A DNA stretch of 64,000 nucleotides from Hymenobacter yonginensis (GTDB lineage Bacteria; Bacteroidota; Bacteroidia; Cytophagales; Hymenobacteraceae). Of the stretch, positions 1 through 64,000 are shown piece after piece. The translations under genes were made by a program, and so were the position numbers. The notes beneath the pieces are model-generated. The model made no database searches. It was given only the letters and a program-made list of their open reading frames with translations, and was not told the DNA's origin. The first letter of the stretch is position 1; each line of letters begins with the position of its first letter. The stretch covers positions 3,968,501-4,032,500 of the forward strand of contig NZ_CP115396.1 in assembly GCF_027625995.1 (NCBI RefSeq), read 5' to 3'.

Positions 1-8
1 AAGAATCT

Positions 9-1490
9 TTGGTACCTAAACCTTCCGCCGCCATCATCGGGGCCGGCATTGGCGGCATTGCTACGGCCGTGCGGCTGGCCGTGGCCGGGCACCGTGTCAC
101 GGTATTCGAGGCGCAGGAAAGCTTCGGGGGTAAGATGCACCAACTGGAGCTGCCCGGCGGCTACCGCTTCGACGGCGGCCCGTCGCTGTTTACGCTGCCC
201 GAGCTGGTGGATGAGCTGTTTGCGCTGGCCGGCCGCAACCCCCAGGACTACTTCCGCTACCAGCGCCTCGACCCCATCACGCAGTACTTCTTCGCCGACG
301 GCACCCGCCTCACGGCCTGGGCCGACGAAAAGAAGTTTGCCGACGAAGTACAGGCCAAGCTGGGCGTGCCGGCCGCCGAGGTGCTGGCGTTTCTGCGCCG
401 CAGCGGCCAGGCCTATGATGGCACAACGGGCACGTTTCTGCAGAAGTCGCTGCACAAAGCCGCCACCTACCTCAGCTCCGAAACGCTGAAGGCCGTGGGC
501 GTGCTGCCGCAGCTGGGGCTGCTCAGCACCATGCACCAGCGCCACGTCGCCGCCTTCCCCGACGACCCGCGCCTGGTGCAGCTCTTCGACCGGTTTGCCA
601 CCTATAACGGCTCCGACCCCTACCAGGCCCCGGCCACGCTCAGTTTGATTCCGCACCTGGAGCACGGCCGGGGCGCTTTCTACCCCGAAGGCGGCATCTA
701 CGCCATTGCACAGAGCCTCGTGCGGCTGGCCGAGGAGCTGGGCGTGGAGTTCCGCTACCAGGAGCCCGTACTGGAAATCCTGACGGAAGCGGGCCGCGCA
801 ACGGGCGTGCGCACCGCCCATGGCACATACCCATCGGGATTGATAATCAGCAATATGGACGTGGTGCCGACCTACCGGCGCCTACTGCCTACGCTGCCGG
901 CTCCTGAGCGGACGCTTAGCCAACCCCGCTCCTCGTCGGCCCTGATTTTCTACTGGGGCATTGGCCGGCGCTTCCCGGAGCTGGGCGTGCACAACATCTT
1001 CTTCTCCCAGGATTACAAAGCGGAGTTTGAGGCCATCTTTCAGCACCAGACCATTGCCGACGACCCTACGGTGTACGTAAACATCACGAGCGGGCACACG
1101 CCCACCGACGCGCCGGCGGGCCACGAAAACTGGTTTGTGATGGTGAACGTACCCCACGACCAGGGCCAGGACTGGCCGGCCCTGATAGCGCGCACCCGCG
1201 CCGCTGTGCTTGCCCGCGTAAGCACCGCCCTTGGTACCGATGTGGGCGCCCTCATCCGGGCCGAGCAGGTGTGGGATCCGCCCGGAATTGCCGCCCGTAC
1301 GTCATCGTTTGGCGGGGCCCTCTACGGCAGCTCCAGCAACAATCTGCTGGCGGCATTTCTGCGGCACCCCAACTTCTCGCGGAAGCTGGAAGGACTGTAC
1401 TTTTGTGGCGGCTCGGTACACCCGGGCGGCGGAATTCCGCTGTGCCTGCTTTCCGCCCGCATTGTCTCTGAACTAATTAGCAACGAATAA
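9..1490 (+). CDS. crtD: 1-hydroxycarotenoid 3,4-desaturase-like FAD oxidase (CrtI/CrtD family)
   Basis: Predicted FAD-dependent carotenoid desaturase of 493 aa, the usual length for the CrtI/CrtD family. The N-terminal dinucleotide-binding motif GAGIGG lies at residues 11-16. The family C-terminal signature (GGSVHPGGGIPL, about residues 466-478) closes the FAD site. Substrate assignment as a 1-hydroxy-carotenoid rests mainly on the adjacent CruF-type hydratase, which makes the 1-hydroxy group; a phytoene or neurosporene desaturase cannot be excluded. The start used is TTG at 9. The frame stays open to the window edge, so the true start may lie upstream, but the FAD motif begins where expected and little can be missing. 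Probably the first visible gene of a carotenoid operon with the next ORF 77 nt downstream. Confidence 0.85.
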   Translation: MVPKPSAAIIGAGIGGIATAVRLAVAGHRVTVFEAQESFGGKMHQLELPGGYRFDGGPSLFTLPELVDELFALAGRNPQDYFRYQRLDPITQYFFADGTRLTAWADEKKFADEVQAKLGVPAAEVLAFLRRSGQAYDGTTGTFLQKSLHKAATYLSSETLKAVGVLPQLGLLSTMHQRHVAAFPDDPRLVQLFDRFATYNGSDPYQAPATLSLIPHLEHGRGAFYPEGGIYAIAQSLVRLAEELGVEFRYQEPVLEILTEAGRATGVRTAHGTYPSGLIISNMDVVPTYRRLLPTLPAPERTLSQPRSSSALIFYWGIGRRFPELGVHNIFFSQDYKAEFEAIFQHQTIADDPTVYVNITSGHTPTDAPAGHENWFVMVNVPHDQGQDWPALIARTRAAVLARVSTALGTDVGALIRAEQVWDPPGIAARTSSFGGALYGSSSNNLLAAFLRHPNFSRKLEGLYFCGGSVHPGGGIPLCLLSARIVSELISNE

Positions 1491-1567
1491 TTGGCAAGCT
1501 GCAGCAGCACGACCTGCTCGGCAGCAATCCACCGTGTTGTTCCTTGCTACTTACTACCTGCTCATAA

Positions 1568-2254
1568 ATGCCCGAATCCATTCAACAACTACCGGCGGAG
1601 GCGCTTGCGCAACGTGCCCTGGCGCAGCAGCGCCGCCTGCGCTGGGCCCAAGGCATCCTGCTGCTGTTTCACGTCACGGGCTTTCTGGGGCTGGGCTTTT
1701 CGCAGGACCCGGCCTTCTTTCTGCAGTTCGTGCCGCTCAACCTGCTGCTCACGCTGGGCTTGCTGCTGGCGTTTCAGCCGGAGCGCAGTGCCACGTTCTG
1801 GTGGTTTTGCCTGGTGGCCATGGCCGTAGGCTTTGGTGTGGAAGTGGCCGGCATCCGGACCGGGCTGCTGTTTGGGTTCTATGAATACGGCAGCACGCTG
1901 GGCCTGAAGTGGCTGGGCGTGCCGCTCATCATCGGGGCCAACTGGCTGATGCTCACGTATACCGCCGGCATTCTGGCGCGCTACCTGCCTATTCCTGATT
2001 TTTTGCGAGCCCTAGTGGCCACGCTGCTGATGGTGGGCCTCGACGCCTGCCTGGAGCCCGTAGCCGTTCGGTTCGACTTCTGGCAGTGGCGCTTCGATGT
2101 GATTCCGCTGCAGAACTTCAAGGGCTGGTTTGCCGTCTCGCTCATCCTGCAGGTGTTTTTCAACCGCACGCAATTCGAGAAGCGCAATCCGCTGGCGGCG
2201 TTCGTGTACATGCTGCAACTGCTTTTCTTTTTCGGATTGGGGCTCCTGCACTAA
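1568..2254 (+). CDS. cruF: CruF-like carotenoid 1',2'-hydratase (DUF422 membrane protein)
   Basis: A 228-aa, very hydrophobic protein with about six predicted membrane segments. It carries the conserved stretches of the carotenoid-biosynthesis DUF422/CruF family: FGxYEYG-like GFYEYG near residues 101-106, GVPLIIGANW near 115-124, and DxxLEPVAVRF near 160-170. CruF hydrates the terminal psi-end double bond of gamma-carotene-type precursors, yielding 1'-hydroxy carotenoids in the inner membrane. Position directly after the CrtD-like desaturase fits successive steps towards myxol- or flexixanthin-type red pigments. The ATG at 1568 is the first in frame after the upstream gene. Family membership is seen in the sequence; exact product is inferred. 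Confidence 0.85.
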   Translation: MPESIQQLPAEALAQRALAQQRRLRWAQGILLLFHVTGFLGLGFSQDPAFFLQFVPLNLLLTLGLLLAFQPERSATFWWFCLVAMAVGFGVEVAGIRTGLLFGFYEYGSTLGLKWLGVPLIIGANWLMLTYTAGILARYLPIPDFLRALVATLLMVGLDACLEPVAVRFDFWQWRFDVIPLQNFKGWFAVSLILQVFFNRTQFEKRNPLAAFVYMLQLLFFFGLGLLH

Positions 2255-2341
2255 AAATATTGGCACTTCGGAATACTTTTTGTTGGGCTATTCTTCGTTC
2301 TAGCCTAAATTCCGTTTTCCGCCTTTTATTCCCCATTCCCT

Positions 2342-2956
2342 ATGGAGCAAGTTGTACTCCATCAACTACTTGATAAGGCTAACCTGTTACTGCGCGATAT
2401 GGGCGTGCGGCTACTGCACGAAGAGCAGCTGGCTGTAGCCCTGGACCTGACGCCGGCCATGTTCCGCACTATTTTCGGCAACAAGGCCGAGTTTATGCTG
2501 CAGGTAACGCGCCACAACCTGGCCCGGCAGCGCCGCGAGCACGAGGAACTATTCGCCAACCTGGCCACCCCCGTAGAGTGCCTGCTGGGCATGCTGCACC
2601 ACAGCCTGCACGAGTTGCGCCAGTCCCACCACGACTACCACGTGGTGCGCGAGCAGTTTCCGCTGGTCTGGGACGCCATCCAGGAATACACCCGCGAATA
2701 TGCCTTTCCGCTGCTTACGCGCCTGCTGCAGGAGGGCGTGCAGGAAGGACAGTTCCGCGCCGCCCTCGACGCACCTTTCATTGCCCGCATCATCCTGGCG
2801 CAGTTCAGCTTGGTGCTGAACGAGCAGTTTTTCCCGCCCGACCAGGTAAACCTCGGCGAAGTGTACCGCAACATCTTCTTTCCCTACGTGCGCGGCCTCT
2901 GCACCGAAGAAGGCATGCGCCTAACGGCCCCGCACTTCGCCCGCATGTGGCAATAG
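2342..2956 (+). CDS. TetR/AcrR-family transcriptional regulator
   Basis: 204 aa. The N-terminal third has the TetR helix-turn-helix pattern (about residues 22-55: LHEEQLAVALDLTPAMFRT followed by FGNKAEFM, the FxxKxxL helix-4 hallmark). The C-terminal helical part would be the ligand and dimer domain. It follows the carotenoid pair on the same strand after an 87-nt gap, so it may control pigment genes, but its target is not shown by the sequence. No clear inverted-repeat operator was recognised in the short upstream gap. Ends 16 nt before a strong bidirectional terminator. Confidence 0.85.
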   Translation: MEQVVLHQLLDKANLLLRDMGVRLLHEEQLAVALDLTPAMFRTIFGNKAEFMLQVTRHNLARQRREHEELFANLATPVECLLGMLHHSLHELRQSHHDYHVVREQFPLVWDAIQEYTREYAFPLLTRLLQEGVQEGQFRAALDAPFIARIILAQFSLVLNEQFFPPDQVNLGEVYRNIFFPYVRGLCTEEGMRLTAPHFARMWQ

Positions 2957-2972
2957 CCCGCCGGGTACGGCC

Positions 2973-3015
2973 ATAAAAAAAGGAGGACAGGCATAGCCAG
3001 TCCTCCTTTTTTTAT
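2973..3015. terminator. Bidirectional intrinsic terminator
   Basis: Perfect 16-bp inverted repeat (2973-2988 with 3000-3015) and an 11-nt loop. The stem core is GGAGGAC, with an A run on one side and a T run on the other, so it works for the TetR gene (+) and for the thioredoxin pair (-). Confidence 0.9.
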
Positions 3016-3034
3016 AATACAGGTTTGCAGCAGC

Positions 3035-3277
3035 TTAGCTAATAGAAACCCGGACTTTCTTGGTGTATTCGCGCAGGGCGTCCTTGAACTCGGAGCCGTG
3101 GTCCTGCATGTGGTTGCGGATGAAGATGGCGGCAAACACGTGGGTCAGCTGTTCACCTTCGTCCTCGCCTTCCACCTCGAAAGCGGGCGTCTGCTCTTCC
3201 AGCAGGGCCTCTTCGGCGGCTACCAGGGCCTCCAGCGTCTGCGTTTCCACGAGGCGCTTGATGACGGGCATTTTCAT
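3035..3277 (-). CDS. Small acidic conserved protein (DUF6952-like)
   Basis: 80-aa acidic protein beginning MKMPVIKRLVETQTLEAL and rich in Glu in the middle (EVEGEDEGEQLTHV). It resembles a small Bacteroidota family of unknown function that usually sits next to a thioredoxin. Start chosen as ATG at 3277; a second ATG two codons later (3271) is equally possible. A longer reading of the same frame would run antisense-like through the thioredoxin gene and is not credible. It lies 11 nt after the thioredoxin stop, so the two are almost certainly co-transcribed. The conserved pairing suggests a redox-linked role, but no function can be read from the sequence. Confidence 0.7.
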   Translation of the reverse strand: MKMPVIKRLVETQTLEALVAAEEALLEEQTPAFEVEGEDEGEQLTHVFAAIFIRNHMQDHGSEFKDALREYTKKVRVSIS

Positions 3278-3288
3278 GGCGGCAGCGG

Positions 3289-3606
3289 CTAGTTGAGGCG
3301 CGAAATGAGAGCGGCTACGGCTTCTTCTTTGCTGGCGGCTACGGTATCCAGCAGCTCGCCATTGCGGAATACGGCAAAGAACGGCAGGTTCGTAACGCTG
3401 GCCAGTTTGCGGGCTTCGGGGCTGGTTTCGGCATTCACATCCAGAAACTTGATGCCCTGCTCCTGCATGGCTTCGGCCATACGCTTGAACTTGGGCGAAA
3501 ACAGGCGGCAGTTGCCGCACCAGTCGGCGTAGTATTTCACTACTACTTTATCGTTCGTTTCGAGGAGGGTCTGGAAATCAGCGTCGGTTGCTTTCGTAAC
3601 GGGCAT
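3289..3606 (-). CDS. Thioredoxin-family protein with CGNC active site
   Basis: 105-aa single-domain thioredoxin. The redox motif is WCGNC (residues 29-33) in place of the usual WCGPC, and a cis-proline occurs in NLPFFAVF. It has no signal peptide, so it is cytosolic. The Pro-to-Asn change within CxxC should shift the redox potential (family knowledge). Start chosen at ATG 3606 (MPVTKA); a TTG at 3627 would add seven residues. First gene of a two-gene operon with the acidic protein downstream. Its upstream region carries a TACCTTTG promoter element overlapped by a 37-bp palindrome, suggesting specific transcriptional control. Confidence 0.88.
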   Translation of the reverse strand: MPVTKATDADFQTLLETNDKVVVKYYADWCGNCRLFSPKFKRMAEAMQEQGIKFLDVNAETSPEARKLASVTNLPFFAVFRNGELLDTVAASKEEAVAALISRLN

Positions 3607-3631
3607 TGCAAAGAGGTTGATGGACAAAATA

Positions 3632-3668
3632 TTGTCGGCAGATAAGAACAGTTCTTATCTGCCGACAA
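3632..3668 (-). promoter_or_regulatory. 37-bp perfect palindrome over the thioredoxin promoter
   Basis: Arms 3632-3649 and 3651-3668 are perfectly complementary around a single central base (arm TTGTCGGCAGATAAGAAC). There is no T run on either side, so it is not a usual terminator. It lies 26 nt upstream of the thioredoxin ATG and overlaps the -7 element and predicted transcription start. An operator for a dimeric regulator is the simplest reading; a 5' leader hairpin is the alternative. Confidence 0.6.
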
Positions 3669-3673
3669 AGGTA
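3666..3673 (-). promoter_or_regulatory. Promoter -7 element TACCTTTG (thioredoxin operon)
   Basis: Exact match to the Bacteroidota -7 consensus TAnnTTTG on the minus strand, 60 nt before the ATG. No good -33 TTG at the expected spacing is visible. Confidence 0.5.
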
Positions 3674-3809
3674 AAGCCCAAATTTTCGAAAAAGGTTTGC
3701 CAGGGCCTGATTTAGCGGCCGGACTACGCATGGGCCCGGCAACTCTAGCAGGCCTATCGGCAGTATAGCAGGCAGAGCATCGGCTTTGATGCCCGCTTAG
3801 TTTGCTCTT

Positions 3810-4484
3810 ATGCGCATCCTCCTGCTTGTTTTTTGCCTGGTGCTGGCCGCCTGCGGTGCTCCTGACTCCGCCGGCCGCCCCGTTGCGCCTCCCACGCCCC
3901 CTCCCCGTATGCAAAACGTCATTTTCTTCGGCAACAGCCTCACGGCCGGCTATCAGCTGCCCGCCAGCGCCGCTTTCCCCACGCTGCTGCAGCAGCGCAT
4001 CGACTCACTCAGCCTGCCTTACAAAGCCTTCAACTACGGTGTGAGCGGCGAAACCACCGCCGGCGGTCGGCTGCGCGTGGCCAGCGTGCTGGAGCGCCAG
4101 CCCGTGGATGTATTCGTGCTAGAGCTGGGCGCCAACGACGGCCTGCGCGGCATTCCGGTGCGCGAAACCACCCAGAACCTGCAGGACATCATCGACCAGG
4201 TGCGGCGCCGGTACCCGGAGGCGCGTATTGTGCTGGTGGGCCTGGAGTTTCCGTTTGATCTGGGGCCGTTGGGCGGGCACCGCATGGCCCGCTACGCGCA
4301 GGAGTTCAAGGCACTGTTCCGGGAGCTGGCCGAAAAGAATAGCCTGCCGTTCGTGCCATTCCTGCTGCAGGGCGTCATCGGGCAGCGCGCCCTCAACCTG
4401 CCCGACGGCGTGCACCCCAACGCCGCCGGCCAGAAGATTCTGGCCGACAACGTGTGGGCGGTGCTGAGTGGGGTGCTGAAGTAG
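3810..4484 (+). CDS. SGNH/GDSL esterase lipoprotein (TesA-like arylesterase)
   Basis: 224 aa. A lipoprotein signal peptide ends in LAAC, with Cys15 as the lipidated residue, so the enzyme is membrane-anchored on the periplasmic or outer-membrane side. Catalytic blocks of the TesA-type SGNH family are intact: GNSLTAG with nucleophile Ser43 (Asp-to-Asn relative to GDSL, common in Bacteroidota homologues), GGR near 85-87, GAND at 107-110, and DGVH with Asp199/His202. Expected to hydrolyse acyl or aryl esters or lysophospholipids; substrate unknown. It stands alone, divergent from the thioredoxin operon, and is followed by a long repeat palindrome. Confidence 0.88.
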   Translation: MRILLLVFCLVLAACGAPDSAGRPVAPPTPPPRMQNVIFFGNSLTAGYQLPASAAFPTLLQQRIDSLSLPYKAFNYGVSGETTAGGRLRVASVLERQPVDVFVLELGANDGLRGIPVRETTQNLQDIIDQVRRRYPEARIVLVGLEFPFDLGPLGGHRMARYAQEFKALFRELAEKNSLPFVPFLLQGVIGQRALNLPDGVHPNAAGQKILADNVWAVLSGVLK

Positions 4485-4496
4485 CCCCGGAAAAGC

Positions 4497-4599
4497 AGAG
4501 CGTCATGCAGAGGCGCCGCCGAAGCATCTCGCCAGTGTGGTAACCTCTTTGATTACCACACTGGCGAGATACTTCGGCGGCGCCTCTGCATGACGCTCT
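4497..4599. repeat. Family A intergenic palindrome, copy 1
   Basis: Two 47-nt arms (4497-4543, 4553-4599) with one mismatch and a 9-nt loop. Each end reads GCGTCATGCAGAGG outward. It lies between convergent genes and shares the GTCAT end and GAAGCATCTCGCC core with the copy at 10978-11072. Confidence 0.9.
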
Positions 4600-4623
4600 A
4601 TTTCAAGACCTAAGCCCTATACG

Positions 4624-6273
4624 CTACGCTTTGTACAGCTTCTGGTAGTACTCCGTAGCCATGCGGCCCGACTCGAACTCGGGCTCCACTTCGCGCATGG
4701 CAGCTTTGGCCACGGCCAGGTACTTGGCGGGCTCGTTGTAGTAGAGCGGCACGATGTCGTTTTCCAGCACGTCCAGCAGGCTGCTGGCTTCGGTGGCGTC
4801 CTTCACGTGGTCGGGCTGGTGGATGTCGGTGTGAGGAATGATGAAGCCGTTTTCGCCGTGGCGCACGAACTCCGGAATCCAGCCGTCGGCGATGCTGAGG
4901 CTGAGGCTGCCGTTCATGGCGGCGGTCATGCCGCTGGTGCCGCTGGCCTCCCGCGGGAAGCGCGGGGTGTTCAGCCACACATCAGAGCCGCGCTTGAGGT
5001 AGCCGGACAGGGCCAGCTCGTAGCCGGTGAGCACGGCGCAGGTTTTCAGGTGCTTGGTTTTCTGGATGATGTCGTTGAAGAGGCCGATGGCGCCGTAGTC
5101 CTTGGGGTAGGGCTTGCCGGCCCACAGCACCTGCACTGGCCGGTCGGTGTTGTTCACCAGGGCCTGGAACCGCTCGAAATCGTGCAGAATCAGGTCGGCG
5201 CGCTTGTAGCCGGCAAAGCGGCGGGCCCACACCACGGTCAGCACCTCGGGGTCGAGGAGGGTGCCGGTCTGGTCGGCCACGAGGTCGAAGAGCTGCTTCT
5301 TGAGCTTACGCTTGCGGGCGAGCAGGGCCTGGTCGTCGTTGGCTTCCAGGGCTTCGTGCAGCTGCTGGTCGCGCCAGTAGCGGCCGTTCTGCGAGTTGGT
5401 GATGGGAATGATGGGGCAGATGCCCTTGTTGGCGCCCCACATCTGGTTGGCCACGGTGCCGTGCACCTTGCTTACGGCGTTGGCTTTGCGCGAGAAGCGC
5501 AGGGCCGTGAGCGTGTAGTTGAGCATCTCATGCTCCACGCCCGCCACGCGGCGAATTTCGTCGGCGGGCACCGAGCCGAAGAAGGTCATGTCGGTGAGCA
5601 GCTTCATGGGGTGCTCCTCGTTGCCGGCCAGTTCGGGCGTGTGCGTTGTGAACACCAGGCGCTTCTGCACTTCTTCCAGCTTGCGGCCGTGCTTTTCGTA
5701 GAGGTAGAACGCCAGCGGCAGGCCGTGGCCCTCGTTGAGGTGGTACACGTCCATCTTCACGCCCAGCAAATCGAGCAGCTTGCCGCCGCCCACACCCAGC
5801 AGGATGCTCTGCGCCACGCGGGCCGCCGTGTCGGCGTCGTAGAGGTGGTGCGAGATGGTGCGCGAGATATAGTCGTTTTCGGGAATGTCGGTGGTCAGGA
5901 AGAACATCGGGGCCGTGCCGAACGTGTCGGGGGCCAGGTACATGGCCTTCACCTGCACGGCCGCGCCGTGGATGGTGATGGGGAAGATCAGGCCGGTGTC
6001 CTGCAGAAACGAGTAGTCTTTGTGGCGGAAGTCGCAGCGCATGGTCTGGTCTTCGTTGCGGCCCTGGTCGTAGTAGCCGAAGCTCCAGAGGATGCCGATG
6101 CCAATCAGGTTCTGCTTGAGCTCGTAGGCCGAGCGCATGTGCGAGCCGGCCAGGAAGCCCAGGCCGCCGGAGTAGGTTTTGAGGGCCTGATCCAGGGCAA
6201 ATTCCATGGAAAAGTACGCCGCCTGGGTGCTGAACTCGGGAGCGGGCGTGTAGGGGTTGAACTCGAAAGCCAT
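4624..6273 (-). CDS. glgP: Alpha-glucan phosphorylase-like enzyme (short GT35 type)
   Basis: 549 aa, matching the short subfamily of glycogen/maltodextrin phosphorylases, which lacks the long regulatory N-terminus. Seen: YFSMEFALDQALKTYSGGLG near 20-40, HLNEGHGLP near 178-186, VVWARRFAGYKRAD near 345-358, and PREASGTSGMTAAMNG near 440-455. Canonical phosphorylases have the PLP-binding lysine at the position after GNM/SGM; here it is Thr450. The enzyme may therefore bind PLP differently or act as another retaining glycosyltransferase. It would release glucose-1-phosphate from cytosolic glucans, fitting the nearby GH13 genes. ATG at 6273 chosen. Confidence 0.75.
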   Translation of the reverse strand: MAFEFNPYTPAPEFSTQAAYFSMEFALDQALKTYSGGLGFLAGSHMRSAYELKQNLIGIGILWSFGYYDQGRNEDQTMRCDFRHKDYSFLQDTGLIFPITIHGAAVQVKAMYLAPDTFGTAPMFFLTTDIPENDYISRTISHHLYDADTAARVAQSILLGVGGGKLLDLLGVKMDVYHLNEGHGLPLAFYLYEKHGRKLEEVQKRLVFTTHTPELAGNEEHPMKLLTDMTFFGSVPADEIRRVAGVEHEMLNYTLTALRFSRKANAVSKVHGTVANQMWGANKGICPIIPITNSQNGRYWRDQQLHEALEANDDQALLARKRKLKKQLFDLVADQTGTLLDPEVLTVVWARRFAGYKRADLILHDFERFQALVNNTDRPVQVLWAGKPYPKDYGAIGLFNDIIQKTKHLKTCAVLTGYELALSGYLKRGSDVWLNTPRFPREASGTSGMTAAMNGSLSLSIADGWIPEFVRHGENGFIIPHTDIHQPDHVKDATEASSLLDVLENDIVPLYYNEPAKYLAVAKAAMREVEPEFESGRMATEYYQKLYKA

Positions 6274-6617
6274 AAAGGGAAGGTCAGAAAACAGAAGATG
6301 CCGCGTAGTCAGGCGGGCGCGGCGGATTCAAATATCGGATTTTCCGCGGGCTGCGCCACCAATGCGGGCTCAGAAGGCAAAAGCGGCCGCAAACTGGTCA
6401 ACGCAGCATTAGCCGTAGGGCATTTTCGGGCGCAGTGGGTCCCGGTATCGGGCTCCGCCGTCGCCGCCGGCCTGCCCCACGCCGGGCGGCAGATTACGAC
6501 CTCATTCGATGGTGGTTAACTTAACGCAAGCTTAACAGTTGGGGCCGTCATACCGGGCGATGGAGAGGGTAGCTTTGCGTTCTTTTTCGCTCTTTCCAAC
6601 CATCTCCAACCAACCGC
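6274..6617. other. Divergent intergenic region, phosphorylase / nuclease
   Basis: No ORF with coding character is seen. The nuclease side carries TAGCTTTG at 6570. The phosphorylase side has GATATTTG at 6329-6336 (minus), one base off the -7 consensus and about 55 nt before that gene. A TTAAC-rich patch (6515-6537: GTTAACTTAACGCAAGCTTA) lies between and could be a regulator site; this is only suggestive. Confidence 0.4.
6570..6577 (+). promoter_or_regulatory. Promoter -7 element TAGCTTTG (nuclease)
   Basis: Exact TAnnTTTG match 40 nt before the nuclease ATG; no clear -33 TTG at 19-nt spacing. Confidence 0.5.
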
Positions 6618-7970
6618 ATGAAATTTCACTTTGCCTGGGCAGCCGCGCTGCTGCTCACAGCCTCCTGCGCCAAGCAGGACCTGAGCCCCGCCACGCCGGC
6701 CGCCACCGCCACCAGCACTGCCGACGTGAGCAGCGCCGGCTTCCCGGAAGGCTTCAACACCGGCACCAAAACCGCCTACACCACCGGCTCCGTCACGCTC
6801 GGCTCGGGCTCCTGGACCCTCAACGACGCCCTGCTGGGCAACACCACCGCCGACCGTAAAACCGGGGCGCAGTCGGTGCGGGTGCGCAACGTGGGCTCCC
6901 TCACCATGAACTTCAACGCCACCACCGGCGCGGGCGTGGTTACGGTGCAGCACGCCGTGTACGGCACCGACGCCGCCTCGCAGTGGGAGCTGTGGGTGAG
7001 CCAGAACAGCGGCAGCAGCTACGCCAAAGTGGGCAGCACCATCACCAGCAGCAGCACCGCCCTGAGCACAGCCTCGTTTACGGTGAACCTGAGCGGCAAC
7101 GTGCGCCTGCAGATCCGCAAAACCAGCGGCGGCACCAACCGCATCAACTTCGACAACGTGACGGTGGAGCAGTACAGCGGAACCACGCCGCCGCCACCAC
7201 CGCCCGTGGCTGGCGACAACCAGCACCTGACCATGGGCAACCCCAGCGGGGCTGCGGCCGACGTCAGCATGCCCACCAACTACCTACTCAATAAGCCGCA
7301 GTATGCGCTGAGCTACCACCGCGACCGGGGTATTCCTAACTGGGTCAGCTGGCACTTGGATACCAGCTGGCGCGGCTCCGCCGCCCGCCAAGATGACTTC
7401 CGGGCCGACAACACCCTGCCCGCCGGCTGGTACCAAGTGCAGGCTACCAGCTACAGTGGTTCCGGCTTCGACCGTGGCCACAACTGCCCCTCCGCGGACC
7501 GCACCAACACCGTGGCCAACAACTCGGCCACGTTCCTGATGACCAACATGATTCCCCAGTCGCCCAACAACAACCAAATTACCTGGGCAGCGCTGGAAAA
7601 CTACTCCCGCACGCTCATGGACCAGGGTAACGAGCTCTACATCATCATGGGCGCCTACGGCCGCGGCGGCACTGGCTCGGCCGGCTACTTCGAAACCATC
7701 GACCAGGGCCGCATCCAGGTACCGGCCCGCGTGTGGAAGGTTCTCGTGGTGCTGCCTGTCGGCAGCACCGATGTGAGCCGCGTGTCGGCTGCTACCCGCA
7801 TCATCGCCATCGACACGCCCAATCAGCAGGGGCTGACCAGCAACTGGGGTCAGTATCGCACCAGCGTCGACGCCATTGAGGCTGCCACCGGCCTCGACCT
7901 ACTTTCCGCTTTGCCCGCCAGCGTGCAGCAGGTGGTGGAAGCCCAGGTCGACAACGGCCCGACCAACTAA
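6618..7970 (+). CDS. Secreted DNA/RNA non-specific endonuclease (NUC family) lipoprotein
   Basis: 450 aa. The signal peptide ends in LTASC (Cys17), a lipobox. Residues about 40-190 form a Ser/Thr/Gly-rich beta-type module (ends FDNVTVEQY) that looks like an accessory jelly-roll domain. A proline linker (TTPPPPPPV) follows, then the NUC domain to the end. The catalytic motif is FDRGHNCPSADRT with His288, and MTNMIPQSPNNN supplies the metal-site Asn, as in Serratia-type nucleases. Predicted to degrade extracellular nucleic acid for nutrient recovery. It lies between the phosphorylase and the GH13 gene with its own promoter and terminator, so it is not part of the glucan cluster by function. Confidence 0.9.
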   Translation: MKFHFAWAAALLLTASCAKQDLSPATPAATATSTADVSSAGFPEGFNTGTKTAYTTGSVTLGSGSWTLNDALLGNTTADRKTGAQSVRVRNVGSLTMNFNATTGAGVVTVQHAVYGTDAASQWELWVSQNSGSSYAKVGSTITSSSTALSTASFTVNLSGNVRLQIRKTSGGTNRINFDNVTVEQYSGTTPPPPPPVAGDNQHLTMGNPSGAAADVSMPTNYLLNKPQYALSYHRDRGIPNWVSWHLDTSWRGSAARQDDFRADNTLPAGWYQVQATSYSGSGFDRGHNCPSADRTNTVANNSATFLMTNMIPQSPNNNQITWAALENYSRTLMDQGNELYIIMGAYGRGGTGSAGYFETIDQGRIQVPARVWKVLVVLPVGSTDVSRVSAATRIIAIDTPNQQGLTSNWGQYRTSVDAIEAATGLDLLSALPASVQQVVEAQVDNGPTN

Positions 7971-8081
7971 GGTGCCCTGGCCCACCTGCGAGCCACGCCC
8001 GCCTGCACCTGAACGCCTCGCTGTGGCTGGCCAAGTTGCAGTAGTCCGCTAACGCCGGCGGCGTCCCGCCCCCTTTTTCCG

Positions 8082-8120
8082 AAGCCCCGCTGCCTGGTTT
8101 GCAGGCGGCGGGGCTTTTTC
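8082..8120 (+). terminator. Intrinsic terminator after the nuclease
   Basis: GC hairpin AAGCCCCGC-TGCCTG / CAGGCGGCGGGGCTT (one bulge) followed by TTTTTC; about 110 nt after the nuclease stop. Confidence 0.8.
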
Positions 8121-8259
8121 GTTGGCGGGGTGCCGGGCCGGCCCGCCGAAACCACAAAAACCAGTCAACAGGACACCATTTCCGCGCAGTTCAGCATTAT
8201 CTTCTCCGGGTGTTCCGGCCGTAACTTGGCGGCCTTTCCGATCAATTCCCCCAGTGCTC

Positions 8260-10170
8260 ATGATTTCTTCCCGCTTTCTGCCCTTGCTGGCTGGCGTGCT
8301 GCTGGCTACGGCGCCTGCCGCCACCGCCCTGGCTGCCCCGGCCCCGGCCGTTACCGAAGCTGCCGCCCCGGCCGCCAAAACCGCCGCCATCCAGCGCATA
8401 GACCCCACCTTCTGGTGGGTGGGCATGAAAAACCCCAAGCTGCAGTTGCTGGTCCACGGCCCCGGCATTGCCGGCAGCACCGCTACACTCAAAGCCTACG
8501 AGGGCGTGACGCTGGACGGCGTGCAGAAGCTGGAGAGCCCCAACTACCTGCTCATCAACCTCACCATCAGCCCCACGGCCAAGCCCGGCAAGCTGCAGCT
8601 GGAGTTTCAGGGCGCCAAGAAAACCACCTTCGCCTACGAGCTGAAGCAGCGCACCACGCCCGGCGACAAGCAGAAGGTGCAGGGCCTCACGCAGCAGGAT
8701 TTCATCTACTTCCTGATGCCCGACCGGTTCTCGAACGGCGACCCGAAAAATGACTTCATTAAGGACATGCGCGCCCCCAAAGTGGCCCGCGACTCGATGT
8801 ACGCCCGCCACGGCGGCGACCTGAAGGGCATCGAAAACCACTTCGACTACTTCAAGAGCCTGGGCGTGACGGCCCTGTGGATGACGCCGGTGGTGGAAAA
8901 CGACATGCCCAAGGCCAGCTACCACGGCTACGCCCTCACCGACTACTACAACACCGACCGCCGCTACGGCACCCTAGAAGAGTACAAGCAGTTTGTGGAC
9001 CGGGCCCACCAGAACGGCCTGAAAGTGGTGCACGACGTGGTGCTCAACCACATGGGCAGTAAGAACTACCTGTTCCTGGACCAGCCCGCCAAGGACTGGT
9101 TCAACCAGTGGCCCAACTTCACGCGCAGCAACTACAACTCGCAGGCTCTCAACGACCCCTACGGCTCCCAGCTGGATGGCAAGCTGTACAACAAAGGCTG
9201 GTTCGACACCACCATGCCCGACGTGAACCAGTCCAACCCACTAGTAGCTACCTACCTGATTCAGAACTTTTTGTGGTGGGTGGAATACACCGGCCTCGAC
9301 GCCTACCGCATCGATACCTACCCGTATTCTGACCCCAAGTTTTTGATGCAGTGGGGCCAGGCCCTGAACGACGAGTTTCCGAACCTGTTCAAGTTTGGCG
9401 AGGCCTGGGTGGGCAGCACGGCCCAGCAGGCCTTCTTCGCCCGCAACATCTTCCAGCCGGTCGATGGCTTCAAGTCCAACCTGGAATCGGTGTTCGATTT
9501 CCAGTCGCAGAACGCCATTCACGAGGCGTTGCGGGGCGACCAGCCCAACCTGAACCGGGTGTACGAAGCTTTGCAGGGCGACTGGATGTACGAGGACGCC
9601 ACCCGCAACGTCACCTTCCTCGACAACCACGACATGAGTCGCTTCTACTCGGTGATTGGGGAGGACTTCAACAAGTACAAGCTGGGCGTGGCCTGGCTGC
9701 TCACCACCCGCGGCATTCCGCAGCTCTATTACGGCACCGAGGTGCTGATGAAGAACTTCTCCAACCCCGACGGCAAGGTGCGCGAGGACTTCCCCGGCGG
9801 CTTCAGCGGCGACAAAATGAACTACTTCACGGCGGCCGGCCGCACGGGCCAGGCGGGTGAGGCGTTCAACTACCTCAGCAAGCTGAGCCTCTACCGCCAG
9901 GCCCACCCGGTGCTGGCTACTGGCAAGCTCATGCAGTTCATCCCGCAGGACGGCGTGTACACCTACTTCCGCTACAACGACCAAGGCGAGGCGGTAATGA
10001 TCCTGCTCAACGGCAACAAAGACGAGAAAACCGTGGACGGCGCGCGGTTCGTGGAGCGCACCGGCGGCTTCTCGTCGGGCACGGAAATCACCACCGGCGC
10101 TTCTGTTTCGGACCTCAAGAGCTTTAAGGTGCCGGGCCGCACGGCTTGGGTGGTGGAGCTGAAAAAGTAA
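8260..10170 (+). CDS. Exported GH13 cyclomaltodextrinase / neopullulanase-type alpha-glucan hydrolase
   Basis: 636 aa from ATG 8260 (MISSRFLPLLAGVL), which gives a clean Sec signal peptide ending near ALAAP. An N-terminal beta domain typical of cyclomaltodextrinases (about 45-140) precedes a full GH13 barrel. Catalytic residues are visible: nucleophile Asp352 in DAYRIDTY, acid/base Glu381 in FGEAWVG, and Asp458 in FLDNHDMSRF; HDVVLNHMG is region I. The closest functional parallel is periplasmic SusA/neopullulanase, cutting cyclodextrins, pullulan or maltodextrins. A longer in-frame reading back to 8122 would put sequence before the signal peptide and is rejected. First enzyme of the alpha-glucan group that ends with the MFS transporter. 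Confidence 0.88.
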   Translation: MISSRFLPLLAGVLLATAPAATALAAPAPAVTEAAAPAAKTAAIQRIDPTFWWVGMKNPKLQLLVHGPGIAGSTATLKAYEGVTLDGVQKLESPNYLLINLTISPTAKPGKLQLEFQGAKKTTFAYELKQRTTPGDKQKVQGLTQQDFIYFLMPDRFSNGDPKNDFIKDMRAPKVARDSMYARHGGDLKGIENHFDYFKSLGVTALWMTPVVENDMPKASYHGYALTDYYNTDRRYGTLEEYKQFVDRAHQNGLKVVHDVVLNHMGSKNYLFLDQPAKDWFNQWPNFTRSNYNSQALNDPYGSQLDGKLYNKGWFDTTMPDVNQSNPLVATYLIQNFLWWVEYTGLDAYRIDTYPYSDPKFLMQWGQALNDEFPNLFKFGEAWVGSTAQQAFFARNIFQPVDGFKSNLESVFDFQSQNAIHEALRGDQPNLNRVYEALQGDWMYEDATRNVTFLDNHDMSRFYSVIGEDFNKYKLGVAWLLTTRGIPQLYYGTEVLMKNFSNPDGKVREDFPGGFSGDKMNYFTAAGRTGQAGEAFNYLSKLSLYRQAHPVLATGKLMQFIPQDGVYTYFRYNDQGEAVMILLNGNKDEKTVDGARFVERTGGFSSGTEITTGASVSDLKSFKVPGRTAWVVELKK

Positions 10171-10259
10171 GATCTGTGAGGAGCAGCCGGAACCACGGCC
10201 GCTCCTTGCTATTTATTACCACCAACGGGTAGTATCTTCATCTTCAACCAGATAAAGCC

Positions 10260-10967
10260 ATGACCGACCTAACCGACCAAGTAGCCATTGTATCCGGCGC
10301 GAGCCGCGGCATTGGCAAAGCCATAGCCCTGCTGCTGGCCATGCAGGGCGCCAAAGTAGTATGCGTGGCCCGCTCCGCCGAGGAGCTGGAGGAAGTAGCC
10401 CACAAAACCCAGGGCCTCGCCGTGCCCGCCGACGTGTCGGACGCCGACGACGCCCAGCACGTGGTAGACCAAGCGCTGCGCCACTTCGGCCGCCTCGATA
10501 TCTTGGTCTGCAACGCCGGCGTGGGCTCGTTTGGGCTGCTGGAGCACTTCGATGCCGCCGAGTGGGACCGGATTTTCGACGTGAACGTGAAGGGCACCTT
10601 CCTACTGTGCAAGGCCGCCGTGCCTCACTTCAAGTCGCGCCACCGGGGCCACATCGTGGGCATTACGTCCGACGTGGCCCGGCGCACTTTCGAGAACGGC
10701 ACGGCCTACGGGGCCAGCAAGTTCGCGCAGGATGCCGTGCTGGCCAGTTTGCGCAAGGAAGTCCGCTCGCACGGCATCAAGGTCAGCACCATCTTCCCCG
10801 GCCTCGTCGATACCTACTTCAACGACTCGGTCCCGGGCGGCCCCGACGCCGAGAAAACCCACCTCAAGCCCTCTGACGTGGCCCAGGCCGTGCGCTATGT
10901 GCTCGAAGCCCCGGCCCACGTGGTCATCGACGAGCTGATGATTCACCCGCTCACGCAGGAATGGTAG
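10260..10967 (+). CDS. Short-chain dehydrogenase/reductase (classical SDR)
   Basis: 235 aa. Classical SDR motifs: cofactor loop GASRGIG (residues 13-19), NAG near 83-85, catalytic Ser in GITSDVA, and YGASK (Tyr/Lys). Arg37-Ser after VVCVAR suggests NADP(H) preference, which is an inference from the family. Substrate unknown. It sits between two GH13 genes on the same strand but is flanked by a long repeat palindrome, so a metabolic link to glucan use is not demonstrated. TATCTTCA at 10233 is a weak -7 candidate. Confidence 0.88.
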   Translation: MTDLTDQVAIVSGASRGIGKAIALLLAMQGAKVVCVARSAEELEEVAHKTQGLAVPADVSDADDAQHVVDQALRHFGRLDILVCNAGVGSFGLLEHFDAAEWDRIFDVNVKGTFLLCKAAVPHFKSRHRGHIVGITSDVARRTFENGTAYGASKFAQDAVLASLRKEVRSHGIKVSTIFPGLVDTYFNDSVPGGPDAEKTHLKPSDVAQAVRYVLEAPAHVVIDELMIHPLTQEW

Positions 10968-10977
10968 GATGGGCTTT

Positions 10978-11072
10978 AAGAACGTCATGCCGGGCGCAGC
11001 GAAGCATCTTGCCCGAGTAGTAATCTAGGCTATACCAGCGAGATGCTTCGCGCCGCCCGGCATGACGTTCTT
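10978..11072. repeat. Family A intergenic palindrome, copy 2
   Basis: Outer arms 10978-11010 and 11040-11072 begin AAGAACGTCATGCCGGGCG and pair with few mismatches; the inner 30 nt are partly paired. Same ends and GAAGCATCT core as copy 1. It lies only 30 nt before the next gene, so it would be in that gene's leader. Confidence 0.85.
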
Positions 11073-11102
11073 AATTACCCAATCACCTATCTTACGCGGT
11101 AT

Positions 11103-12947
11103 ATGAAGAAAATCCTTCTCCCGGCTGCGGCAGCTGCATTTGCTTTGGCTGCTTTCACTCTTCCTTTCTCGCCTGATTCCACTTCCGTGTCTGACTCCGT
11201 TTCCCTGGCGGACCCCAACACTACCGATGAGGTACCCCAGGACAATAAAATCGTCATCTATCAGTTGATGACGCGCCTGTTCGGCAACAAGACTGCCCTC
11301 AACAAACCCTACGGCACGGCCCAGGAGAATGGCGTGGGCAAGTTCAACGACATCACCGACAAGGCGCTCCAGGAAATCAAGAAGATGGGCGTGAGCCACG
11401 TCTGGTACACCGGCGTGATTGAGCACGCCACCATGACCGACTTCACCAAGGCCGGCGGCCCCGGCCCCGACGATGCCGACGTGGTGAAGGGCCGCGCCGG
11501 CTCGCCCTACGCCATCAAAGACTACTACGATGTGGCCCCAGACCTGGCCGTGAACGTGAAAACGCGCATGCTGGAGTACGACGCCCTCATCAAGCGCACC
11601 CACGCCAACGGCCTGAAGGTGCTCATGGACTTCATCCCGAACCACGTGGCCCGCAGCTACAAGTCGGACGGTAAGCCGGTGGGCGTGGTGGACCTGGGCG
11701 CCACCGACGACAAAACCAAGGCCTTCGCGCCCAACAACAACTTCTACTACCTGCCCGGCCAGCCGCTGGTGGTGCCCAAAGCCGGCAATCCGCTGGGTGC
11801 TGCTCTGGGCCCCAAGGAAGACGGCAAGTTCCTGGAAAACCCCGCCAAAGCCACCGGCAACGACGTCTTCTCGGCCACGCCGAAGGTAGACGACTGGTAC
11901 GAAACCGTGAAGCTCAACTACGGCGTGGACTACCAGAACGGCCGCAAGCTGTACCTGCAGCCCGTGCCCGACACCTGGAAGAAGATGCGCGACATCCTGA
12001 TCTTCTGGGCCCAGAAAGACGTGGACGGCTTCCGCTGCGACATGGCCGAAATGGTGCCCGTGGAGTTCTGGACCTGGGTGATTCCGGAGGTGAAAAAGGT
12101 GAAGCCCGGCATCATCTTCATTGCCGAAGCCTACACGCCCAAGGAGTACAAAACCTACCTCGACAAAGGCAAATTCGACTTCCTCTACGACAAAGTGGGC
12201 CTCTACGACGGCCTGCGCCGCCTCATGACCGGCACCGGCACCACCGACGACATCACGAAGGTGTGGAGCGAGGAAAGCCGCGGCTTCTCGTCGAAAATGC
12301 TGCGCTTCCTGGAAAACCACGACGAGCAGCGCATTGCCTCCAAGGACTTCGCCACCGACCCGCGCACCGCCATTCCGGCCATGACCGTGTCGGCTACGCT
12401 GGCCTCGGGCCCGGTGATGCTCTACTCGGGGCAGGAGGTGGGCGAGCCCGCCCTAAAGTCGGAAGGCTTCTCGGGCGAGGACGGCCGCACCACCATCTTC
12501 GACTACTGGGGCGTGCCGGAGCACCAGAAATGGATGAACGGCGGCAAGTTCGACGGCGGCAAGCTCGACGACAGCCAGAAGCAGCTGCGCGACTTCTACA
12601 GCCGCCTGCTGAACCTGGCCAGCTCCAGCGAGGCCATCCGCAAAGGCAAGTTCTATGAGCTGCAGGACGCCAACAACCTGGGCAAAAACTACGACCAGAA
12701 GCACATCTACAGCTACCTGCGCTACACCGACACCCAGCGCCTGCTGATTGTGGTGAACTTCAGCCGCGACAAGACGATGACGCCAACCATTGAGATTCCG
12801 CGCGAGGTACGCCAGCGCATGGGCCTCAACCCCGACATCTTCTGCACCTACACCGACCTGCTCAACAACACGCCGCCCACCGAATTCCTCAACCTGACGA
12901 TGCCCCCGCTGAGCGCCTACGTGTTCGAAATCAAGCCTAAAAAGTGA
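11103..12947 (+). CDS. Exported GH13 alpha-amylase-family enzyme
   Basis: 614 aa from ATG 11103 (MKKILLPAAAAAFALAAFTL), a clear signal peptide. Family motifs: DFIPNHVARSY (region I), DGFRCDMAEMVP with nucleophile Asp313, FIAEAYTP with Glu342, and FLENHDEQRIAS with Asp407. The loop between regions I and II is long (about residues 190-290), typical of a distinct bacterial amylase subgroup. The C-terminal beta domain ends YVFEIKPKK. Predicted to hydrolyse starch-like alpha-1,4-glucans in the periplasm or outside, supplying the transporter encoded next. An earlier in-frame start inside the preceding palindrome is rejected because the signal peptide starts here. Confidence 0.88.
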   Translation: MKKILLPAAAAAFALAAFTLPFSPDSTSVSDSVSLADPNTTDEVPQDNKIVIYQLMTRLFGNKTALNKPYGTAQENGVGKFNDITDKALQEIKKMGVSHVWYTGVIEHATMTDFTKAGGPGPDDADVVKGRAGSPYAIKDYYDVAPDLAVNVKTRMLEYDALIKRTHANGLKVLMDFIPNHVARSYKSDGKPVGVVDLGATDDKTKAFAPNNNFYYLPGQPLVVPKAGNPLGAALGPKEDGKFLENPAKATGNDVFSATPKVDDWYETVKLNYGVDYQNGRKLYLQPVPDTWKKMRDILIFWAQKDVDGFRCDMAEMVPVEFWTWVIPEVKKVKPGIIFIAEAYTPKEYKTYLDKGKFDFLYDKVGLYDGLRRLMTGTGTTDDITKVWSEESRGFSSKMLRFLENHDEQRIASKDFATDPRTAIPAMTVSATLASGPVMLYSGQEVGEPALKSEGFSGEDGRTTIFDYWGVPEHQKWMNGGKFDGGKLDDSQKQLRDFYSRLLNLASSSEAIRKGKFYELQDANNLGKNYDQKHIYSYLRYTDTQRLLIVVNFSRDKTMTPTIEIPREVRQRMGLNPDIFCTYTDLLNNTPPTEFLNLTMPPLSAYVFEIKPKK

Positions 12948-13060
12948 TGAGGTGATGGGGTAAATAGTGATGAGGCGACTATCATAGCGTCCTGTTCTTT
13001 CACCACTATCCACTTCATCACCATTCACCTCATCACCCCATCACCATCCTTCCCCAAAAC
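12944..13060. repeat. Low-complexity GATGAGG / CTCATCACC inverted region
   Basis: Imperfect tandem units (GTGATGAGG, then CATCACC, about 8-9-nt period) occur in opposite orientation on the two sides (12944-12975 and 13005-13050), so the region can fold back. It begins at the amylase stop codon and ends about 20 nt before the transporter ATG. Confidence 0.6.
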
Positions 13061-13080
13061 TCCCCCAATTCTTTCCCCTG

Positions 13081-14493
13081 ATGGCAACAAACGTAGCGGC
13101 TGCGCCGAGCATCTCCCGCGAAAAACCCCGCCTGAGCTTCTGGCAAATCTGGAACATGAGCTTCGGCTTTTTGGGCATTCAGTTTGGCTTTGCGCTGCAG
13201 AATGCCAACGTCAGCCGCATTTTTGAAACCCTGGGCGGCACCGAAATAGCCCTGTATTGGCTGGCCGCGCCGCTCACGGGCATGCTCGTGCAGCCGATTA
13301 TCGGCTACATGTCGGACCGGACGTGGAGCCCGAAATGGGGACGCCGCCGGCCGTTTTTCCTGATTGGCGCTATCTTGGCCTCGTTTGCGCTGCTGGTGAT
13401 GCCCAACGTGTCGGCGCTATGGATGGCCGTGGGCATGCTCTGGATCATGGACTCCAGCATCAACATCAGCATGGAGCCGTTCCGGGCGCTGGTCGGTGAC
13501 CTGCTGCCGTCGGAGCAGCGCACCACGGGCTTTGCGGCCCAGACCTTCTTCATTGGGGTGGGTGCGGTAGTGGCCTCGTCGCTGCCGTGGATGTTTACGA
13601 ACTGGTTCGGCATTGCCAATACGGCTCCGGCCGGCCAGATTCCGCCCTCGGTGAAATATGCGTTTTACCTTGGCGGCGTTATTTTCTTCCTGGCAGTGCT
13701 CTGGACGGTGCTCAACACCAAGGAATATCCGCCCGAAAACATGGCCGAGTTCGAGGAAGAGAAGCGGCGCACGGCCGGCTTCTGGAACGGCATCCGCGAG
13801 TCGTTCAGCGGCATCTTCCACATGCCCAAAACCATGGCCCAGCTGGCCATCGTGCAGTTCTTCTCCTGGCTGGCGCTGTTTTCGATGTGGATTTACACCA
13901 CGCCGGCCGTCACGAGCCACATCTACCACACCACTGACGCTACTTCCAAGATTTACAACGAGGGCGCCGACTGGGTAGGCATCTGCTTTGCGGTGTACAA
14001 CGGTATTTCGGCCATTGCGGCGCTGCTGCTGCCGGCTATTGCACGCGCCACCAGCCGCCGCTTCACGCACATGCTGTGCCTGGTAGCGGGCGGCCTGGGC
14101 CTGATTTCCATCTACTTCATCCAGGACCCCAAAATGCTGCTGCTCTCGATGGTGGGCGTGGGCATTGCCTGGGCTTCTATCCTGAGCGTGCCGTACGCCA
14201 TGCTGGCTGGCGCGCTGCCCGCCAACAAAATGGGCTACTACATGGGCGTGTTCAACTTCTTCATCGTAATTCCGCAGGTGGTAGCGGGCCTGATTCTGGG
14301 CTTCTTCACCAAGTCGGTGTTCGGCGGCGAGTCGGTGTACACGCTGGTGCTGGGCGGCTGCTCCATGATTATTTCGGGCCTGCTCACGCTGCGCGTGCAG
14401 GACGCCGACGACATCCGGCTGCCTGCCAACTCTACTGCCGCTCCCGTCAGCGCCGGCTACGACGCACCGGTGCAAGCTGACCCGCGCGTGTGA
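13081..14493 (+). CDS. MFS sugar/proton symporter (SLC45-like, putative maltose/maltodextrin transporter)
   Basis: 470 aa with about 12 membrane segments. The N-half carries the SLC45/glycoside-transporter pattern: FGIQFGFALQNANVSRIF-like helix 1, the helix 2-3 loop SDRTWSPKWGRRRPF, and an Asp/Ser-rich helix 4 (MDSSINISMEPFR). Related Bacteroidota proteins next to GH13 genes are thought to import maltose. It is the last gene of the glucan group, with a strong terminator directly after the stop. It would bring the products of the two exported GH13 enzymes into the cytosol, where the phosphorylase-like enzyme could act. Confidence 0.85.
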   Translation: MATNVAAAPSISREKPRLSFWQIWNMSFGFLGIQFGFALQNANVSRIFETLGGTEIALYWLAAPLTGMLVQPIIGYMSDRTWSPKWGRRRPFFLIGAILASFALLVMPNVSALWMAVGMLWIMDSSINISMEPFRALVGDLLPSEQRTTGFAAQTFFIGVGAVVASSLPWMFTNWFGIANTAPAGQIPPSVKYAFYLGGVIFFLAVLWTVLNTKEYPPENMAEFEEEKRRTAGFWNGIRESFSGIFHMPKTMAQLAIVQFFSWLALFSMWIYTTPAVTSHIYHTTDATSKIYNEGADWVGICFAVYNGISAIAALLLPAIARATSRRFTHMLCLVAGGLGLISIYFIQDPKMLLLSMVGVGIAWASILSVPYAMLAGALPANKMGYYMGVFNFFIVIPQVVAGLILGFFTKSVFGGESVYTLVLGGCSMIISGLLTLRVQDADDIRLPANSTAAPVSAGYDAPVQADPRV

Positions 14494-14499
14494 GGCAAG

Positions 14500-14559
14500 C
14501 TGCCCGTAAACAAAAAGCCCCGCCTGATAAGTCAGGCGGGGCTTTTTGTTTACGGGCAG
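14500..14559. terminator. Strong bidirectional terminator
   Basis: Perfect 28-bp arms (14500-14527 and 14532-14559) with a TAAG loop; core AAAAAGCCCCGCCTGA. It serves the MFS gene (+) and the convergent SpoIIAA-like gene (-). Confidence 0.92.
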
Positions 14560-14603
14560 CGCAGGATTATAACAGACAGCGCGGCCTTATGCAGAATATG
14601 GGG

Positions 14604-15011
14604 CTAGCGGGCCTGCAGCCACGCCTGGGCGGTTTGTTCTTCGGTGAAGGCGCGCACGGCTACCGTGTCCAGCGCGTCGGTGGCCATTTCGTCGGCCAGG
14701 CGCTCGTTGAGCAGCTCGGCGTGGTAGGGGGCCACGAGGTAGGCTAGGCGGGGCCGGGTGCCAGGCAGCGCGGCCGCCAGCGAGGCCCGGAAGTTGTGCA
14801 TCAGCCACCGGAAGTCGGCGGCGTCGGCCAGGCCGCGGCTGCGCAGGTCAATCAGCCAGCGGGTCACTTTTTCCTGCTCAGCCAGCTTCAGGGCCACGGC
14901 GTAGCCGTCGCGGTGCTCGGTGGAGGTAGCCGGCCGCGTCCAGCGCAGCACCAACTGGCCCAGATCAGGACGGTGGGTGAGGAGCAGATAATCGAGATTG
15001 GCAACGAGCAT
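14604..15011 (-). CDS. SpoIIAA-like (STAS-type) hypothetical protein, paralogue 1
   Basis: 135 aa, start ATG 15011 (MLVANLDYLLLTHRPD). Size and alternating strand-helix pattern resemble SpoIIAA-like single-domain proteins: an N-terminal beta hairpin (LDYLLLTHRPDLGQLVLRW), helix (GYAVALKLAEQEKVTRWLIDLR), and a C-terminal A-rich helix (RAFTEEQTAQAWLQ). It shares this layout with the protein at 39085-39483, including a DLR/DLKR strand and a final helix ending in W plus 3-4 residues. No phosphorylatable serine could be assigned. Function unknown. A perfect TACCTTTG lies just upstream at 15033-15040. Confidence 0.7.
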   Translation of the reverse strand: MLVANLDYLLLTHRPDLGQLVLRWTRPATSTEHRDGYAVALKLAEQEKVTRWLIDLRSRGLADAADFRWLMHNFRASLAAALPGTRPRLAYLVAPYHAELLNERLADEMATDALDTVAVRAFTEEQTAQAWLQAR

Positions 15012-15032
15012 AGGGTGGGGGAGGAAGAACCA

Positions 15033-15040
15033 CAAAGGTA
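15033..15040 (-). promoter_or_regulatory. Promoter -7 element TACCTTTG (SpoIIAA-like gene)
   Basis: Exact TAnnTTTG on the minus strand, about 22 nt before the ATG at 15011, giving a very short leader. It also rules out longer in-frame starts upstream. Confidence 0.55.
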
Positions 15041-15303
15041 CGTAGCGCAAAGCCCAAACGTATAGCGCACCGATGAATAGTGCGTGAAGTCCGGACTGAT
15101 TTATGGCGCCGGCACCTATGCCGGGAGCCTTTCCGAATCCGGAGCGTTGCATTTGGCCTTGCTTTTTCTTTGCTGTTTTTCCCGATATGAGTAACGCCCG
15201 CGGGCATTCGGTAGCCCTGCGGTGCCGGCCCAGCCGTCGGGCGCCTTTTCCCGCCACCAACGAGCGGGGCGCCCTGCACAGGCCGCGCCATGCAGCCCCG
15301 GCG

Positions 15304-15333
15304 TTGCGCGGCAGTCTATTGCGCGTATTTTCA
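15304..15333 (+). promoter_or_regulatory. Candidate promoter TTG-N19-TATTTTCA (M16 peptidase)
   Basis: -33 TTG at 15304-15306 and a -7-like TATTTTCA at 15326-15333 with 19-nt spacing; 27 nt before the ATG. Two bases differ from the consensus -7. Confidence 0.4.
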
Positions 15334-15360
15334 CGCATCCATTTACCTATTCCCTCCCCC

Positions 15361-18300
15361 ATGACCTTTAAACCGCTTTGGCTGCTGAGCCTGGGCTTGG
15401 CCCTGACCGCACAACCAGTGGCTGCCCAGCAGAAAGCTGCGGCCAAACCTGCTGCGGCCTCGGCCACCGGCACCCGCCTCGTGGAGAAAGTGACCCGTAA
15501 GGGCTCCGAGCTGGTGATTCCGTACGAGAAATACGTGCTGCCCAACGGCCTCACCCTGCTCATTCACGAAGACCACTCCGATCCGCTGGCTCACATCGAC
15601 GTGACCTACCACGTGGGCTCGGCCCGCGAAACCATCGGCAAGTCGGGCTTTGCCCACTTCTTCGAGCACATGATGTTCCAGGGCTCCGACCACGTAGCCG
15701 ACGAGCAGCACTTCAAGCTCGTGACGTCGTCGGGCGGTACGCTCAACGGCACCACCAACCGCGACCGGACCAACTACTTTGAAACCGTGCCCAGCAACCA
15801 GCTGGAAACCGCGCTGTGGCTGGAAGCCGACCGCATGGGCTTCCTGCTGGATGCCGTGACGCAGCAGAAGTTTGAAGTGCAGCGCTCCACCGTGAAAAAC
15901 GAGCGGGGCCAGAACTACGACAACCGCCCCTACGGCCTGGCCAGCGAGAATATCGCCAAGACCCTGTATCCGTACGGCCACCCCTACAGCTGGCTCACCA
16001 TCGGCTACCTCGAAGACCTGGACCGCTCCGACGTCAACGACCTGAAGAACTTCTTCCTGCGCTGGTACGGCCCTAACAACGCTACCGTAACGGTGGGCGG
16101 CGACGTGAAGCCGGCCGAAGTGGTGAAGCTGGTGGAGAAGTACTTCGGCAGCATCAACCGCGGCCCGGCCGTGCAGAACATGAAGCTGCCCGAGCCCGTG
16201 CTGACCCAGGACCGCTACGTGAGCTACCAGGACAACGTGCGCTTCCCGATGCTGCAGATGGTGTTCCCGACCGTGCCCCAGTACCACCCCGACGAGGTGG
16301 CCTTAGACGCCCTGGCCGATATCATTGGCGGTGGCAAAACGTCGTTGCTCTACAAGAACCTGATCAAGACCCAGAAGGCCGTGCAGACGCAGGCCTATCA
16401 CCCCAGCTCCGAGCTGGCCGGCGAGTTCACCATCGTGGCCCTGAGCCTGCCCGGCAAAGGCCTCGACAGCACCGAAGCGGTGGTGCGCAAAACCCTGGCC
16501 GAGTTTGAGAAGCGCGGTGTCAGCGACGACGACGTGGCCCGCTTCAAGGCCACGCGCGAGGCCAGCGTGGTGAACGGCCTGGCCAGCGTGAGCGGCAAGG
16601 TGAGCCAGCTGGCCGCCTATCAGACCTACGTGGGCAACCCCAACCGCCTGCCTCAGGAGCTGCAGCGCATCCGCAGCCTCACCAAAGCCGACGTGCAGCG
16701 CGTGTACAACCAGTACATCAAAGGCAAGAAAGCCGTGGTGCTGAGCGTGGTGCCGAAAGGCAGCAACGCCCTGGTAGCCAAGGCCGACAACTACACCGTG
16801 AGCAAGGACGGCTACAAAGCCCCCGCTACCGATGAGTACGCCAACCTGAAGTACGTGAAGGCCACCGACAGCTTCGACCGGGCCACGCAGCCGAAAGGCG
16901 GCGCCAACCCTGTGGTGCAGGTGCCGGCCGTATGGCGCACCGATTTCGACAACGGCCTGCGCATCATCGGCAACCGCAACGCCGAGATTCCGACCGTGAC
17001 CATGCTGCTCAACATCAGCGGCGGCCACCGTCTGGAGCAGCAGAACCCCAACAAGGCCGGCATTGCCTCGCTCACGGCGGCCATGCTGGAAGAAGGCACC
17101 CAGAAGTACACCGGCGAGCAGTTTGCCGGCGCCCTGGAGAAGCTGGGCAGCGACGTGCAGACGTACGCCGGCGACGAAAACACGACCGTCGTAATCCGCA
17201 GCCTCACCAAAAACCTGCCCGCCACGCTGGCGCTGGTGGAGGAAATGCTGCTGCGCCCGCGCTTCGACCAGGCTGATTTCGACCGCCTCAAGAAGCAGAC
17301 CCTGGAAGGCATTGCCAACCAGAGCACCCAGCCCGTGGCCATTGCCAACAACACCTACGCGCGCCTGCTCTACGGCCCCGGCAACGTCATGAGCATCCCG
17401 GCTTCGGGCTCGACCACGACGGTGCAGGGCATCACGCTGGACGAAGTGAAGCAGTTCTATCAGCAGAACTACGCCCCCAACGTGAGCTACCTGACCGTGG
17501 TAGGCGACGTGGACCAGAAAGACGTGCTGCCACAGCTGGGCTTCCTGAAAACCTGGGGCCGCAAGGCCGTAACCGCGCCGGCCAGCCCCACCGCCGAGCA
17601 GCCCGACAAGACGCGCATCTACTTCGTGAACAAGGACGGCGCCGCGCAGTCGGAAATTCGGGTGGGCTACCTCACGCCGCTCACGTATGACGCCACCGGC
17701 GACTACTACCGCGCCTACCTGGCCAACTACATCCTGGGCGGCGCCTTCAACTCGCGCATCAACCTGAACCTGCGCGAAGACAAAGGCTACACCTACGGCG
17801 CCCGCTCGGGCTTCCAGGGCACCCGTTTCGTGGGCCCGTACACGGCCCAGGCCGGCGTGCGCGCCGATGCCACGGCAGCCTCGGTGAAGGAGTTCGTGAA
17901 GGAAATCAAGAACTACCGCGACGGTGCCACCGACGAGGAGCTGCAGTTCCTGCAGGCCTCGGTGGGCCAGAGCGACGCCCTCAAGTATGAAACCGGCCAG
18001 CAGAAGGCCGCCTTCCTGGGCCGCTTGCTGGAGTACGACCTGCCCACCAACTACGTGAGCAAGCAGAGCGAAATCCTGAAGGCCCTGAAGAAGGAAGACC
18101 TGCAGGCCAGCGCCCAGAAGTACCTGCCCATCGACCAGATGTACATCGTGGTAGTTGGCGACCGGGCCAAGGCTTTCCCGGGCCTGGGCGAGCTGGGCTA
18201 CGAAGTGGTGGAGCTGGACCTGAACGGCACCCGCGTAGCGGCCCCCGCTCCGGCTGCAGCTCCGGCCACCGCGCCTGTAGCTGGCGCACCGGCACCTGCT

Positions 18301-18396
18301 GGCGAGAAGGTGAAAATGGTGAAGAAAGACAAAGAGGGCAAGCAGAAGCGCAAGCAGAAAACCAACGCCGACGGCACCGCCGGCAAAGGGGAGTAA
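15361..18396 (+). CDS. Exported M16 (pitrilysin-type) zinc peptidase with two catalytic-unit repeats
   Basis: 1011 aa from ATG 15361; the signal peptide ends near PVAAQQ. The first M16 unit has the inverted zinc motif HFFEH (His99, Glu102, His103) and Glu181 as likely third ligand. The second unit (from about residue 525) has the fold-typical GIASLTAAMLEEGT but no HxxEH, so it is the non-catalytic half that closes the chamber, as in PqqL-like proteins. The tail after residue 960 is Ala/Pro-rich, then Lys-rich (KKDKEGKQKRKQK). Probably periplasmic and degrading peptides. Single-gene unit with a perfect-palindrome terminator. Confidence 0.92.
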   Translation: MTFKPLWLLSLGLALTAQPVAAQQKAAAKPAAASATGTRLVEKVTRKGSELVIPYEKYVLPNGLTLLIHEDHSDPLAHIDVTYHVGSARETIGKSGFAHFFEHMMFQGSDHVADEQHFKLVTSSGGTLNGTTNRDRTNYFETVPSNQLETALWLEADRMGFLLDAVTQQKFEVQRSTVKNERGQNYDNRPYGLASENIAKTLYPYGHPYSWLTIGYLEDLDRSDVNDLKNFFLRWYGPNNATVTVGGDVKPAEVVKLVEKYFGSINRGPAVQNMKLPEPVLTQDRYVSYQDNVRFPMLQMVFPTVPQYHPDEVALDALADIIGGGKTSLLYKNLIKTQKAVQTQAYHPSSELAGEFTIVALSLPGKGLDSTEAVVRKTLAEFEKRGVSDDDVARFKATREASVVNGLASVSGKVSQLAAYQTYVGNPNRLPQELQRIRSLTKADVQRVYNQYIKGKKAVVLSVVPKGSNALVAKADNYTVSKDGYKAPATDEYANLKYVKATDSFDRATQPKGGANPVVQVPAVWRTDFDNGLRIIGNRNAEIPTVTMLLNISGGHRLEQQNPNKAGIASLTAAMLEEGTQKYTGEQFAGALEKLGSDVQTYAGDENTTVVIRSLTKNLPATLALVEEMLLRPRFDQADFDRLKKQTLEGIANQSTQPVAIANNTYARLLYGPGNVMSIPASGSTTTVQGITLDEVKQFYQQNYAPNVSYLTVVGDVDQKDVLPQLGFLKTWGRKAVTAPASPTAEQPDKTRIYFVNKDGAAQSEIRVGYLTPLTYDATGDYYRAYLANYILGGAFNSRINLNLREDKGYTYGARSGFQGTRFVGPYTAQAGVRADATAASVKEFVKEIKNYRDGATDEELQFLQASVGQSDALKYETGQQKAAFLGRLLEYDLPTNYVSKQSEILKALKKEDLQASAQKYLPIDQMYIVVVGDRAKAFPGLGELGYEVVELDLNGTRVAAPAPAAAPATAPVAGAPAPAGEKVKMVKKDKEGKQKRKQKTNADGTAGKGE

Positions 18397-18410
18397 GCCT
18401 TCCTTCAGCG

Positions 18411-18454
18411 AATAAAAAAAGCCCGATTCCAGCTGGAATCGGGCTTTTTTTATT
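18411..18454. terminator. Perfect-palindrome terminator
   Basis: 44-bp perfect palindrome without a loop base (arms 18411-18432 and 18433-18454) with A7/T7 ends around GCCCGATTCCAG. Follows the M16 gene by 14 nt. Confidence 0.9.
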
Positions 18455-18492
18455 ATTCCCTGTTGCCGGGAACTTCCCGAAGCGGCGGCGGG

Positions 18493-18521
18493 TTGACGCG
18501 TGCCTGCCGGCCCTACCTTCG
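18493..18521 (+). promoter_or_regulatory. Candidate promoter TTG-N18-TACCTTCG
   Basis: -33 TTG (18493-18495) and TACCTTCG (18514-18521) at 18-nt spacing, nine nt before the ATG of a small ORF. It supports a short transcript ending at the terminator near 18742. Confidence 0.45.
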
Positions 18522-18530
18522 CCCATTTCT

Positions 18531-18935
18531 ATGACCCTGACTTCTCCGCCCAATCATCTGCACACGCTTGACGAGCAGGATGCTGTACAACAGCGGTACC
18601 TGCGCCGCATTTCGCCGGTCATAGGCTACATCGTGCTGCTGCTACTGCTGCTTTATGTGCTGTATAGCAGTCAGGTGCCGGTGCCGGTATCCAAAGGAAA
18701 GCCTGTCAAGAAGCCCTGGTCTATCAGCCAGGGCTTTTTTTATGCTGGCTGCCGCCAGAAGACCGGGACGCCTGGGCCGCGGCTTTCGGAACCGGCCCGC
18801 GCCAAACCCGGTTGTATCGGCACGGGGGCGTGCAGCCCACGCCGCTTAATCCGTATCTTTCCCCGGAGGCCATTAGAGGCCGTTGGATATGCCTGTGTCG
18901 CAAGAATCATCTGCTACTACATCTGCGTTGCGTGA
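18531..18935 (+). CDS. Doubtful small membrane protein ORF
   Basis: The ORF starts with an ATG right behind a good promoter-like sequence. Its first ~55 residues look protein-like: polar start (MTLTSPPNHLHTLDEQD), then one hydrophobic segment (VIGYIVLLLLLLYVLYSS). Beyond residue 60 the frame reads through an intrinsic terminator (18711-18742) and then into the DUF4175 start region, so the C-terminal half is not credible. Either a ~60-residue single-pass protein has lost its stop by frameshift, or the ORF is fortuitous. I do not recognise a family. Confidence 0.3.
   Translation: MTLTSPPNHLHTLDEQDAVQQRYLRRISPVIGYIVLLLLLLYVLYSSQVPVPVSKGKPVKKPWSISQGFFYAGCRQKTGTPGPRLSEPARAKPGCIGTGACSPRRLIRIFPRRPLEAVGYACVARIICYYICVA
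18711..18742 (+). terminator. Intrinsic terminator inside the small ORF
   Basis: Hairpin AAGCCCTGG (18711-18719) / CCAGGGCTT (18728-18736) followed by TTTTTTA. Confidence 0.8.
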
Positions 18936-21900
18936 AGTGCTGGCCCGGCTGGAGGCCTTCAAGCGTAAGTTCTACCTGAGTCTGCTGGTGCGCGGGGCCC
19001 TGGTGGCGGGCGCGCTGCTGTTAAGCCTGTTTCTGGTGCTCAACCTGCTCGAATACTTCCTGTACTTGCCCACCTGGGTGCGGGGCGGGCTGCTGTTCGG
19101 GTTTCTGGGGCTGGTGGCCTACACCTTCATGCGCTGGATCTGGCAGCCGCTGGCGGCCCTCACCAACCTGCGCCGTTTGCTGAGCGACGAGCAGGCCGCC
19201 CAGCGCGTAGGGGAGCTGTTTCCCGACGTGCAGGACAAGCTGCTGAACGCGCTGCAGCTCCAGGACCAGGCCCGGGGCAACGCCCTGATTGCGGCCAGCC
19301 TGGAGCAGCGCGCCGGCCAGCTGGCGGGCGTGCAGTTCGAAAACGGCATCAATATCCGGCAGCAAACCCGGCCGCTGTGGAAGTTTGTGGCCGTGCCGGC
19401 CCTCGTGATTATGGCCGTGCTGCTGGTGTATCCGGCGTTTTTCGTGCAGGGCACGGCCCGCATCCTCAACTACCGCCAGAAGTACGCGCCGCCGGCCCCG
19501 TTCCGGTTCATCATCGAAAACAAAGCCCTTACCGCTTTTAAAGGCGAAGATTTCAAGCTGCAGGTTTCGGTGGAAGGGGAGGCCCTGCCCAACGACGTCA
19601 CGATTGAGTACGGCGGCCGCGAGCGGCACCTCGTGCAGGACCGCCCCGGCCACTTCAGCTACCAGTTTCAGCAGCTGCAGCAGGACGTGGCGTTTCAGCT
19701 GTCCGCCGCCGACGTCACCTCAGCCGACTACGACCTGCGCTTGCGCCAGCGCCCCAACCTGCGCGACTTTCAGGTGGACGTGACCTACCCGGCTTACCTG
19801 GGCAAGCCCGCCGAAACTATCCGCAACACCGGCAACCTCACTGTGCCGGAGGGCAGCACCGTGCGCTGGCGCTTCGCCACCCAGGCCACCGAGCAGCTCC
19901 AGCTGCTGTTCCGGAACCCCGACGTGACGCTGACCGCCGCCCGCGACGAGGACGCCTTCACGGCCACCCGCTTGGTGAGCCGTACTCAGAACTACGCCGT
20001 GCGCCTACGTAACCCCGCCAGCCTCAACCGCGACCCAATCGAGTACCAGCTCACGGCCATTGCCGACCAGGGCCCGGAAATCAGCCTGGAATCCTTCCCC
20101 GACACCACCTCGCTGCGCTACCTGGCCCTCGGCGGCAACCTGCGCGACGACTACGGCCTCTCGCGCCTGCAGCTGCACTACCGCATTGCCAGCAAGGCCC
20201 GGCCCAATGCGGCGTTTCAGGCGCGGGCGCTGCCGCTGGCGCGTGGGCCGGTGCAGGCCTACGCCTACCAGTGGGATTTGCGCCCCTTGAAGATGCAGCC
20301 CGGCGACCGGCTAGAGTACTTCGTGCAGGTCTGGGACAACGACGGCGTGCACGGCCCCAAGTCGGCGCGGACGCGGGCGGCGGAGTTCCGGCTGCCCAGC
20401 CGCACCGAGCTGCGCGAGCAGTTGAACTCGCAGGCCGAGTCGGTGCAGAGCCAGCTCAGCAAAGCCAGCGAGCAAAGCAAGAAGTTGGAGCGCGAGCTGG
20501 CCAAAAGCCAGGACAAGCTTAAGACCAAGCGCGACTTGAACTTCCAGGACCGCAAGCAGCTGCAGGACATGCTGCAGCAGAAGCAGCAGATGGACCAGCA
20601 GATGCAGGACATGAAGAAGCTGTTTGATGAGCTGACCCAAAAGCAGGACGAGCTGGACCCCAAAAGCCAGGAGCTGGCCGAGAAGGCCCAGGAGCTGCAG
20701 AAGCTGATGGAAAGCCTGCTCGACCCCGAAACCAAGAAACTCTACGACGAGCTGCAGAAGCTGCTGGAAAAGCAGCAGGACATGACCCAGCCCGACATGC
20801 AGAAACTGCTTCAGCAGCTCGAAAACAAGGAAAACACTTTGCAGAAAGAGCTTGAGCGCGCCCTCGAGATGTTCAAGCAGCTGCAGTTTGAGCAGAAGCA
20901 GGAAGCCGCCCTCGACAAGCTGGAGCAGCTGGCCAAAGACGAGCAGAAGCTAGCCGACGAAACCCAGAAAAACGACAAGCAGAACCCCGACAACAAGCTC
21001 AGCAACGAACAGCAGAAGGCCAAAAACGACCAGCTTCAGAAAGAGCAGCAGCAAAAGCAGCAGGAGTTCAACGAGCTGAAGAAAGACATGCAGGACCTCA
21101 AGAAGATGGACGACCAGCTCGGAGGCGAAAACGGCGCCGACGAGATGAAGCCCGAGCAAGAGCAGGTGGACGAGCAGATGCAGGACGGCGAGCAGCAGCT
21201 AAGCAAAAACCAAAACCAGAAAGCCAGCCAGAGCCAGAAGCAGGCCGCCCAGAAGATGCAGCAGATGGCCCAAAAGATGAAGCAGCAGATGAGCGAGGAA
21301 GAGCAGGACCAGCAGCAGGAAAACATCGACGACCTGCGCGACATCCTCGAAAACCTGCTCAAGCTCAGCTTCGACCAGGAGGCCCTGGCCAAGGACTTTC
21401 GCCGCGTTGACCAGAGCGACCCGCGCTTCGTGCAGCTCGGCCAGACCCAGCGCAAGCTCAAGGACGACGCCCGCGTGGTGCAGGACTCCTTATATGCTTT
21501 GGCCAAGCGCGTGTTTCAACTGCAGAGCTTTATCACGCGGGAAGTAGGCGAGATGAACGGCCGCATGGATGAAAGCCTCGACCACATTCGGCAGCGCGAC
21601 GTGGGCCGCGCCACCGCCACCCAGCAGCAGGCCATGACCAGCATGAACAACCTGGCCCTGATGCTGAACTCGGCGCTGCAGCAGATGCAGCAGGAGCAGC
21701 GCGACAGCCAGAGCCAGCAGCAACAGGGTGGGGGCAAGCCCGGCAAAAAGAAGAAAAAAGGCAGCAGCCCCGGCGAAGGCCAGCTCGGCAAAATGCAGCA
21801 GCAGCTCAACCAGCAGATTCAGCAGCTGCAGCAAAGCGGCAAAACCGGCCGCGCCCTCTCCGAGGACCTGGCCAAGCTGGCCGCCCAGCAGCAGATGCTG

Positions 21901-22302
21901 CGCCAGGCCTTGCAGGAGCTGGAAAAGCAGCAGAAAGGCGGTAAGCCCGGCCAGAAAGAAGGCAAGGGCGACGCCGGCGGTGGCGGCACCGGCGAGGCGA
22001 AAAAATTAATGGAACAAACCGAAACCGACCTCGTAAACAAGCGGCTGACGGAGCAGACTATTATGCGTCAGCGTCAAATCCTTACCCGTCTGCTGGAAGC
22101 CGAGAAATCGGCTCGGGAGCGGGACCAGGAGGAGAAGCGTGAAGCCCAGACTGCCCAGACCCGCCCGCCCGTATTTCCGCCCGCCTTCAACCAGTACAAG
22201 CGCCAGAAAGACCGCCAGACCGAGCTGCTCCGCACCGTGCCGCCGGCCCTCACGCCCTACTATCAGCGGGAGGTAAGTGAATATTTTCAGAAAATGAAAT
22301 AG
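18889..22302 (+). CDS. DUF4175 family membrane protein with giant Gln/Lys-rich coiled coil
   Basis: 1137 aa from ATG 18889; a TTG two codons upstream is less likely. Residues about 30-190 hold three hydrophobic segments of the DUF4175 membrane region (LVAGALLLSLFLVLNLLEYF; LLFGFLGLVAYTFM; FVAVPALVIMAVLLVYPAFF). A beta-rich extracytoplasmic part follows to about 510. Residues about 510-1080 are almost entirely Q/K/E/D/L coiled coil with repeated QQKQQ-type runs. The ending (TRPPVFPPAFNQYKRQ) is conserved-looking. Probably a large periplasmic or envelope scaffold; biochemical role unknown. It precedes an anti-sigma-type ATPase by 44 nt, but that gene has its own promoter candidate. Confidence 0.85.
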   Translation: MPVSQESSATTSALREVLARLEAFKRKFYLSLLVRGALVAGALLLSLFLVLNLLEYFLYLPTWVRGGLLFGFLGLVAYTFMRWIWQPLAALTNLRRLLSDEQAAQRVGELFPDVQDKLLNALQLQDQARGNALIAASLEQRAGQLAGVQFENGINIRQQTRPLWKFVAVPALVIMAVLLVYPAFFVQGTARILNYRQKYAPPAPFRFIIENKALTAFKGEDFKLQVSVEGEALPNDVTIEYGGRERHLVQDRPGHFSYQFQQLQQDVAFQLSAADVTSADYDLRLRQRPNLRDFQVDVTYPAYLGKPAETIRNTGNLTVPEGSTVRWRFATQATEQLQLLFRNPDVTLTAARDEDAFTATRLVSRTQNYAVRLRNPASLNRDPIEYQLTAIADQGPEISLESFPDTTSLRYLALGGNLRDDYGLSRLQLHYRIASKARPNAAFQARALPLARGPVQAYAYQWDLRPLKMQPGDRLEYFVQVWDNDGVHGPKSARTRAAEFRLPSRTELREQLNSQAESVQSQLSKASEQSKKLERELAKSQDKLKTKRDLNFQDRKQLQDMLQQKQQMDQQMQDMKKLFDELTQKQDELDPKSQELAEKAQELQKLMESLLDPETKKLYDELQKLLEKQQDMTQPDMQKLLQQLENKENTLQKELERALEMFKQLQFEQKQEAALDKLEQLAKDEQKLADETQKNDKQNPDNKLSNEQQKAKNDQLQKEQQQKQQEFNELKKDMQDLKKMDDQLGGENGADEMKPEQEQVDEQMQDGEQQLSKNQNQKASQSQKQAAQKMQQMAQKMKQQMSEEEQDQQQENIDDLRDILENLLKLSFDQEALAKDFRRVDQSDPRFVQLGQTQRKLKDDARVVQDSLYALAKRVFQLQSFITREVGEMNGRMDESLDHIRQRDVGRATATQQQAMTSMNNLALMLNSALQQMQQEQRDSQSQQQQGGGKPGKKKKKGSSPGEGQLGKMQQQLNQQIQQLQQSGKTGRALSEDLAKLAAQQQMLRQALQELEKQQKGGKPGQKEGKGDAGGGGTGEAKKLMEQTETDLVNKRLTEQTIMRQRQILTRLLEAEKSARERDQEEKREAQTAQTRPPVFPPAFNQYKRQKDRQTELLRTVPPALTPYYQREVSEYFQKMK

Positions 22303-22318
22303 CGACTCGCTAAGTTTG
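22284..22318 (+). promoter_or_regulatory. Candidate promoter with TAAGTTTG -7 element
   Basis: TAAGTTTG at 22311-22318 matches TAnnTTTG exactly, 29 nt before the HATPase ATG; a weak TTTTC -33 lies at 22284. The -33 would be inside the end of the DUF4175 coding sequence. Confidence 0.45.
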
Positions 22319-22346
22319 CGCCCCGCCGCCTCCTCACCACTACCTA

Positions 22347-22802
22347 ATGAAGCAAGTTAAAATCCAGATTCCTTCCCTCGTCGAGAACATTCGCGTAGTG
22401 GAAAGCTTTATCGACAATTCGAAAGACGCCTTCCACATCGAAGACGATATCTACGGCAATATCATGGTGGCTGTCACGGAGGCGGTCAATAATGCTATTC
22501 GCCACGGCAACAAGTTCGATAAGGACAAGAACGTGTACCTGTCGCTGTACGCCGACCAGACCAAGGTGCGGTTTGAGGTAGAGGACGAAGGCCAGGGCTT
22601 CGACTACACCAACCTGATTGACCCCACGGCCCCCGAGAACCTGGAAAACCCCGGCGGCCGCGGCATCTTCCTGATCCGTCACCTCGCCGACGAGGTGGAG
22701 TTCCACAAAGACGGCCGCAACGTGCAGCTCACGTTCCTGCTGCCCGCGCCTTCCACCGATTCCGATTCGGCCGTTAATGGCGCCGAAGTACACTCCCACT
22801 AA
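22347..22802 (+). CDS. Anti-sigma-factor-type ATP-binding protein (RsbW/HATPase_c)
   Basis: 151-aa GHKL ATPase domain on its own. N box EAVNNAIRHGN (residues 45-55), G1 box DEGQGFD near 85-91 and G2 box GGRGIFLIRHLAD near 107-119 are all present. Stand-alone proteins of this type are serine kinases/anti-sigma factors that act with STAS-domain antagonists. Two SpoIIAA-like proteins are encoded elsewhere in this window (14604 and 39085), though no link is shown. The downstream ybeY either overlaps it by 26 nt (start 22777) or begins 16 nt after it. Confidence 0.85.
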   Translation: MKQVKIQIPSLVENIRVVESFIDNSKDAFHIEDDIYGNIMVAVTEAVNNAIRHGNKFDKDKNVYLSLYADQTKVRFEVEDEGQGFDYTNLIDPTAPENLENPGGRGIFLIRHLADEVEFHKDGRNVQLTFLLPAPSTDSDSAVNGAEVHSH

Positions 22803-22818
22803 CCAGCCTGCCCCGGCC

Positions 22819-23304
22819 ATGAGCGACCTGCCAACCCAGCACGACGACCAGGACGAAGACGACTTCGGCCCCAACGAGGGCTCGGGGATTGAGTTTTTGG
22901 TGGAGGACGTGGACTTCAAGGTTGCTGAGGCCGAGGAGCTGACCTCCTGGATTGAGCGGGTAGCCGAAGTGCATGAGTACGAAATCGTGCAGCTCACCTA
23001 CATCTTCTGCTCCGACGAGTACCTGCACAAGATCAACGTCGAGTACCTCGACCACGACACCTACACCGACGTCATCACCTTCGACAACGCCGACGACGCT
23101 GACATGATCGAGGGCGACATCTTCATTTCGGTAGAGCGGGTGCGCGAAAACGCCGTTACCCACGGCGTATCGTTCCGCGACGAGCTGCACCGCGTGATGA
23201 TTCACGGCGTGCTCCACCTGCTCGGCTACGCCGACAAGGACCTGCTCAGCCAGACCGCCATGCGCAAAAAAGAAGACGACTGCCTGCTGCTCCGCACGTT
23301 CTAG
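22819..23304 (+). CDS. ybeY: Endoribonuclease YbeY (16S rRNA maturation)
   Basis: 161 aa from ATG 22819 (MSDLPTQHDD). An upstream in-frame ATG at 22777 would overlap the previous gene. The metal motif is HGVLHLLGYAD: His129 and His133 are kept, but the third canonical histidine (HGxxHLxGYxH) is Asp139, followed by a Lys/Glu-rich end (RKKEDDC), as in other Bacteroidota YbeY proteins as far as I recall. Role: late 16S 3'-end processing and ribosome quality control in the cytosol. It is probably translated with the HATPase gene and followed by an intrinsic terminator. Confidence 0.88.
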   Translation: MSDLPTQHDDQDEDDFGPNEGSGIEFLVEDVDFKVAEAEELTSWIERVAEVHEYEIVQLTYIFCSDEYLHKINVEYLDHDTYTDVITFDNADDADMIEGDIFISVERVRENAVTHGVSFRDELHRVMIHGVLHLLGYADKDLLSQTAMRKKEDDCLLLRTF

Positions 23305-23327
23305 CCTGCACGGCCCTAATTGATTGA

Positions 23328-23357
23328 AACGCCCGCCATCTGGTGGGCGTTTTTTGT
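23328..23357 (+). terminator. Intrinsic terminator after ybeY
   Basis: AACGCCCGCCA / TGGTGGGCGTT stem (one G-T pair) followed by T6. Confidence 0.85.
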
Positions 23358-23505
23358 TGCACGGTGTAGAGACGCAATATTTTGCGTCTCGTCGTTGAAC
23401 GACCGGAACCACGCTGCCTGCACAACCTCAGCAACGACGAGACGCAAAATATTGCGTTTCTACACCGTGCAACGTCATATTCGGCTTCGCTCTGCATGAC
23501 GTTCT
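23356..23505. repeat. 42-bp-arm inverted repeat plus GTCAT element
   Basis: Arms 23356-23397 and 23432-23473 pair with one mismatch; each arm contains its own small palindrome GACGCAATATTTTGCGTC. A second short inverted pair (AACGTCAT at 23471 and ATGACGTT at 23498) abuts it and carries family A ends. The block fills the whole ybeY-ATE-like gap except the terminator. Confidence 0.85.
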
Positions 23506-23526
23506 TCGTATCCTTGCGACTCTGCT

Positions 23527-24255
23527 ATGTCCGCTACTCCGCAACCTATCCGCATCATTCCCGGCCCGGCGCTGGACTACTACCTGGCCCAGGGCTACTA
23601 CCGCATGCACCAGGACCTGTTTACCTGCCGCTTTCTACCCATCGACGGTGGGCTGTACACGGTACACTGGCTGCGGCTGGAGCTGGCCCGCGTGCACTAC
23701 GGCCCCGAGCAGCGCCGCCTGCTACGGGTGGCTGAGCGCTTTACCATCCAGCGGCGGCCGTTCCGGCTGACGGCTGAGCTGGAGGAGCTGTACGCGGCGT
23801 ACCGGGCCTTTATCACCTTCGATGCGCCGCCTACCGTGGAGGCGTTTCTGCTGGCCGGCTCCACCCACAACGTGTTCAGCACGGAGGTGCTGGAAATCCG
23901 GGACGGGGCGCGGCTGGTGGCGGCGGGCATCTTTGATAATGGAGCCCGCACGCTGGCCGGCATCATGAACTTCTACCATCCCGAATACCGAAAATTCAGC
24001 CTCGGCAAGGTGCTCATGCTGCTGAAACTGGAGCACGCTCGCGCCCTGGGCCACACCTATTACTACCCCGGCTACGTGGTCCACAACTACCCCAAGTTCG
24101 ACTACAAGCTATTCCCGTGCCCGGCCGCCACCGAGGTGTTCGACTGCCTGACCGGACAGTGGCTGCCGTTTTCCTGGCCGGAAGTCAACCGGCAGGCCGC
24201 CGAGCTACTGGCCGGCTGGAACGAGGACGACTTCGCGCCCGAGGACGAAGCATAA
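23527..24255 (+). CDS. Arginyltransferase-like protein (ATE C-terminal/GNAT-type fold)
   Basis: 242 aa. The C-terminal half matches the signature of arginyl/leucyl-tRNA-protein transferases: IMNFYHPEYRKFSLGKVLML near 151-170, LGHTYYYPGYVVHNYPKFDYK near 180-200. The N-terminal part has YYLAQGYYRMHQDLFTCR where ATE/Bpt enzymes place their N-terminal cysteine cluster, but only one Cys remains. True ATE/Bpt proteins add an amino acid from aminoacyl-tRNA to proteins bearing a destabilising N-terminus. The missing N-terminal cysteines mean activity is uncertain. It is a single gene flanked by repeats. Confidence 0.65.
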   Translation: MSATPQPIRIIPGPALDYYLAQGYYRMHQDLFTCRFLPIDGGLYTVHWLRLELARVHYGPEQRRLLRVAERFTIQRRPFRLTAELEELYAAYRAFITFDAPPTVEAFLLAGSTHNVFSTEVLEIRDGARLVAAGIFDNGARTLAGIMNFYHPEYRKFSLGKVLMLLKLEHARALGHTYYYPGYVVHNYPKFDYKLFPCPAATEVFDCLTGQWLPFSWPEVNRQAAELLAGWNEDDFAPEDEA

Positions 24256-24287
24256 GCCCCGGCCGCGCAAAAACGCGCCGGTCTGCG

Positions 24288-24295
24288 TATCTTTG
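24288..24295 (+). promoter_or_regulatory. Promoter -7 element TATCTTTG
   Basis: Exact TAnnTTTG match, 276 nt before mnmG. No -33 TTG is visible at 17-22 nt. Confidence 0.45.
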
Positions 24296-24380
24296 CCCAC
24301 GTTTTGAGCGTGTTGCGTGGGGCGTTCAGCCACGGTTTTCCTGACAAAGCGCCTGCCAACCGCGGGCGTTTTCTGTTTAA
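24296..24380 (+). ncRNA. Candidate short transcript or leader RNA upstream of mnmG
   Basis: Starting right behind the TATCTTTG element are two hairpins: CCCACG (24297) / CGTGGG (24316-24321), then CGCCTGCC-AACC-GCGGGCG (24350-24368) followed by TTTTCTGTTT, which looks like an intrinsic terminator. A ~75-nt RNA or an attenuator of mnmG would fit. No known RNA family recognised. Confidence 0.3.
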
Positions 24381-24402
24381 CTGTAGCGCGTCGAACAACG
24401 GA

Positions 24403-24514
24403 GTAGCGTGAAGCCTTTGCTTCGCGCAGCGTTGAACGACTACCGGGCTGAATATTGTTCACTACGGACGCCCTCGCAGCTTGGCGCTGTTATGCACGAA
24501 GCAAAAGTTTCGCG
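24403..24514. repeat. Family C repeat (GAAGCCTTTGCTTCGCG), copy 1
   Basis: GTAGCGTGAAGCCTTTGCTT at one end and CGAAGCAAAAGTTTCGCG at the other form an inverted pair, with TTGGCGCTGT inside. The same words in the same order occur at 47714-47807. Confidence 0.75.
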
Positions 24515-24527
24515 TCAGGCCCGCCAG

Positions 24528-24566
24528 AATCCGTGTAATCCGAGAAATTCGTCTAAATCCGTGATG
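24528..24566 (+). repeat. 9-nt periodic leader repeat ending in the mnmG start
   Basis: Units AATCCGTGT / AATCCGAGA / AATTCGTCT / AAATCCGTGAT; the last unit contains the ATG of mnmG. Related units precede the genes at 26759 and 62751. Confidence 0.6.
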
Positions 24567-26429
24567 CAACAAGAAGAATACGATGTCATTGTAGTAGGAG
24601 CCGGGCACGCCGGCTGCGAGGCTGCCGCCGCGGCCGCCAACATGGGCTCCAAGGTCCTGCTGGTGACGATGAACATGAACACCATCGCGCAGATGTCGTG
24701 CAACCCGGCCATGGGCGGGGTGGCCAAGGGCCAGATTGTGCGCGAGGTAGACGCGCTGGGCGGCCAGTCGGGCATCATCACCGACAAAACCATGATTCAG
24801 TTCCGGATGCTGAACCGCTCCAAAGGCCCCGCCATGTGGAGCCCCCGGGCGCAGTCGGACCGCATGCGCTTCGCCGAAGAATGGCGCATGACGCTGGAGC
24901 AGACGCCCAATGTGGATTTCTGGCAGGAAGCCGTGACGGGCCTCGTGGTGGAAGACGGCGTGTGTGTGGGCGTGAAAACCCAGATCGGCATCGAGTTCCG
25001 GGGCAAGTCGGTGGTACTCACCAACGGCACGTTCCTGAACGGCCTCATCCACATCGGGGAGAAGCAGTTTGGCGGCGGCCGCGCGGCCGAGAAGGGCAGC
25101 ACTGGTATCACGGAGCAACTGATTGAGTTGGGCTTCGAAGCCGGCCGCATGAAAACCGGCACCCCGCCCCGCGTAGACGGCCGCAGCCTCGACTACAGCA
25201 AGATGGAGGAGCAGGCCGGCGACGCTGAGCCCAGCAAATTCAGCTACCTCGACACGCCCGCGCTGCGCAACCAGCGCCCGTGCTACATCACCTACACCAA
25301 CTCCGAGGTCCACGAAATCCTGAAGGAGGGCTTCGAGAAGTCGCCGATGTTCCAGGGCCGCATAAAGGGTCTGGGGCCACGCTACTGCCCCTCGGTAGAG
25401 GACAAAATCAACCGCTTTGCCGACAAGGACCGCCACCAGATTTTTGTGGAGCCGGAAGGTTGGTCTACGGTGGAAGTGTATGTGAACGGCTTTAGCTCTT
25501 CGTTGCCCGAGGACGTGCAGTACCGCGCCCTGCGCAAGATTGCCGGCTTCGAAAACGCCAAGATGTTCCGCCCCGGCTACGCCATTGAGTACGACTTCTT
25601 CCCGCCGACGCAGTTGCAGCTTACCCTGGAGACCAAGCTGATCCAGAACCTGTACTTCGCGGGCCAGATCAACGGCACCACGGGCTACGAGGAGGCCGCC
25701 TGCCAGGGTTTGATGGCCGGCATCAACGCCCACAACAAGGTGCACAGCAAGGCCCCCTTCGTGCTCAAGCGCAGTGAAGCCTACATCGGCGTGCTCATCG
25801 ACGACTTGGTGAACAAGGGCACCGACGAGCCCTACCGCATGTTCACGAGCCGCGCCGAGCACCGCCTGCTGCTACGCCAGGACAACGCCGACCTGCGCCT
25901 CACGCCGCTGGGCTACGAACTGGGGCTGGCCTCGGAGGAGCGCATGCAGCTGGTGCGCGAAAAGGAGCAGCAGACTAAGGAAGTAGCCAAGTTGCTGAAG
26001 AACTTCGGCATCGAGCCCCAGGACATCAACTCCTGGCTCACGGAAATCGGCTCGGCCGTTATCAGCGAGAAAACCCGCGCCGTAAACCTGCTGCGCCGCC
26101 CCGGCATTGATTTGCCGGCCCTGGCCCGCGTGCTGCCCGAACTCACCCTGGCTTTGGCCCCGTACCGACCCGACGCGCTGGAGCAGGCCGAAATTCTGGT
26201 GAAGTATGAGGCTTACCTGGAAAAGGAGCACCAGCAGGCCGCCCGCGTGCAGGAGCTGGAAAACTTCGTGATTCAGGGCCGCCTCGACTACACCGCCATG
26301 CCGGCCCTCTCGCACGAAGCCCGCGAGAAGCTGCTCAAGATTCAGCCCGAAACCCTGGGCCAGGCCAGCCGCATCAGCGGCGTGTCGCCTGCGGATGTGT
26401 CGGTGCTGATGGTGTACCTGGGGCGGTAG
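24564..26429 (+). CDS. mnmG: tRNA uridine-5-carboxymethylaminomethyl modification enzyme MnmG (GidA)
   Basis: 621 aa from ATG 24564 ([17 protein letters not shown]), the normal MnmG start; the frame is open upstream through repeat DNA and earlier starts are rejected. FAD motif [10 protein letters not shown] (residues 11-20), the family words CNPAMGG and [12 protein letters not shown], and [13 protein letters not shown] near 375-390 are all present, and length matches the family. With MnmE it forms cmnm5U34 in tRNA anticodons. mnmG often lies near the origin of replication in bacteria, which agrees with the DnaA-box cluster 4 kb downstream. A hairpin terminator follows at 26634. Confidence 0.95.
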
Positions 26430-26434
26430 AATGG

Positions 26435-26611
26435 TGTCATCCTGAGCAACCAGCACGTCATTCCGAGCGGAGCGAGGGAACTCGCCCGAGGCTAACTGTC
26501 ATTCCGAGTGCAGCGAGGAATCTCGCGTGCTGATGTTGGATTACCATTGCAATGTCAGCACGCGAGATTCCTCGCTCCGCTCGGAATGACGTTCTGATGG
26601 AATGACGTTCT
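26435..26611. repeat. Family A intergenic palindrome, composite copy 3
   Basis: Main arms 26498-26538 and 26550-26590 (GTCATTCCGAGTGCAGCGAG outward, continuing into GGAATCTCGCGTGCTGA) pair almost perfectly. An extra single copy of the arm (26456-26486) precedes it, and GTCAT fragments at 26436 and 26601 flank it, suggesting repeated insertion or rearrangement. Confidence 0.88.
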
Positions 26612-26633
26612 TGCTAGTGACGTTCCTGTTATC

Positions 26634-26679
26634 AAAACCGGCCGCCGTTTCTTTCCGAAACGGCGGCCGGTTTGGTTTT
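26634..26679. terminator. Terminator hairpin after mnmG
   Basis: AAAACCGGCCGCCGTTTC (26634-26651) pairs with GAAACGGCGGCCGGTTT (26657-26673), then GGTTTTG. It directly abuts the next promoter element. Confidence 0.8.
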
Positions 26680-26680
26680 G

Positions 26681-26688
26681 TACCTTCG
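26681..26688 (+). promoter_or_regulatory. Candidate -7 element TACCTTCG (methyltransferase)
   Basis: One base from TAnnTTTG, placed between the mnmG terminator and the methyltransferase gene, 71 nt before its GTG. Confidence 0.4.
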
Positions 26689-26724
26689 CCTTGCGGCTGG
26701 CTTCTCTGCGCAGGCTGGTCGTCG

Positions 26725-26763
26725 CAATCAGCGGAATCAACATAATCAGCGAGCATCTGTGAT
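26725..26763 (+). repeat. 9-nt periodic leader repeat ending in the methyltransferase start
   Basis: Units AATCAGCGG / AATCAACAT / AATCAGCGA / GCATCTGTGAT; the final GTG is the start codon of the next gene. Confidence 0.6.
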
Positions 26764-27652
26764 TTACGAGCGTTTGGAGAAGTGCCCGGTTTGCGGCAAA
26801 ACGGAGTTTCGCAACAAGCTGGTGGTCGAGGATAAGTCAGTCAGCAAGGAGAGTTTCGCCATTCAGCAGTGCGAGGCGTGCTCGTTCCAGTTCACCAACC
26901 CCCGGCCCGACGCCGCCCACATCGGCCGCTACTACGAGTCCGACGAGTACGTGTCGCACAACAGCGGGGCAGGGGGGATGATTAACCAGGCCTACAAAGT
27001 GGCGCGCTTCTTCACGATGCGCCGCAAGGTGGGCCTGCTCAATAAGCTGGCGCCGCGCAAAGGCCGCCTCTTCGACTATGGCTGCGGCACGGGCCACTTC
27101 TTGGCCGCCGCCAAGGCCGACGGCTGGCAGGTGGCCGGCTGGGAGCCCAACGCCCGCGCCCGCGAGGAAGCCAGCCACCGCGTGGGCCAGCCCGTCGGCA
27201 CCGAGAGCCTGGTGACCTATCAGGCTGGTTCCTTCGATGCCATTACGCTCTGGCACGTGCTGGAACACGTTCATACCCTGAACGAAACCCTCACCCAGCT
27301 CATCAGCTTGTTGAAGCCCGACGGCGTGCTGCTAATTGCGGTGCCCAACGTGGATAGCCTCGACGCCCAGCACTATCGCCAGGACTGGGCCGCCTACGAC
27401 GTGCCACGCCACCTCTATCATTTCAGCCCCAAAACCATGACCCAGCTGCTCAAAAAGCACAAGATGCAGGTGATGGAAACGCTGCCGATGGCCCTGGATG
27501 CCTATTACGTGAGCATGCTCAGCGAGAAGCACCGCGCCGAGCGCAACGGCGGCATGCTGGCCGTGCTGAAGGCCGGCTACAAGTCCAACCAGTACGCCGA
27601 GCAGCACGAAGGGCAGTATTCGAGTCTGATTTACGTGGCCACCAAACGCTGA
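26759..27652 (+). CDS. Class I SAM-dependent methyltransferase with N-terminal zinc ribbon
   Basis: 297 aa from GTG 26759 (VIYERLEKCPVCG). Residues 9-35 form a four-cysteine zinc-ribbon (CPVCG ... QQCEAC) followed by FQFTNPRP. The SAM motif FDYGCGTGHFL lies near 105-115; the acidic motif and LWHVLEHVH near 165-173 are typical of Methyltransf_23-type enzymes. Such proteins modify small molecules, sugars or lipids in envelope pathways; the substrate here is unknown. It is separated by 4 nt from the next membrane protein gene, which overlaps the Ig-like lipoprotein, so the three are probably one operon. Confidence 0.88.
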   Translation: MIYERLEKCPVCGKTEFRNKLVVEDKSVSKESFAIQQCEACSFQFTNPRPDAAHIGRYYESDEYVSHNSGAGGMINQAYKVARFFTMRRKVGLLNKLAPRKGRLFDYGCGTGHFLAAAKADGWQVAGWEPNARAREEASHRVGQPVGTESLVTYQAGSFDAITLWHVLEHVHTLNETLTQLISLLKPDGVLLIAVPNVDSLDAQHYRQDWAAYDVPRHLYHFSPKTMTQLLKKHKMQVMETLPMALDAYYVSMLSEKHRAERNGGMLAVLKAGYKSNQYAEQHEGQYSSLIYVATKR

Positions 27653-27656
27653 GCTG

Positions 27657-28016
27657 ATGCGCACGCCGGCGGCTCTGGTACTCGGACTCCTGCTGGCCGC
27701 CGGGCCTTTGTCTGGGCGGAGCGGTAGGGTAGGGGAGGGGCTACCGCGTTGGCAGTCAGCCAGTGTCACTCAGCCGCTGCCGGCGCATACGGCCCGGCCC
27801 CGGTCCGGCGTTAGGGTAGCCTCGTATACGCCCGATACCACCCGCCGCCCTTTTGCCGACACGCTCCAACAACGCCCCGCCTTGGTACCCGACCCGCCCA
27901 CGCCGGCGGCCGAGGACGACGACAAGCCGACCCGCAAGACGGCGCTTTTTGCCGCCCTTGCGTTGGCCCTAATTACCATTTCCACGCTTCTGCTCTACAA
28001 TGTCCGCTCGCGCTAG
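27657..28016 (+). CDS. Small secreted/membrane protein of unknown function
   Basis: 119 aa. An N-terminal signal-like segment (LVLGLLLAAGPLSG), a Pro/Arg/Thr-rich middle and one C-terminal membrane helix (TALFAALALALITISTLLLY) ending in NVRSR. No family recognised. Starts 4 nt after the methyltransferase stop and overlaps the following lipoprotein start by 17 nt, which favours translational coupling and argues that it is real despite its biased composition. Confidence 0.6.
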   Translation: MRTPAALVLGLLLAAGPLSGRSGRVGEGLPRWQSASVTQPLPAHTARPRSGVRVASYTPDTTRRPFADTLQQRPALVPDPPTPAAEDDDKPTRKTALFAALALALITISTLLLYNVRSR

Positions 28017-29619
28017 TTTCCTGTTCCTGCTTTCGGCCGCTGCTGGTCTGGCCGGTTGCGCTTCCATCAGCTCGCCGCAGGGTGGCCCGCGCGACACGGT
28101 GCCGCCCAAGCTGGTGCGCTCGGTGCCGGCCAATGGCGCCCGCAACTCCCGCACCCAGGTGGTGCGGCTGGAGTTTTCGGAAGCCGTGCAGCTTAAGGAT
28201 CTGCAGAAGAACCTCATCATCGCGCCCACCATCCCCGACGACAACAAGTACAAGGTGCGCGAGGAGCGCAACGCCATTTCGCTGGTGTTCGACAAGCCCC
28301 TCGACGAAAACACCACCTACTCGTTCAACTTCGGCAACGCCATCAGCGACATCACTGAGAGCCTGCCCGCCACCGATGCCCGCGTGAGCTTCAGCACCGG
28401 GGCTGTGCTCGATTCGGGGGCCGTGGTGGGCACCGTGCGCACCCTGCTCACGCAGCAGCCCGCCGATGCCGCCGCCGTGCTGCTCTACCCCGAGGCCGAC
28501 ACCGCCGGCCTGCGCCGCGGCAAGCCCTACTACCTGGCCCGCACCGATAAGAGCGGCGCGTATAGCCTGCGCAACCTGAAGGCCGGCCGCTACCGCCTCT
28601 ACGCCCTGCTCGACAAAAACCAGAACACCCGCTACGACGACGGCGAGAAGATTGCCTACCTGCCCCAGCCCATTACGGTTGGCGCCCGGCCCGATACCGT
28701 GCGCCTAGAGCTGGTGCGTCCCGATGCCCGCCGCCCCGTGGTGAGCGGCCAGCAGGCGGCCCCCACGCAGTTTCGGGTGAGCTACAACGAGGGCCTGCGC
28801 ACGGTCGTGCTGGCTCCGCTCGGGGCGGCCGCCACCGCGCCTTTGGCCGAGGCCCTGCAGTTGCAGGAGCAGGGCCGGGCCGTGGCGCTCTACCGCACCG
28901 CCGCCCTGCAGGAAGGCCGCTACCTGCTGGCCGCCACCGACAGCGCCGGCAACACCAGCCGCGACACCATCAACGTGAAGTTTCAGGGCACGGCGCCCAC
29001 CCGCCGCCCGCCGGTGTACTCGGTGGAAGGCAGCCCGCGCGAAGTGTATAGGCAGGGCGAGGTGCGCTTCGTGTTCACGGAGCCTGTACGCGTGGCGGCC
29101 AGCAAGCCTGCCGTGCTGCTGCAGGAAGATTCCACTACGCGCCGGGCGCTGCCGCTGGGCCCTGAGGTGAAGCTCAGCCCGGACCGCTCGCGCCTCACGG
29201 TGCTACTCAATACCAAAGCAAAAACCACCGTCACGCTCCGCCTCGATACCCTGAACGTCACGACCATTTCGGGGCAGCGACTGGGGGCCCGGCCGTTGCG
29301 GCTGCGCGTTACGGAGCAGTCGGGCACGGGCAGCGTGGCCGGCACCATTCAGACCAAGTACACGCGCTACGACGTGCAGCTGCTTGATGCGCAGGGCGCC
29401 GTGGCCGCTACCCTGGAGAGCCCACGCAACACCTTCCGCTTCGACCGGCTGGCCCCCGGCACCTACACCATCCGGGTGCTGATTGATGCCGACGCCGACG
29501 GCCGCTGGCGCAGCGCCGACCCGCTGCTGCTACAGCCTGCCGAGCCGGTGTACCTGCTGCCCCAGCCTGTGCAGATACGTGCCAACTGGGAAGTGGAAGA
29601 CATCCGCCTAGCGTTCTAG
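28000..29619 (+). CDS. Ig-like (SbsA-type) domain lipoprotein
   Basis: 539 aa. Lipobox GLAGC (Cys20), then ASISSPQGGPRDTVPP, the typical beginning of a common Bacteroidota family. An SbsA-like Ig (Big_5) domain spans about 35-130 (PPKLVRSVPANGARN ... LEFSEAV ... TTYSFNFGNAISD). It is followed by carboxypeptidase-regulatory-like beta segments (SLRNLKAGRYRLYALLDKNQ), and a further pair near the end (FDRLAPGTYTIRVLIDADAD). Predicted to be surface- or periplasm-exposed and structural; no catalytic motif. Last gene of the methyltransferase operon, closed by a strong hairpin. Confidence 0.85.
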   Translation: MSARASFLFLLSAAAGLAGCASISSPQGGPRDTVPPKLVRSVPANGARNSRTQVVRLEFSEAVQLKDLQKNLIIAPTIPDDNKYKVREERNAISLVFDKPLDENTTYSFNFGNAISDITESLPATDARVSFSTGAVLDSGAVVGTVRTLLTQQPADAAAVLLYPEADTAGLRRGKPYYLARTDKSGAYSLRNLKAGRYRLYALLDKNQNTRYDDGEKIAYLPQPITVGARPDTVRLELVRPDARRPVVSGQQAAPTQFRVSYNEGLRTVVLAPLGAAATAPLAEALQLQEQGRAVALYRTAALQEGRYLLAATDSAGNTSRDTINVKFQGTAPTRRPPVYSVEGSPREVYRQGEVRFVFTEPVRVAASKPAVLLQEDSTTRRALPLGPEVKLSPDRSRLTVLLNTKAKTTVTLRLDTLNVTTISGQRLGARPLRLRVTEQSGTGSVAGTIQTKYTRYDVQLLDAQGAVAATLESPRNTFRFDRLAPGTYTIRVLIDADADGRWRSADPLLLQPAEPVYLLPQPVQIRANWEVEDIRLAF

Positions 29620-29641
29620 CCGATATTCACGCCGCAACCTT

Positions 29642-29698
29642 GCCCTCGGGTTAGCGCCTGTTCCGTTTCAACGGCCAGACGCTAACCCGAGGGCTTTT
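29642..29698 (+). terminator. Intrinsic terminator after the Ig-like lipoprotein
   Basis: 15-bp arms GCCCTCGGGTTAGCG (29642-29656) and complement (29680-29694) followed by TTTTTC. Confidence 0.88.
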
Positions 29699-29775
29699 TC
29701 GTGGCTGTTAGGGTGGCCCATAATACTGCAGCCATGATAAGCCCAGAGGGAGGAAACGTGGGTGTTCAGAGCCAG

Positions 29776-29907
29776 CAGCTCCGGTCCGGCGGCTTCATCA
29801 CCTGCCGGGTCGGCCAGGGTAGGCCTGCGAGTTGGCATGCGGGAGCCGGCCGGTAGTTCTGATGACGACCGGCCCGACGGCTAAAAAGAACCGACGGACC
29901 GGAGCTG
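29776..29907. repeat. Family B palindrome (CCGGTCCGGCGGCTT), copy 1
   Basis: Ends CAGCTCCGGTCCG and CGGACCGGAGCTG are complementary. Internally GGGTCGGCC faces GGCCCGACGGCTAAAA. A second copy with the same layout lies at 58650-58772. Confidence 0.8.
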
Positions 29908-30211
29908 TTCCGCAGTTCACGTTGGGCAGTTGCAGCGGATAAGAGTCCGGCTTTAGCTGGTTGCGCACTGGCAGGCCAGAAACCACCTTTACAGGCCGAA
30001 AAAATGCGTGGAACGCTTTTTCAAGTTACTTCTATTAGGGTGAAATGCGAGTTTCTGATGCGTATGGCCGCTTTTCAATGATTTATGTTCCACGGCTGGC
30101 CGGCCGTGTTCGGGCGGATTCCGGCCGATTTGTGGGGTTTCACCCCCTGTGCGAAGCGCTATCCACATTCAAAACCGGCTTATTCCAGTCACTGAGCGGG
30201 TTTTCTTCTCC

Positions 30212-30676
30212 TTTTCCACAGGTTTTGCACAGCCTTTTCCACTGGCATTCGGCTAAACGGCTTAACCTGTGGATAATACTGCCGCAACCTGGGGATAACG
30301 CGTGGAGAAAATCAGGATAAGTTTTTTTGCGTTTCTGGCTGCCCCTACACCCCCATTCTGCTATCCACACCGCGTGGATAAGGGTGGACAACTTCCCCCG
30401 GTTTTCACCACAATCCACACACCCTGCTGGCTGTGGATTGTGGATTAGTGGATAAGCTATGTGGATTGTGAAAAAGATGGTTATGATTCTTATTGTCAGC
30501 AATTTACTATCCACATACCCTGTTGATAGACGGTGCATAAACCCGAAGCTGTACACAAGTTATCCGCGCTGTGGATTACTCCCGCCGATTGTCCACTTAT
30601 ACACAGCCCTAACGATGGAGATTAAAAAGATTTCTTAAAATTTCTTCTTTTAAAAAGTTATTAACCCTGTGGACAA
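30212..30676. other. oriC: Putative chromosomal replication origin (oriC): DnaA-box cluster
   Basis: About 16 sequences with at most two differences from the DnaA box TTATCCACA lie within 465 bp. Perfect: 30268 (minus). One difference or fitting TTWTNCACA: 30212, 30223, 30290, 30361, 30373, 30439, 30447, 30507, 30570, 30597, 30668. Two differences: 30411, 30432, 30460, 30589. Several are paired head to head (30361/30373) or nearly adjacent (30432-30468). An AT-rich stretch (30613-30665) lies inside the right edge between boxes. No gene with coding character covers the region. mnmG, recF and a parS-like site in the same window support origin proximity. Gene strands do not clearly diverge from this point, which is a caution. 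Confidence 0.7.
30613..30665. other. AT-rich candidate DNA-unwinding element
   Basis: Nearly all A/T (GATTAAAAAGATTTCTTAAA and following bases) in an otherwise GC-rich chromosome, flanked by TTATACACA at 30597 and TGTGGACAA at 30668. Suits the duplex-unwinding element of oriC. Confidence 0.6.
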
Positions 30677-30806
30677 CCCGGCCGGCCCTCAAAAAAAAAG
30701 AGGCTTCCGGTCCAGCGTTTCAAATGGGCCGGAGGAAAATCAAATCCAGCGCGCCGGAAACTCAGGGAGCCGCGGCCGCCGTATACAGCGGGCAACCTCT
30801 CCCGCC

Positions 30807-31298
30807 ATGCCCTTCAACTACGACCAGGATTTCCGGCACCTCAACCTGCGCGAGCAGCCCGAGCTATACCGCGTGGGCAAGGGCGAGCAGGGTGTGCTGC
30901 TGGTGGAGCCCTACAAAAGCGAAATTCTGCCCCACTGGCGCTTCCGCACGCCCGCAGTGGCCCGGGAGTCGTCGGAAACTATTTATGGGCTGTTTGAGGC
31001 CTATCTGAAGGCGCACGACTTTGTGGGAGCCGACATGGCCCGGAAGTTCCTGCAGATGGGCTTCACGCGTGCCCGGCGCTACGCCAACCACCAGGGCGGC
31101 AAAAAGTACGCGGGGCCCGTGCCGGCCGATAAGAAGGGCCAGAGCGGGGCCCACGGCCGCGAGGAGCTACCCCGCTCGCCCGAAGACCCCGAAAAAGCCG
31201 AAGCCGCCGCCATATTTAAGCGCAAATGGGACCAGGCCAAAACCCACCCCGACTACGTGCAGCAGCGCGCCGATTTTGAAGCTCGCTACGGGAAATGA
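30807..31298 (+). CDS. DUF4385-like protein
   Basis: 163 aa from ATG 30807 (MPFNYDQDFRHLNLRE). The opening FxYDxDFRxLNLRE, LVEPYKSEILPHWRF near 40-55 and the Arg/Lys-rich GFTRARRYANHQGGKKY near 88-105 resemble the DUF4385 family, which has no established function. Cytosolic and basic in the middle, so nucleic-acid contact is conceivable but unproven. It lies immediately right of the DnaA-box cluster, between it and a second cluster at 31994. Confidence 0.75.
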   Translation: MPFNYDQDFRHLNLREQPELYRVGKGEQGVLLVEPYKSEILPHWRFRTPAVARESSETIYGLFEAYLKAHDFVGADMARKFLQMGFTRARRYANHQGGKKYAGPVPADKKGQSGAHGREELPRSPEDPEKAEAAAIFKRKWDQAKTHPDYVQQRADFEARYGK

Positions 31299-31499
31299 GC
31301 CGTGAAATGTTGATAAGCCGGTGCATAGTGTTGATAGGTGGCCGGTAGTTGCCGCTGCCAAATAAAGCCGGCCCCGATTGCGCCCGCGCGGTGCCCCAGT
31401 AAGCAGGGAATCCGCCTGCACCTACTAGGCCGCCGCCACTTATCAACCCTCAACCTCCTACCTTTACTTTCTCCAAGAACTACCCCCAACCCAAGCGCT

Positions 31500-31985
31500 A
31501 TGACCCCGACAAACGCAACGCCTCAGAGCCTCGACGAAAACGAAATTACCCTGGGCACCGGCATGGGCCCGCTCCGCTTCGGGGCCACCATGGACGAGGT
31601 GCGCGCCCTGATGGGTGAGCCCGAAGAAATCGAAGAGTCGGAAGACGACGACGAGTTTGAGCACCAGGCCTGGAACTACCTCGAGGAAGGTTACTCTCTG
31701 TACTTCGACCGCGAAGACGACTTCCGCCTGAGCTGCATCGAAACCGACCACCCCGGCATGCGCCTTTATGGCGAGAACATCCACGGCAAAACGCCCGACG
31801 AAATCCAGGCCCTCATGAGCCGCCACGGCCACGAAGCCAGCGAGACCGAGAAGATGGATACCGGCGAAATGCGCATTTCCTACGAGAAGGAAATGATTGA
31901 CCTTTACTTTGATGAGAACGAGCTGCAGTTTGTCAACTTCGGGGTGTTTATATCCGAAGACCTTGACGTACAGTGGCCTGCCTAA
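31500..31985 (+). CDS. Acidic hypothetical protein, 161 aa
   Basis: Start ATG 31500 (MTPTNATPQSLDENEI). Strongly acidic (EEIEESEDDDEFEH near 43-56), with a pattern MGPLRFGATMDEVRALMGEP that is typical of small proteins with a beta-turn-helix 'GxxxxEVxxxLGxP' motif. No family assigned. A TACCTTTA sequence at 31459 is a possible -7 element. It lies between the two DnaA-box clusters; its stop is 8 nt before the second cluster. Confidence 0.7.
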   Translation: MTPTNATPQSLDENEITLGTGMGPLRFGATMDEVRALMGEPEEIEESEDDDEFEHQAWNYLEEGYSLYFDREDDFRLSCIETDHPGMRLYGENIHGKTPDEIQALMSRHGHEASETEKMDTGEMRISYEKEMIDLYFDENELQFVNFGVFISEDLDVQWPA

Positions 31986-31993
31986 AACCAAGG

Positions 31994-32036
31994 TTATCCA
32001 CAAAACACGGCAAAAACCGTGTGGATAAGTGGATAA
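31994..32036. other. Second DnaA-box cluster
   Basis: Two perfect DnaA boxes in opposite orientation (31994-32002 plus; 32020-32028 minus) flank a small hairpin ACACGG-CAAAAA-CCGTGT, with a third box AGTGGATAA at 32028-32036. With the main cluster it brackets two small genes. Confidence 0.65.
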
Positions 32037-32127
32037 GTGGCTGATTTTGTAAGTATTTAGCCTGCACTATACTACAGCCAGCCAGCAGTTATCCTCATTT
32101 TGCCCACTGCCCAAAAAGCAGGCACAT

Positions 32128-32161
32128 AAAAAAGCCGCTCTTGCAAAAGAGCGGCTTTTTT
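32128..32161. terminator. Bidirectional terminator
   Basis: 15-bp arms (32128-32142, 32147-32161), AAAAAAGCCGCTCTT and complement, between the acidic protein (+) and the convergent phosphate transporter (-). Confidence 0.9.
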
Positions 32162-32191
32162 GTATTAAGGCAGGAAAGGTGCCGCTGGCTG

Positions 32192-33595
32192 CTAGCCCAG
32201 AATGGCGCGGAACAGCAGGAACAAACCGCCTGACAGCGCCATCGTTACGGGCAGCGTGAGCACCCAGGCCAGGGCAATGTTGCGCACCATCTGCGGGTTC
32301 AGGTTCTTGATGCCGCGGTTGGCCACCATCGAGCCGGCAATGGCCGATGACAGCACGTGCGTGGTGGAAGCCGGCAGGCCGTAGGCGGTGTTCACGCCAA
32401 TCATGGCGGCGGCCACCAGCTCCGACGAAGCGCCCTGGGCGTAGGTCAGGTGCTCCTTGCCGATCCGTTCGCCGATGGTTTTCACGATGCGCTGCCAGCC
32501 GATCATAGTGCCGCAGGCCAACGACAGCGACACGGCCAGCAGCACCCAGAAGGGGGCGTAGTCCGTGAACGACTTCATGTTGGCAATGGCCGTGTCGTAG
32601 GTGGCGCGGTCGGCGGTGCTCAGGCTTACCCGCTCGCTGCCGAGCAGCTTCTTGGCGCGGTTCGAGGTCAGCAGGATGCCTTTGCGGATCTGGAAGCGGG
32701 CGTCCTGTGGGAGCTGGGCCACGCTGGTTTTGCCGGCGAAAATGGCGTCGAGCGTGTCGGTCTGGCTTTTGATTTCGGCCAGCATCTTCTGGTCGGCGGG
32801 GCTCAGCTCGGTGGGGTTTACTTTGCCCATCACCTGCTCAATCTTCACCAGCGAGTCGCGCATGTCCAGCGGGTTCTTGCCGTTGTCGAGGGCGAAATAG
32901 GTGGGCACGATGCCGATCAGGATCAGCATGATCAGACCCACGCCTTTCTGGCCGTCGTTGGAGCCGTGGAAAAAGCTCACCAGCGTGCAGGTGGCAATCA
33001 GGATCAGGCGGATCCAGATGGGCGGTGGCTTGTGCTTGTTGGGCTCCTTGAAGATGGACTTGTTGCGCACAAACCGCTTCAGTAAGAACATCATGATGAT
33101 AGTGAGCGAGAAGCCGAACAGCGGGCCCGTGAGCAGGGCAATGCCGGTTTCGCCGGCCTTGCTCCAGTTGACGGCCGCGTTCTGCGAGCCGGGCAGCAAG
33201 CTGAAGGCAATGCCTACCCCCAGGATAGACCCAATCAGGGCGTGCGACGACGACGAGGGCAGACCGTAGTACCAGGTGCCCACGTTCCAGATGATGGCCC
33301 CCAGAATCAGGGCCCCCACCATGGCAATGCCGTGGTAGACGTTCTGATCGACGAGGCTTTCGACGGGCAGCAGGTACACGATGCCCATGGCCACGGCAAT
33401 GCCGCCGGAAAACACGCCGATGAAATTCCAGAACGCCGACCAGACTACGGCCACCCAGGGCCGCAGGGCGTTGGTGTAGATGACCGTGGCCACGGCGTTG
33501 GCCGTGTCGTGAAAGCCATTAACAAATTCGAACGCGCAGGCCGCTACCAGGCAGGCAGCCAGCAACAGCAGCACGTGAGGCTCTAAGCCAAACAT
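32192..33595 (-). CDS. pit: PiT-family inorganic phosphate transporter
   Basis: 467 aa from ATG 33595. Both Pho4/PiT signature repeats are present: FEFVNGFHDTANAVAT (residues about 19-34) and GVNTAYGLPASTTHVLSSAI near the C-terminus (about 408-427). SFFHGSNDGQKGVG marks the second half. A soluble insert of about 100 residues (roughly 255-355: DMRDSLVKIEQVMGK and following) separates the membrane halves. Low-affinity H+- or Na+-coupled phosphate uptake in the inner membrane. Single gene with a well-spaced promoter at 33632-33661; that promoter rules out the longer in-frame start at 33661. Confidence 0.92.
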   Translation of the reverse strand: MFGLEPHVLLLLAACLVAACAFEFVNGFHDTANAVATVIYTNALRPWVAVVWSAFWNFIGVFSGGIAVAMGIVYLLPVESLVDQNVYHGIAMVGALILGAIIWNVGTWYYGLPSSSSHALIGSILGVGIAFSLLPGSQNAAVNWSKAGETGIALLTGPLFGFSLTIIMMFLLKRFVRNKSIFKEPNKHKPPPIWIRLILIATCTLVSFFHGSNDGQKGVGLIMLILIGIVPTYFALDNGKNPLDMRDSLVKIEQVMGKVNPTELSPADQKMLAEIKSQTDTLDAIFAGKTSVAQLPQDARFQIRKGILLTSNRAKKLLGSERVSLSTADRATYDTAIANMKSFTDYAPFWVLLAVSLSLACGTMIGWQRIVKTIGERIGKEHLTYAQGASSELVAAAMIGVNTAYGLPASTTHVLSSAIAGSMVANRGIKNLNPQMVRNIALAWVLTLPVTMALSGGLFLLFRAILG

Positions 33596-33631
33596 AAGAA
33601 GGGAATTGGTGAAAAGACGGTTTTCATCATC

Positions 33632-33661
33632 CAAAGGTAGACTTACCCTTAGGGGCGGCAA
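33632..33661 (-). promoter_or_regulatory. Promoter TTG-N19-TACCTTTG for pit
   Basis: On the minus strand: -33 TTG (33659-33661), 19-nt spacer, -7 TACCTTTG (33632-33639), then about 37 nt to the ATG. The best-spaced Bacteroidota promoter in the window together with 46815-46845. Confidence 0.7.
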
Positions 33662-33829
33662 GATTATGAAATTGTTACGGCACTACCCGGCCGGCTCCTA
33701 TTTGAGGCGCTAAACGCAGGAAGCCGTTCGGGGTTAGCCCCCAATATTCAGGAACCGCTAAATTACTGATTGGCACGCCGACAATGCCTCTTCTGCGGCT
33801 GCGGCTAGGCTACTAGCGCCGGCTTTAGC

Positions 33830-33837
33830 TACTTTTG
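33830..33837 (+). promoter_or_regulatory. Promoter -7 element TACTTTTG (glyS)
   Basis: Exact TAnnTTTG match 124 nt before glyS; the family A palindrome would then lie in the 5' leader. Confidence 0.45.
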
Positions 33838-33847
33838 CCGGGAGCAA

Positions 33848-33933
33848 CTGTCATTCCGACGAAGGAGGAATCTCGCTAGTGTAGCATAATCAGTTACCGT
33901 ACTAGCGAGATTCCTCCTTCGTCGGAATGACAG
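33848..33933. repeat. Family A intergenic palindrome, copy 4
   Basis: Perfect 33-bp arms (33848-33880 and 33901-33933), CTGTCATTCCGACGAAGGAG outward, 20-nt loop. Ends 28 nt before the glyS ATG. Confidence 0.92.
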
Positions 33934-33960
33934 CCAACGCCTCTTACTTCTCTATACAGC

Positions 33961-35478
33961 ATGAGCAACGAGCAGAAACCCGCCGCCACGGCCGAAAACA
34001 CCCTGGCCGATATCGTGTCGCACGCCAAGGAATACGGCTTTGTATTCCCTTCCTCGGAAATCTACGACGGCCTGGCCGCCGTGTACGACTACGGCCCCAA
34101 CGGCGTGGAGCTCAAAAACAACCTCAAGCAGCTCTGGTGGAAGGCCATGACCCAGCTCAACCAGAACGTGGTGGGCATCGACGCGGCCATCTTCATGCAC
34201 CCGCTCACATGGAAAGCCTCCGGCCACGTCGACGGCTTCTCGGACCCCATGATCGACAACCTCGACAGCAAGAAGCGCTACCGCGCCGACGTGCTGCTGG
34301 AAGACAAAGCCGCCGAGTACGAGAAGAACGGCGAGCTGGCCCGCGCCGAAACCCTGCTGGCTGAAATGGGCCGCCTGCTGACCTCGGAAGACCTGGCCGG
34401 CGTGAAGCAGCTCATCATCGACGAGAAAATCATCTGCCCCATCAGCAAAACCAGCAACTGGACCGACGTGCGCCAGTTCAACCTGATGTTCTCGACCCAG
34501 ATCGGGGCCGTGGCCGAAGACTCCAGCAAGATCTACCTGCGCCCCGAAACGGCCCAGGGCATCTTCGTCAACTTTCTGAACGTGCAGAAGTCGGCGCGGC
34601 AGAAGGTGCCGTTTGGCATTGCCCAGATCGGTAAGGCCTTCCGCAACGAGATTGTGGCCCGGCAGTTCATCTTCCGCATGCGGGAGTTCGAGCAGATGGA
34701 AATGCAATTCTTCGTGCGGCCTGGCACCGAAGGCGAGTGGTACGACAAGTGGAAGGCCACCCGCCGCCGCTGGCACGAGGTGATGGGCTTACCCGCCGCC
34801 AAGCTCCGCTTCCACGACCACGACAAGCTGGCCCACTACGCCAAGGCCGCCGTGGACATCGAGTACGAATTCCCGTTTGGCTTCAAGGAAATCGAGGGCA
34901 TCCACTCCCGCTCCGACTTTGACCTGATGCAGCACCAGGAGCTCAGCCGCAAAAAGCAGCAGTACTTCGATGCCGACGTAAACCCCGAAACCGGCAAGCC
35001 CTACGGCAACTACGTGCCCTACGTGGTGGAAACCAGCGTGGGCGCCGACCGCCTGTTCCTGGCCACGCTCTGCCAGGCTTACACCGAGGAAACCATCACG
35101 GAAGGCGAAGGCGAGAAGGAGCAAACCAAAACCCGCACCTTCCTGAAGCTGCACCCGGCCGTGGCCCCCATCAAGGCCGCCATTTTCCCGCTCGTGAAAA
35201 AGGACGGCATGCCCGAGAAGGCCGAGGAAATCTTCAACAGCCTGCGCTACGACTTCCGGGTGGTGATGGAGGAGCGCGACGCCATCGGCAAGCGCTACAC
35301 CCGCCAGGACCTGATCGGCACGCCGTTCTGCATCGTGGTAGATGGCCAGACTTTGGAAGACAACACCGTGACTGTGCGCCACCGCGACTCGCGCGAGCAG
35401 ACCCGCATGCCTATTTCGGAGCTGCGCGGCTACATCGGCGAGGCCGTAAGCCTGTCGCGTATTTTCGAGCAACTATAG
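33961..35478 (+). CDS. glyS: Glycine--tRNA ligase (dimeric class II type)
   Basis: 505 aa, single-chain alpha2 GlyRS as in Bacteroidota and eukaryotes. N-terminal FVFPSSEIYDGLAAVYDYGP is the family opening; motif 2 is FRNEIVARQFIFRMREFEQ (about 219-237) and motif 3 GADRLFLATL (about 361-370). The insertion domain and C-terminal anticodon-binding domain (PFCIVVDGQTLEDNTVTVRH) are present, so it is complete. Charges tRNA-Gly in the cytosol. ATG 33961 chosen. Monocistronic, with a leader that contains a long palindrome and a strong terminator after it. Confidence 0.95.
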   Translation: MSNEQKPAATAENTLADIVSHAKEYGFVFPSSEIYDGLAAVYDYGPNGVELKNNLKQLWWKAMTQLNQNVVGIDAAIFMHPLTWKASGHVDGFSDPMIDNLDSKKRYRADVLLEDKAAEYEKNGELARAETLLAEMGRLLTSEDLAGVKQLIIDEKIICPISKTSNWTDVRQFNLMFSTQIGAVAEDSSKIYLRPETAQGIFVNFLNVQKSARQKVPFGIAQIGKAFRNEIVARQFIFRMREFEQMEMQFFVRPGTEGEWYDKWKATRRRWHEVMGLPAAKLRFHDHDKLAHYAKAAVDIEYEFPFGFKEIEGIHSRSDFDLMQHQELSRKKQQYFDADVNPETGKPYGNYVPYVVETSVGADRLFLATLCQAYTEETITEGEGEKEQTKTRTFLKLHPAVAPIKAAIFPLVKKDGMPEKAEEIFNSLRYDFRVVMEERDAIGKRYTRQDLIGTPFCIVVDGQTLEDNTVTVRHRDSREQTRMPISELRGYIGEAVSLSRIFEQL

Positions 35479-35494
35479 GAGTAATTGAATATTA

Positions 35495-35552
35495 TTCGGG
35501 CATAGAAGAGCCCCATCCTGTTTGCACGGGATGGGGCTCTTCTATGCCCGAA
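35495..35552 (+). terminator. Long-stem terminator after glyS
   Basis: 25-bp perfect arms (35495-35519 and 35528-35552), TTCGGGCATAGAAGAGCCCC outward. The CGGGCATAGA word recurs at the terminator at 39017. Confidence 0.85.
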
Positions 35553-35784
35553 GGGTGGGGCCGGAAAAGCCGCGGCCCGCAGTTAGGTTCTCATTCACAG
35601 TTGGATAAGTTGAAATTTTTCCTGTAAAATAGCTACTGCCTTGTCGGCATTCGAAAAGAATATTGCTTACTTGGGGGAAGTTTTTTTGCTGACTGTCCTT
35701 TGCTTGCCGCTCATGCGTGCCTTGGGTTAGCAGTTGGTTTTCAGTCAGTTTCATTGTCTTTCATCCAACACATAAATTTTTTAG
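35553..35784. other. Upstream region of the T9SS-exported protein
   Basis: AT-richer than the neighbourhood. No -7 element matching TAnnTTTG was found (nearest GTCCTTTG at 35695). Contains one DnaA-box-like TTGGATAAG (35601), which alone is not meaningful. No small gene seen. Confidence 0.4.
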
Positions 35785-38700
35785 ATGGGAATTTCTACTA
35801 TTTCGGGGTACCGTACTTCTGCTTTCCAGGGGTTGCTGGCTGCTGTGGGGCTGCTGGCAGCGGCGCCGGCCGTGGCGGCAGCATCTGAGGGCCCCGTGGC
35901 GGCTCCCACCGAAGCACGCCACCTGCAGTTTATAGCTAACCGCAACCAGTGGGCGCGGCCCGTATTGTTTGCTACCGATGTGCCCGGCGGCCGCCTGTAC
36001 CTGGAGCGGGGGCGCCTGTTGCAAACCCTCTACGACACCAAGGCTGTGGAGGAGCTGCACCACCACAAGCCCGACGGGCGCGACCACCGCATCAAGGCGC
36101 ACGCCTACTCGGTGTCGTTTGTGGGCGCCAACCTGCAGGCGCTGGTGAAGGGCGGCGACGAAACCGGCGAGGTGACCAACTACTTCCTGGGCAAGGACCG
36201 CAGCAAGTGGGCCAGCAACGTGCCTTCCTATAACGAGGTACGCTACCAAGAACTGTACCCCGGCACCAACCTGCGCTTCTACACCCACGACGAGCAGCTG
36301 GAGTACGACTTCGAGCTGGCGCCCGGTGCCGATGCCAACCGCATCAAGCTCCGCTACGAAGGCCAGCAGAAGCTCGCCATCGTGAAGGGGGCTTTGCAGG
36401 TTACTACCTCGGTGGGTACCGTGCTGGAGCAAAGCCCGGTGGCGTACCAGCTGCAGAACGGCCGCAAAACGCCGGTGGCCTGCCGCTACGTGCTGAGCGC
36501 CGACAACACCCTCTCGTTTGCTTTCCCGCAGGACTACAACCACGCCCTGCCACTGGTGATTGACCCCGTGCTGGTGTACTCATCCTACACCGGCTCGACG
36601 GGCAGCAACTACGGCTACACGGCCACCTACGACGCGCAGGGCAACCTGTACGCCGGCGGGGTGGTGTTTGCCGCCGGCTACCCGACCACCACCGGTGCCT
36701 ACGACGTGAGCTTTGCCGGCAGCCAGGACTACGGTATCATGAAGTTCAACCCGTCGGCTACCACGCGGGCGGCTTCGCGCATCTACGGCACTTACATTGG
36801 CGGTGCCTCCGACGACCATCCGCACAGCATGGTGGTGGACCCCGCCGGCAACCTGGTGATTCTGGGTACCACCAGTTCCTCCGACTTTCCTACTACCACC
36901 GGCGCTTATGATGTGAGCTTCAACACCGGGGCCGACATTGTGGTGTCGAAGCTGAACCCAACCGGTACGCAGCTGCTGGCTTCCACCTTCTTTGGCGGCA
37001 ACGGCGCCGATGGCCAGATTACCGGCACGCTCGACAAAAACTACAACGACACCTACCGCGGCGACGTGACCACCGATGCCCAGGGCAATATCTATCTGGC
37101 CACGATGACCTCGTCGGCCAACTTCCCTATCGTTAACGGCTTCCAGGGTACCAAGGGTGCCAACTCCGATGCCGTGGTAGCCAAGTTTACCTCCGGCCTC
37201 AACAGCCTGACGTGGAGCACGTTCCTGGGAGGCTCGGGTGAAGATGCGGCCTACTCGGTACAGGTAGATAGCACCGGCACGGTGTTCGTGAGCGGCGGCA
37301 CTACCAGCACCAACTTCCCCGGCACCACGGGCGGCCTCAACCCGCAGTACCGCGGCGGCAGCGCCGACGGCTTTGTGGCGCGCATTGCGGCCGCCGGCAA
37401 CGACCTGTTCCAAGCGTCTTACATCGGCACGGCCGGCTACGACCAGGCTTACTTTCTGCAGCTCGACCGCCAGGGTGAGGTGTACCTGTTCGGGCAGACC
37501 GACGGGGCGTACCCCGTGTCGCCGGGCGTGTATTCTAACCCCAACAGCCTGCAGTTTATCCACAAAATCAACCGCCTGCTGACAACCACGCGCTTCTCTA
37601 CGGTGATAGGCAACGGCAACTCGGGCGGGACCAACATTTCGCCCACGGCTTTCCTGGTAGACAACTGCGGGCAGATTCTGCTGTCGGGCTTCGGGGGCAA
37701 CGTGGCCAACATGCCCGTAACGCCCAACGCCATCCAGACGTCGTCGTCGGGCTCGTCGGGCAACTTCGGCTATTTCTACATCATGCAGCTCTCGGCCAAC
37801 GCCGGCGGCCTCGTGTACGGCACCTACTTCGGTAACGGCAGCTGCCACGTAGACGGCGGTACCTCGCGCTTCGACAAGAAAGGCATCATCTACCAGTCGA
37901 TGTGCGTGGGTAGCGGCTCGGCTACATTGCCCATCACGCCCAACGGCTTCTCGGCCACCAACAACTCCAGCTGGAACAACGCCGCCTTCAAGATTGACGT
38001 GCTGCAGCTGGATGCCACGTTTACGCCTTCAGCCACACCTGGCGGCTCACGCATCCGGACGGGCTGCGCGCCGCTGACTGTGTATTTCACCCGGCCTTCG
38101 GTGAGTGGCACTTCCACCAACTGGACGTTTGGTAACGGCCAAAGCTCCAGCAATGCCACCACCACGGTAAGCACGGTGTACAACACCCCGGGCACCTACA
38201 TTGCCCGCCTCACCGTCACGGACCCTTCCAACTGCATCCAGAGCGCCACGGCCACCGACACGATTGTGGTGTTTGGCCTGCCGCCCGCCGCCGCCGGCCC
38301 CGACCGCACCATCTGCGAAGGCGGCTCCGTGACGCTGAGCGTGCCGGATGCCGGCCCGGGCGTGACGTATGCCTGGTTTCCGCCTACGGGCCTTAACACC
38401 ACCCGGGGTCGCACGGTAGTGGCCTCGCCCACGGCTAATACGTTCTATATCCTCACCACCACCACGCCCAACAACTGCACCGGCAAAGACACCGTGCTGG
38501 TATCGGTGGCGCCGCGGCCGCAGGTAACGGCGGCGGCGGGCGTAGTCAATGAGTTTACGGGCGTGCCCGTGGCCTTCAGCAGCACGGCTACGGCCGCCGT
38601 GGGCAGCTACGTCTGGGACTTCGGCGACGGCACCTTCGGGACGGGCGCTACGCCCAGCCACACCTACACCCGCCCCGGCACCTACCAGGTGCGCCTGACG

Positions 38701-39003
38701 GCCAAGTATGGTCCTAACGGCCAGTGCGAGGAAGCCAGGGTGGTGACGGTGAATATTTTCAAAGAAGAGAAGCCCAACGTCATTACGCCCAACGGCGACG
38801 GCCTCAACGACACGTTTAAGCCCTTCGTGACCCTGCAGCCGGTTGACATCCAGATTTTCAACCGCTGGGGCAAGAAGGTATTTGAGCAAAGCAACTACAC
38901 CCAGGGCTGGGGCCAGGACAACGTGCCCGGCGGCGTGTATTTCTACCAGCTCAAGAGCAGCACCGGCGAAAGCTGGAAAGGCTGGGTGGAAGTAGTGCAC
39001 TAG
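35785..39003 (+). CDS. Large secreted SBBP-repeat / PKD protein with type B T9SS sorting domain
   Basis: 1072 aa. Signal peptide to about AAAPAVAA. Residues 45-250 form the DUF7948-like N-terminal domain (QFIANRNQWARPVLFATDVPGG). From about 265 to 700, SBBP-type beta-propeller repeats recur (DAQGNLYAGG, DPAGNLVILGTTSSSDFP, DSTGTVFVSGGTTS). Two PKD domains follow (TNWTFGNGQ; SYVWDFGDGTFGTGATPSHT). The C-terminus is the type B (CHU_C) sorting domain: NVITPNGDGLNDTFKPF ... IFNRWGKKVFE ... GGVYFYQLK. Exported by Sec and the type IX system and attached at or released from the surface; likely adhesin or scaffold. No catalytic motif. Long single gene. Confidence 0.92.
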   Translation: MGISTISGYRTSAFQGLLAAVGLLAAAPAVAAASEGPVAAPTEARHLQFIANRNQWARPVLFATDVPGGRLYLERGRLLQTLYDTKAVEELHHHKPDGRDHRIKAHAYSVSFVGANLQALVKGGDETGEVTNYFLGKDRSKWASNVPSYNEVRYQELYPGTNLRFYTHDEQLEYDFELAPGADANRIKLRYEGQQKLAIVKGALQVTTSVGTVLEQSPVAYQLQNGRKTPVACRYVLSADNTLSFAFPQDYNHALPLVIDPVLVYSSYTGSTGSNYGYTATYDAQGNLYAGGVVFAAGYPTTTGAYDVSFAGSQDYGIMKFNPSATTRAASRIYGTYIGGASDDHPHSMVVDPAGNLVILGTTSSSDFPTTTGAYDVSFNTGADIVVSKLNPTGTQLLASTFFGGNGADGQITGTLDKNYNDTYRGDVTTDAQGNIYLATMTSSANFPIVNGFQGTKGANSDAVVAKFTSGLNSLTWSTFLGGSGEDAAYSVQVDSTGTVFVSGGTTSTNFPGTTGGLNPQYRGGSADGFVARIAAAGNDLFQASYIGTAGYDQAYFLQLDRQGEVYLFGQTDGAYPVSPGVYSNPNSLQFIHKINRLLTTTRFSTVIGNGNSGGTNISPTAFLVDNCGQILLSGFGGNVANMPVTPNAIQTSSSGSSGNFGYFYIMQLSANAGGLVYGTYFGNGSCHVDGGTSRFDKKGIIYQSMCVGSGSATLPITPNGFSATNNSSWNNAAFKIDVLQLDATFTPSATPGGSRIRTGCAPLTVYFTRPSVSGTSTNWTFGNGQSSSNATTTVSTVYNTPGTYIARLTVTDPSNCIQSATATDTIVVFGLPPAAAGPDRTICEGGSVTLSVPDAGPGVTYAWFPPTGLNTTRGRTVVASPTANTFYILTTTTPNNCTGKDTVLVSVAPRPQVTAAAGVVNEFTGVPVAFSSTATAAVGSYVWDFGDGTFGTGATPSHTYTRPGTYQVRLTAKYGPNGQCEEARVVTVNIFKEEKPNVITPNGDGLNDTFKPFVTLQPVDIQIFNRWGKKVFEQSNYTQGWGQDNVPGGVYFYQLKSSTGESWKGWVEVVH

Positions 39004-39020
39004 CCACCTGACTTCTCGGG

Positions 39021-39066
39021 CATAGAAAAGCCGTTCCGGACAACTTCCGGGACGGCTTTTTTTATG
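39021..39066. terminator. Bidirectional terminator
   Basis: AAAAGCCGTTCCGGA / TCCGGGACGGCTTTT (one mismatch) plus TTTT; between the secreted protein and the convergent SpoIIAA-like gene. Confidence 0.88.
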
Positions 39067-39084
39067 CGCCAGAGGGCAGGAGAA

Positions 39085-39483
39085 TCAGTTTTCGCTCAGC
39101 CACTGGGTGGCGTCGCGGCGGGAGGTGAAGTAGTTGAACTGCACCTGCGCGGGCGGCAGGGGCGCGGTGGCCAGCAAGCTGCCGATCTGGTGATGATACT
39201 GCCCCTCGGACACCACGGCCGCAATAAACAGCGGGCGGGTGGCGTGGTCGGCCAGGGCTTTGGTGAGGGGGCGCAGCAGCTCCGCGTCTTCGTCGGTAGG
39301 CGGGGCGTTGCGCTTCAGGTCCAGCAGCAGCTTATCGACGTTCTGGATGCGCATTTCTTCCAAGGCCCGCTGGTAGGCCTGGTTGAAGGCCGCCGATAGC
39401 TGCGGGGTGCTGCAGCTCAATAGCAGGGTTTCGGAAACCGGATTGTAGGTCAGCAGGGCCTCCGGGGAATTATACAGGGTCAT
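39085..39483 (-). CDS. SpoIIAA-like (STAS-type) hypothetical protein, paralogue 2
   Basis: 132 aa (MTLYNSPEALLTYNPVSETL). Strand-helix order matches the protein at 14604-15011: N-terminal hairpin (LLTYNPVSETLLLSCS), helix (FNQAYQRALEEMRIQNVDKLLLDLKR), then ELLRPLTKALADH, PLFIAAVVSEG, and a C-terminal helix RRDATQWLSEN. Both resemble stand-alone SpoIIAA-like domains, but no functional serine was identified. Monocistronic. Function unknown; possible signalling or lipid-transfer role cannot be judged. Confidence 0.7.
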   Translation of the reverse strand: MTLYNSPEALLTYNPVSETLLLSCSTPQLSAAFNQAYQRALEEMRIQNVDKLLLDLKRNAPPTDEDAELLRPLTKALADHATRPLFIAAVVSEGQYHHQIGSLLATAPLPPAQVQFNYFTSRRDATQWLSEN

Positions 39484-39694
39484 GGCAAAAGAAAAACACT
39501 ACACCCGGCGCGGTATAATTCAATTTCTGAGTGCTGCAACGGCTTGTAGTGGGCCTACTTACGCTGGAAGTGCCATAAAATGTTCCCTGGTGCGGCAGTA
39601 AAAAAACGCGGCCCGGCCGCGGCGCCCGGCCCGCGGCCCGCACCTCGGGTTTCTTTAATGGCTGAGCCTCACCGGATAGCTGCCTGGGGTTGCG

Positions 39695-39702
39695 TACCTT
39701 TG
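39695..39702 (+). promoter_or_regulatory. Promoter -7 element TACCTTTG (MMPL exporter)
   Basis: Exact TAnnTTTG 18 nt before the ATG, so the leader is very short; a small CTGC-ATTT-TAGCAG hairpin lies between. No clear -33. Confidence 0.5.
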
Positions 39703-39719
39703 CTGCATTTTAGCAGCCT

Positions 39720-42158
39720 ATGTGGAGAAACCTCGCCCTGTTCGTCATCAAGAACCGCCGCCTGCTGGTAGGGCTGCTGGCCCTCATTACGGTGTTCATG
39801 GGCTGGCAGGCCCGCAAAATCGAAATGACCTACGATTTTGCCCAGGTGGTGAGCCCCACCGACCCGGACATGGTGTACTTCCAGCAGTTCAAGCGGCAGT
39901 TTGGCGAGGACGGCAACGTGCTGGTGCTGGGCATGCAGGACAGTTCGGTGTACCAGCTCGGCAACTTCAATGAGCTGCGGCTGCTGACGGACACGCTCAG
40001 CCAGGTGCGGGGCGTGAACGGCATTCTGGGCGTTACGCGGTTGCCGCGGCTGGTTAAGGATACCACCCTGCGCACGTTCCGGGCCGAGCCCATCTTCCGC
40101 AACTTCCCCCAGACTCAGCCCGAGCTGGACTCCTTGATGCGGGTGGTGAACTCCCAAGAATTCTACAAAGGCCAGCTGATTTCGCCTACCACCGGGGCCA
40201 CGCTGCTGGCCCTCACCATGGACCCCAAGTACCTGAACTCCAGCAAGCGGGAAGCCGTGATGAAGGAGATTCTGGGCCACGCCGAACGGTTTCAGCAGAA
40301 AACCGGCATCAAGATGCACTACGCCGGCCTGCCCTATGTGCGGGCCACCATGACCACCAAGGTGGCTTCGGAAATGAAGCTGTTCGTGGGCCTGACCATC
40401 GTGATGATGGCCCTCACGCTGCTCATGTTCTTCCGCACGTGGTCGGCGGTGGTGTTTCCGCTGCTGATTGTGCTGATTGTAGTGGTGTGGTGCATCGGCT
40501 CGATGGTGCTGATGGGCTACAAAATCAACCTGCTGACGGGGCTGATTCCGAGTATTATCATCGTAATCGGGATTCCGAACTGTACTTATCTGCTCAGCCG
40601 CTACCACTACGACTACCGCAAATCGGGCAACCAGGTGCTGGCGATGGCCCGGGTGGTGCGCAAAATTGGACTCGTAACCTTGATGAACAATACCACCACG
40701 GCCATCGGCTTCGTGGTGTTCTGCTTCACCAACATTGCCATCTTGTTCCAGTTTGGGGCGGTGGCCACCATCAACATCTTCGTGGCCTTCGCGGTGTCGT
40801 TTATCTTGATGCCGATTGTGTTCACCATTCTGCCGCCGCCCACGCCCAAGCAGCTGGAGCACCTGGAAGCCAAGCCGCTGATGAAGCTGCTGGAGTTCTT
40901 CGATTATCTGGTGCTGGAGCGCCGCCGCACGGTGTACATTGCGGCGCTGGTGTTTGCGGTGCTGGCCGGATTTGGCGTGAGCAAGGTGCGCTCGGTGAGC
41001 TACATGGTGGATGATCTGCCCAAGGATTCGTCGGTGAACTCCGACCTGAAGTTTTTCGAGCAGCACTTCAACGGCGTGATGCCGCTGGAGCTGGTGGTGG
41101 ACACGGGCAAGCCCAAGGGCCTGCTCAAGCTCAAAAATCTGGAGAAGATTGACCGGCTGGAAAACTACCTGCGCACCCAGCCCGTGCTGACGACCCCGGT
41201 AAGCGTGGTGACCTTCCTGAAAGCCTCCACCCAGGCCTTCTACAACGGCAGCCCTGACTACTACCGCCTGCCCGATAACTCCGAGAAGAACTACGTATTC
41301 AGCTACCTGGCCCGCTCCCAGAGCACTAAAGGCAGCGAAGGAGCCCTCACCAGCAAGCTGCTGCGCTCCTTCACCGACAGCACCATGCAGCGGGCCCGCA
41401 TCTCGCTGAAGATTGCCGACATCGGCTCCCACAACCTCGATACGCTGCTCAACAACGGCATCCGGCCCGAAATCCGCAAGATTTTCAACGGCACCGGCAT
41501 GGACGTGAAGCTCACGGGCACCACCATCATCTTCACCAAGGGCAACGAATACCTGATTGGTACGCTCAAGGAAAGCCTGCTGATTGCCTTTGCGCTGGTG
41601 GGGTTGGTGGTGCTGATCCTGTTCCGCAGCATCCGGGCGGTGTTCTTCACGCTGCTGCCCAACTTCTTCACGCTGCTGCTAACGGGCGGCATTATGGGCT
41701 ACTTCGGCATCCCGCTCAAGCCCAGCACGGCCCTCATTTTCAGCATTGCGCTGGGCATCGACGGCGACAACTCCATCCATCTGCTGGCCAAGTTCCGGCA
41801 GGAAATGGCCGCAAACGGCCGCCGCGTGAAGGCCGCCATCAGCACCACCCTCAGTGAGGCCGGCACCAGCATGATTTACACCAGCATTGTGCTGTTTCTG
41901 GGCTTCTCGGTGTTTGCCTTCTCGGAGTTTGGCGGCACTAAGGCGCTAGGCCTGCTGATGTCGGCTAGCTTGCTGATTACCAACTTCTCCAACCTGATTC
42001 TGCTGCCCTGCCTGCTGGTTACCTTCGAGCACGGTAAGGACGAGGACGTCATCGACCAGTCGGGCATCAAGCACTACGACGACAACTACCACGAGGAAGA
42101 CGACGACCTGGAGCTGAACCTAAGCCGCATGCAGATGCAGCCAAAAAGCCTCACGTAG
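39720..42158 (+). CDS. MMPL/RND-superfamily exporter (HAE3-like)
   Basis: 812 aa with the RND half-repeat layout: TM1 (LFVIKNRRLLVGLLALITVF), a periplasmic loop to about 215, five grouped helices (about 220-360) including IPSIIIVIGIPNCTYLLSRYH, a second TM1 (RRTVYIAALVFAVLAGFGV, about 400), a second loop and five last helices with IALGIDGDNSIHLLAKFR. The GxxxD/N of helix 4 in each half is visible (IVIGIPNCTY; ALGIDGDNS). The family exports lipids, hopanoids or other hydrophobic compounds; cargo unknown. No adaptor or outer-membrane factor is adjacent, as usual for MMPL-type transporters. Confidence 0.88.
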   Translation: MWRNLALFVIKNRRLLVGLLALITVFMGWQARKIEMTYDFAQVVSPTDPDMVYFQQFKRQFGEDGNVLVLGMQDSSVYQLGNFNELRLLTDTLSQVRGVNGILGVTRLPRLVKDTTLRTFRAEPIFRNFPQTQPELDSLMRVVNSQEFYKGQLISPTTGATLLALTMDPKYLNSSKREAVMKEILGHAERFQQKTGIKMHYAGLPYVRATMTTKVASEMKLFVGLTIVMMALTLLMFFRTWSAVVFPLLIVLIVVVWCIGSMVLMGYKINLLTGLIPSIIIVIGIPNCTYLLSRYHYDYRKSGNQVLAMARVVRKIGLVTLMNNTTTAIGFVVFCFTNIAILFQFGAVATINIFVAFAVSFILMPIVFTILPPPTPKQLEHLEAKPLMKLLEFFDYLVLERRRTVYIAALVFAVLAGFGVSKVRSVSYMVDDLPKDSSVNSDLKFFEQHFNGVMPLELVVDTGKPKGLLKLKNLEKIDRLENYLRTQPVLTTPVSVVTFLKASTQAFYNGSPDYYRLPDNSEKNYVFSYLARSQSTKGSEGALTSKLLRSFTDSTMQRARISLKIADIGSHNLDTLLNNGIRPEIRKIFNGTGMDVKLTGTTIIFTKGNEYLIGTLKESLLIAFALVGLVVLILFRSIRAVFFTLLPNFFTLLLTGGIMGYFGIPLKPSTALIFSIALGIDGDNSIHLLAKFRQEMAANGRRVKAAISTTLSEAGTSMIYTSIVLFLGFSVFAFSEFGGTKALGLLMSASLLITNFSNLILLPCLLVTFEHGKDEDVIDQSGIKHYDDNYHEEDDDLELNLSRMQMQPKSLT

Positions 42159-42175
42159 TTGCCTCACTCCTGGGA

Positions 42176-42336
42176 CCTCACCCCCTAGCCCCCTCTCCAA
42201 AAGAGAGGGGGAACTAGCTTTAAAAAAGTAGTTTTTAATTCACATTCTCTGCCTCACTAGCCACCCGCTTCTAGTACTAGATAGAAAACTAGTGCTAGTT
42301 CCCCCTCTCTTTTGGAGAGGGGGCTAGGGGGTGAGG
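42176..42336. repeat. Family E inverted repeat (CCCCCTAGCCCCCTCTCC)
   Basis: Perfect 43-bp arms (42176-42218 and 42294-42336) around a 75-nt AT-richer centre. Each arm also contains a smaller hairpin CCCCCTCTC-CAAAA-GAGAGGGGG. It occupies nearly the whole gap and ends 21 nt before the ileS ATG, so it is probably in the ileS leader. MITE-like; no coding capacity. Confidence 0.92.
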
Positions 42337-42357
42337 TTTTCGCAAGAACACCCACAA

Positions 42358-45300
42358 ATGAACTACCCCGAATTCAAGCAGCCGCTCAACTACGGCCAGG
42401 TCGGCACCGATATCCTGGCGTGGTGGAAGCAGAACGGCATCTTTGAGAAGAGCGTGAGCACCCGCGAAGGGCAGCCCACGTTCGTGTTTTACGAGGGCCC
42501 GCCCTCGGCCAACGGCGCCCCCGGCATTCACCACGTGATGGCCCGGACGGTGAAGGACATCTTCTGCCGCTACCAGACGCTGCTGGGCAAGCAGGTGCAC
42601 CGCAAAGGCGGCTGGGACACCCACGGCCTGCCCATCGAGCTGCAGGTGGAGAAGGAGCTGGGCATCACGAAGGAGGATATCGGCAAGAAAATCAGCATTG
42701 AGGACTACAACCAGCGCTGCCGCGAAACCGTGATGCGCTTCAAGGCCCAGTGGGACGACCTCACCGAGAAAATGGGCTACTGGGTGGACCTCGACGACCC
42801 CTACATCACCTTCGAGCCCGAGTACATCGAGAGCTGCTGGGCGCTGCTCAAGAAGCTCTACGACAAAGGCCTGCTCTACAAAGGCTACACCATCCAGCCC
42901 TACTCGCCGGCGGCCGGCACGGGCCTGTCGTCGCACGAGCTGAACCAGCCCGGCACCTACCGCGACGTGAAGGACACGACCGTAGTGGCCCAGTTCAAGG
43001 TGAAGCGCGACGAAAAATCGGAGCCGTTGTTTGGTAATGTGCAGCTTGACGAAGTGCCCTTGGCGGCCCTCTACGGCGACAATGCCTCGGAGCCGGACGT
43101 GTACATCCTGGCCTGGACGACCACGCCTTGGACCCTGCCCGCCAACACCGGTCTGGCTGTGGGCAAGAATATCCCGTACGTGCTGGTGAGCACCTTCAAC
43201 CCCTACACCTACGCGCCCATCCGGGTGGTGCTGGCGGAGGCGCTGGTGGGCAAATACTTCTCCGAGAAAGGCAAAGAAGCCTCGTTTGAAGACTTCAAGC
43301 CCGGCGACAAAGTGCTGCCCTGGCGCATCGAAAACACCTTCAAAGGCTCCGACCTCGTGGGCATCAACTACGAGCGGCTGTTCGGCCAGAACAAAGGCTA
43401 TCCGGCGTTTGAGGGCGAGGAAAACGCCTTCCGCGTCATCAACGGCGACTTCGTAACCACCGAGGACGGCACCGGCATCGTGCACATCTCGCCCACGTTT
43501 GGTGCCGATGACTTCCGGGCTGCCCAGCTGGCCGGCGTGCCCGCCCTGCTGGTAGCCGACGACGAAGGCAAGCTCGGCCCCATCGTGGACCGGACGGGCC
43601 GCTACGTGGCCCAGATGGGCGAATTCGGCGGCCGCTGGGTGAAAAACTACGACGGCCACGACGAGTCAGGCGCCGACTACAAAACCCTCGACGAAAGCAT
43701 TGCCATCCGCATGAAAGGCGACGGCACGGCCTTCAAAGTGGAGAAGTACGAGCATACCTACCCGCACTGCTGGCGCACCGACAAGCCCGTGCTCTATTAC
43801 CCGCTCGACTCCTGGTTTATCAAAACCACGGCGGTGAAAGACCGGCTCATCGAGCTCAACAAAACCATCAACTGGCAGCCCGCCAGCACCGGCACCGGCC
43901 GCTTCGGCAACTGGCTGGAAAACCTGGTGGACTGGAACCTGAGCCGCTCGCGCTACTGGGGCACGCCCCTGCCCATCTGGCGCACCCAGGACGGCACCGA
44001 GGAAATCTGCATCGGCAGCATCGAGCAGCTGAACGCCGAAATCGAGAAGGCCGTCGCCGCTGAAGTCATGACCCACAACCCCTACCAGCTGGTGGATGGT
44101 AATTGGGTAATGGCCAACGGCTCGACGAACCAAACAACTAAAATCGACCTGCACCGGCCCTACGTAGACGACATCTTCCTGGTGTCGCCCTCCGGCCAGC
44201 CCATGTACCGCGAAACCGACCTCATCGACGTGTGGTTCGACAGCGGCGCCATGCCCTACGCCCAGTGGCACTACCCGATTGAAAACGAAGGGCAGTTCCA
44301 GAAGAACTTCCCCGCCGATTTCATTGCCGAAGGCGTGGACCAGACCCGCGGCTGGTTCTTCACCCTGCACGCGCTGGCCGTGATGCTGGAGGACTCAGTG
44401 GCCTACAAAAACGTGATGGCCAATGGCTTGGTGCTGGACAAGAACGGCAACAAGATGAGCAAGCGCCTCGGCAACGCCGTGGATCCGTTTGCCACCATCC
44501 AGCAGTTCGGCCCCGACGCCACGCGCTGGTACATGATTGCCAACGCCCAGCCCTGGGACAACCTGAAGTTCGACGTGGCGGGCATCACGGAGGTACAGCG
44601 CCGCTTCTTCGGCACGCTCTTCAACACCTACTCGTTCTACGCCCTCTACGCCAACCTCGACGGCTTCCAGGCCCGCGAGTTTGACCGCACGCCGCACGCC
44701 GAGCTGAGCGAGCTGGACCGCTGGATTCTGAGCAAGCTCCAGTCGCTGATTCTGGAAGTGCGCGGCCATTACGACAGCTACGACCCCACGAAGGCCGCCC
44801 GCGCCATCCAGGACTTCGTCACCGACCAGCTCTCCAACTGGCACGTGCGCCTCTCGCGCCGCCGCTTCTGGAAGGGCGAGCTGACCGCCGACAAGCGCGC
44901 CGCCTACGAAACCCTGCAGGAATGCTTGGTGGTAGTGTCGCAGCTCATGGCCCCGATTGCGCCCTTCTTCGCCGAGTGGCTCTACCAGAACATGACCAAC
45001 GGCATGCGCGCCGAAGCCATCGAGCGCAACACCCCGCTGGCCGCCGAGTCGGTGCACCTTACGCTGCTGGTAGAAGCCGACGAAACCCGCATCGACAAGG
45101 CCTTGGAGGAGCGGATGGAGCTGGCCCAGCGCATTTCCTCGCTCACGCACTCGCTCCGCAAGAAGTCGGTGCTGAAGGTGCGGCAGCCGCTGCAGCGCAT
45201 CCTGGTGCCGGTGTTCAACGAGAGTACCCGCGCTCAGGTGGCGTTGGTGGAAGACCTGATCTGCGCCGAGGTGAACGTGAAGCACGTGGAGTTCCTCGAT

Positions 45301-45846
45301 GATGCCAGCGGCGTGCTGGTGAAGTCGGTGAAGCCCAACTTCAAGCGCCTGGGCCAGCAGTACGGCGCCAAGCTGAAAGCCGTGGGTGCCCGCATCCAGC
45401 AGATGAGCGCCGAGGAAATCAGCACCCTCGAAAAAACCGGCCAGCTGGCCGTGGAAATCGACGGCGAAGCCTACACCCTGGCCCCCGACGACGTGGAAAT
45501 CCGCACCCAGGACCTGCCCGGCTGGCTGGTAGCCACCGATGGCCCCCTCACGGTAGCCCTCGACGTGACTCTGACCGACGAGCTGCGCCAGGAAGGCGTG
45601 GCCCGCGAGCTGGTGAACCGCCTCCAGAACCTGCGCAAAGACAGCGGCCTGGAAGTGCAGGACAAAATCCGCGTGACGCTGCAGCAGCAGCCCGAGCTGG
45701 AAGCCGCTGTGCAGAGCTTCGGCGGCTATATCCGGGAGGAAGTGCAGGCTCTGAGCCTGGATTTCGCCCCAGAAATCAGCGGCGGCGCGGTGCTGGAATT
45801 CGATGAGTTTTCCGTGCCGGTGCTGCTGAACGTAGCAACTGCCTAA
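42358..45846 (+). CDS. ileS: Isoleucine--tRNA ligase
   Basis: 1162 aa from ATG 42358 (MNYPEFKQPLNYGQ), the size of the long Bacteroidota/eukaryote-like IleRS. HIGH motif is GIHH at 56-59 (PPSANGAPGIHH); KMSK at 699-702 (NGNKMSKRLGN). The editing domain carries TTPWTLPANTGLAV (about 253-266), and GTGIVHISPTFGADDF near 375. The C-terminal domain lacks a cysteine-rich zinc finger, as usual in this clade. Cytosolic, charges tRNA-Ile and edits Val. The in-frame ATG at 42331 lies in repeat DNA and is rejected. lspA follows, a common ileS neighbour. Confidence 0.95.
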   Translation: MNYPEFKQPLNYGQVGTDILAWWKQNGIFEKSVSTREGQPTFVFYEGPPSANGAPGIHHVMARTVKDIFCRYQTLLGKQVHRKGGWDTHGLPIELQVEKELGITKEDIGKKISIEDYNQRCRETVMRFKAQWDDLTEKMGYWVDLDDPYITFEPEYIESCWALLKKLYDKGLLYKGYTIQPYSPAAGTGLSSHELNQPGTYRDVKDTTVVAQFKVKRDEKSEPLFGNVQLDEVPLAALYGDNASEPDVYILAWTTTPWTLPANTGLAVGKNIPYVLVSTFNPYTYAPIRVVLAEALVGKYFSEKGKEASFEDFKPGDKVLPWRIENTFKGSDLVGINYERLFGQNKGYPAFEGEENAFRVINGDFVTTEDGTGIVHISPTFGADDFRAAQLAGVPALLVADDEGKLGPIVDRTGRYVAQMGEFGGRWVKNYDGHDESGADYKTLDESIAIRMKGDGTAFKVEKYEHTYPHCWRTDKPVLYYPLDSWFIKTTAVKDRLIELNKTINWQPASTGTGRFGNWLENLVDWNLSRSRYWGTPLPIWRTQDGTEEICIGSIEQLNAEIEKAVAAEVMTHNPYQLVDGNWVMANGSTNQTTKIDLHRPYVDDIFLVSPSGQPMYRETDLIDVWFDSGAMPYAQWHYPIENEGQFQKNFPADFIAEGVDQTRGWFFTLHALAVMLEDSVAYKNVMANGLVLDKNGNKMSKRLGNAVDPFATIQQFGPDATRWYMIANAQPWDNLKFDVAGITEVQRRFFGTLFNTYSFYALYANLDGFQAREFDRTPHAELSELDRWILSKLQSLILEVRGHYDSYDPTKAARAIQDFVTDQLSNWHVRLSRRRFWKGELTADKRAAYETLQECLVVVSQLMAPIAPFFAEWLYQNMTNGMRAEAIERNTPLAAESVHLTLLVEADETRIDKALEERMELAQRISSLTHSLRKKSVLKVRQPLQRILVPVFNESTRAQVALVEDLICAEVNVKHVEFLDDASGVLVKSVKPNFKRLGQQYGAKLKAVGARIQQMSAEEISTLEKTGQLAVEIDGEAYTLAPDDVEIRTQDLPGWLVATDGPLTVALDVTLTDELRQEGVARELVNRLQNLRKDSGLEVQDKIRVTLQQQPELEAAVQSFGGYIREEVQALSLDFAPEISGGAVLEFDEFSVPVLLNVATA

Positions 45847-46071
45847 GCCTCAGGTGCCAACCGCTGCCCCCAAAACGGCGGTTGGCACACCGGCGCACAA
45901 AGCGCAAATCCGACCCCCGAATCCGGCTTAAAACGGCATAAACTGCCACCCGAAACATATACCAACGACGCACCGGCCCGGCGCTCAGCTCCGCGGCCGA
46001 AGTCTAAAATTCTGCGTCACTTTGTGCCACGAGAGGGGAGAGGGACTAGTTCTGACAAGACGTCAGCTCAG

Positions 46072-46105
46072 CGTCTCACTTCTCACTTCTAACCTCTCAC
46101 TTCCG
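46072..46105 (+). repeat. TCTCACTT-type periodic leader repeat before lspA
   Basis: TCTCACTTC / TCACTTCTAAC / CTCTCACTTCC, an 8-9-nt period ending 4 nt before the lspA ATG; GAGAGG-rich complement at 46031 could pair with it. Confidence 0.5.
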
Positions 46106-46109
46106 AAGA

Positions 46110-46778
46110 ATGAAGTACTGGAAATACTACCTCGTGGCCGTGCTGGTCATCGTCATTGATCAGCTCTCCAAGTGGGCCGTGCACCGCTACATGCCGCTCG
46201 GCATGCCCGGCGAAATCCCGCTGCTCGGCGACTGGCTGAAGCTGCACTACACCACCAATCCGGGCATGGCCTTCGGGGTGGAGCTGCCCGCGCCCTACGG
46301 CAAAGTGCTGCTCACGCTGTTCCGGCTGGTGGCCGTGACGGGCATTGCTTACTACATTCGGCGGCTGTGGCAGCAGCGCGCGCCGCAGGGCCTGATGGTG
46401 TGCATTGCCCTGATTCTGGGCGGCGCCATCGGCAACCTTGTGGATTCCATCTTCTACGGCATTGTGTATGGCCCCGCCCTCACGGTGTACGGCGCCCCCA
46501 CGCCCTGGCTACACGGGCAGGTGATTGACATGATTTTCGTGGATTTCCCCGACGGTTTCTTCCCCGCCTCGTGGCCGCTGGTAGGCGGCCAGATGATTCC
46601 GGACTTCCCTATCTTCAACATCGCCGACTCCAGCATCTTTGTGGGCGTGGTGCTGATTCTGCTGTTCCAGAACCGTTTCTACAGCACCGAAGACGAAAAA
46701 GCACACCCGCTGGCCGCCAACGACCCCGCCGCCGCCCAGGCCCGCCACGACGCCGAAGCCTCGTCGGAAGTGGTGTAG
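46110..46778 (+). CDS. lspA: Lipoprotein signal peptidase (signal peptidase II)
   Basis: 222 aa, four membrane helices. Conserved boxes: IDQLSKWAVH (residues 16-25), TTNPGMAFGV (about 47-56), LGGAIGNLVDS with catalytic Asp (about 109-119), and FNIADSSI with the second catalytic Asp (about 169-176). It is longer than the ~160-aa E. coli enzyme because of an insert of about 40 residues between the last two boxes (YGPALTVYGAPTPWL and following), seen in Bacteroidota LspA. It cleaves prolipoproteins after diacylglyceryl transfer; several lipoproteins are encoded in this window. 263 nt after ileS with a periodic leader. Confidence 0.93.
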   Translation: MKYWKYYLVAVLVIVIDQLSKWAVHRYMPLGMPGEIPLLGDWLKLHYTTNPGMAFGVELPAPYGKVLLTLFRLVAVTGIAYYIRRLWQQRAPQGLMVCIALILGGAIGNLVDSIFYGIVYGPALTVYGAPTPWLHGQVIDMIFVDFPDGFFPASWPLVGGQMIPDFPIFNIADSSIFVGVVLILLFQNRFYSTEDEKAHPLAANDPAAAQARHDAEASSEVV

Positions 46779-46800
46779 CGGCCTATGCCTATATCTTCTG

Positions 46801-46830
46801 AACAGCCCGCCCCGTTTGGTGCGGGCTGTT
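46801..46830 (+). terminator. Terminator after lspA
   Basis: AACAGCCCGC (46801-46810) pairs with GCGGGCTGTT (46821-46830), then TTGCTT. The loop contains the -33 of the next promoter. Confidence 0.75.
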
Positions 46831-46845
46831 TTGCTTATAGCTTTG
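46815..46845 (+). promoter_or_regulatory. Promoter TTTG-N19-TAGCTTTG
   Basis: -33 TTTG at 46815-46818, 19-nt spacer, -7 TAGCTTTG at 46838-46845; ATG 26 nt further. Ideal Bacteroidota spacing. The -33 lies within the loop of the lspA terminator. Confidence 0.7.
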
Positions 46846-46870
46846 GCCTGTCAAAACCTTTATCCGCTAT

Positions 46871-47587
46871 ATGAAAGCCTTTCTTGCAGCTATCTGCTTA
46901 CTATCTGTGATGCTTTGTTCGGGCTGCAACAGCGAAACCGAATCAGCTGGTATCAATGCTGTGCTCGGCTTTTATGGCGGCCAAGTGAGCTATTCCAAGG
47001 GCGTTAAAAAAACGACTGAAGAAGAGTTGCAAGGCCGCTATTACGAAATCAAACTGAGCGGCGTGGAGGAAAAGATGAAGCAACACTTTTTCTCTCTGAA
47101 ATTGCCGGCTTCTAACTGTGCCTATTTATTCTATCATGCATTGGCTGCTGATGAAAAGGCCAAATACTCTTTCGTCCGCGTTATCATTCAGGGGGATAAG
47201 ACAAGCAGTCAATACGATTTCCCTATTGATGACTTGGCTAAAGCGGAAAAGAGCGCCCTGTTAGCTGAGCGTGCGGCAGAGAGTATAAAAACCGGTAACT
47301 ACGACGCCCTATTATCAAGCTGTAACCCCGAGGCAGCTCCGATGGCTGAATGGAGAAAAATGGGAAAACTATTTCAGCAAATAGATAATGCGTATGGTAA
47401 GGTTCAGCAGTTTAGCTTGCAGGGATTTGATTGCCAGACCTCGAATCTTGCCGGAGGTGTAAGGCATTTAGTTCGTTTATCTGGTGTGTTAGTTCGGGAC
47501 AAGCAAAGCACTGATTTCTCCCTTATGGTAGATCCTTCAGTTTCTGCACAAGGACCATATCTGTACGGACTTACTTTTCAGAAATAG
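46871..47587 (+). CDS. AT-richer hypothetical lipoprotein
   Basis: 238 aa. Signal peptide MKAFLAAICLLSVMLCSGC gives a lipobox with Cys19. The mature part is mixed alpha/beta (YYEIKLSGVEEKMKQHFFSL; QYDFPIDDLAKAEKSALLAE) without a family I recognise. Codon use is clearly more A/T-ending than its neighbours (frequent TTA, AAA, GAT), pointing to recent acquisition or relaxed selection. It has its own well-formed promoter and a terminator, so it is an independent unit between lspA and the ABC ATPase gene. Confidence 0.75.
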   Translation: MKAFLAAICLLSVMLCSGCNSETESAGINAVLGFYGGQVSYSKGVKKTTEEELQGRYYEIKLSGVEEKMKQHFFSLKLPASNCAYLFYHALAADEKAKYSFVRVIIQGDKTSSQYDFPIDDLAKAEKSALLAERAAESIKTGNYDALLSSCNPEAAPMAEWRKMGKLFQQIDNAYGKVQQFSLQGFDCQTSNLAGGVRHLVRLSGVLVRDKQSTDFSLMVDPSVSAQGPYLYGLTFQK

Positions 47588-47677
47588 CATAAGCGCAGCA
47601 TGGTTGGCGCCCAACACAAGTTTACCGCGACGCTGAAGATTTGGAAGTAGCGTAGTAACTCCCCTTTTGCCTGAAAG

Positions 47678-47710
47678 CGGCCCGCCGGAATCGTTCTGGC
47701 GGGCCGTTGT
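47678..47710 (+). terminator. Terminator hairpin after the AT-rich lipoprotein gene
   Basis: CGGCCCGCC (47678-47686) / GGCGGGCCG (47698-47706), then TTGTGTT; weak T run. Confidence 0.6.
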
Positions 47711-47713
47711 GTT

Positions 47714-47807
47714 GTAGCGCGAAGCCTTTGCTCCGCGTCTCGTTGTGCAGTTGGCGCTGTGTGGTTCAACTTCTACTGCGACACGCGAAGCAAAAGCTTC
47801 GCGCTAC
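47714..47807. repeat. Family C repeat, copy 2
   Basis: Ends GTAGCGCGAAGCCTTTGCT and AGCAAAAGCTTCGCGCTAC are complementary; TTGGCGCTGT and CGTTG occur inside, as in the copy at 24403-24514. Lies directly upstream of the ABC ATPase gene. Confidence 0.85.
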
Positions 47808-47832
47808 ATTCGTTTCCCGATTCGTACCTGCT

Positions 47833-49866
47833 ATGTCCCAGCCCATCCTTTCCGTTCGCAACCTCACCATCGACTTCAACAGCCACCGCGGCAACACGCG
47901 GGCCGTGCAGGACATTTCCTTTGACCTGCACCGGGGCGAGACGCTGGCCATCGTGGGCGAGTCGGGCTCGGGCAAGTCGGTGACGTCGCTGGCGCTGATG
48001 GGGCTGATTCCGCTGCCGCCCGGCCGTATTGTGAGCGGCGAAGCGCGGTTCCAGAGCGAGGCGCTAGGGGAGGTGGACCTGCTGCAGCTCACGGACAAGC
48101 AGCTGCAGCAAGTACGCGGCAACGACATCGGGATGATTTTTCAGGAGCCGATGACTTCCCTGAACCCCGTGTACACCTGCGGCAGCCAGGTAGTGGAGGC
48201 GTTGCGCCTGCACACCACGCTCAGTGAGAAGGAAGCCGAGGCCCGCACCGTGGAGCTGTTCACGATGGCCCAGCTGCCGCGCCCCGAAAAAATCTTCACC
48301 AGCTACCCCCACGAAATCAGCGGCGGCCAGAAGCAGCGCGTGATGATTGCCATGGCCATGGCCTGCAACCCCGCCATCCTCATTGCCGACGAGCCCACCA
48401 CCGCCCTCGACGTAACGGTACAGGCCCGTATGCTGCGCCTCATCGACGACCTGCGCCGTCAGCACAACACCGCCGTCATCTTCATTACCCACGACCTGGG
48501 CGTAGTGGCCGAAATTGCCGACCGGATTCTGGTGATGTACCGCGGCCGGGTGGTGGAGCAGGGCGCCGTGCTCGACATCTTCACCAATCCGCAGCATCCC
48601 TACACCAAAGGCCTGCTGGCCTGCCGTCCAAAACTTTCCGTAGGCCGAAAAAAACTTCCTGTAGTGGCCGATTTCATGCGTGAAACGGCCGAAGGAGGCT
48701 TTGTCAGCACTGACGCTGACTTCACGCAAGTAGCTGATGGTCTTGTTGCTGAAGCCCCCGCTTCTACCTCTCACAACGATGGTGAAACCGCCAAAACGTT
48801 CCCCGTGGAACATCGTGTTTCACGCCCCGAAACCCCGGAATTTGGCCTAGAAACGGCCCCCAGCCTGGAATCCGGCCAACCCCTGCTGATCAGCAGTGGC
48901 GCCACCAGTGGTGCTACGAATTCCCCGGAGGGGTTCGTAGTACCACTACCGTTGCACGAACCCGCCACGTCCGCTGCGCCCGCTGCCGCCTCGTTCAACG
49001 ATAGAGTTACCACGAGGCCTTCGACAACTCGTGGCACCACAGCCCCCTTGCTGCAGGTCGAGAACCTGAACGTGCACTTCCCGATTCGCAAGGGCTTTTT
49101 CAACCGCAAGCCCGAGTTTGTGCGGGCCGTGGATGGCGTGAGCTTCGAGGTGTATCCGGGCGAAACTGTCGGGCTGGTGGGGGAGTCGGGCTGCGGCAAG
49201 ACCACGCTGGGCCGGGCGCTGCTGCGGCTGGTGGAGCCCACCTCGGGCAGCATCCTGTTTGAGGGCGAAGACCTGGCCCGCCTGCCGGCCGAGCAGCTAC
49301 GCCGCCGCCGCCGCGAGTTTCAGATGGTATTCCAGGACCCCTACGCCGCCCTCAACCCGATGATGACCGTGGGCGAGGCCATTCTGGAGCCCATGCGCGT
49401 GCATAACGTAGGCGGCACCCGCCAGGAGCAGAAGGCCCGCGTGCTGGAGCTGCTGCGCACCGTCGGCCTCACCGAAGCCCAGTACCAGCGCTACCCGCAC
49501 GAGTTCAGCGGTGGGCAGCGCCAGCGCATCTGCATTGCCCGCGCCCTGGCCCTGCAGCCCAAGTGCATCATCTGCGACGAGTCCGTGTCGGCCCTCGACG
49601 TGTCGGTACAGGCCCAGGTGCTCAATCTGCTCAACGACCTCAAGCGCGAGTTCGGCATCACCTACCTGTTCATCACCCACGACCTCTCGGTGGCCCGCTT
49701 CATGTCCGACCGGCTGCTGGTGATGCGCCAAGGCCAGATCGTGGAAAGTGGCCCCGCCGCCGACATCTACGCAAACCCCCAGCACGACTACACCAAGCAG
49801 CTGCTGGCCGCCATCCCTAAAGACACACCTGCCGACATCCGCGCCGCCGTGGCCAGCCGGGCGTAG
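47833..49866 (+). CDS. Fused dipeptide/oligopeptide-type ABC transporter ATPase (two nucleotide-binding domains)
   Basis: 677 aa from ATG 47833. NBD1 (about 5-257): Walker A GESGSGKS, signature ISGGQKQR, Walker [16 protein letters not shown]2 (about 400-677): [28 protein letters not shown]. Both end in the oligopeptide-type extension ([22 protein letters not shown]), matching DppD-DppF or GsiA-like fusions for peptide or glutathione uptake. The roughly 140-residue linker (258-398) is low in conservation and its DNA contains two palindromes. No permease or binding-protein gene is nearby, so partners must be encoded elsewhere. Earlier in-frame starts lie in repeat DNA. Confidence 0.9.
48907..49036. 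repeat. Palindromic elements inside the ABC ATPase linker
   Basis: Hairpin 1: AGTGGTGCTACGAA (48907-48920) against TTCGTAGTACCACT (48933-48946). Hairpin 2: TACCACGAG (49008-49016) against CTCGTGGCA (49028-49036). They resemble intergenic repeat DNA translated in frame. Confidence 0.5.
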
Positions 49867-50273
49867 GAGGGAAGCAGCAGGGTGGAGCCTAGCTTAGCGC
49901 GCACTGGCGTTATAGTGGCTGATGCAACGCGCCCCCGGCTGGAAAATCCGGCACTTATCCAGCCGGGGGCGCGTTGGCAGTCGTATTAAGCAATACGCCT
50001 GCTTGCCCACCCGATACGATGGCAAGCGGCTGACTGGTCTCAGATAGCTAAGCCATCTTATGCAGCGCCTTCCGGCCTCTGCGTAACGCAACCATAACCG
50101 GGTATTTTCAGCCCGGAATAGTTATTGCTCTCTATATTTCGTATCATCTTTCCGAAGCCCGTAAGACGGCCGATATTCCTCATTACGGAAGGTGCGCCGG
50201 TTCTGGCCGCTGCTTTCCCATCAACCCCCGCCGCCTGCGAAAACGACAACTTCTGGCGGCTCCCATTTTCTAA
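49867..50273. other. Intergenic region before rnr with a long hairpin
   Basis: An 18-bp perfect inverted repeat (49925-49942 and 49959-49976, CAACGCGCCCCCGGCTGG) could end transcription of the ABC gene although it lacks a T run. From 49980 to 50273 I see no ORF, promoter consensus or further repeat of note. Confidence 0.6.
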
Positions 50274-52778
50274 ATGAAAAGAAAAGACGACTCCGCCGCC
50301 CCCCGCGCCAACCGCGCGAAGGCAGCCTCCGGCAGCCCTGACGCTGCCCTCATTTCCCAGGACCTGGTCTTCCGCATCTTCCGCGACAACCCCGAGAAGG
50401 TGCTGGCCTACCGCCAGATTTCCCGCCGCCTGGGCGTCACCACCCGCGAGCAGCGCGACGAAGTATTCAGCCACCTGAAGGCGCTGAAGAAAGCCGGCCT
50501 GCTGACGCTGGTGCAGAACGACGAATACCGCCTCACCGACCCGGCCAACGCGCCCGCCGCTACGGACGCGGGCAGTGGCCGCAGCTCGCGCAAAAACGAA
50601 GCGGCCCCCGCCCGCCGAAGTGCCCGCTCGCCCGAGGCCGAGTTCGGCCAAGACCCCGTGGTGCACCGCCGCCGCGAGGCCGGCTTCGACTTCCCTGACG
50701 CCGCCAGTACAACCGACTCACGCCGCCGCCACGCCTCCCACGCCGACACCATTGTGGGCACTGTGGCGCTGGCCACCGACAAGTTTGCCTTCGTGATTTC
50801 CGAGGAAAGTGAAAGCGACGTGCGCGTGTTCACGGACCGCCTGCGCTTTGCCATGCAGGGCGACACAGTGCGCCTGCGCCTGCGTGGCTCCCGCGACGGC
50901 CGCCCCGTCGGCGACGTGGTGGAGGTGCTCAAGCGGGTGCGCCCCGAGGTGGTGGGCCGCCTGCAGGTGCGCGGCGGTATCGGCTTCGTGAAGCCCGACA
51001 ACCGCAAGATGTACTTCGACGTGTTTGTGCCCTTCGAGAACCTGCACGGCGCCGTGGACGGTGAGAAGGTGCTGGTGCGCGTCACGGAGTTTCCGGAGGA
51101 TGATGCCGGCCGCTCGCCTCTAGGCGAGGTGGTGCGCAGCTTCGGGCAGGCCGGCGCCAACGAGGCGGAGATAAACGCCATCATGGCCGAGTTCGGCTTG
51201 CCGTTTGAATTCCCGGCCGAAGTGGAGGAGGAGTCGGAGTCGATTTCCGAAATCATCCCGGCCTCGGAAGTGGGGCGCCGCCGCGACTTCCGCCACATCA
51301 CCACCTTCACCATCGACCCCGCCGACGCCAAGGACTTCGACGATGCCCTGAGCATTCAGAAGCTGGAAAACGGCCACTGGGAAATTGGCGTGCACATCGC
51401 CGATGTGACCCACTATGTGCGGCCCGGCACGGCGCTGGAAGAGGAAGCCAAGCACCGCGCCACCTCGGTGTACCTCGTCGACCGCGTGATTCCGATGCTG
51501 CCGGAGCGCCTCTCCAACGGCCTCTGCTCGCTGCGTCCCAACGAGGACAAGCTGACTTTCTCGGCCGTGTTTGAGCTCGACGAAAACGGCAAGCTCTACG
51601 AGTCGTGGTTCGGCAAAACCATCATTCACTCCGACCGCCGCTTCGCCTACGAGGAAGCCCAGGAGCGGATCGAAGGGCTGGAGTCGGACTACACGGCCGA
51701 GATTCAGCTCATGAACAGCATCGCCAAGAAGCTGTGCGCGCAACGCTTCAAGCAGGGCGCCATCAGCTTCGAGACGCAGGAAGTGAAGTTCAAACTCGAC
51801 GAGAACGGCAAGCCGCTGGGCGTGTACGTGAAGGAGCGCAAGGACGCGCATAAGATGATTGAGGAGTTCATGCTGCTGGCCAACCGCAAGGTGGCCGAGT
51901 TCGTGTTCAAGCTCAAGGCCCGCAAGCCGCGCTTCACGATGGTGTACCGCGTGCACGAAGCCCCCGACCCGGACCGCCTGCAGACCTTCGCGCTGTTCGC
52001 CAAGAAATTTGGCCACCACCTCGACCTAGCCAACCCCAAAAAGATCAGCACCGAGCTCAACGACCTCTCGATGGAGGTGATGGGCCGGCCCGAGCAGAAC
52101 GTGCTCCAGACCCTGGCCGTGCGCACCATGAGCAAGGCCATCTACACTACCGAGCCGCTGGGCCACTTCGGCTTGGCCTTCGAGCACTACTCGCACTTCA
52201 CCTCGCCCATCCGCCGCTACCCCGACATGATGGCCCACCGCCTGCTGGAGCACTACCTGGAAGGCGGCAAGAACGTGGACGTGGAGCCCGTGGAAGAAGA
52301 GTGCAAGCACTCCTCGGAGCGCGAGAAAGTGGCGGCCTCCGCCGAGCGCGCCAGCATCAAATACAAGCAGGTGGAGTTCATGTCCGAGGTTATCGGCGAG
52401 ACGTTCACCGGCGTGGTGTCGGGCCTCACGGAGCGCGGCATGTACGTGGAAATCGAGGAGAACAAGTGCGAAGGCATGGTGCGCCTGAGCGAGATTCCCG
52501 GCGACCATTTCGAGCTGGACCGCGACAACTACCGCATCGTGGGCCAGCGCACCAAGCGTATTATTCAGTTCGGCGACGAGCTGCAGGTTATCGTGAAATC
52601 GGCCAACCTGCTAGACCGCACCATCGACTTCGAGCTGGTGGACAACCGCCCCGACGCCGTGAAGCAGCGCGAGTTGCAGGAGCGCCGCGAGAACAGCAAG
52701 CCCCGCGGCTACCGCCCCGAGCGCAGCAGCGGCGGCGGCGGTCGGCCCGGCGGCGACAAAGGCAAGCGCCGCCGGTAG
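50274..52778 (+). CDS. rnr: Ribonuclease R
   Basis: 834 aa. A winged-helix-like N-terminal domain (about 25-90: VFRIFRDNPEKVLAYRQISRRLG), a disordered Arg/Ala-rich linker, cold-shock domains (about 155-290), and the RNB nuclease domain with the catalytic Asp cluster in TIDPADAKDFDDALS (about 343-357). HYSHFTSPIRRYPDM lies near 640 and an S1 domain near 705-790 (GEVIGETFTGVVSGLTERGMYVE). A basic Gly-rich tail (SSGGGGRPGGDKGKRRR) follows, typical of RNase R. Processive 3'-5' exonuclease on structured RNA; cytosolic. ATG 50274 is the first good start. Confidence 0.95.
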   Translation: MKRKDDSAAPRANRAKAASGSPDAALISQDLVFRIFRDNPEKVLAYRQISRRLGVTTREQRDEVFSHLKALKKAGLLTLVQNDEYRLTDPANAPAATDAGSGRSSRKNEAAPARRSARSPEAEFGQDPVVHRRREAGFDFPDAASTTDSRRRHASHADTIVGTVALATDKFAFVISEESESDVRVFTDRLRFAMQGDTVRLRLRGSRDGRPVGDVVEVLKRVRPEVVGRLQVRGGIGFVKPDNRKMYFDVFVPFENLHGAVDGEKVLVRVTEFPEDDAGRSPLGEVVRSFGQAGANEAEINAIMAEFGLPFEFPAEVEEESESISEIIPASEVGRRRDFRHITTFTIDPADAKDFDDALSIQKLENGHWEIGVHIADVTHYVRPGTALEEEAKHRATSVYLVDRVIPMLPERLSNGLCSLRPNEDKLTFSAVFELDENGKLYESWFGKTIIHSDRRFAYEEAQERIEGLESDYTAEIQLMNSIAKKLCAQRFKQGAISFETQEVKFKLDENGKPLGVYVKERKDAHKMIEEFMLLANRKVAEFVFKLKARKPRFTMVYRVHEAPDPDRLQTFALFAKKFGHHLDLANPKKISTELNDLSMEVMGRPEQNVLQTLAVRTMSKAIYTTEPLGHFGLAFEHYSHFTSPIRRYPDMMAHRLLEHYLEGGKNVDVEPVEEECKHSSEREKVAASAERASIKYKQVEFMSEVIGETFTGVVSGLTERGMYVEIEENKCEGMVRLSEIPGDHFELDRDNYRIVGQRTKRIIQFGDELQVIVKSANLLDRTIDFELVDNRPDAVKQRELQERRENSKPRGYRPERSSGGGGRPGGDKGKRRR

Positions 52779-52800
52779 GAGGATGCTGCCGCAAGGCCGC

Positions 52801-52904
52801 CTGTCATCCTGAGCAAAGCGAAGGACCTTATTACGTTGAAACGGTTAATGCCATAACGGCCCGTTCTGACGTGATAAGGTCCTTCGCTTTGCTCAGGATG
52901 ACAG
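52801..52904. repeat. Family A intergenic palindrome, copy 5
   Basis: Perfect 31-bp arms (52801-52831 and 52874-52904), CTGTCATCCTGAGCAAAGCG outward, 42-nt centre. Variant ends GTCATCCTGAG rather than GTCATTCCGAG. Confidence 0.92.
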
Positions 52905-52929
52905 ACGTTTTTCGTGGCTTACCAGCCTG

Positions 52930-52969
52930 CTCAGTTACTCAGCCACTCAGCTACTCTTCCGTACCTTTC
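52930..52969 (+). promoter_or_regulatory. Periodic leader repeat and TACCTTTC -7-like element
   Basis: CTCAGTTACTCAGCCACTCAG (about 9-nt period, 52930-52957) followed by TACCTTTC at 52962-52969, one base off TAnnTTTG, 25 nt before the GTG of the prenyl synthase. Confidence 0.4.
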
Positions 52970-52993
52970 CTCTCCGAACCTTTACCCGTTTCT

Positions 52994-53965
52994 GTGGACC
53001 TTACTGCCCTCTCCAACAAACTCACGGCGGCTCTGGCCGAGCTGCACTACGGCGACCAGCCCACGGCCCTCTACGAGCCCATCCGATACATCATGGCCCT
53101 TGGCGGCAAGCGCATCCGGCCGCTGCTCACGCTGCTGGGCGCCCAGCTCTACACCGATGACCTGGACGTGGCCCTCAAGCCTGCTCTGGCCGTGGAGGTA
53201 TTCCACAATTTCACTCTGCTTCACGACGACATTATGGACCAGGCCCCGCTGCGCCGCGGCCAGCCCACGGTGCACGAAAAGTGGAACCCCAACGTGGCCA
53301 TCCTGAGCGGCGACGTGATGCTGGTGCGGGCCTACGAGCTGCTGTTTGATATGCCGCCCGCCCTGCTGGCGCCCATGCTGCGCCGCTTCAGCCAGACGGC
53401 CGCCGAGGTGTGCGAAGGCCAGCAGTGGGACATGAACTTCGAGACGGAAACCGAGGTCAGCATCGACCAGTACGTGGACATGATCCGGCTGAAGACGGCC
53501 GTGCTGCTGGGCTTCGCGCTGGAGCTGGGCGCCCGGCTCGGCGGCGCTTCCGAGGAGGATGCCGAGCACCTGCGCCTGTTCGGCGAGGGCATCGGGGTGG
53601 CTTTCCAGCTCCGCGACGACCTGCTCGATGTGTACGGCGACGCCGCCACTTTCGGCAAGCGCGTGGGCGGCGACATTCTCAGCGACAAGAAAACCTTCCT
53701 GCTGCTCACGGCCCAAGCCCAGGCCAACGACGCGCAGCGCGCCCAGCTGGCCCGCTACATCGGCCAGCCCGTCCAAGATGCCGACGCCAAGGTGCAGGCT
53801 GTGCGCGCCCTCTACGACGAGCTAGATATCCGCCCCCAGACCGAGGCCCGCATCAACCACTACTTCGAGGATGCCCTGCAGCACCTGGACCGAGTGAGCG
53901 TGCCAGCGCCCCGCAAAGAGCCTCTGCGCCATCTGGCCCTGCAGCTGCTAGAGCGCGAAAGCTAG
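52994..53965 (+). CDS. Polyprenyl (isoprenyl) diphosphate synthase
   Basis: 323 aa from GTG 52994 (VDLTALSNKLTAALAELHYG), length typical for trans-isoprenyl synthases; no ATG exists at a suitable place. First aspartate motif LLHDDIMD near 78-85, GGKRIRP near 35-41, second motif FQLRDDLLDVYG near 207-218 with DILSDKKT after it. Chain length (C15 to C40) cannot be read safely; bulky residues before the first motif (FHNFTLLHDD) are common in medium to long-chain enzymes, so quinone side-chain or carotenoid precursor supply are both possible. Cytosolic, Mg-dependent. Confidence 0.88.
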   Translation: MDLTALSNKLTAALAELHYGDQPTALYEPIRYIMALGGKRIRPLLTLLGAQLYTDDLDVALKPALAVEVFHNFTLLHDDIMDQAPLRRGQPTVHEKWNPNVAILSGDVMLVRAYELLFDMPPALLAPMLRRFSQTAAEVCEGQQWDMNFETETEVSIDQYVDMIRLKTAVLLGFALELGARLGGASEEDAEHLRLFGEGIGVAFQLRDDLLDVYGDAATFGKRVGGDILSDKKTFLLLTAQAQANDAQRAQLARYIGQPVQDADAKVQAVRALYDELDIRPQTEARINHYFEDALQHLDRVSVPAPRKEPLRHLALQLLERES

Positions 53966-53976
53966 GCTATTACGCT

Positions 53977-54146
53977 GTGGCGCGGACTTCAGTCCGCAGC
54001 CCCCACGCCTGCGCACGCCGCGCCATTCGTATAGACGAAAGCCGCACCGCACAACCGTGGCGTCGACTTCAGTCCGCAGCCCCTCCGCCTGGGTACATTG
54101 CGCCACTTGGGCAGGCATGAGGGCTGCGGACTGAAGTTCGCGCCAC
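53977..54146. repeat. Family D repeats (GCGGACTTCAGTCCGCAGCCC)
   Basis: Two direct copies (53977-54003, 54057-54083) and one inverted copy (54121-54146) of GTGGCGCGGACTTCAGTCCG plus CAGCCC. Each has an internal palindrome CGGACTTCAGTCCG. They fill most of the 302-nt gap before the rhomboid gene. Confidence 0.85.
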
Positions 54147-54267
54147 ATCCACCCGTTTCGGGCGTTTTGCGGGCTTCTGAGCGGCATCAGGCGTACGGCG
54201 CTTCCTGAGGCCCACAGTGCGCCTGACGCGACTTAAACGCGCTTATTTTCTTCTCTATCCCCCTCGC

Positions 54268-54921
54268 ATGTCCTTCCTCAACCCTATTCTGATTCTGATA
54301 GCCCTCACAGCCGGCATTTCGATGTACGCGTGGTCGAACCGCGCGCTGCTCGATGGCTGGATTCTGAGCCCCTATCTGATGCAGCAACGGCAGCAGTGGT
54401 ACCGGTTCCTCACCTCCGGTTTCCTACACGCCGACCTGACCCACCTGTTGTTTAACATGTTTGCCTTCTACTCCTTCAGCCCCATTGTGCTGCGCGAGTA
54501 CGTGGCCGGCTACGGGGTGGGAGCGGGCATCGGGTTCTTCCTGCTGCTGTATCTGGGCGGGATTATTCTGTCGTCGGTGCCCACGTTTTTCCGCCACCGC
54601 CACAACCCCGGATACCACAGCCTAGGCGCTTCGGGCGGTGTGTCGTCGGTGGTGTTTGCCAGCGTGCTGCTGTTTCCGGTGGCGCCCGGCGGCGGCGGCA
54701 TCTACATCTTCCCACTCCCGATTCCCATTCAGCCCTTCATCTTCGGGCTACTCTACCTGGCTTATTCCTACTACATGAGCCGCCGCAACGCCGATAACAT
54801 CAACCACGATGCCCACTTTTATGGCGCTTTGTATGGTGTGGTGCTCACGTTGGCCATGCTGCCTTCGTCGGCGCTGGACTTCTGGCAACAAGTGCAATCT
54901 TATTTAAGTAATGTATTGTAA
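54268..54921 (+). CDS. Rhomboid-family intramembrane serine protease
   Basis: 217 aa from ATG 54268 (MSFLNPILILIALT), about six membrane helices. Rhomboid hallmarks: WYRFLTSGFLHADLTHLLFNM near 46-66, catalytic Ser in SLGASGGVSSV (about 122-132) and catalytic His in NHDAHFYGALYG (about 190-201). Cleaves membrane-protein substrates within the bilayer; target unknown. A start further upstream would add a basic stretch translated from the repeat-rich gap and is rejected. Followed 91 nt later by a small membrane protein gene. Confidence 0.9.
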   Translation: MSFLNPILILIALTAGISMYAWSNRALLDGWILSPYLMQQRQQWYRFLTSGFLHADLTHLLFNMFAFYSFSPIVLREYVAGYGVGAGIGFFLLLYLGGIILSSVPTFFRHRHNPGYHSLGASGGVSSVVFASVLLFPVAPGGGGIYIFPLPIPIQPFIFGLLYLAYSYYMSRRNADNINHDAHFYGALYGVVLTLAMLPSSALDFWQQVQSYLSNVL

Positions 54922-55012
54922 ATCAATTGATTGAATAATTAATATTATGCTATGTATATCTATTCCGGCTACCGGCCCGTAAACGGCCTTCAAACACCAA
55001 CTCTCTACTCCC

Positions 55013-55288
55013 ATGAATAAGCTCAAAACTCTCGCTAGCCGCCTGCCGGTTGGTATGCTTTCCCTGGCCATGGCTTTTTCGCTGCTGCTTAGCAGCTGCG
55101 CTGGCCGCAACAGCAACGGCAACCTCACCATCTTCGGGGTGTTCTACATCATCCTGGCGGTGGCTGCTTTCCTGAGCCTGATCAAGCAGGACTGGTCGAC
55201 GGGCAAGAAAATCATTTGGGGCCTGATCATCTGGTTCTTCCCCTTCGGTGGTTCCATCATCTACTTCCTGTTCTCAGGTCGCCGCTAG
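55013..55288 (+). CDS. Small lipoprotein with PLDc_N-type membrane domain
   Basis: 91 aa. An N-terminal signal with lipobox SLLLSSC (Cys near 29), then two hydrophobic segments (FGVFYIILAVAAFLSL; IIWGLIIWFFPFGGSIIYFLF) in the pattern WxxxKxxWxxIIxFxPxxGxxxY, the PLDc_N / cardiolipin-synthase N-terminal type membrane hairpin. Usually two-helix membrane proteins of unknown role. The strong terminator after it also serves the convergent gene. Confidence 0.75.
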   Translation: MNKLKTLASRLPVGMLSLAMAFSLLLSSCAGRNSNGNLTIFGVFYIILAVAAFLSLIKQDWSTGKKIIWGLIIWFFPFGGSIIYFLFSGRR

Positions 55289-55311
55289 ATTCAGGCAACC
55301 TCTGCAAGTAA

Positions 55312-55343
55312 AAAGCCCCGGCACGATTTCGTGTCGGGGCTTT
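55312..55343. terminator. Bidirectional terminator
   Basis: AAAGCCCCGGCACGA / TCGTGTCGGGGCTTT (one mismatch) between convergent genes. Confidence 0.85.
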
Positions 55344-55364
55344 CTGTTGGTGGTGTGGTAGGTG

Positions 55365-55988
55365 CTACAGGCCTTTCAGCAGGCGCTGCTTTTCCAGCCG
55401 CGCTACGTGCTTCAGCAGCTCGCCGGTGTTCGTGATTTCCTTCACCTGCCAATGGTCGCCCTGGTTGCGCATCTTCAGCTCCACCACCAGCGTGGTGTCG
55501 TACTTGGGCTGCGTGAATTCCAGGCCTACCAGCGCCTGCTCGCCCTGCTCGGTCACGTACTTGATGTCCTTGAACTGGCTGTCGGGGTTCACCACCTTAC
55601 CGGCCAGCCCCAGCACCGACACGTTTACCAGTCTATCGGGAGCCGCAGCGGCCGCGGCTTCCACCGAGCCGGTTTCGATGTAGCGCTGCAGCTCCTGGCG
55701 GGCCGACTGCGCCAGCTGGGGCTTGAGCAGACGCAGCGCCCCCTTGAACATCATGCCGCCCGGGTTCAGCAGCCCCAGCGCCGAGCCCTGGCTGGTGGCC
55801 TGGTCGACGAGGCTGCCGGTTACGCTGCTCACATCGACGTAGCGCTCGAAGTCGGCCATGTCGTGAGTACGCACGGCGTTGGCGGCCTGCATCAGCGCGT
55901 ATTTAGGGCTTGCCTTCAGGCTCTGATAGTAGAGGTAGCCGCCGGCGGCCAGGGCCACCAGCACGGCCAGAATAATTAATCGTTTCAT
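55365..55988 (-). CDS. DUF2939-like membrane-anchored protein
   Basis: 207 aa, ATG 55988. One N-terminal membrane anchor (LIILAVLVALAAGGYLYYQS), then ASPKYALMQAANAVRTHDMADFERYVD, the characteristic start of the DUF2939 family, and a C-terminal beta-rich part (TTLVVELKMRNQGDHWQVKEITN). Probably periplasm-facing. No function known. Monocistronic and convergent with the small lipoprotein; divergent from the GDPD gene. Confidence 0.8.
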   Translation of the reverse strand: MKRLIILAVLVALAAGGYLYYQSLKASPKYALMQAANAVRTHDMADFERYVDVSSVTGSLVDQATSQGSALGLLNPGGMMFKGALRLLKPQLAQSARQELQRYIETGSVEAAAAAAPDRLVNVSVLGLAGKVVNPDSQFKDIKYVTEQGEQALVGLEFTQPKYDTTLVVELKMRNQGDHWQVKEITNTGELLKHVARLEKQRLLKGL

Positions 55989-56107
55989 TAGAGAGAGGAA
56001 AGAAGTTGCCAGCGAAAATACAGGATTCGGCTGGTCTTTGTGCGGCGTGGCCGGCCCCGGTCCAGCAGCCTGTCAGCTATCCGGGCAGGGCCTGCGTACT
56101 GCTGCTT

Positions 56108-56971
56108 ATGTCTACTCTCACGCCTTCTTCCGCACCTCCCGAAGTGCATGGCCACCGGGGCTGCCGCGGCCTGTTTCCGGAGAATACGCTGCCCGCTTTT
56201 CTGCACGCTGTCCGCCTTGGGGTGGCCGTGCTGGAGTTGGATGTGGTGTTGTCGGCCGATGGGCAGGTGGTGGTGTCGCATGAGCCTTGGATGAGCGCCA
56301 CTATCTGCCTCGACCCCGCCTGCCAGCCTATTCCGGCCGCCACCCAGCAGCAGCACAATATCTACCAGATGCCCTACGCCCAGGTCAGGCGCTACGACTG
56401 TGGGCAGCTGCCGCACCCCGCTTTTCCGGCGCAGCAAAACCTGCCGGCGCACAAGCCGCTGCTCCGCGAAGTCGTGCTTGCCGTGGATGAATTGGCCCGG
56501 AAGCTGGGCCGGATGCCGCCCCGCTTCAGCCTCGAAGTGAAGAGCGAGCCGGCCGGCGACAACCTGTTTCACCCGGCCCCGGCGGCCTACGTGGCAGTGG
56601 TGGTAGAGGAGCTGCGGCGCCTCGGACTGGTGCCGCGCACCACGCTTCTAAGCTTCGACGGACGCATCCTGCAGCAGGTGCGGCGCCAGCTGCCGGAGCT
56701 GCCGTTGTGCCTGCTTATCGAAGACGAAGTGCCCCTGTCCAGCCATCTGCAGCAGCTCGGTTTCACCCCGCGGGTGGTAGGCCCGCACCACGCGCTGGCG
56801 ACGCCGCAGCTGGTAGCCGAAGCCCGTCAGGCCGGCATGCTGGTAGTGCCCTGGACGGTGAACAACCCCGCCGATATGCTGCGCCTGATGGCGCTGGGCG
56901 TAGCCGGAATTACCACCGATTATCCCGACCGGCTGTTGTCGCTTTACCCCTCCGGACAGGGCGCAGAGTAG
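56108..56971 (+). CDS. Glycerophosphodiester phosphodiesterase (GDPD)
   Basis: 287 aa from ATG 56108 (MSTLTPSSAPPEVHGHRG). Catalytic residues of the GDPD TIM barrel: HGHRGCRGLFPENT (general acid/base His) near 14-27, LELDVVLSADGQVVVSHE with metal ligands and second His near 42-59, FSLEVKSE near 140-147. Ends VPWTVNNPADMLRLMALGVAGITTDYP, the family C-terminal signature. No obvious signal peptide, so probably cytosolic. Hydrolyses glycerophosphodiesters to glycerol-3-phosphate and an alcohol. Earlier in-frame starts would precede by 34 atypical residues. Confidence 0.9.
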   Translation: MSTLTPSSAPPEVHGHRGCRGLFPENTLPAFLHAVRLGVAVLELDVVLSADGQVVVSHEPWMSATICLDPACQPIPAATQQQHNIYQMPYAQVRRYDCGQLPHPAFPAQQNLPAHKPLLREVVLAVDELARKLGRMPPRFSLEVKSEPAGDNLFHPAPAAYVAVVVEELRRLGLVPRTTLLSFDGRILQQVRRQLPELPLCLLIEDEVPLSSHLQQLGFTPRVVGPHHALATPQLVAEARQAGMLVVPWTVNNPADMLRLMALGVAGITTDYPDRLLSLYPSGQGAE

Positions 56972-57040
56972 GCCGCTTCCGCGCCCCATCACGCCCTTGC
57001 GGGCAGGATATTTACTACCGCATTATCTGAAGCGCCTGTG

Positions 57041-57230
57041 GCAAATTGTTACAGGTGCTTTGTGTTTTGCTGAACGACCCTCTGGTCGCTGTAAGCGCAG
57101 TTGTGGGCGTAACACGAATCATATTGTAATACTGTATCTGTATCAATGAGCACAGTGTGTAATATGTAAAACGTGTAAATATGTATCATGTATACGTGTA
57201 ATGTGTATCCTGTAACACCCGTTTATTTGT
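57041..57230. promoter_or_regulatory. AT-rich TGTAA/TGTTACA motif array upstream of the HTH gene
   Basis: TGTTACA (57047), CGTAACAC (about 57109), TGTAATA (57125), then between 57156 and 57217 TGTAA or TGTAT recurs about eight times at 7-9-nt steps, ending CCTGTAACACC. Further TGTAACA/GTTACA words lie in the gene (57515-57560). Candidate binding array. Confidence 0.4.
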
Positions 57231-57298
57231 ATTCCTGCTTTTGTTATGTGAAACACAATTGTCATATTTACAGACACAACAAATCAGGACGCGTTACT

Positions 57299-57685
57299 AT
57301 GCCGCATCAAGGCGAAATACTGCAGGAAACCATCAAAAACAGCGGAATTTCCATCACGCGTATCGTGGACGGACTCGGTATTACACGCCCTACCATATAC
57401 CGCAAGTTCAAGGAAGAGACACTGGATTACGCATTCGTAAAGCGAGTGGGTGATATTATCGGACACGACTTTTCCATCGACTTTACAGTTGTTCAGCAAG
57501 TGACATTGCCTTTTGTAACACAACGCGCCGATGTTACACCTTTACAAACTGTAACGAGCAAGCCTGTCTCTGTATCACAACCTGAGCCAGAGTGCTCCAA
57601 ACAGCTTTTGGCTCTCCAAACCAAGTACATTTCCCTGCTGGAGGCCTATAATGAACTACTGCTGAAAGTGTATGGCCCCAGGTAA
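57299..57685 (+). CDS. Small HTH DNA-binding protein with C-terminal coiled segment
   Basis: 128 aa from ATG 57299 (MPHQGEILQETIKNSG). Residues about 5-50 form a helix-turn-helix (ILQETIKNSGISITRIVDGL then GITRPTIYRKFKEE), like small XRE/phage-type DNA-binding domains of Bacteroidota. The middle is Val/Thr/Gln-rich; the end (SKQLLALQTKYISLLEAYNELLLKVYG) is a short coiled coil likely to dimerise it. Base composition is more AT than the neighbours, as is its upstream region. An earlier in-frame ATG would add residues translated from the TGTAA-rich DNA and is rejected. Probably a self-regulating repressor; not proven. A parS-like site follows 6 nt after its stop. Confidence 0.7.
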   Translation: MPHQGEILQETIKNSGISITRIVDGLGITRPTIYRKFKEETLDYAFVKRVGDIIGHDFSIDFTVVQQVTLPFVTQRADVTPLQTVTSKPVSVSQPEPECSKQLLALQTKYISLLEAYNELLLKVYGPR

Positions 57686-57691
57686 CAAAAA

Positions 57692-57707
57692 CGTTCCACG
57701 TGAAACA
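57692..57707. other. parS: parS-like ParB binding site
   Basis: CGTTCCACGTGAAACA matches 15 of 16 bases of the ParB site consensus TGTTNCACGTGAAACA (first base differs). Flanks CAAAAA and TTTTTG extend the near-palindrome to 28 bp (57686-57713). The only such site in the window. Confidence 0.75.
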
Positions 57708-57807
57708 TTTTTGTCTGTATAACGGTAGCAATTGTTGCCTGAAATGATAAGCAAGACCAGCCGACGGCGGCCAGCCACAAGGGCCAATCGGTAGGGTTGT
57801 AAGAAGG

Positions 57808-57858
57808 CAAAAGCAGCGGGGCGCAGCAGATTCAATCTGCTGCGCCCCGCTGCTTTTG
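57808..57858. terminator. Long perfect-palindrome terminator
   Basis: 25-bp perfect arms (57808-57832, 57834-57858) with a single central base; CAAAAGCAGCGGGGCGCAGC outward. Terminates the thioesterase gene (-). Confidence 0.8.
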
Positions 57859-57888
57859 TTGGCTATAGATACCGGGGTAGGGAAGGGG

Positions 57889-58452
57889 CTAGTACCCCAG
57901 CTGGCACCGCTCAGTTTCGAGCAGGTGCAGCAGGCTGTCGGCTTGCATGCCGGTTCGGGCATCGTTGAACTGGCGGTGGTAGTCGGCGTTGAATTCGCGC
58001 CGCTTGATGGCCTCCACAAAGCGTCGGGTATCGTCGGGAGTTTCCAGCAGCAGGCCCGGCACCGGAGTCGGGTTGCCGTCGTCGTCTTTGGCCACCATCG
58101 TGAAGTAGGAGGTGTTGGTGTGCTTCACGGTTCCGGTCCGCACGTCCTCGGCAATCACCTTAATGCCGACCAACAGCGAAGTGCGCCCCACGTAGTTCAC
58201 CGAGGCCAGCAACGACACCAGCTCGCCCACCGCCACCGGCTGCAGGAAGTTCACGCCGTCGACGCTCACCGTGACGCAGTAGGTGCCCGCGTGCTTGGAG
58301 GCCGCCGCGTAAGCTACCTTGTCCATGAGCGAAAGCAGGATGCCCCCGTGGATCTTGCCGCCGAAGTTGGCGTAGGAAGGAATCATGAGCTCGGTGAGCG
58401 TTACCCGGGAATACGACACGGGCCGGAAGTCGGGGAGAGGGTAGGGAGGCAT
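57889..58452 (-). CDS. Acyl-CoA thioesterase (hotdog fold, YciA/BACH-like)
   Basis: 187 aa from ATG 58452 (MPPYPLPDFRPVSYS); ATG 58479 would add nine residues. The hotdog signature is NFGGKIHGGILLSLMDKVAYAA (about residues 29-50), with Asn/Gly and the helix Asp of acyl-CoA thioesterases; SVDGVNFLQPVAVGELV and SLLVGIKVIAEDVRTG follow. The C-terminal extension (DTRRFVEAIKRREFN) is typical of this group. Hydrolyses fatty acyl-CoA in the cytosol. TATCTTGC (58506-58513, minus) is a weak -7 candidate. Monocistronic, with a long palindromic terminator. Confidence 0.88.
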   Translation of the reverse strand: MPPYPLPDFRPVSYSRVTLTELMIPSYANFGGKIHGGILLSLMDKVAYAAASKHAGTYCVTVSVDGVNFLQPVAVGELVSLLASVNYVGRTSLLVGIKVIAEDVRTGTVKHTNTSYFTMVAKDDDGNPTPVPGLLLETPDDTRRFVEAIKRREFNADYHRQFNDARTGMQADSLLHLLETERCQLGY

Positions 58453-58649
58453 AGGCACAGCAAGTGGAGGGAGAAACATTCCGGCAGTAGCATTGCCGGA
58501 CCTGTGCAAGATAAGGGGGCATGCCAGGTCGAGACACCATGCGGTATGCCTGCCGCTATACTGGCCCGGACTCAGGTAGCGGCGGGCACAGCCGGACGCG
58601 GCCGGGCCACAGTGGCAAGCGGCGCAGCTCAAGCTAAGCTAAGTTGCGG

Positions 58650-58772
58650 AGGGTTCCGGTCCGGGGGCTTGGCTGGCCGTGGAATGCACGATGTGGCTGC
58701 AGCTAGCAAGGTGATGCGTCTACGCCTGCCACGACCGGCCAGACAGCTAAAAGAGCCGCCGGACCGGAACTC
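58650..58772. repeat. Family B palindrome, copy 2
   Basis: GGGTTCCGGTCCGG at one end, CCGGACCGGAACTC at the other; inner GGCTGGCCGTGG faces CCACGACCGGCC-AGACAGCTAAAA. Same order of words as 29776-29907. The rest of the 58453-58942 gap shows no gene. Confidence 0.8.
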
Positions 58773-58942
58773 TTGCCAGTGGCCGCCGCGTCATCCGTCA
58801 CTTAGTTCTGCTAAGCTAGCATGCGAGGTGAGCCAAGCCGCGCACGGCACGGCTAGATAAAATGCTCAATAAATGCTGGTGCAAGCTGCGCTTACGGAGA
58901 GAAGCCTGATATGGCGGAGTTCCGCAGCCGGGACGCGAAGCG

Positions 58943-59260
58943 CTATAGGAATACCACTTCCTTGATGACTGCCTCGCCTACCTCGTCGTTGATGAGCTGC
59001 ATCACCCGGGTCTTGGCCATCACCAGTTCATGCTTGAGCGGGGCGGAAGAAAGCCGCACGAAAAGCTTGCCGTTGCTCACGTACACCTCCTGGGTTTTCA
59101 GCGCCACGGCCTTGCCCATCACTTTCTCCCAGCTGCCCACTACCGTCACCTCGTTGAGCTTGCCCTGCAGCCGGTAGGCCTTCAGCAACGACTGAATACT
59201 GTCTTTGAGGGACACGATATCGGCACGACGCGAGTTTTCGGAGTTGCTTGGTTTTTTCAC
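58943..59260 (-). CDS. DUF721 (DciA-like) domain protein
   Basis: 105 aa from GTG 59260 (VKKPSNSENSRRADIVSLKD). The DUF721 core runs from about 15 to 105 (LKDSIQSLLKAYRLQGKLNE ... GSWEKVMGKAVALKT ... LFVRLSSAPLKHELVMAK). The family includes DciA, the replicative-helicase operator of bacteria lacking DnaC, so it may load DnaB; this fits the recF neighbour and origin-proximal setting. An upstream GTG at 59335 lies before the TACCTTTG element and is therefore rejected. It has its own promoter in the 82-nt gap after recF. Confidence 0.8.
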   Translation of the reverse strand: MKKPSNSENSRRADIVSLKDSIQSLLKAYRLQGKLNEVTVVGSWEKVMGKAVALKTQEVYVSNGKLFVRLSSAPLKHELVMAKTRVMQLINDEVGEAVIKEVVFL

Positions 59261-59317
59261 GTCGGGTCGATATACTAATGCGCGGAGAATGCCGCTGCGC
59301 CTAGAGCGGCGGCTACG

Positions 59318-59325
59318 CAAAGGTA
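59318..59325 (-). promoter_or_regulatory. Promoter -7 element TACCTTTG (DUF721 gene)
   Basis: Exact TAnnTTTG on the minus strand, 58 nt before the GTG at 59260; decides the start of the DUF721 protein. Confidence 0.5.
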
Positions 59326-59342
59326 AGGCGCCCACGCTCGGC

Positions 59343-60467
59343 TTACACGGCGCGCACCGTGCCGGCCTCCACCCGAAACCGGTTGATCTGCTCGGTGATG
59401 CTGGACAGCGCCAGGTCGGTACGGTCGAGGTGAGTGTCGGTGAGAAAGATCTGCCCGAAGGTATGGTCGGCTACGAGTTGCAGCAACCGCACAATGCGCT
59501 TCTCATCCAGCCGGTCGAAAATGTCGTCGAGCAGGAGCAGGGGCTTCTGCTGCTTGCGCGCTGCCAGAATTTCAAACTGCGCCAGCTTGAGCGCAATGAC
59601 GTAGGACTTCTGCTGGCCCTGCGAGCCATAGCTCTTCACCGGCAGCCCGTCCATTAGAAACACGAAGTCGTCTTTGTGCGGGCCGGCGGTAGTGCGCTGC
59701 AACGCCAGGTCTTTGCGCTCCTGCACCCGAAGTAGCTTGGCAAAGTCGGTTTCGGGCAGCTGACTCTTATAGGTAAGCAGCACCTCTTCCCGGCTGTCGG
59801 CCAGCAGCTGGTAGTGGCGCTGGAAGAGCGGCTCGAAGTCCAGCAGAAACTGCTGGCGGGCCGCCACCAGCTGCAAGCCCAGCGGCACCAGCTGTTCGTC
59901 TAGCACCAGCAGGTAGTCCCGGTCGTATCCGCCTTGGCGCTCGGCGGCCAGCTTCAGCAGCGAGTTGCGCTGCCGCAGCACATGGTTGTAGGAGATGAGG
60001 AGCTCCAGGTAGGCATGGTCGAGCTGCGAGATGAGGCTGTCGAAATACTTGCGGCGCTCCTCGCTGCCCTGCCGGATCAGGTCGGTGTCGTAGGGCGAGA
60101 TGAGCACGGCGGGGTAGCGGCCGATGTGGTCGGCTATCCGGTCGTAGGGCTGCTTGTTGCGGGCCACCACCTTTTTCTGTCCAGCCCGCAAGCTCACCTG
60201 AATAGCCTCCGGACCAGCCGCCTCGGCCGCCTCGTCGGCGGGCTGGAAGCGGCCCTTCACCACGAAGAACTCCTCGCCCTGCTTGATGCTCTGGGCATCG
60301 ACGGAAGTGAAGGCGCTCTTGGTAAGCGAGAGGTAATGGATGGCGTCGAGCAAGTTGGTCTTGCCGCTGCCGTTGTCGCCGATGAAGCAGTTGATGCGCG
60401 GCGACAGGCGCAAATTCGCTTCATCGTAGTTTTTGAAGAACAGCAGCTGCAGGCTTTCCAGTATCAT
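59343..60467 (-). CDS. recF: DNA replication/repair protein RecF
   Basis: 374 aa, full length. Walker A GDNGSGKTN at residues 30-38 after FFKNYDEANLRLSP. YGSQGQQKSYVIALKLAQF near 280-298 is the ABC-type signature region, and PLLLLDDIFDRLDEKR near 312-327 is Walker B/D-loop. It loads RecA on gapped DNA with RecO and RecR. In many bacteria recF is near dnaA/dnaN at the origin; here it is next to a DUF721 gene and a divergent PDH gene, the common Bacteroidota arrangement. Confidence 0.95.
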   Translation of the reverse strand: MILESLQLLFFKNYDEANLRLSPRINCFIGDNGSGKTNLLDAIHYLSLTKSAFTSVDAQSIKQGEEFFVVKGRFQPADEAAEAAGPEAIQVSLRAGQKKVVARNKQPYDRIADHIGRYPAVLISPYDTDLIRQGSEERRKYFDSLISQLDHAYLELLISYNHVLRQRNSLLKLAAERQGGYDRDYLLVLDEQLVPLGLQLVAARQQFLLDFEPLFQRHYQLLADSREEVLLTYKSQLPETDFAKLLRVQERKDLALQRTTAGPHKDDFVFLMDGLPVKSYGSQGQQKSYVIALKLAQFEILAARKQQKPLLLLDDIFDRLDEKRIVRLLQLVADHTFGQIFLTDTHLDRTDLALSSITEQINRFRVEAGTVRAV

Positions 60468-60499
60468 GCTCAGGGGTTCGGAATTGCAATCATTTTACG

Positions 60500-60507
60500 T
60501 ACTTTCG
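60500..60507 (+). promoter_or_regulatory. Candidate -7 element TACTTTCG (pdhA)
   Basis: One base off TAnnTTTG, 30 nt before the pdhA ATG within the 69-nt divergent gap to recF. Confidence 0.45.
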
Positions 60508-60536
60508 CATCCCAAACGCGAACAACTGAAAGCAAG

Positions 60537-61724
60537 ATGGCGGAGACGAAAGTAAAGGCTGCCCCCAAGGCTTCCAACTCGGCGAAGAAAACGTCGACCC
60601 AGAAGGCCGTGGCCAAAAGTGACGCGGTTACCAAAACGGTAACTCAGCCTGATCCGGTGTTGCCGCCCGCCAACGGCGCGGCTCCTGCCGTTACGAAGAA
60701 AGGCGGCAAATCGGCGAAAGGGGCTGAGCCTGCCAAGCCAAAGTTTTCCAAGGAAACCTACCTGCGCTGGTACGAGCAGATGCAGCTCATGCGCAAGTTT
60801 GAGGAGAAGGCCGGCCAGCTCTACGGTCAGCAAAAGATCAAAGGCTTCTGCCACCTTTATATCGGGCAGGAAGCCTGTGCCGCTGGTGCGGCCTCGGCCC
60901 TGACCAAAGCCGACAAGTGGATTACCGCTTACCGCGACCATGCGCACCCGCTGGCCTTGGGCACCTCGCCCGACGCAATCATGGCTGAGCTGTACGCCAA
61001 GGCTACCGGCTGCTCGAAGGGTAAAGGTGGCTCGATGCACATCTTCGATAAGGAGGTGAACTTCATCGGCGGCCACGGCATCGTGGGCGCGCAGGTGCCC
61101 ATGGGCGCCGGCATTGCCTTCGCCGAGAAATACAACAAGACGGGCAACGTGTGCATCTGCTACATGGGCGACGGCGCCGTGCGCCAGGGCGCCCTTCACG
61201 AAGCCTTCAACATGGCCATGCTCTGGAAGCTGCCCGTCATCTTCGTGGTGGAAAACAACGGCTACGCCATGGGCACCTCGGTGCAGCGCACGTCCAACGT
61301 GACGGAGCTTTACCACATCGGCCGCGGCTACGACATGCCGTCGGAGCCAGTGAACGGCATGAGCGTGGAAGACGTGCACGACGCCGTGGCCCGCGCTGCT
61401 GAGCGCGCCCGCGCCGGCGAAGGTCCCACGTTCCTGGAGTTCAAAACGTACCGCTACAAAGGCCACTCCATGAGTGATCCGGCCAAGTACCGCACCAAAG
61501 ACGAGCTGGAAGATTACCGCTCGCGCGACGTCATCGAATCGGTTCGCCACACCATTCTCACAAACAACATGGCTACGGAGGACGACCTTACGGCCATTGA
61601 TGAGAAGATCAAGGCGCAGGTACTGCAGTCGGTGGAATTTGCCGAGACGTCTCCTTATCCTACTGCCGACGAGCTCTACAAAGACGTGTACGTGCAGCAG
61701 GACTATCCTTACATTCGCGACTAG
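60537..61724 (+). CDS. pdhA: Pyruvate dehydrogenase E1 component, alpha subunit
   Basis: 395 aa from ATG 60537. Residues 1-75 are a Lys/Ala/Thr/Pro-rich low-complexity extension (KAAPKASNSAKKTSTQK) ahead of the catalytic domain that starts at FSKETYLRWYEQMQLMRKFE. ThDP binding motif GDGAVRQGALHEAFNMA ... VVENN near 215-250; phosphorylation-loop-like RYKGHSMSDPAKYR near 310-323. Pairs with an E1 beta encoded elsewhere. The extension may bind the E2 core or substitute for a missing linker; this is an inference. Divergent from recF. Confidence 0.93.
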   Translation: MAETKVKAAPKASNSAKKTSTQKAVAKSDAVTKTVTQPDPVLPPANGAAPAVTKKGGKSAKGAEPAKPKFSKETYLRWYEQMQLMRKFEEKAGQLYGQQKIKGFCHLYIGQEACAAGAASALTKADKWITAYRDHAHPLALGTSPDAIMAELYAKATGCSKGKGGSMHIFDKEVNFIGGHGIVGAQVPMGAGIAFAEKYNKTGNVCICYMGDGAVRQGALHEAFNMAMLWKLPVIFVVENNGYAMGTSVQRTSNVTELYHIGRGYDMPSEPVNGMSVEDVHDAVARAAERARAGEGPTFLEFKTYRYKGHSMSDPAKYRTKDELEDYRSRDVIESVRHTILTNNMATEDDLTAIDEKIKAQVLQSVEFAETSPYPTADELYKDVYVQQDYPYIRD

Positions 61725-61775
61725 TTCTGCCGCGAGCCTCCCCAGGTTTCGGCCCTCGTTTTCCAGTTACTTCTC

Positions 61776-62546
61776 ATGTCGAAGATTCCTTACACGGGTA
61801 AAACACCCGGCGCCCGTCAGCCTCAGCAGCCCGTATCGGCCGATCCGCTAGGGCAAGAAACCTATGCTGTGGAACATCCGCTGCTGGAAGATCCGGACGC
61901 GCTGGCCGTACGCCTAGCCGATTCCGAGGACTTCCTGCGCCGCAACAAGAACGTGCTGCTGGGTTTGCTGACGGTAGTGGTGCTGGCCGTGGTTGGCGCA
62001 TTTGCCTTCTACACCTGGCGTTCTTCGCAGGACACCAAGGCGCAGGCCGTGATGTTCCAGGCCGTGAACTACTGGGAGGCTGACTCGCTGCAGAAGGCCA
62101 TGAAAGGTGACGGCCAGAACCCCGGGCTGGAAACGGTAGCCAACGAGTACAGCGGCACCAAGGCCGGCAACCTCGCCAACTTCTACGCCGGTGTGGCCGC
62201 CCTCAAGCAGGGCCAGTACAAAGCTGCCGCCGATTACCTCGAAGACTTCTCGTCCGACGATCTGCTGGTGCAGGCCCGCGCTTACTCGCTGCTCGGCGAC
62301 GCCAACCTGGAGCTGAACAAGCCTCAGGAAGCTGCCGACTTCTACAGCAAGGCTGCCAACCACAACGCCAACGAGCAGTTCACGCCGGTGTACCTGCTGA
62401 AGGAAGCCACCGCCCGCGAGCTAGCCAAAGACACGGAAGGCGCCCTCAAGGCCTACGACCGTATCATCACGGAGTACCCCGCCTCGTTTGAGGTGAACGA
62501 GGCCCGCCAGTACAAGGCCCGCGTGGAAGCCCTGAGCGGCAAGTAG
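61776..62546 (+). CDS. Membrane-anchored tetratricopeptide protein (YfgM-like)
   Basis: 256 aa. The N-terminal cytosolic segment is followed by one membrane helix (VLLGLLTVVVLAVVGAFAFYTW, about 69-90). The rest is TPR-type helical repeats (LANFYAGVAALKQGQYKAAADYLED; AYSLLGDANLELNKPQEAADFYSK; ATARELAKDTEGALKAYDRII). Resembles YfgM/ancillary SecYEG chaperone-like proteins and the TPR proteins that usually precede ribH in Bacteroidota. Starts 51 nt after pdhA with no terminator between, so co-transcription with pdhA is possible. Confidence 0.85.
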   Translation: MSKIPYTGKTPGARQPQQPVSADPLGQETYAVEHPLLEDPDALAVRLADSEDFLRRNKNVLLGLLTVVVLAVVGAFAFYTWRSSQDTKAQAVMFQAVNYWEADSLQKAMKGDGQNPGLETVANEYSGTKAGNLANFYAGVAALKQGQYKAAADYLEDFSSDDLLVQARAYSLLGDANLELNKPQEAADFYSKAANHNANEQFTPVYLLKEATARELAKDTEGALKAYDRIITEYPASFEVNEARQYKARVEALSGK

Positions 62547-62588
62547 AACCGCAGATTTTGCAGAGTAAAAGGATTGCACATATAGCAG

Positions 62589-62625
62589 AGGAAAGGACGG
62601 TCCGGTACCGTCCTTTCCTTTTTAA
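62589..62625 (+). terminator. Intrinsic terminator after the TPR gene
   Basis: Perfect 13-bp arms AGGAAAGGACGGT (62589-62601) and complement (62607-62619), then TTTTTAAT. Confidence 0.9.
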
Positions 62626-62709
62626 TGCTCCCTGAGTGGCTTCGACTATTCTGCGTTCTGCGTGTTCAAGCCCAGGCCAACCAGCTAGCTCACCAGCCGG
62701 CCTGTCTTT

Positions 62710-62750
62710 AAATCTGTGTAATTCCCTCTAATCAGCAAAATCTGCGATTC
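62710..62750 (+). repeat. 9-nt periodic leader repeat ending at the ribH start
   Basis: Units AATCTGTGT / AATTCCCTCT / AATCAGCA / AAATCTGCGATTC immediately before the ribH ATG; related to 24528 and 26725. Confidence 0.6.
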
Positions 62751-63227
62751 ATGGCGACTGCCCTTAAAAACCTGAGCGACTACAGCTCCGACCATTTCAT
62801 CGATATTTCCGACAAGCGGTTCGGGCTGGTGGTGGCCGAGTGGAACCGCGAAATCACCGACACGCTGGCGCAGGGCGCCTACGATACGCTTATCAAGCAC
62901 GGCGCCAAGGAAGAGAACATCTTCCGCAACACCGTGCCCGGTAGCTTCGAGCTGACGCTGGGCGCGCAGTTGCTGGCCCAGCACGAGCAGATTGATGCTG
63001 TCATCTGCCTGGGCGTGGTCATCAAAGGCGAAACCAAGCACGACGACTACATCTGCCACGCCGTGGCCAGCGGCATCACCAATGTGGGCCTCAAGTACAA
63101 TAAGCCCGTCATCTTCGGCCTCGTGACCACCAATACCCTGGAGCAGGCTTGGGACCGGGCCGGTGGCAAGCACGGCAACAAAGGCGTGGAAGGCGCCGTG
63201 GCGGCCATTCATATGCTAAGCTTCTGA
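62751..63227 (+). CDS. ribH: 6,7-dimethyl-8-ribityllumazine synthase
   Basis: 158 aa. Signature words: FGLVVAEWNREITDTLAQGA (about 24-43), PGSFELTLGAQ near 63-73, VICLGVVIKGETKHDDYICHAV near 83-104 with catalytic His in KHDDY, and GVEGAVAAIHML at the end. Condenses 5-amino-6-ribitylaminouracil with dihydroxybutanone phosphate in riboflavin synthesis; forms an icosahedral or decameric cytosolic complex. The TPR gene upstream ends in a terminator, so ribH seems separately transcribed. No FMN riboswitch seen in the 204-nt upstream gap. Confidence 0.95.
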   Translation: MATALKNLSDYSSDHFIDISDKRFGLVVAEWNREITDTLAQGAYDTLIKHGAKEENIFRNTVPGSFELTLGAQLLAQHEQIDAVICLGVVIKGETKHDDYICHAVASGITNVGLKYNKPVIFGLVTTNTLEQAWDRAGGKHGNKGVEGAVAAIHMLSF

Positions 63228-63271
63228 GGCGAAGTCCGCGCAACGCCAAAAACCAGGCGCACACCAAGTGA

Positions 63272-63295
63272 TTGTCAGACAAAAGCGTAGCTTTG
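63272..63295 (+). promoter_or_regulatory. Candidate promoter with TAGCTTTG -7 element
   Basis: TAGCTTTG at 63288-63295 is an exact match; TTG at 63272 is only 13 nt upstream. Leader to the TraR gene about 170 nt, in which nothing else was recognised. Confidence 0.45.
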
Positions 63296-63472
63296 CGCCC
63301 GAAAAAGGGGATAGGGCCCGTTGCGTTCAGGCAGATACTGCCTGCGGTGTAGGCACAGGGATAAACTAATTTCTGCAGCCTGCTGTTAGCGCAAACATCC
63401 GGACGGAGGCCCGCCACTTTTATCGTAGCATTTTCTCTCTCCCATTCTTAGTTTACTTTTTCTGACCCCGAC

Positions 63473-63856
63473 ATGAGTGACGAAACCATACGCTATTCCA
63501 GAGAGGATTTGGCTGAGTTTGAGCAAATCATTCAGGATAAGCTAACCGCCGCCCGCAAAGAAGTATCCTTCATCAAGGAAACCCTGAGCCGCAAAAACGA
63601 CTCGGGTACCGACAACACCGCCTCGTCGAGCAAGGTGCTGGAAGACGGCGCCGACACGGCCGAGAAGGAGAGCCTCAACCAGCTGGCTTCGCGCCAGATG
63701 AAGTTCATCCAGCAGCTCGAAAATGCGCTGGTGCGCATCAAGAACGGCACCTACGGCGTGTGCATCGGTACCGGCAAGCTGATTCCGAAAGAGCGGCTGC
63801 GCGCCGTACCGCACACCCAACACTCCATTGAAGCCAAAATGGCTCGTCGCGACTAG
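63473..63856 (+). CDS. TraR/DksA-family protein with degenerate zinc finger
   Basis: 127 aa. Helical N-terminal coiled coil (REDLAEFEQIIQDKLTAARKEV) and KVLEDGADTAEKESLNQLASRQ in the DksA-type coiled-coil tip region, then the C-terminal zinc-finger position NGTYGVCIGTGKLIPKERLRAVPHTQHSIEAK. Canonical DksA has CxxC...CxxC; here only one Cys (Cys97) plus HTQH remain, so zinc may be absent or bound differently. Presumed RNA-polymerase secondary-channel regulator linked to growth control. In many Bacteroidota the homologue sits between ileS and lspA; here it is separate. Confidence 0.85.
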   Translation: MSDETIRYSREDLAEFEQIIQDKLTAARKEVSFIKETLSRKNDSGTDNTASSSKVLEDGADTAEKESLNQLASRQMKFIQQLENALVRIKNGTYGVCIGTGKLIPKERLRAVPHTQHSIEAKMARRD

Positions 63857-63878
63857 TTCCGGCGGCTTTAGTACCAGC

Positions 63879-63942
63879 GCCCGGGTTTTCGGCCGGCCTT
63901 CCCCTGTTGTGGAAGTCAGGCCGTGAGCCCGGGCACTGTTTT
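63879..63942 (+). terminator. Structured 3' end after the TraR/DksA gene
   Basis: GCGCCCGGG ... CCCGGGC with an inner GGCC/CCTTCC-GGAAG/GGCC stem, then TGTTTTC. Likely terminator; the remaining bases to 64000 show nothing recognisable. Confidence 0.5.
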
Positions 63943-64000
63943 CTGGTTGGGTTCGTTAATATCGGGGCCCAACCGGCTATCTTACTGATACATCTGTTTT

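Follow-up and report, generated by a model that had tools for sequence, protein, structure and literature searches.

A probable chromosomal replication origin far from dnaA in Hymenobacter, with a conserved DnaA-box triad beside it

The 64,000-nucleotide stretch of Hymenobacter yonginensis DNA analysed here (the window) contains a dense cluster of DnaA boxes, which raises the question of whether the chromosome starts to replicate at this place, away from dnaA. An oriC separate from dnaA is a known kind, according to the available part of the Ori-Finder 2022 paper (PMC10225481). We examined the window itself and ran chromosome-wide tests on Hymenobacter relatives rather than on the window's own chromosome. 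The nearest relative genome (G001) is 96% identical to the window across 2.6 kb around the locus, and the DUF4385 protein encoded next to the cluster shares 96% identity with its counterpart in a Hymenobacter relative.

DnaA boxes, AT-rich stretch and neighbouring genes

Within 30212–30676 (465 bp) we detected 11 boxes with at most one mismatch to TTATCCACA and 25 with at most two; a twelfth one-mismatch box lies just outside, at 30159. The clustering claimed in a preliminary description of the window is borne out, and its count of about 16 falls between these two figures. Markov shuffles of the same segment contained on average 0.15 boxes at the stricter threshold (maximum 3, n = 2000) and 1.73 at the looser one (maximum 8). 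Across the whole window, 22 one-mismatch boxes were present versus 4.95 expected, a number reached in none of 100 shuffles. The GC content of the segment is 44.7%, compared with 61.2% for the window. Two open reading frames run over the cluster, of 91 amino acids on the plus strand and 138 on the minus strand. Neither matched Pfam, and the minus-strand frame is interrupted by stops in nearly all of the best 30 tblastn rows against 57 relatives, so that, as far as can be seen, no gene covers the cluster, as had been stated. DnaA boxes beyond chance expectation in non-coding DNA, a feature expected of an oriC, are thus present here. The window has no Rfam match at the gathering threshold and no tRNA gene.

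The AT-rich stretch first described beside the boxes (30613–30665, 53 bp) is 79% AT but is not the most AT-rich of the window, being exceeded by one near 54.9 kb. The slightly longer interval between its border boxes (Table 1) is probably a DNA-unwinding element. Such an element adjoining DnaA boxes is expected of an oriC, and here sequence and conservation both point to one.

Table 1 Features of the window discussed in the text (coordinates are window positions)
Feature	Coordinates	Strand	Basis
mnmG	24408..26429	+	TIGR00136, E 1.2e-255
Gene with Big_5 domain, left neighbour of the putative origin; lipoprotein-like start judged by eye	28000..29619	+	Pfam
DnaA-box cluster of the putative origin, 12 boxes with at most one mismatch to TTATCCACA, both orientations	30159..30676		Box scan; block in 57/57 loci
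Two tandem boxes, TTGTCCACT and TTATACACA, overlapping by 1 base; left border of AT-rich stretch	30589..30605	+	Box scan, conservation
AT-rich stretch (62 bp) between border boxes, putative DNA-unwinding element	30606..30667		Sequence and conservation
Box TTGTCCACA, right border of AT-rich stretch	30668..30676	-	Box scan, conservation
DUF4385 gene, used to fetch relatives	30807..31298	+	PF14328, E 1.9e-69
Small gene without Pfam or NCBIfam match, between cluster and distal triad	31500..31985	+	ORF list
Distal triad: TTATCCACA (+), 17 bp, TGTGGATAA (-), third box (-) starting 8 bp further	31994..32036		Box scan, 57 loci
Further box TTATCCTCA beyond triad	32089..32097	+	Box scan
Phosphate transporter gene, PHO4 family, convergent neighbour	32192..33661	-	Family match
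parS-like site CGTTCCACGTGAAACA	57692..57707	+	Pattern search
dciA, replicative helicase operator gene	58943..59335	-	PF05258, E 3.1e-15
recF	59343..60467	-	SMC_N 'RecF/RecN/SMC', E 1.3e-17

The same window holds mnmG, recF and a parS-like site, as originally reported. The name recF was assigned because of the SMC_N match, the look of the protein and its place beside dciA. Flanking genes had been described as mostly plus-strand on both sides, and this holds by a listing of longest reading frames, which misses the minus-strand recF and dciA. Two further features were seen close to the cluster. Just upstream, at 29776–29907, lies an element with 17-bp inverted arms. Its right part is repeated in G001: scoring 40 of 83 candidates gave at least 18 match rows, which fall at about 13 places. 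On the other side, three TTATCAAC-type boxes at 31308–31448 precede the small gene.

Conservation and position on the chromosome

We fetched related loci through the neighbouring DUF4385 gene and kept 80 of 548 found, 57 from Hymenobacter (L006–L061 and L067) and 23 from other genera. Two of the 57 derive from metagenome-assembled genomes and two carry an identical strain name, so these are not exactly 57 species. Comparison of related genomes, proposed earlier as a check, showed the locus to be conserved across the genus: the AT-rich block with its border boxes was found at all 57 Hymenobacter loci, spanning 85–89 bp with 0–2 mismatches to the left-hand motif, and a 700-bp stretch contained 4–20 boxes, with 55 of the 57 loci having 5 or more. 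The 23 loci of other genera had at most 3 boxes per 500 bp around the DUF4385 gene and did not keep the block. At one locus (L015, H. metallicola) the block, with its boxes kept, lies about 6.3 kb upstream of the DUF4385 gene. The 5.5–6 kb of extra DNA between the two (about 3900–9400 of that locus) has a GC content of 0.45–0.61 and includes reading frames of 705, 405 and 301 amino acids.

A DNA-similarity search found the cluster in 48 of 61 Hymenobacter genomes; the unwinding-element motif was present in 11 of the other 13 and absent from G030 and G043. Searching 192 genomes of the family with this motif gave matches in 83, of which 77 are Hymenobacter (110 searched) and 6 belong to other genera (82 searched). 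Those six outside matches, one per genome (L202–L207), had at most 2 boxes per 600 bp and were therefore treated as chance matches, not as origins; the motif search did not locate the origin of sister genera.

Placement relative to dnaA, rRNA operons and parS-like sites was tested in 15 Hymenobacter genomes. A dnaA gene was found in all 61 genomes searched, and in the 15 it lies 0.97–2.44 Mb from the locus; a position next to dnaA is usual for an oriC, not required. Highly expressed genes are expected to be directed away from an oriC, and 35 of 37 rRNA operons are directed away from this locus, compared with 23 of 37 from dnaA. The two contrary operons are in G029 and G018. None of 20,000 random origin placements reached 35 of 37 (maximum 33, or 31 with corrected sequence lengths), a figure that overstates significance because the relatives are not independent; since 7 of the 15 sequence lengths were also rounded genome sizes, these odds are only a guide. 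The search for 16S genes succeeded in 16 of 18 genomes. It gave 41 rows, of which 37 were used, including one partial row of G001, after removal of two G060 rows on other contigs, a partial G035 row and a G001 fragment below the cut-off.

Each of the 15 genomes has a single copy of the parS-like pattern GTTYCACGTGRAAC, and none has the reversed control pattern. The site is always on the same side of the locus, 20.9–28.3 kb off (27.3 kb in the window). All 15 genomes have parB genes, that of G001 lying 1.3 Mb from the parS-like site. Beyond this site and past a thioesterase gene, 28–30 kb from the locus, are dciA and recF. According to the accessible text of PMC5109545, dciA is found in the dnaA-dnaN-recF-gyrB-gyrA operon, or by recF or gyrB when these genes are scattered, in 15 of 23 phyla including Bacteroidetes. 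We infer that recF and dciA are left over here from an ancestral origin neighbourhood that dnaA has left.

A stronger box cluster elsewhere had been named as an observation that would count against the locus. None was found in sampled stretches of two relatives or in three dnaA flanks: apart from the locus itself, none of 60 stretches from G001 or 40 from G058 exceeded 3 boxes per 500 bp, and the dnaA flanks had at most one box. The samples cover 1.2 of 4.87 Mb (G001) and 0.8 of 3.78 Mb (G058), which is where degenerate boxes were scanned. Exact boxes were counted in all of G001 and number 16, three near the locus and three near 1.381 Mb.

Plain GC skew was computed from 59 of the 60 G001 stretches (the first, at 40% GC, was left out) and from the 40 of G058. 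That first stretch (L092, C1:1-20000) is 20 kb at 40% GC versus 58–65% in the other samples and is perhaps a foreign island. In G001 the sampled cumulative skew reaches its lowest point 122 kb from the locus, a distance of 2.5% of the chromosome, and peaks 188 kb from the locus antipode. With origin and terminus set opposite each other, the best-fitting origin is 150 kb from the locus (bootstrap −190 to +660 kb around the locus), and 6.1% of positions fit the plain skew as well as the locus. For G058 the single origin that fits best lies 17 kb from the locus, with bootstrap limits of −1057 and +243 kb; 3.2% of positions are as good as the locus, and the skew peaks 42 kb from the antipode. The raw cumulative minimum of G058, however, is on a flat stretch 847 kb from the locus, a distance of 22% of the chromosome. 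Permutation of stretches gave P values of 0.0002 (G001) and 0.0076 (G058) for the arm difference in plain skew. A fit to fourfold sites of G001 with the gene strand removed placed the best origin at about 1.12 Mb, with a bootstrap range (0.78–2.52 Mb) that contains the locus at 1.94 Mb. In G001 both flanks of the locus have positive skew, and coding-strand co-orientation is 0.488 at the locus, 0.505 at dnaA and 0.538 at the best position, so that the direction of coding sequence taken together does not favour the locus. At fourfold sites the coding strand is usually rich in C, plus-strand genes having mostly negative and minus-strand genes mostly positive skew. GC skew is dominated by gene strand, so that replication skew is masked and simple skew-based origin finding would mislead. 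Given the wide bootstrap ranges and the strand-corrected fit, the sampled skew is supportive of an origin at the locus but weak. The cumulative-skew check proposed in the preliminary description, run here on stretches of relatives, thus came out weakly in favour by the G001 minimum and the best origin of G058, and against by the raw minimum of G058.

We rejected a plasmid, phage or mobile origin because the block accompanies the DUF4385 gene at 57 loci (directly at 56, and with extra DNA between in H. metallicola) and because the locus shares a contig with dnaA and rRNA genes in 15 genomes.

A distal DnaA-box triad

A group of three boxes sits 1.3 kb past the AT-rich stretch, between the small gene and the convergent phosphate transporter gene (Table 1). 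Its 17-bp-gap inverted pair (at most one mismatch of 18) and third box (at most two mismatches) recur at constant spacing at 57 of 57 Hymenobacter loci. Beyond the interval from −1300 to +1700 relative to the DUF4385 start, these loci contained no other 17-bp-gap pair, and the 23 loci of other genera contained none. The triad is a predicted second DnaA-binding element of the origin region; most likely it would act by looping, to help build the initiation complex or to adjust it.

Taking the neighbouring cluster as the origin, three roles of the triad can be weighed. It is quite possible, though short of an even chance, that the origin is bipartite and the triad its second half, required for DnaA to assemble by looping over the two intervening genes. 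The fixed spacing, the presence of all three boxes at every Hymenobacter locus and the confinement of the 17-bp-gap pair to this place argue for such a role, and looping between box groups has been proposed within incC of Bacillus subtilis (available part of PMC6669920); however, a regulatory site would look alike, and the AT-rich stretch already has a dense cluster of its own. Less probably, the triad would recharge or gate DnaA from within the origin region. In that case a Hymenobacter origin would include a DARS-like controller of its own, 1.3 kb away from the unwinding element, where E. coli uses remote sites, and the triad would be one of a larger set of inverted pairs, with a gap of 17 bp here and of 7 bp by nrdB in some genomes. 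It is quite unlikely that the triad is a transcription-linked site, such as a DnaA-dependent roadblock between convergent genes. Its location would suit that role, between the stop of the small gene and a hairpin with a T-run at about 32131–32161, ahead of the convergent transporter gene, but a roadblock would not need such strict box spacing; as a terminator scan of 31900–32300 gave no sites, the hairpin is a by-eye reading only.

Inverted pairs with any gap of 3–18 bp were found in at least 60 of 61 genomes across the genus (control 0), a count that includes pairs at other places. The 7-bp gap is about one helical turn shorter than the 17-bp gap. One 7-bp-gap pair lies by rplU/rpmA and nrdB (L217 3469, L218 3500, L221 3583, L222 3306 and L224 3357), the nrdB gene (ribonucleotide reductase small chain) being called by Pfam in L217 and by similarity in L218, L221 and L222, and not called in L224. 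This position suggests that DnaA may control nrdB; nrdAB in E. coli is under DnaA control. Another 7-bp-gap pair is inside an NAD(P)H-hydrate dehydratase/epimerase gene at six loci (L214 3205, L215 3354, L216 3464, L220 3266, L223 3219 and L225 3188), identified by Pfam in L214 and by similarity in the other five. A 4-bp-gap pair was seen beside an MFS transporter gene (L226 3216, L227 2961 and L228 2835; Pfam-tested in L226 only).

Proposed initiation and comparison with known systems

The earlier proposal of an origin away from dnaA is supported by the box cluster, the AT-rich block, conservation in the genus, rRNA polarity, the single parS-like site and the dciA-recF pair, and with high confidence we regard the stretch as the chromosomal replication origin (oriC) of Hymenobacter, far from dnaA. 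It is very improbable that the cluster is instead a DnaA-titrating or DnaA-regulating site (datA-like or DARS-like) with the true origin elsewhere, for example near dnaA: box clusters may inactivate or recharge DnaA without being origins (accessible part of PMC5742627) and GC skew alone does not fix the origin, but such a site would leave unexplained the conserved AT-rich stretch with border boxes, the rRNA operons directed away from the locus more than from dnaA, the only parS-like site lying near the cluster, and the lack of a comparable cluster in the sampled stretches and dnaA flanks.

With the locus as oriC, DnaA, made about 1 Mb or more away, would bind the box cluster, and the border boxes would steer it onto the AT-rich stretch, which would open. 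The replicative helicase would be loaded next, probably with DciA, and two forks would depart. ParB at the single parS-like site, 27 kb off, may help to separate the copied origins.

No published description of a Hymenobacter origin was found among open-licence papers, partly judged by title or start of abstract; DoriC may list predicted ones. We would call new the defined genus-wide origin anatomy and the invariant triad. The default indicator gene of Ori-Finder 2022 is dnaA (available part of PMC10225481), and in Hymenobacter this gene would mislead origin finding. A defined origin would make growth rates readable from coverage, offer a site for building replicating plasmids and make initiation testable in this branch of Bacteroidota, and the triad gives a precise target for the study of initiation control in Hymenobacter.

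Like the 13-mer region of E. coli oriC, the AT-rich stretch is T-rich, and one 13-mer fits the E. coli consensus at 9 of 11 defined bases; the next best fit at only 7 of 11, and here boxes stand on both borders of the AT-rich stretch. The basal unwinding system (BUS) of B. subtilis oriC likewise has two tandem boxes beside an AT-rich stretch, then a short C-rich spacer (available parts of PMC8287927 and PMC6669920). Our simplified form of the published BUS rule (accessible part of PMC8287927) asks for at least three consecutive DnaA-trios (NAN) within 16 bp of a box. Unlike the B. subtilis system, the window has no such run on either side of its AT-rich stretch (runs of 1 on the left and 2 on the right). 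Among the 57 relatives, left-hand runs of 3 occur in 2 and right-hand runs of 3 or 4 in 19, so that a minority would pass.

The triad resembles the core of E. coli DARS1 and DARS2, in which the first box is opposite to the other two and the spacing is identical in both sites (available part of PMC5742627); this order and orientation of three boxes is present at all 57 Hymenobacter loci. Start-to-start spacing is +26 and +34 in the triad versus +14 and +26 in the E. coli cores as located here, DARS1 having been placed between bioD and uvrB by the only box geometry in common with the DARS2 stretch when as many as 3 mismatches were allowed in each box. The two E. coli sites are located between oriC and terC (same source), whereas the Hymenobacter triad is at the origin. 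We have not filed the triad as a DARS because its spacing differs, although order and orientation agree. The closest parallel for the locus as a whole is an oriC distant from dnaA, of the kind in Ori-Finder and DoriC, with which it shares a box cluster, AT-rich intergenic DNA, rRNA polarity, a nearby parS-like site and dnaA elsewhere. What sets Hymenobacter apart is its neighbours, the DUF4385 gene and the Big_5-domain gene, and the fixed-spacing triad 1.3 kb on.
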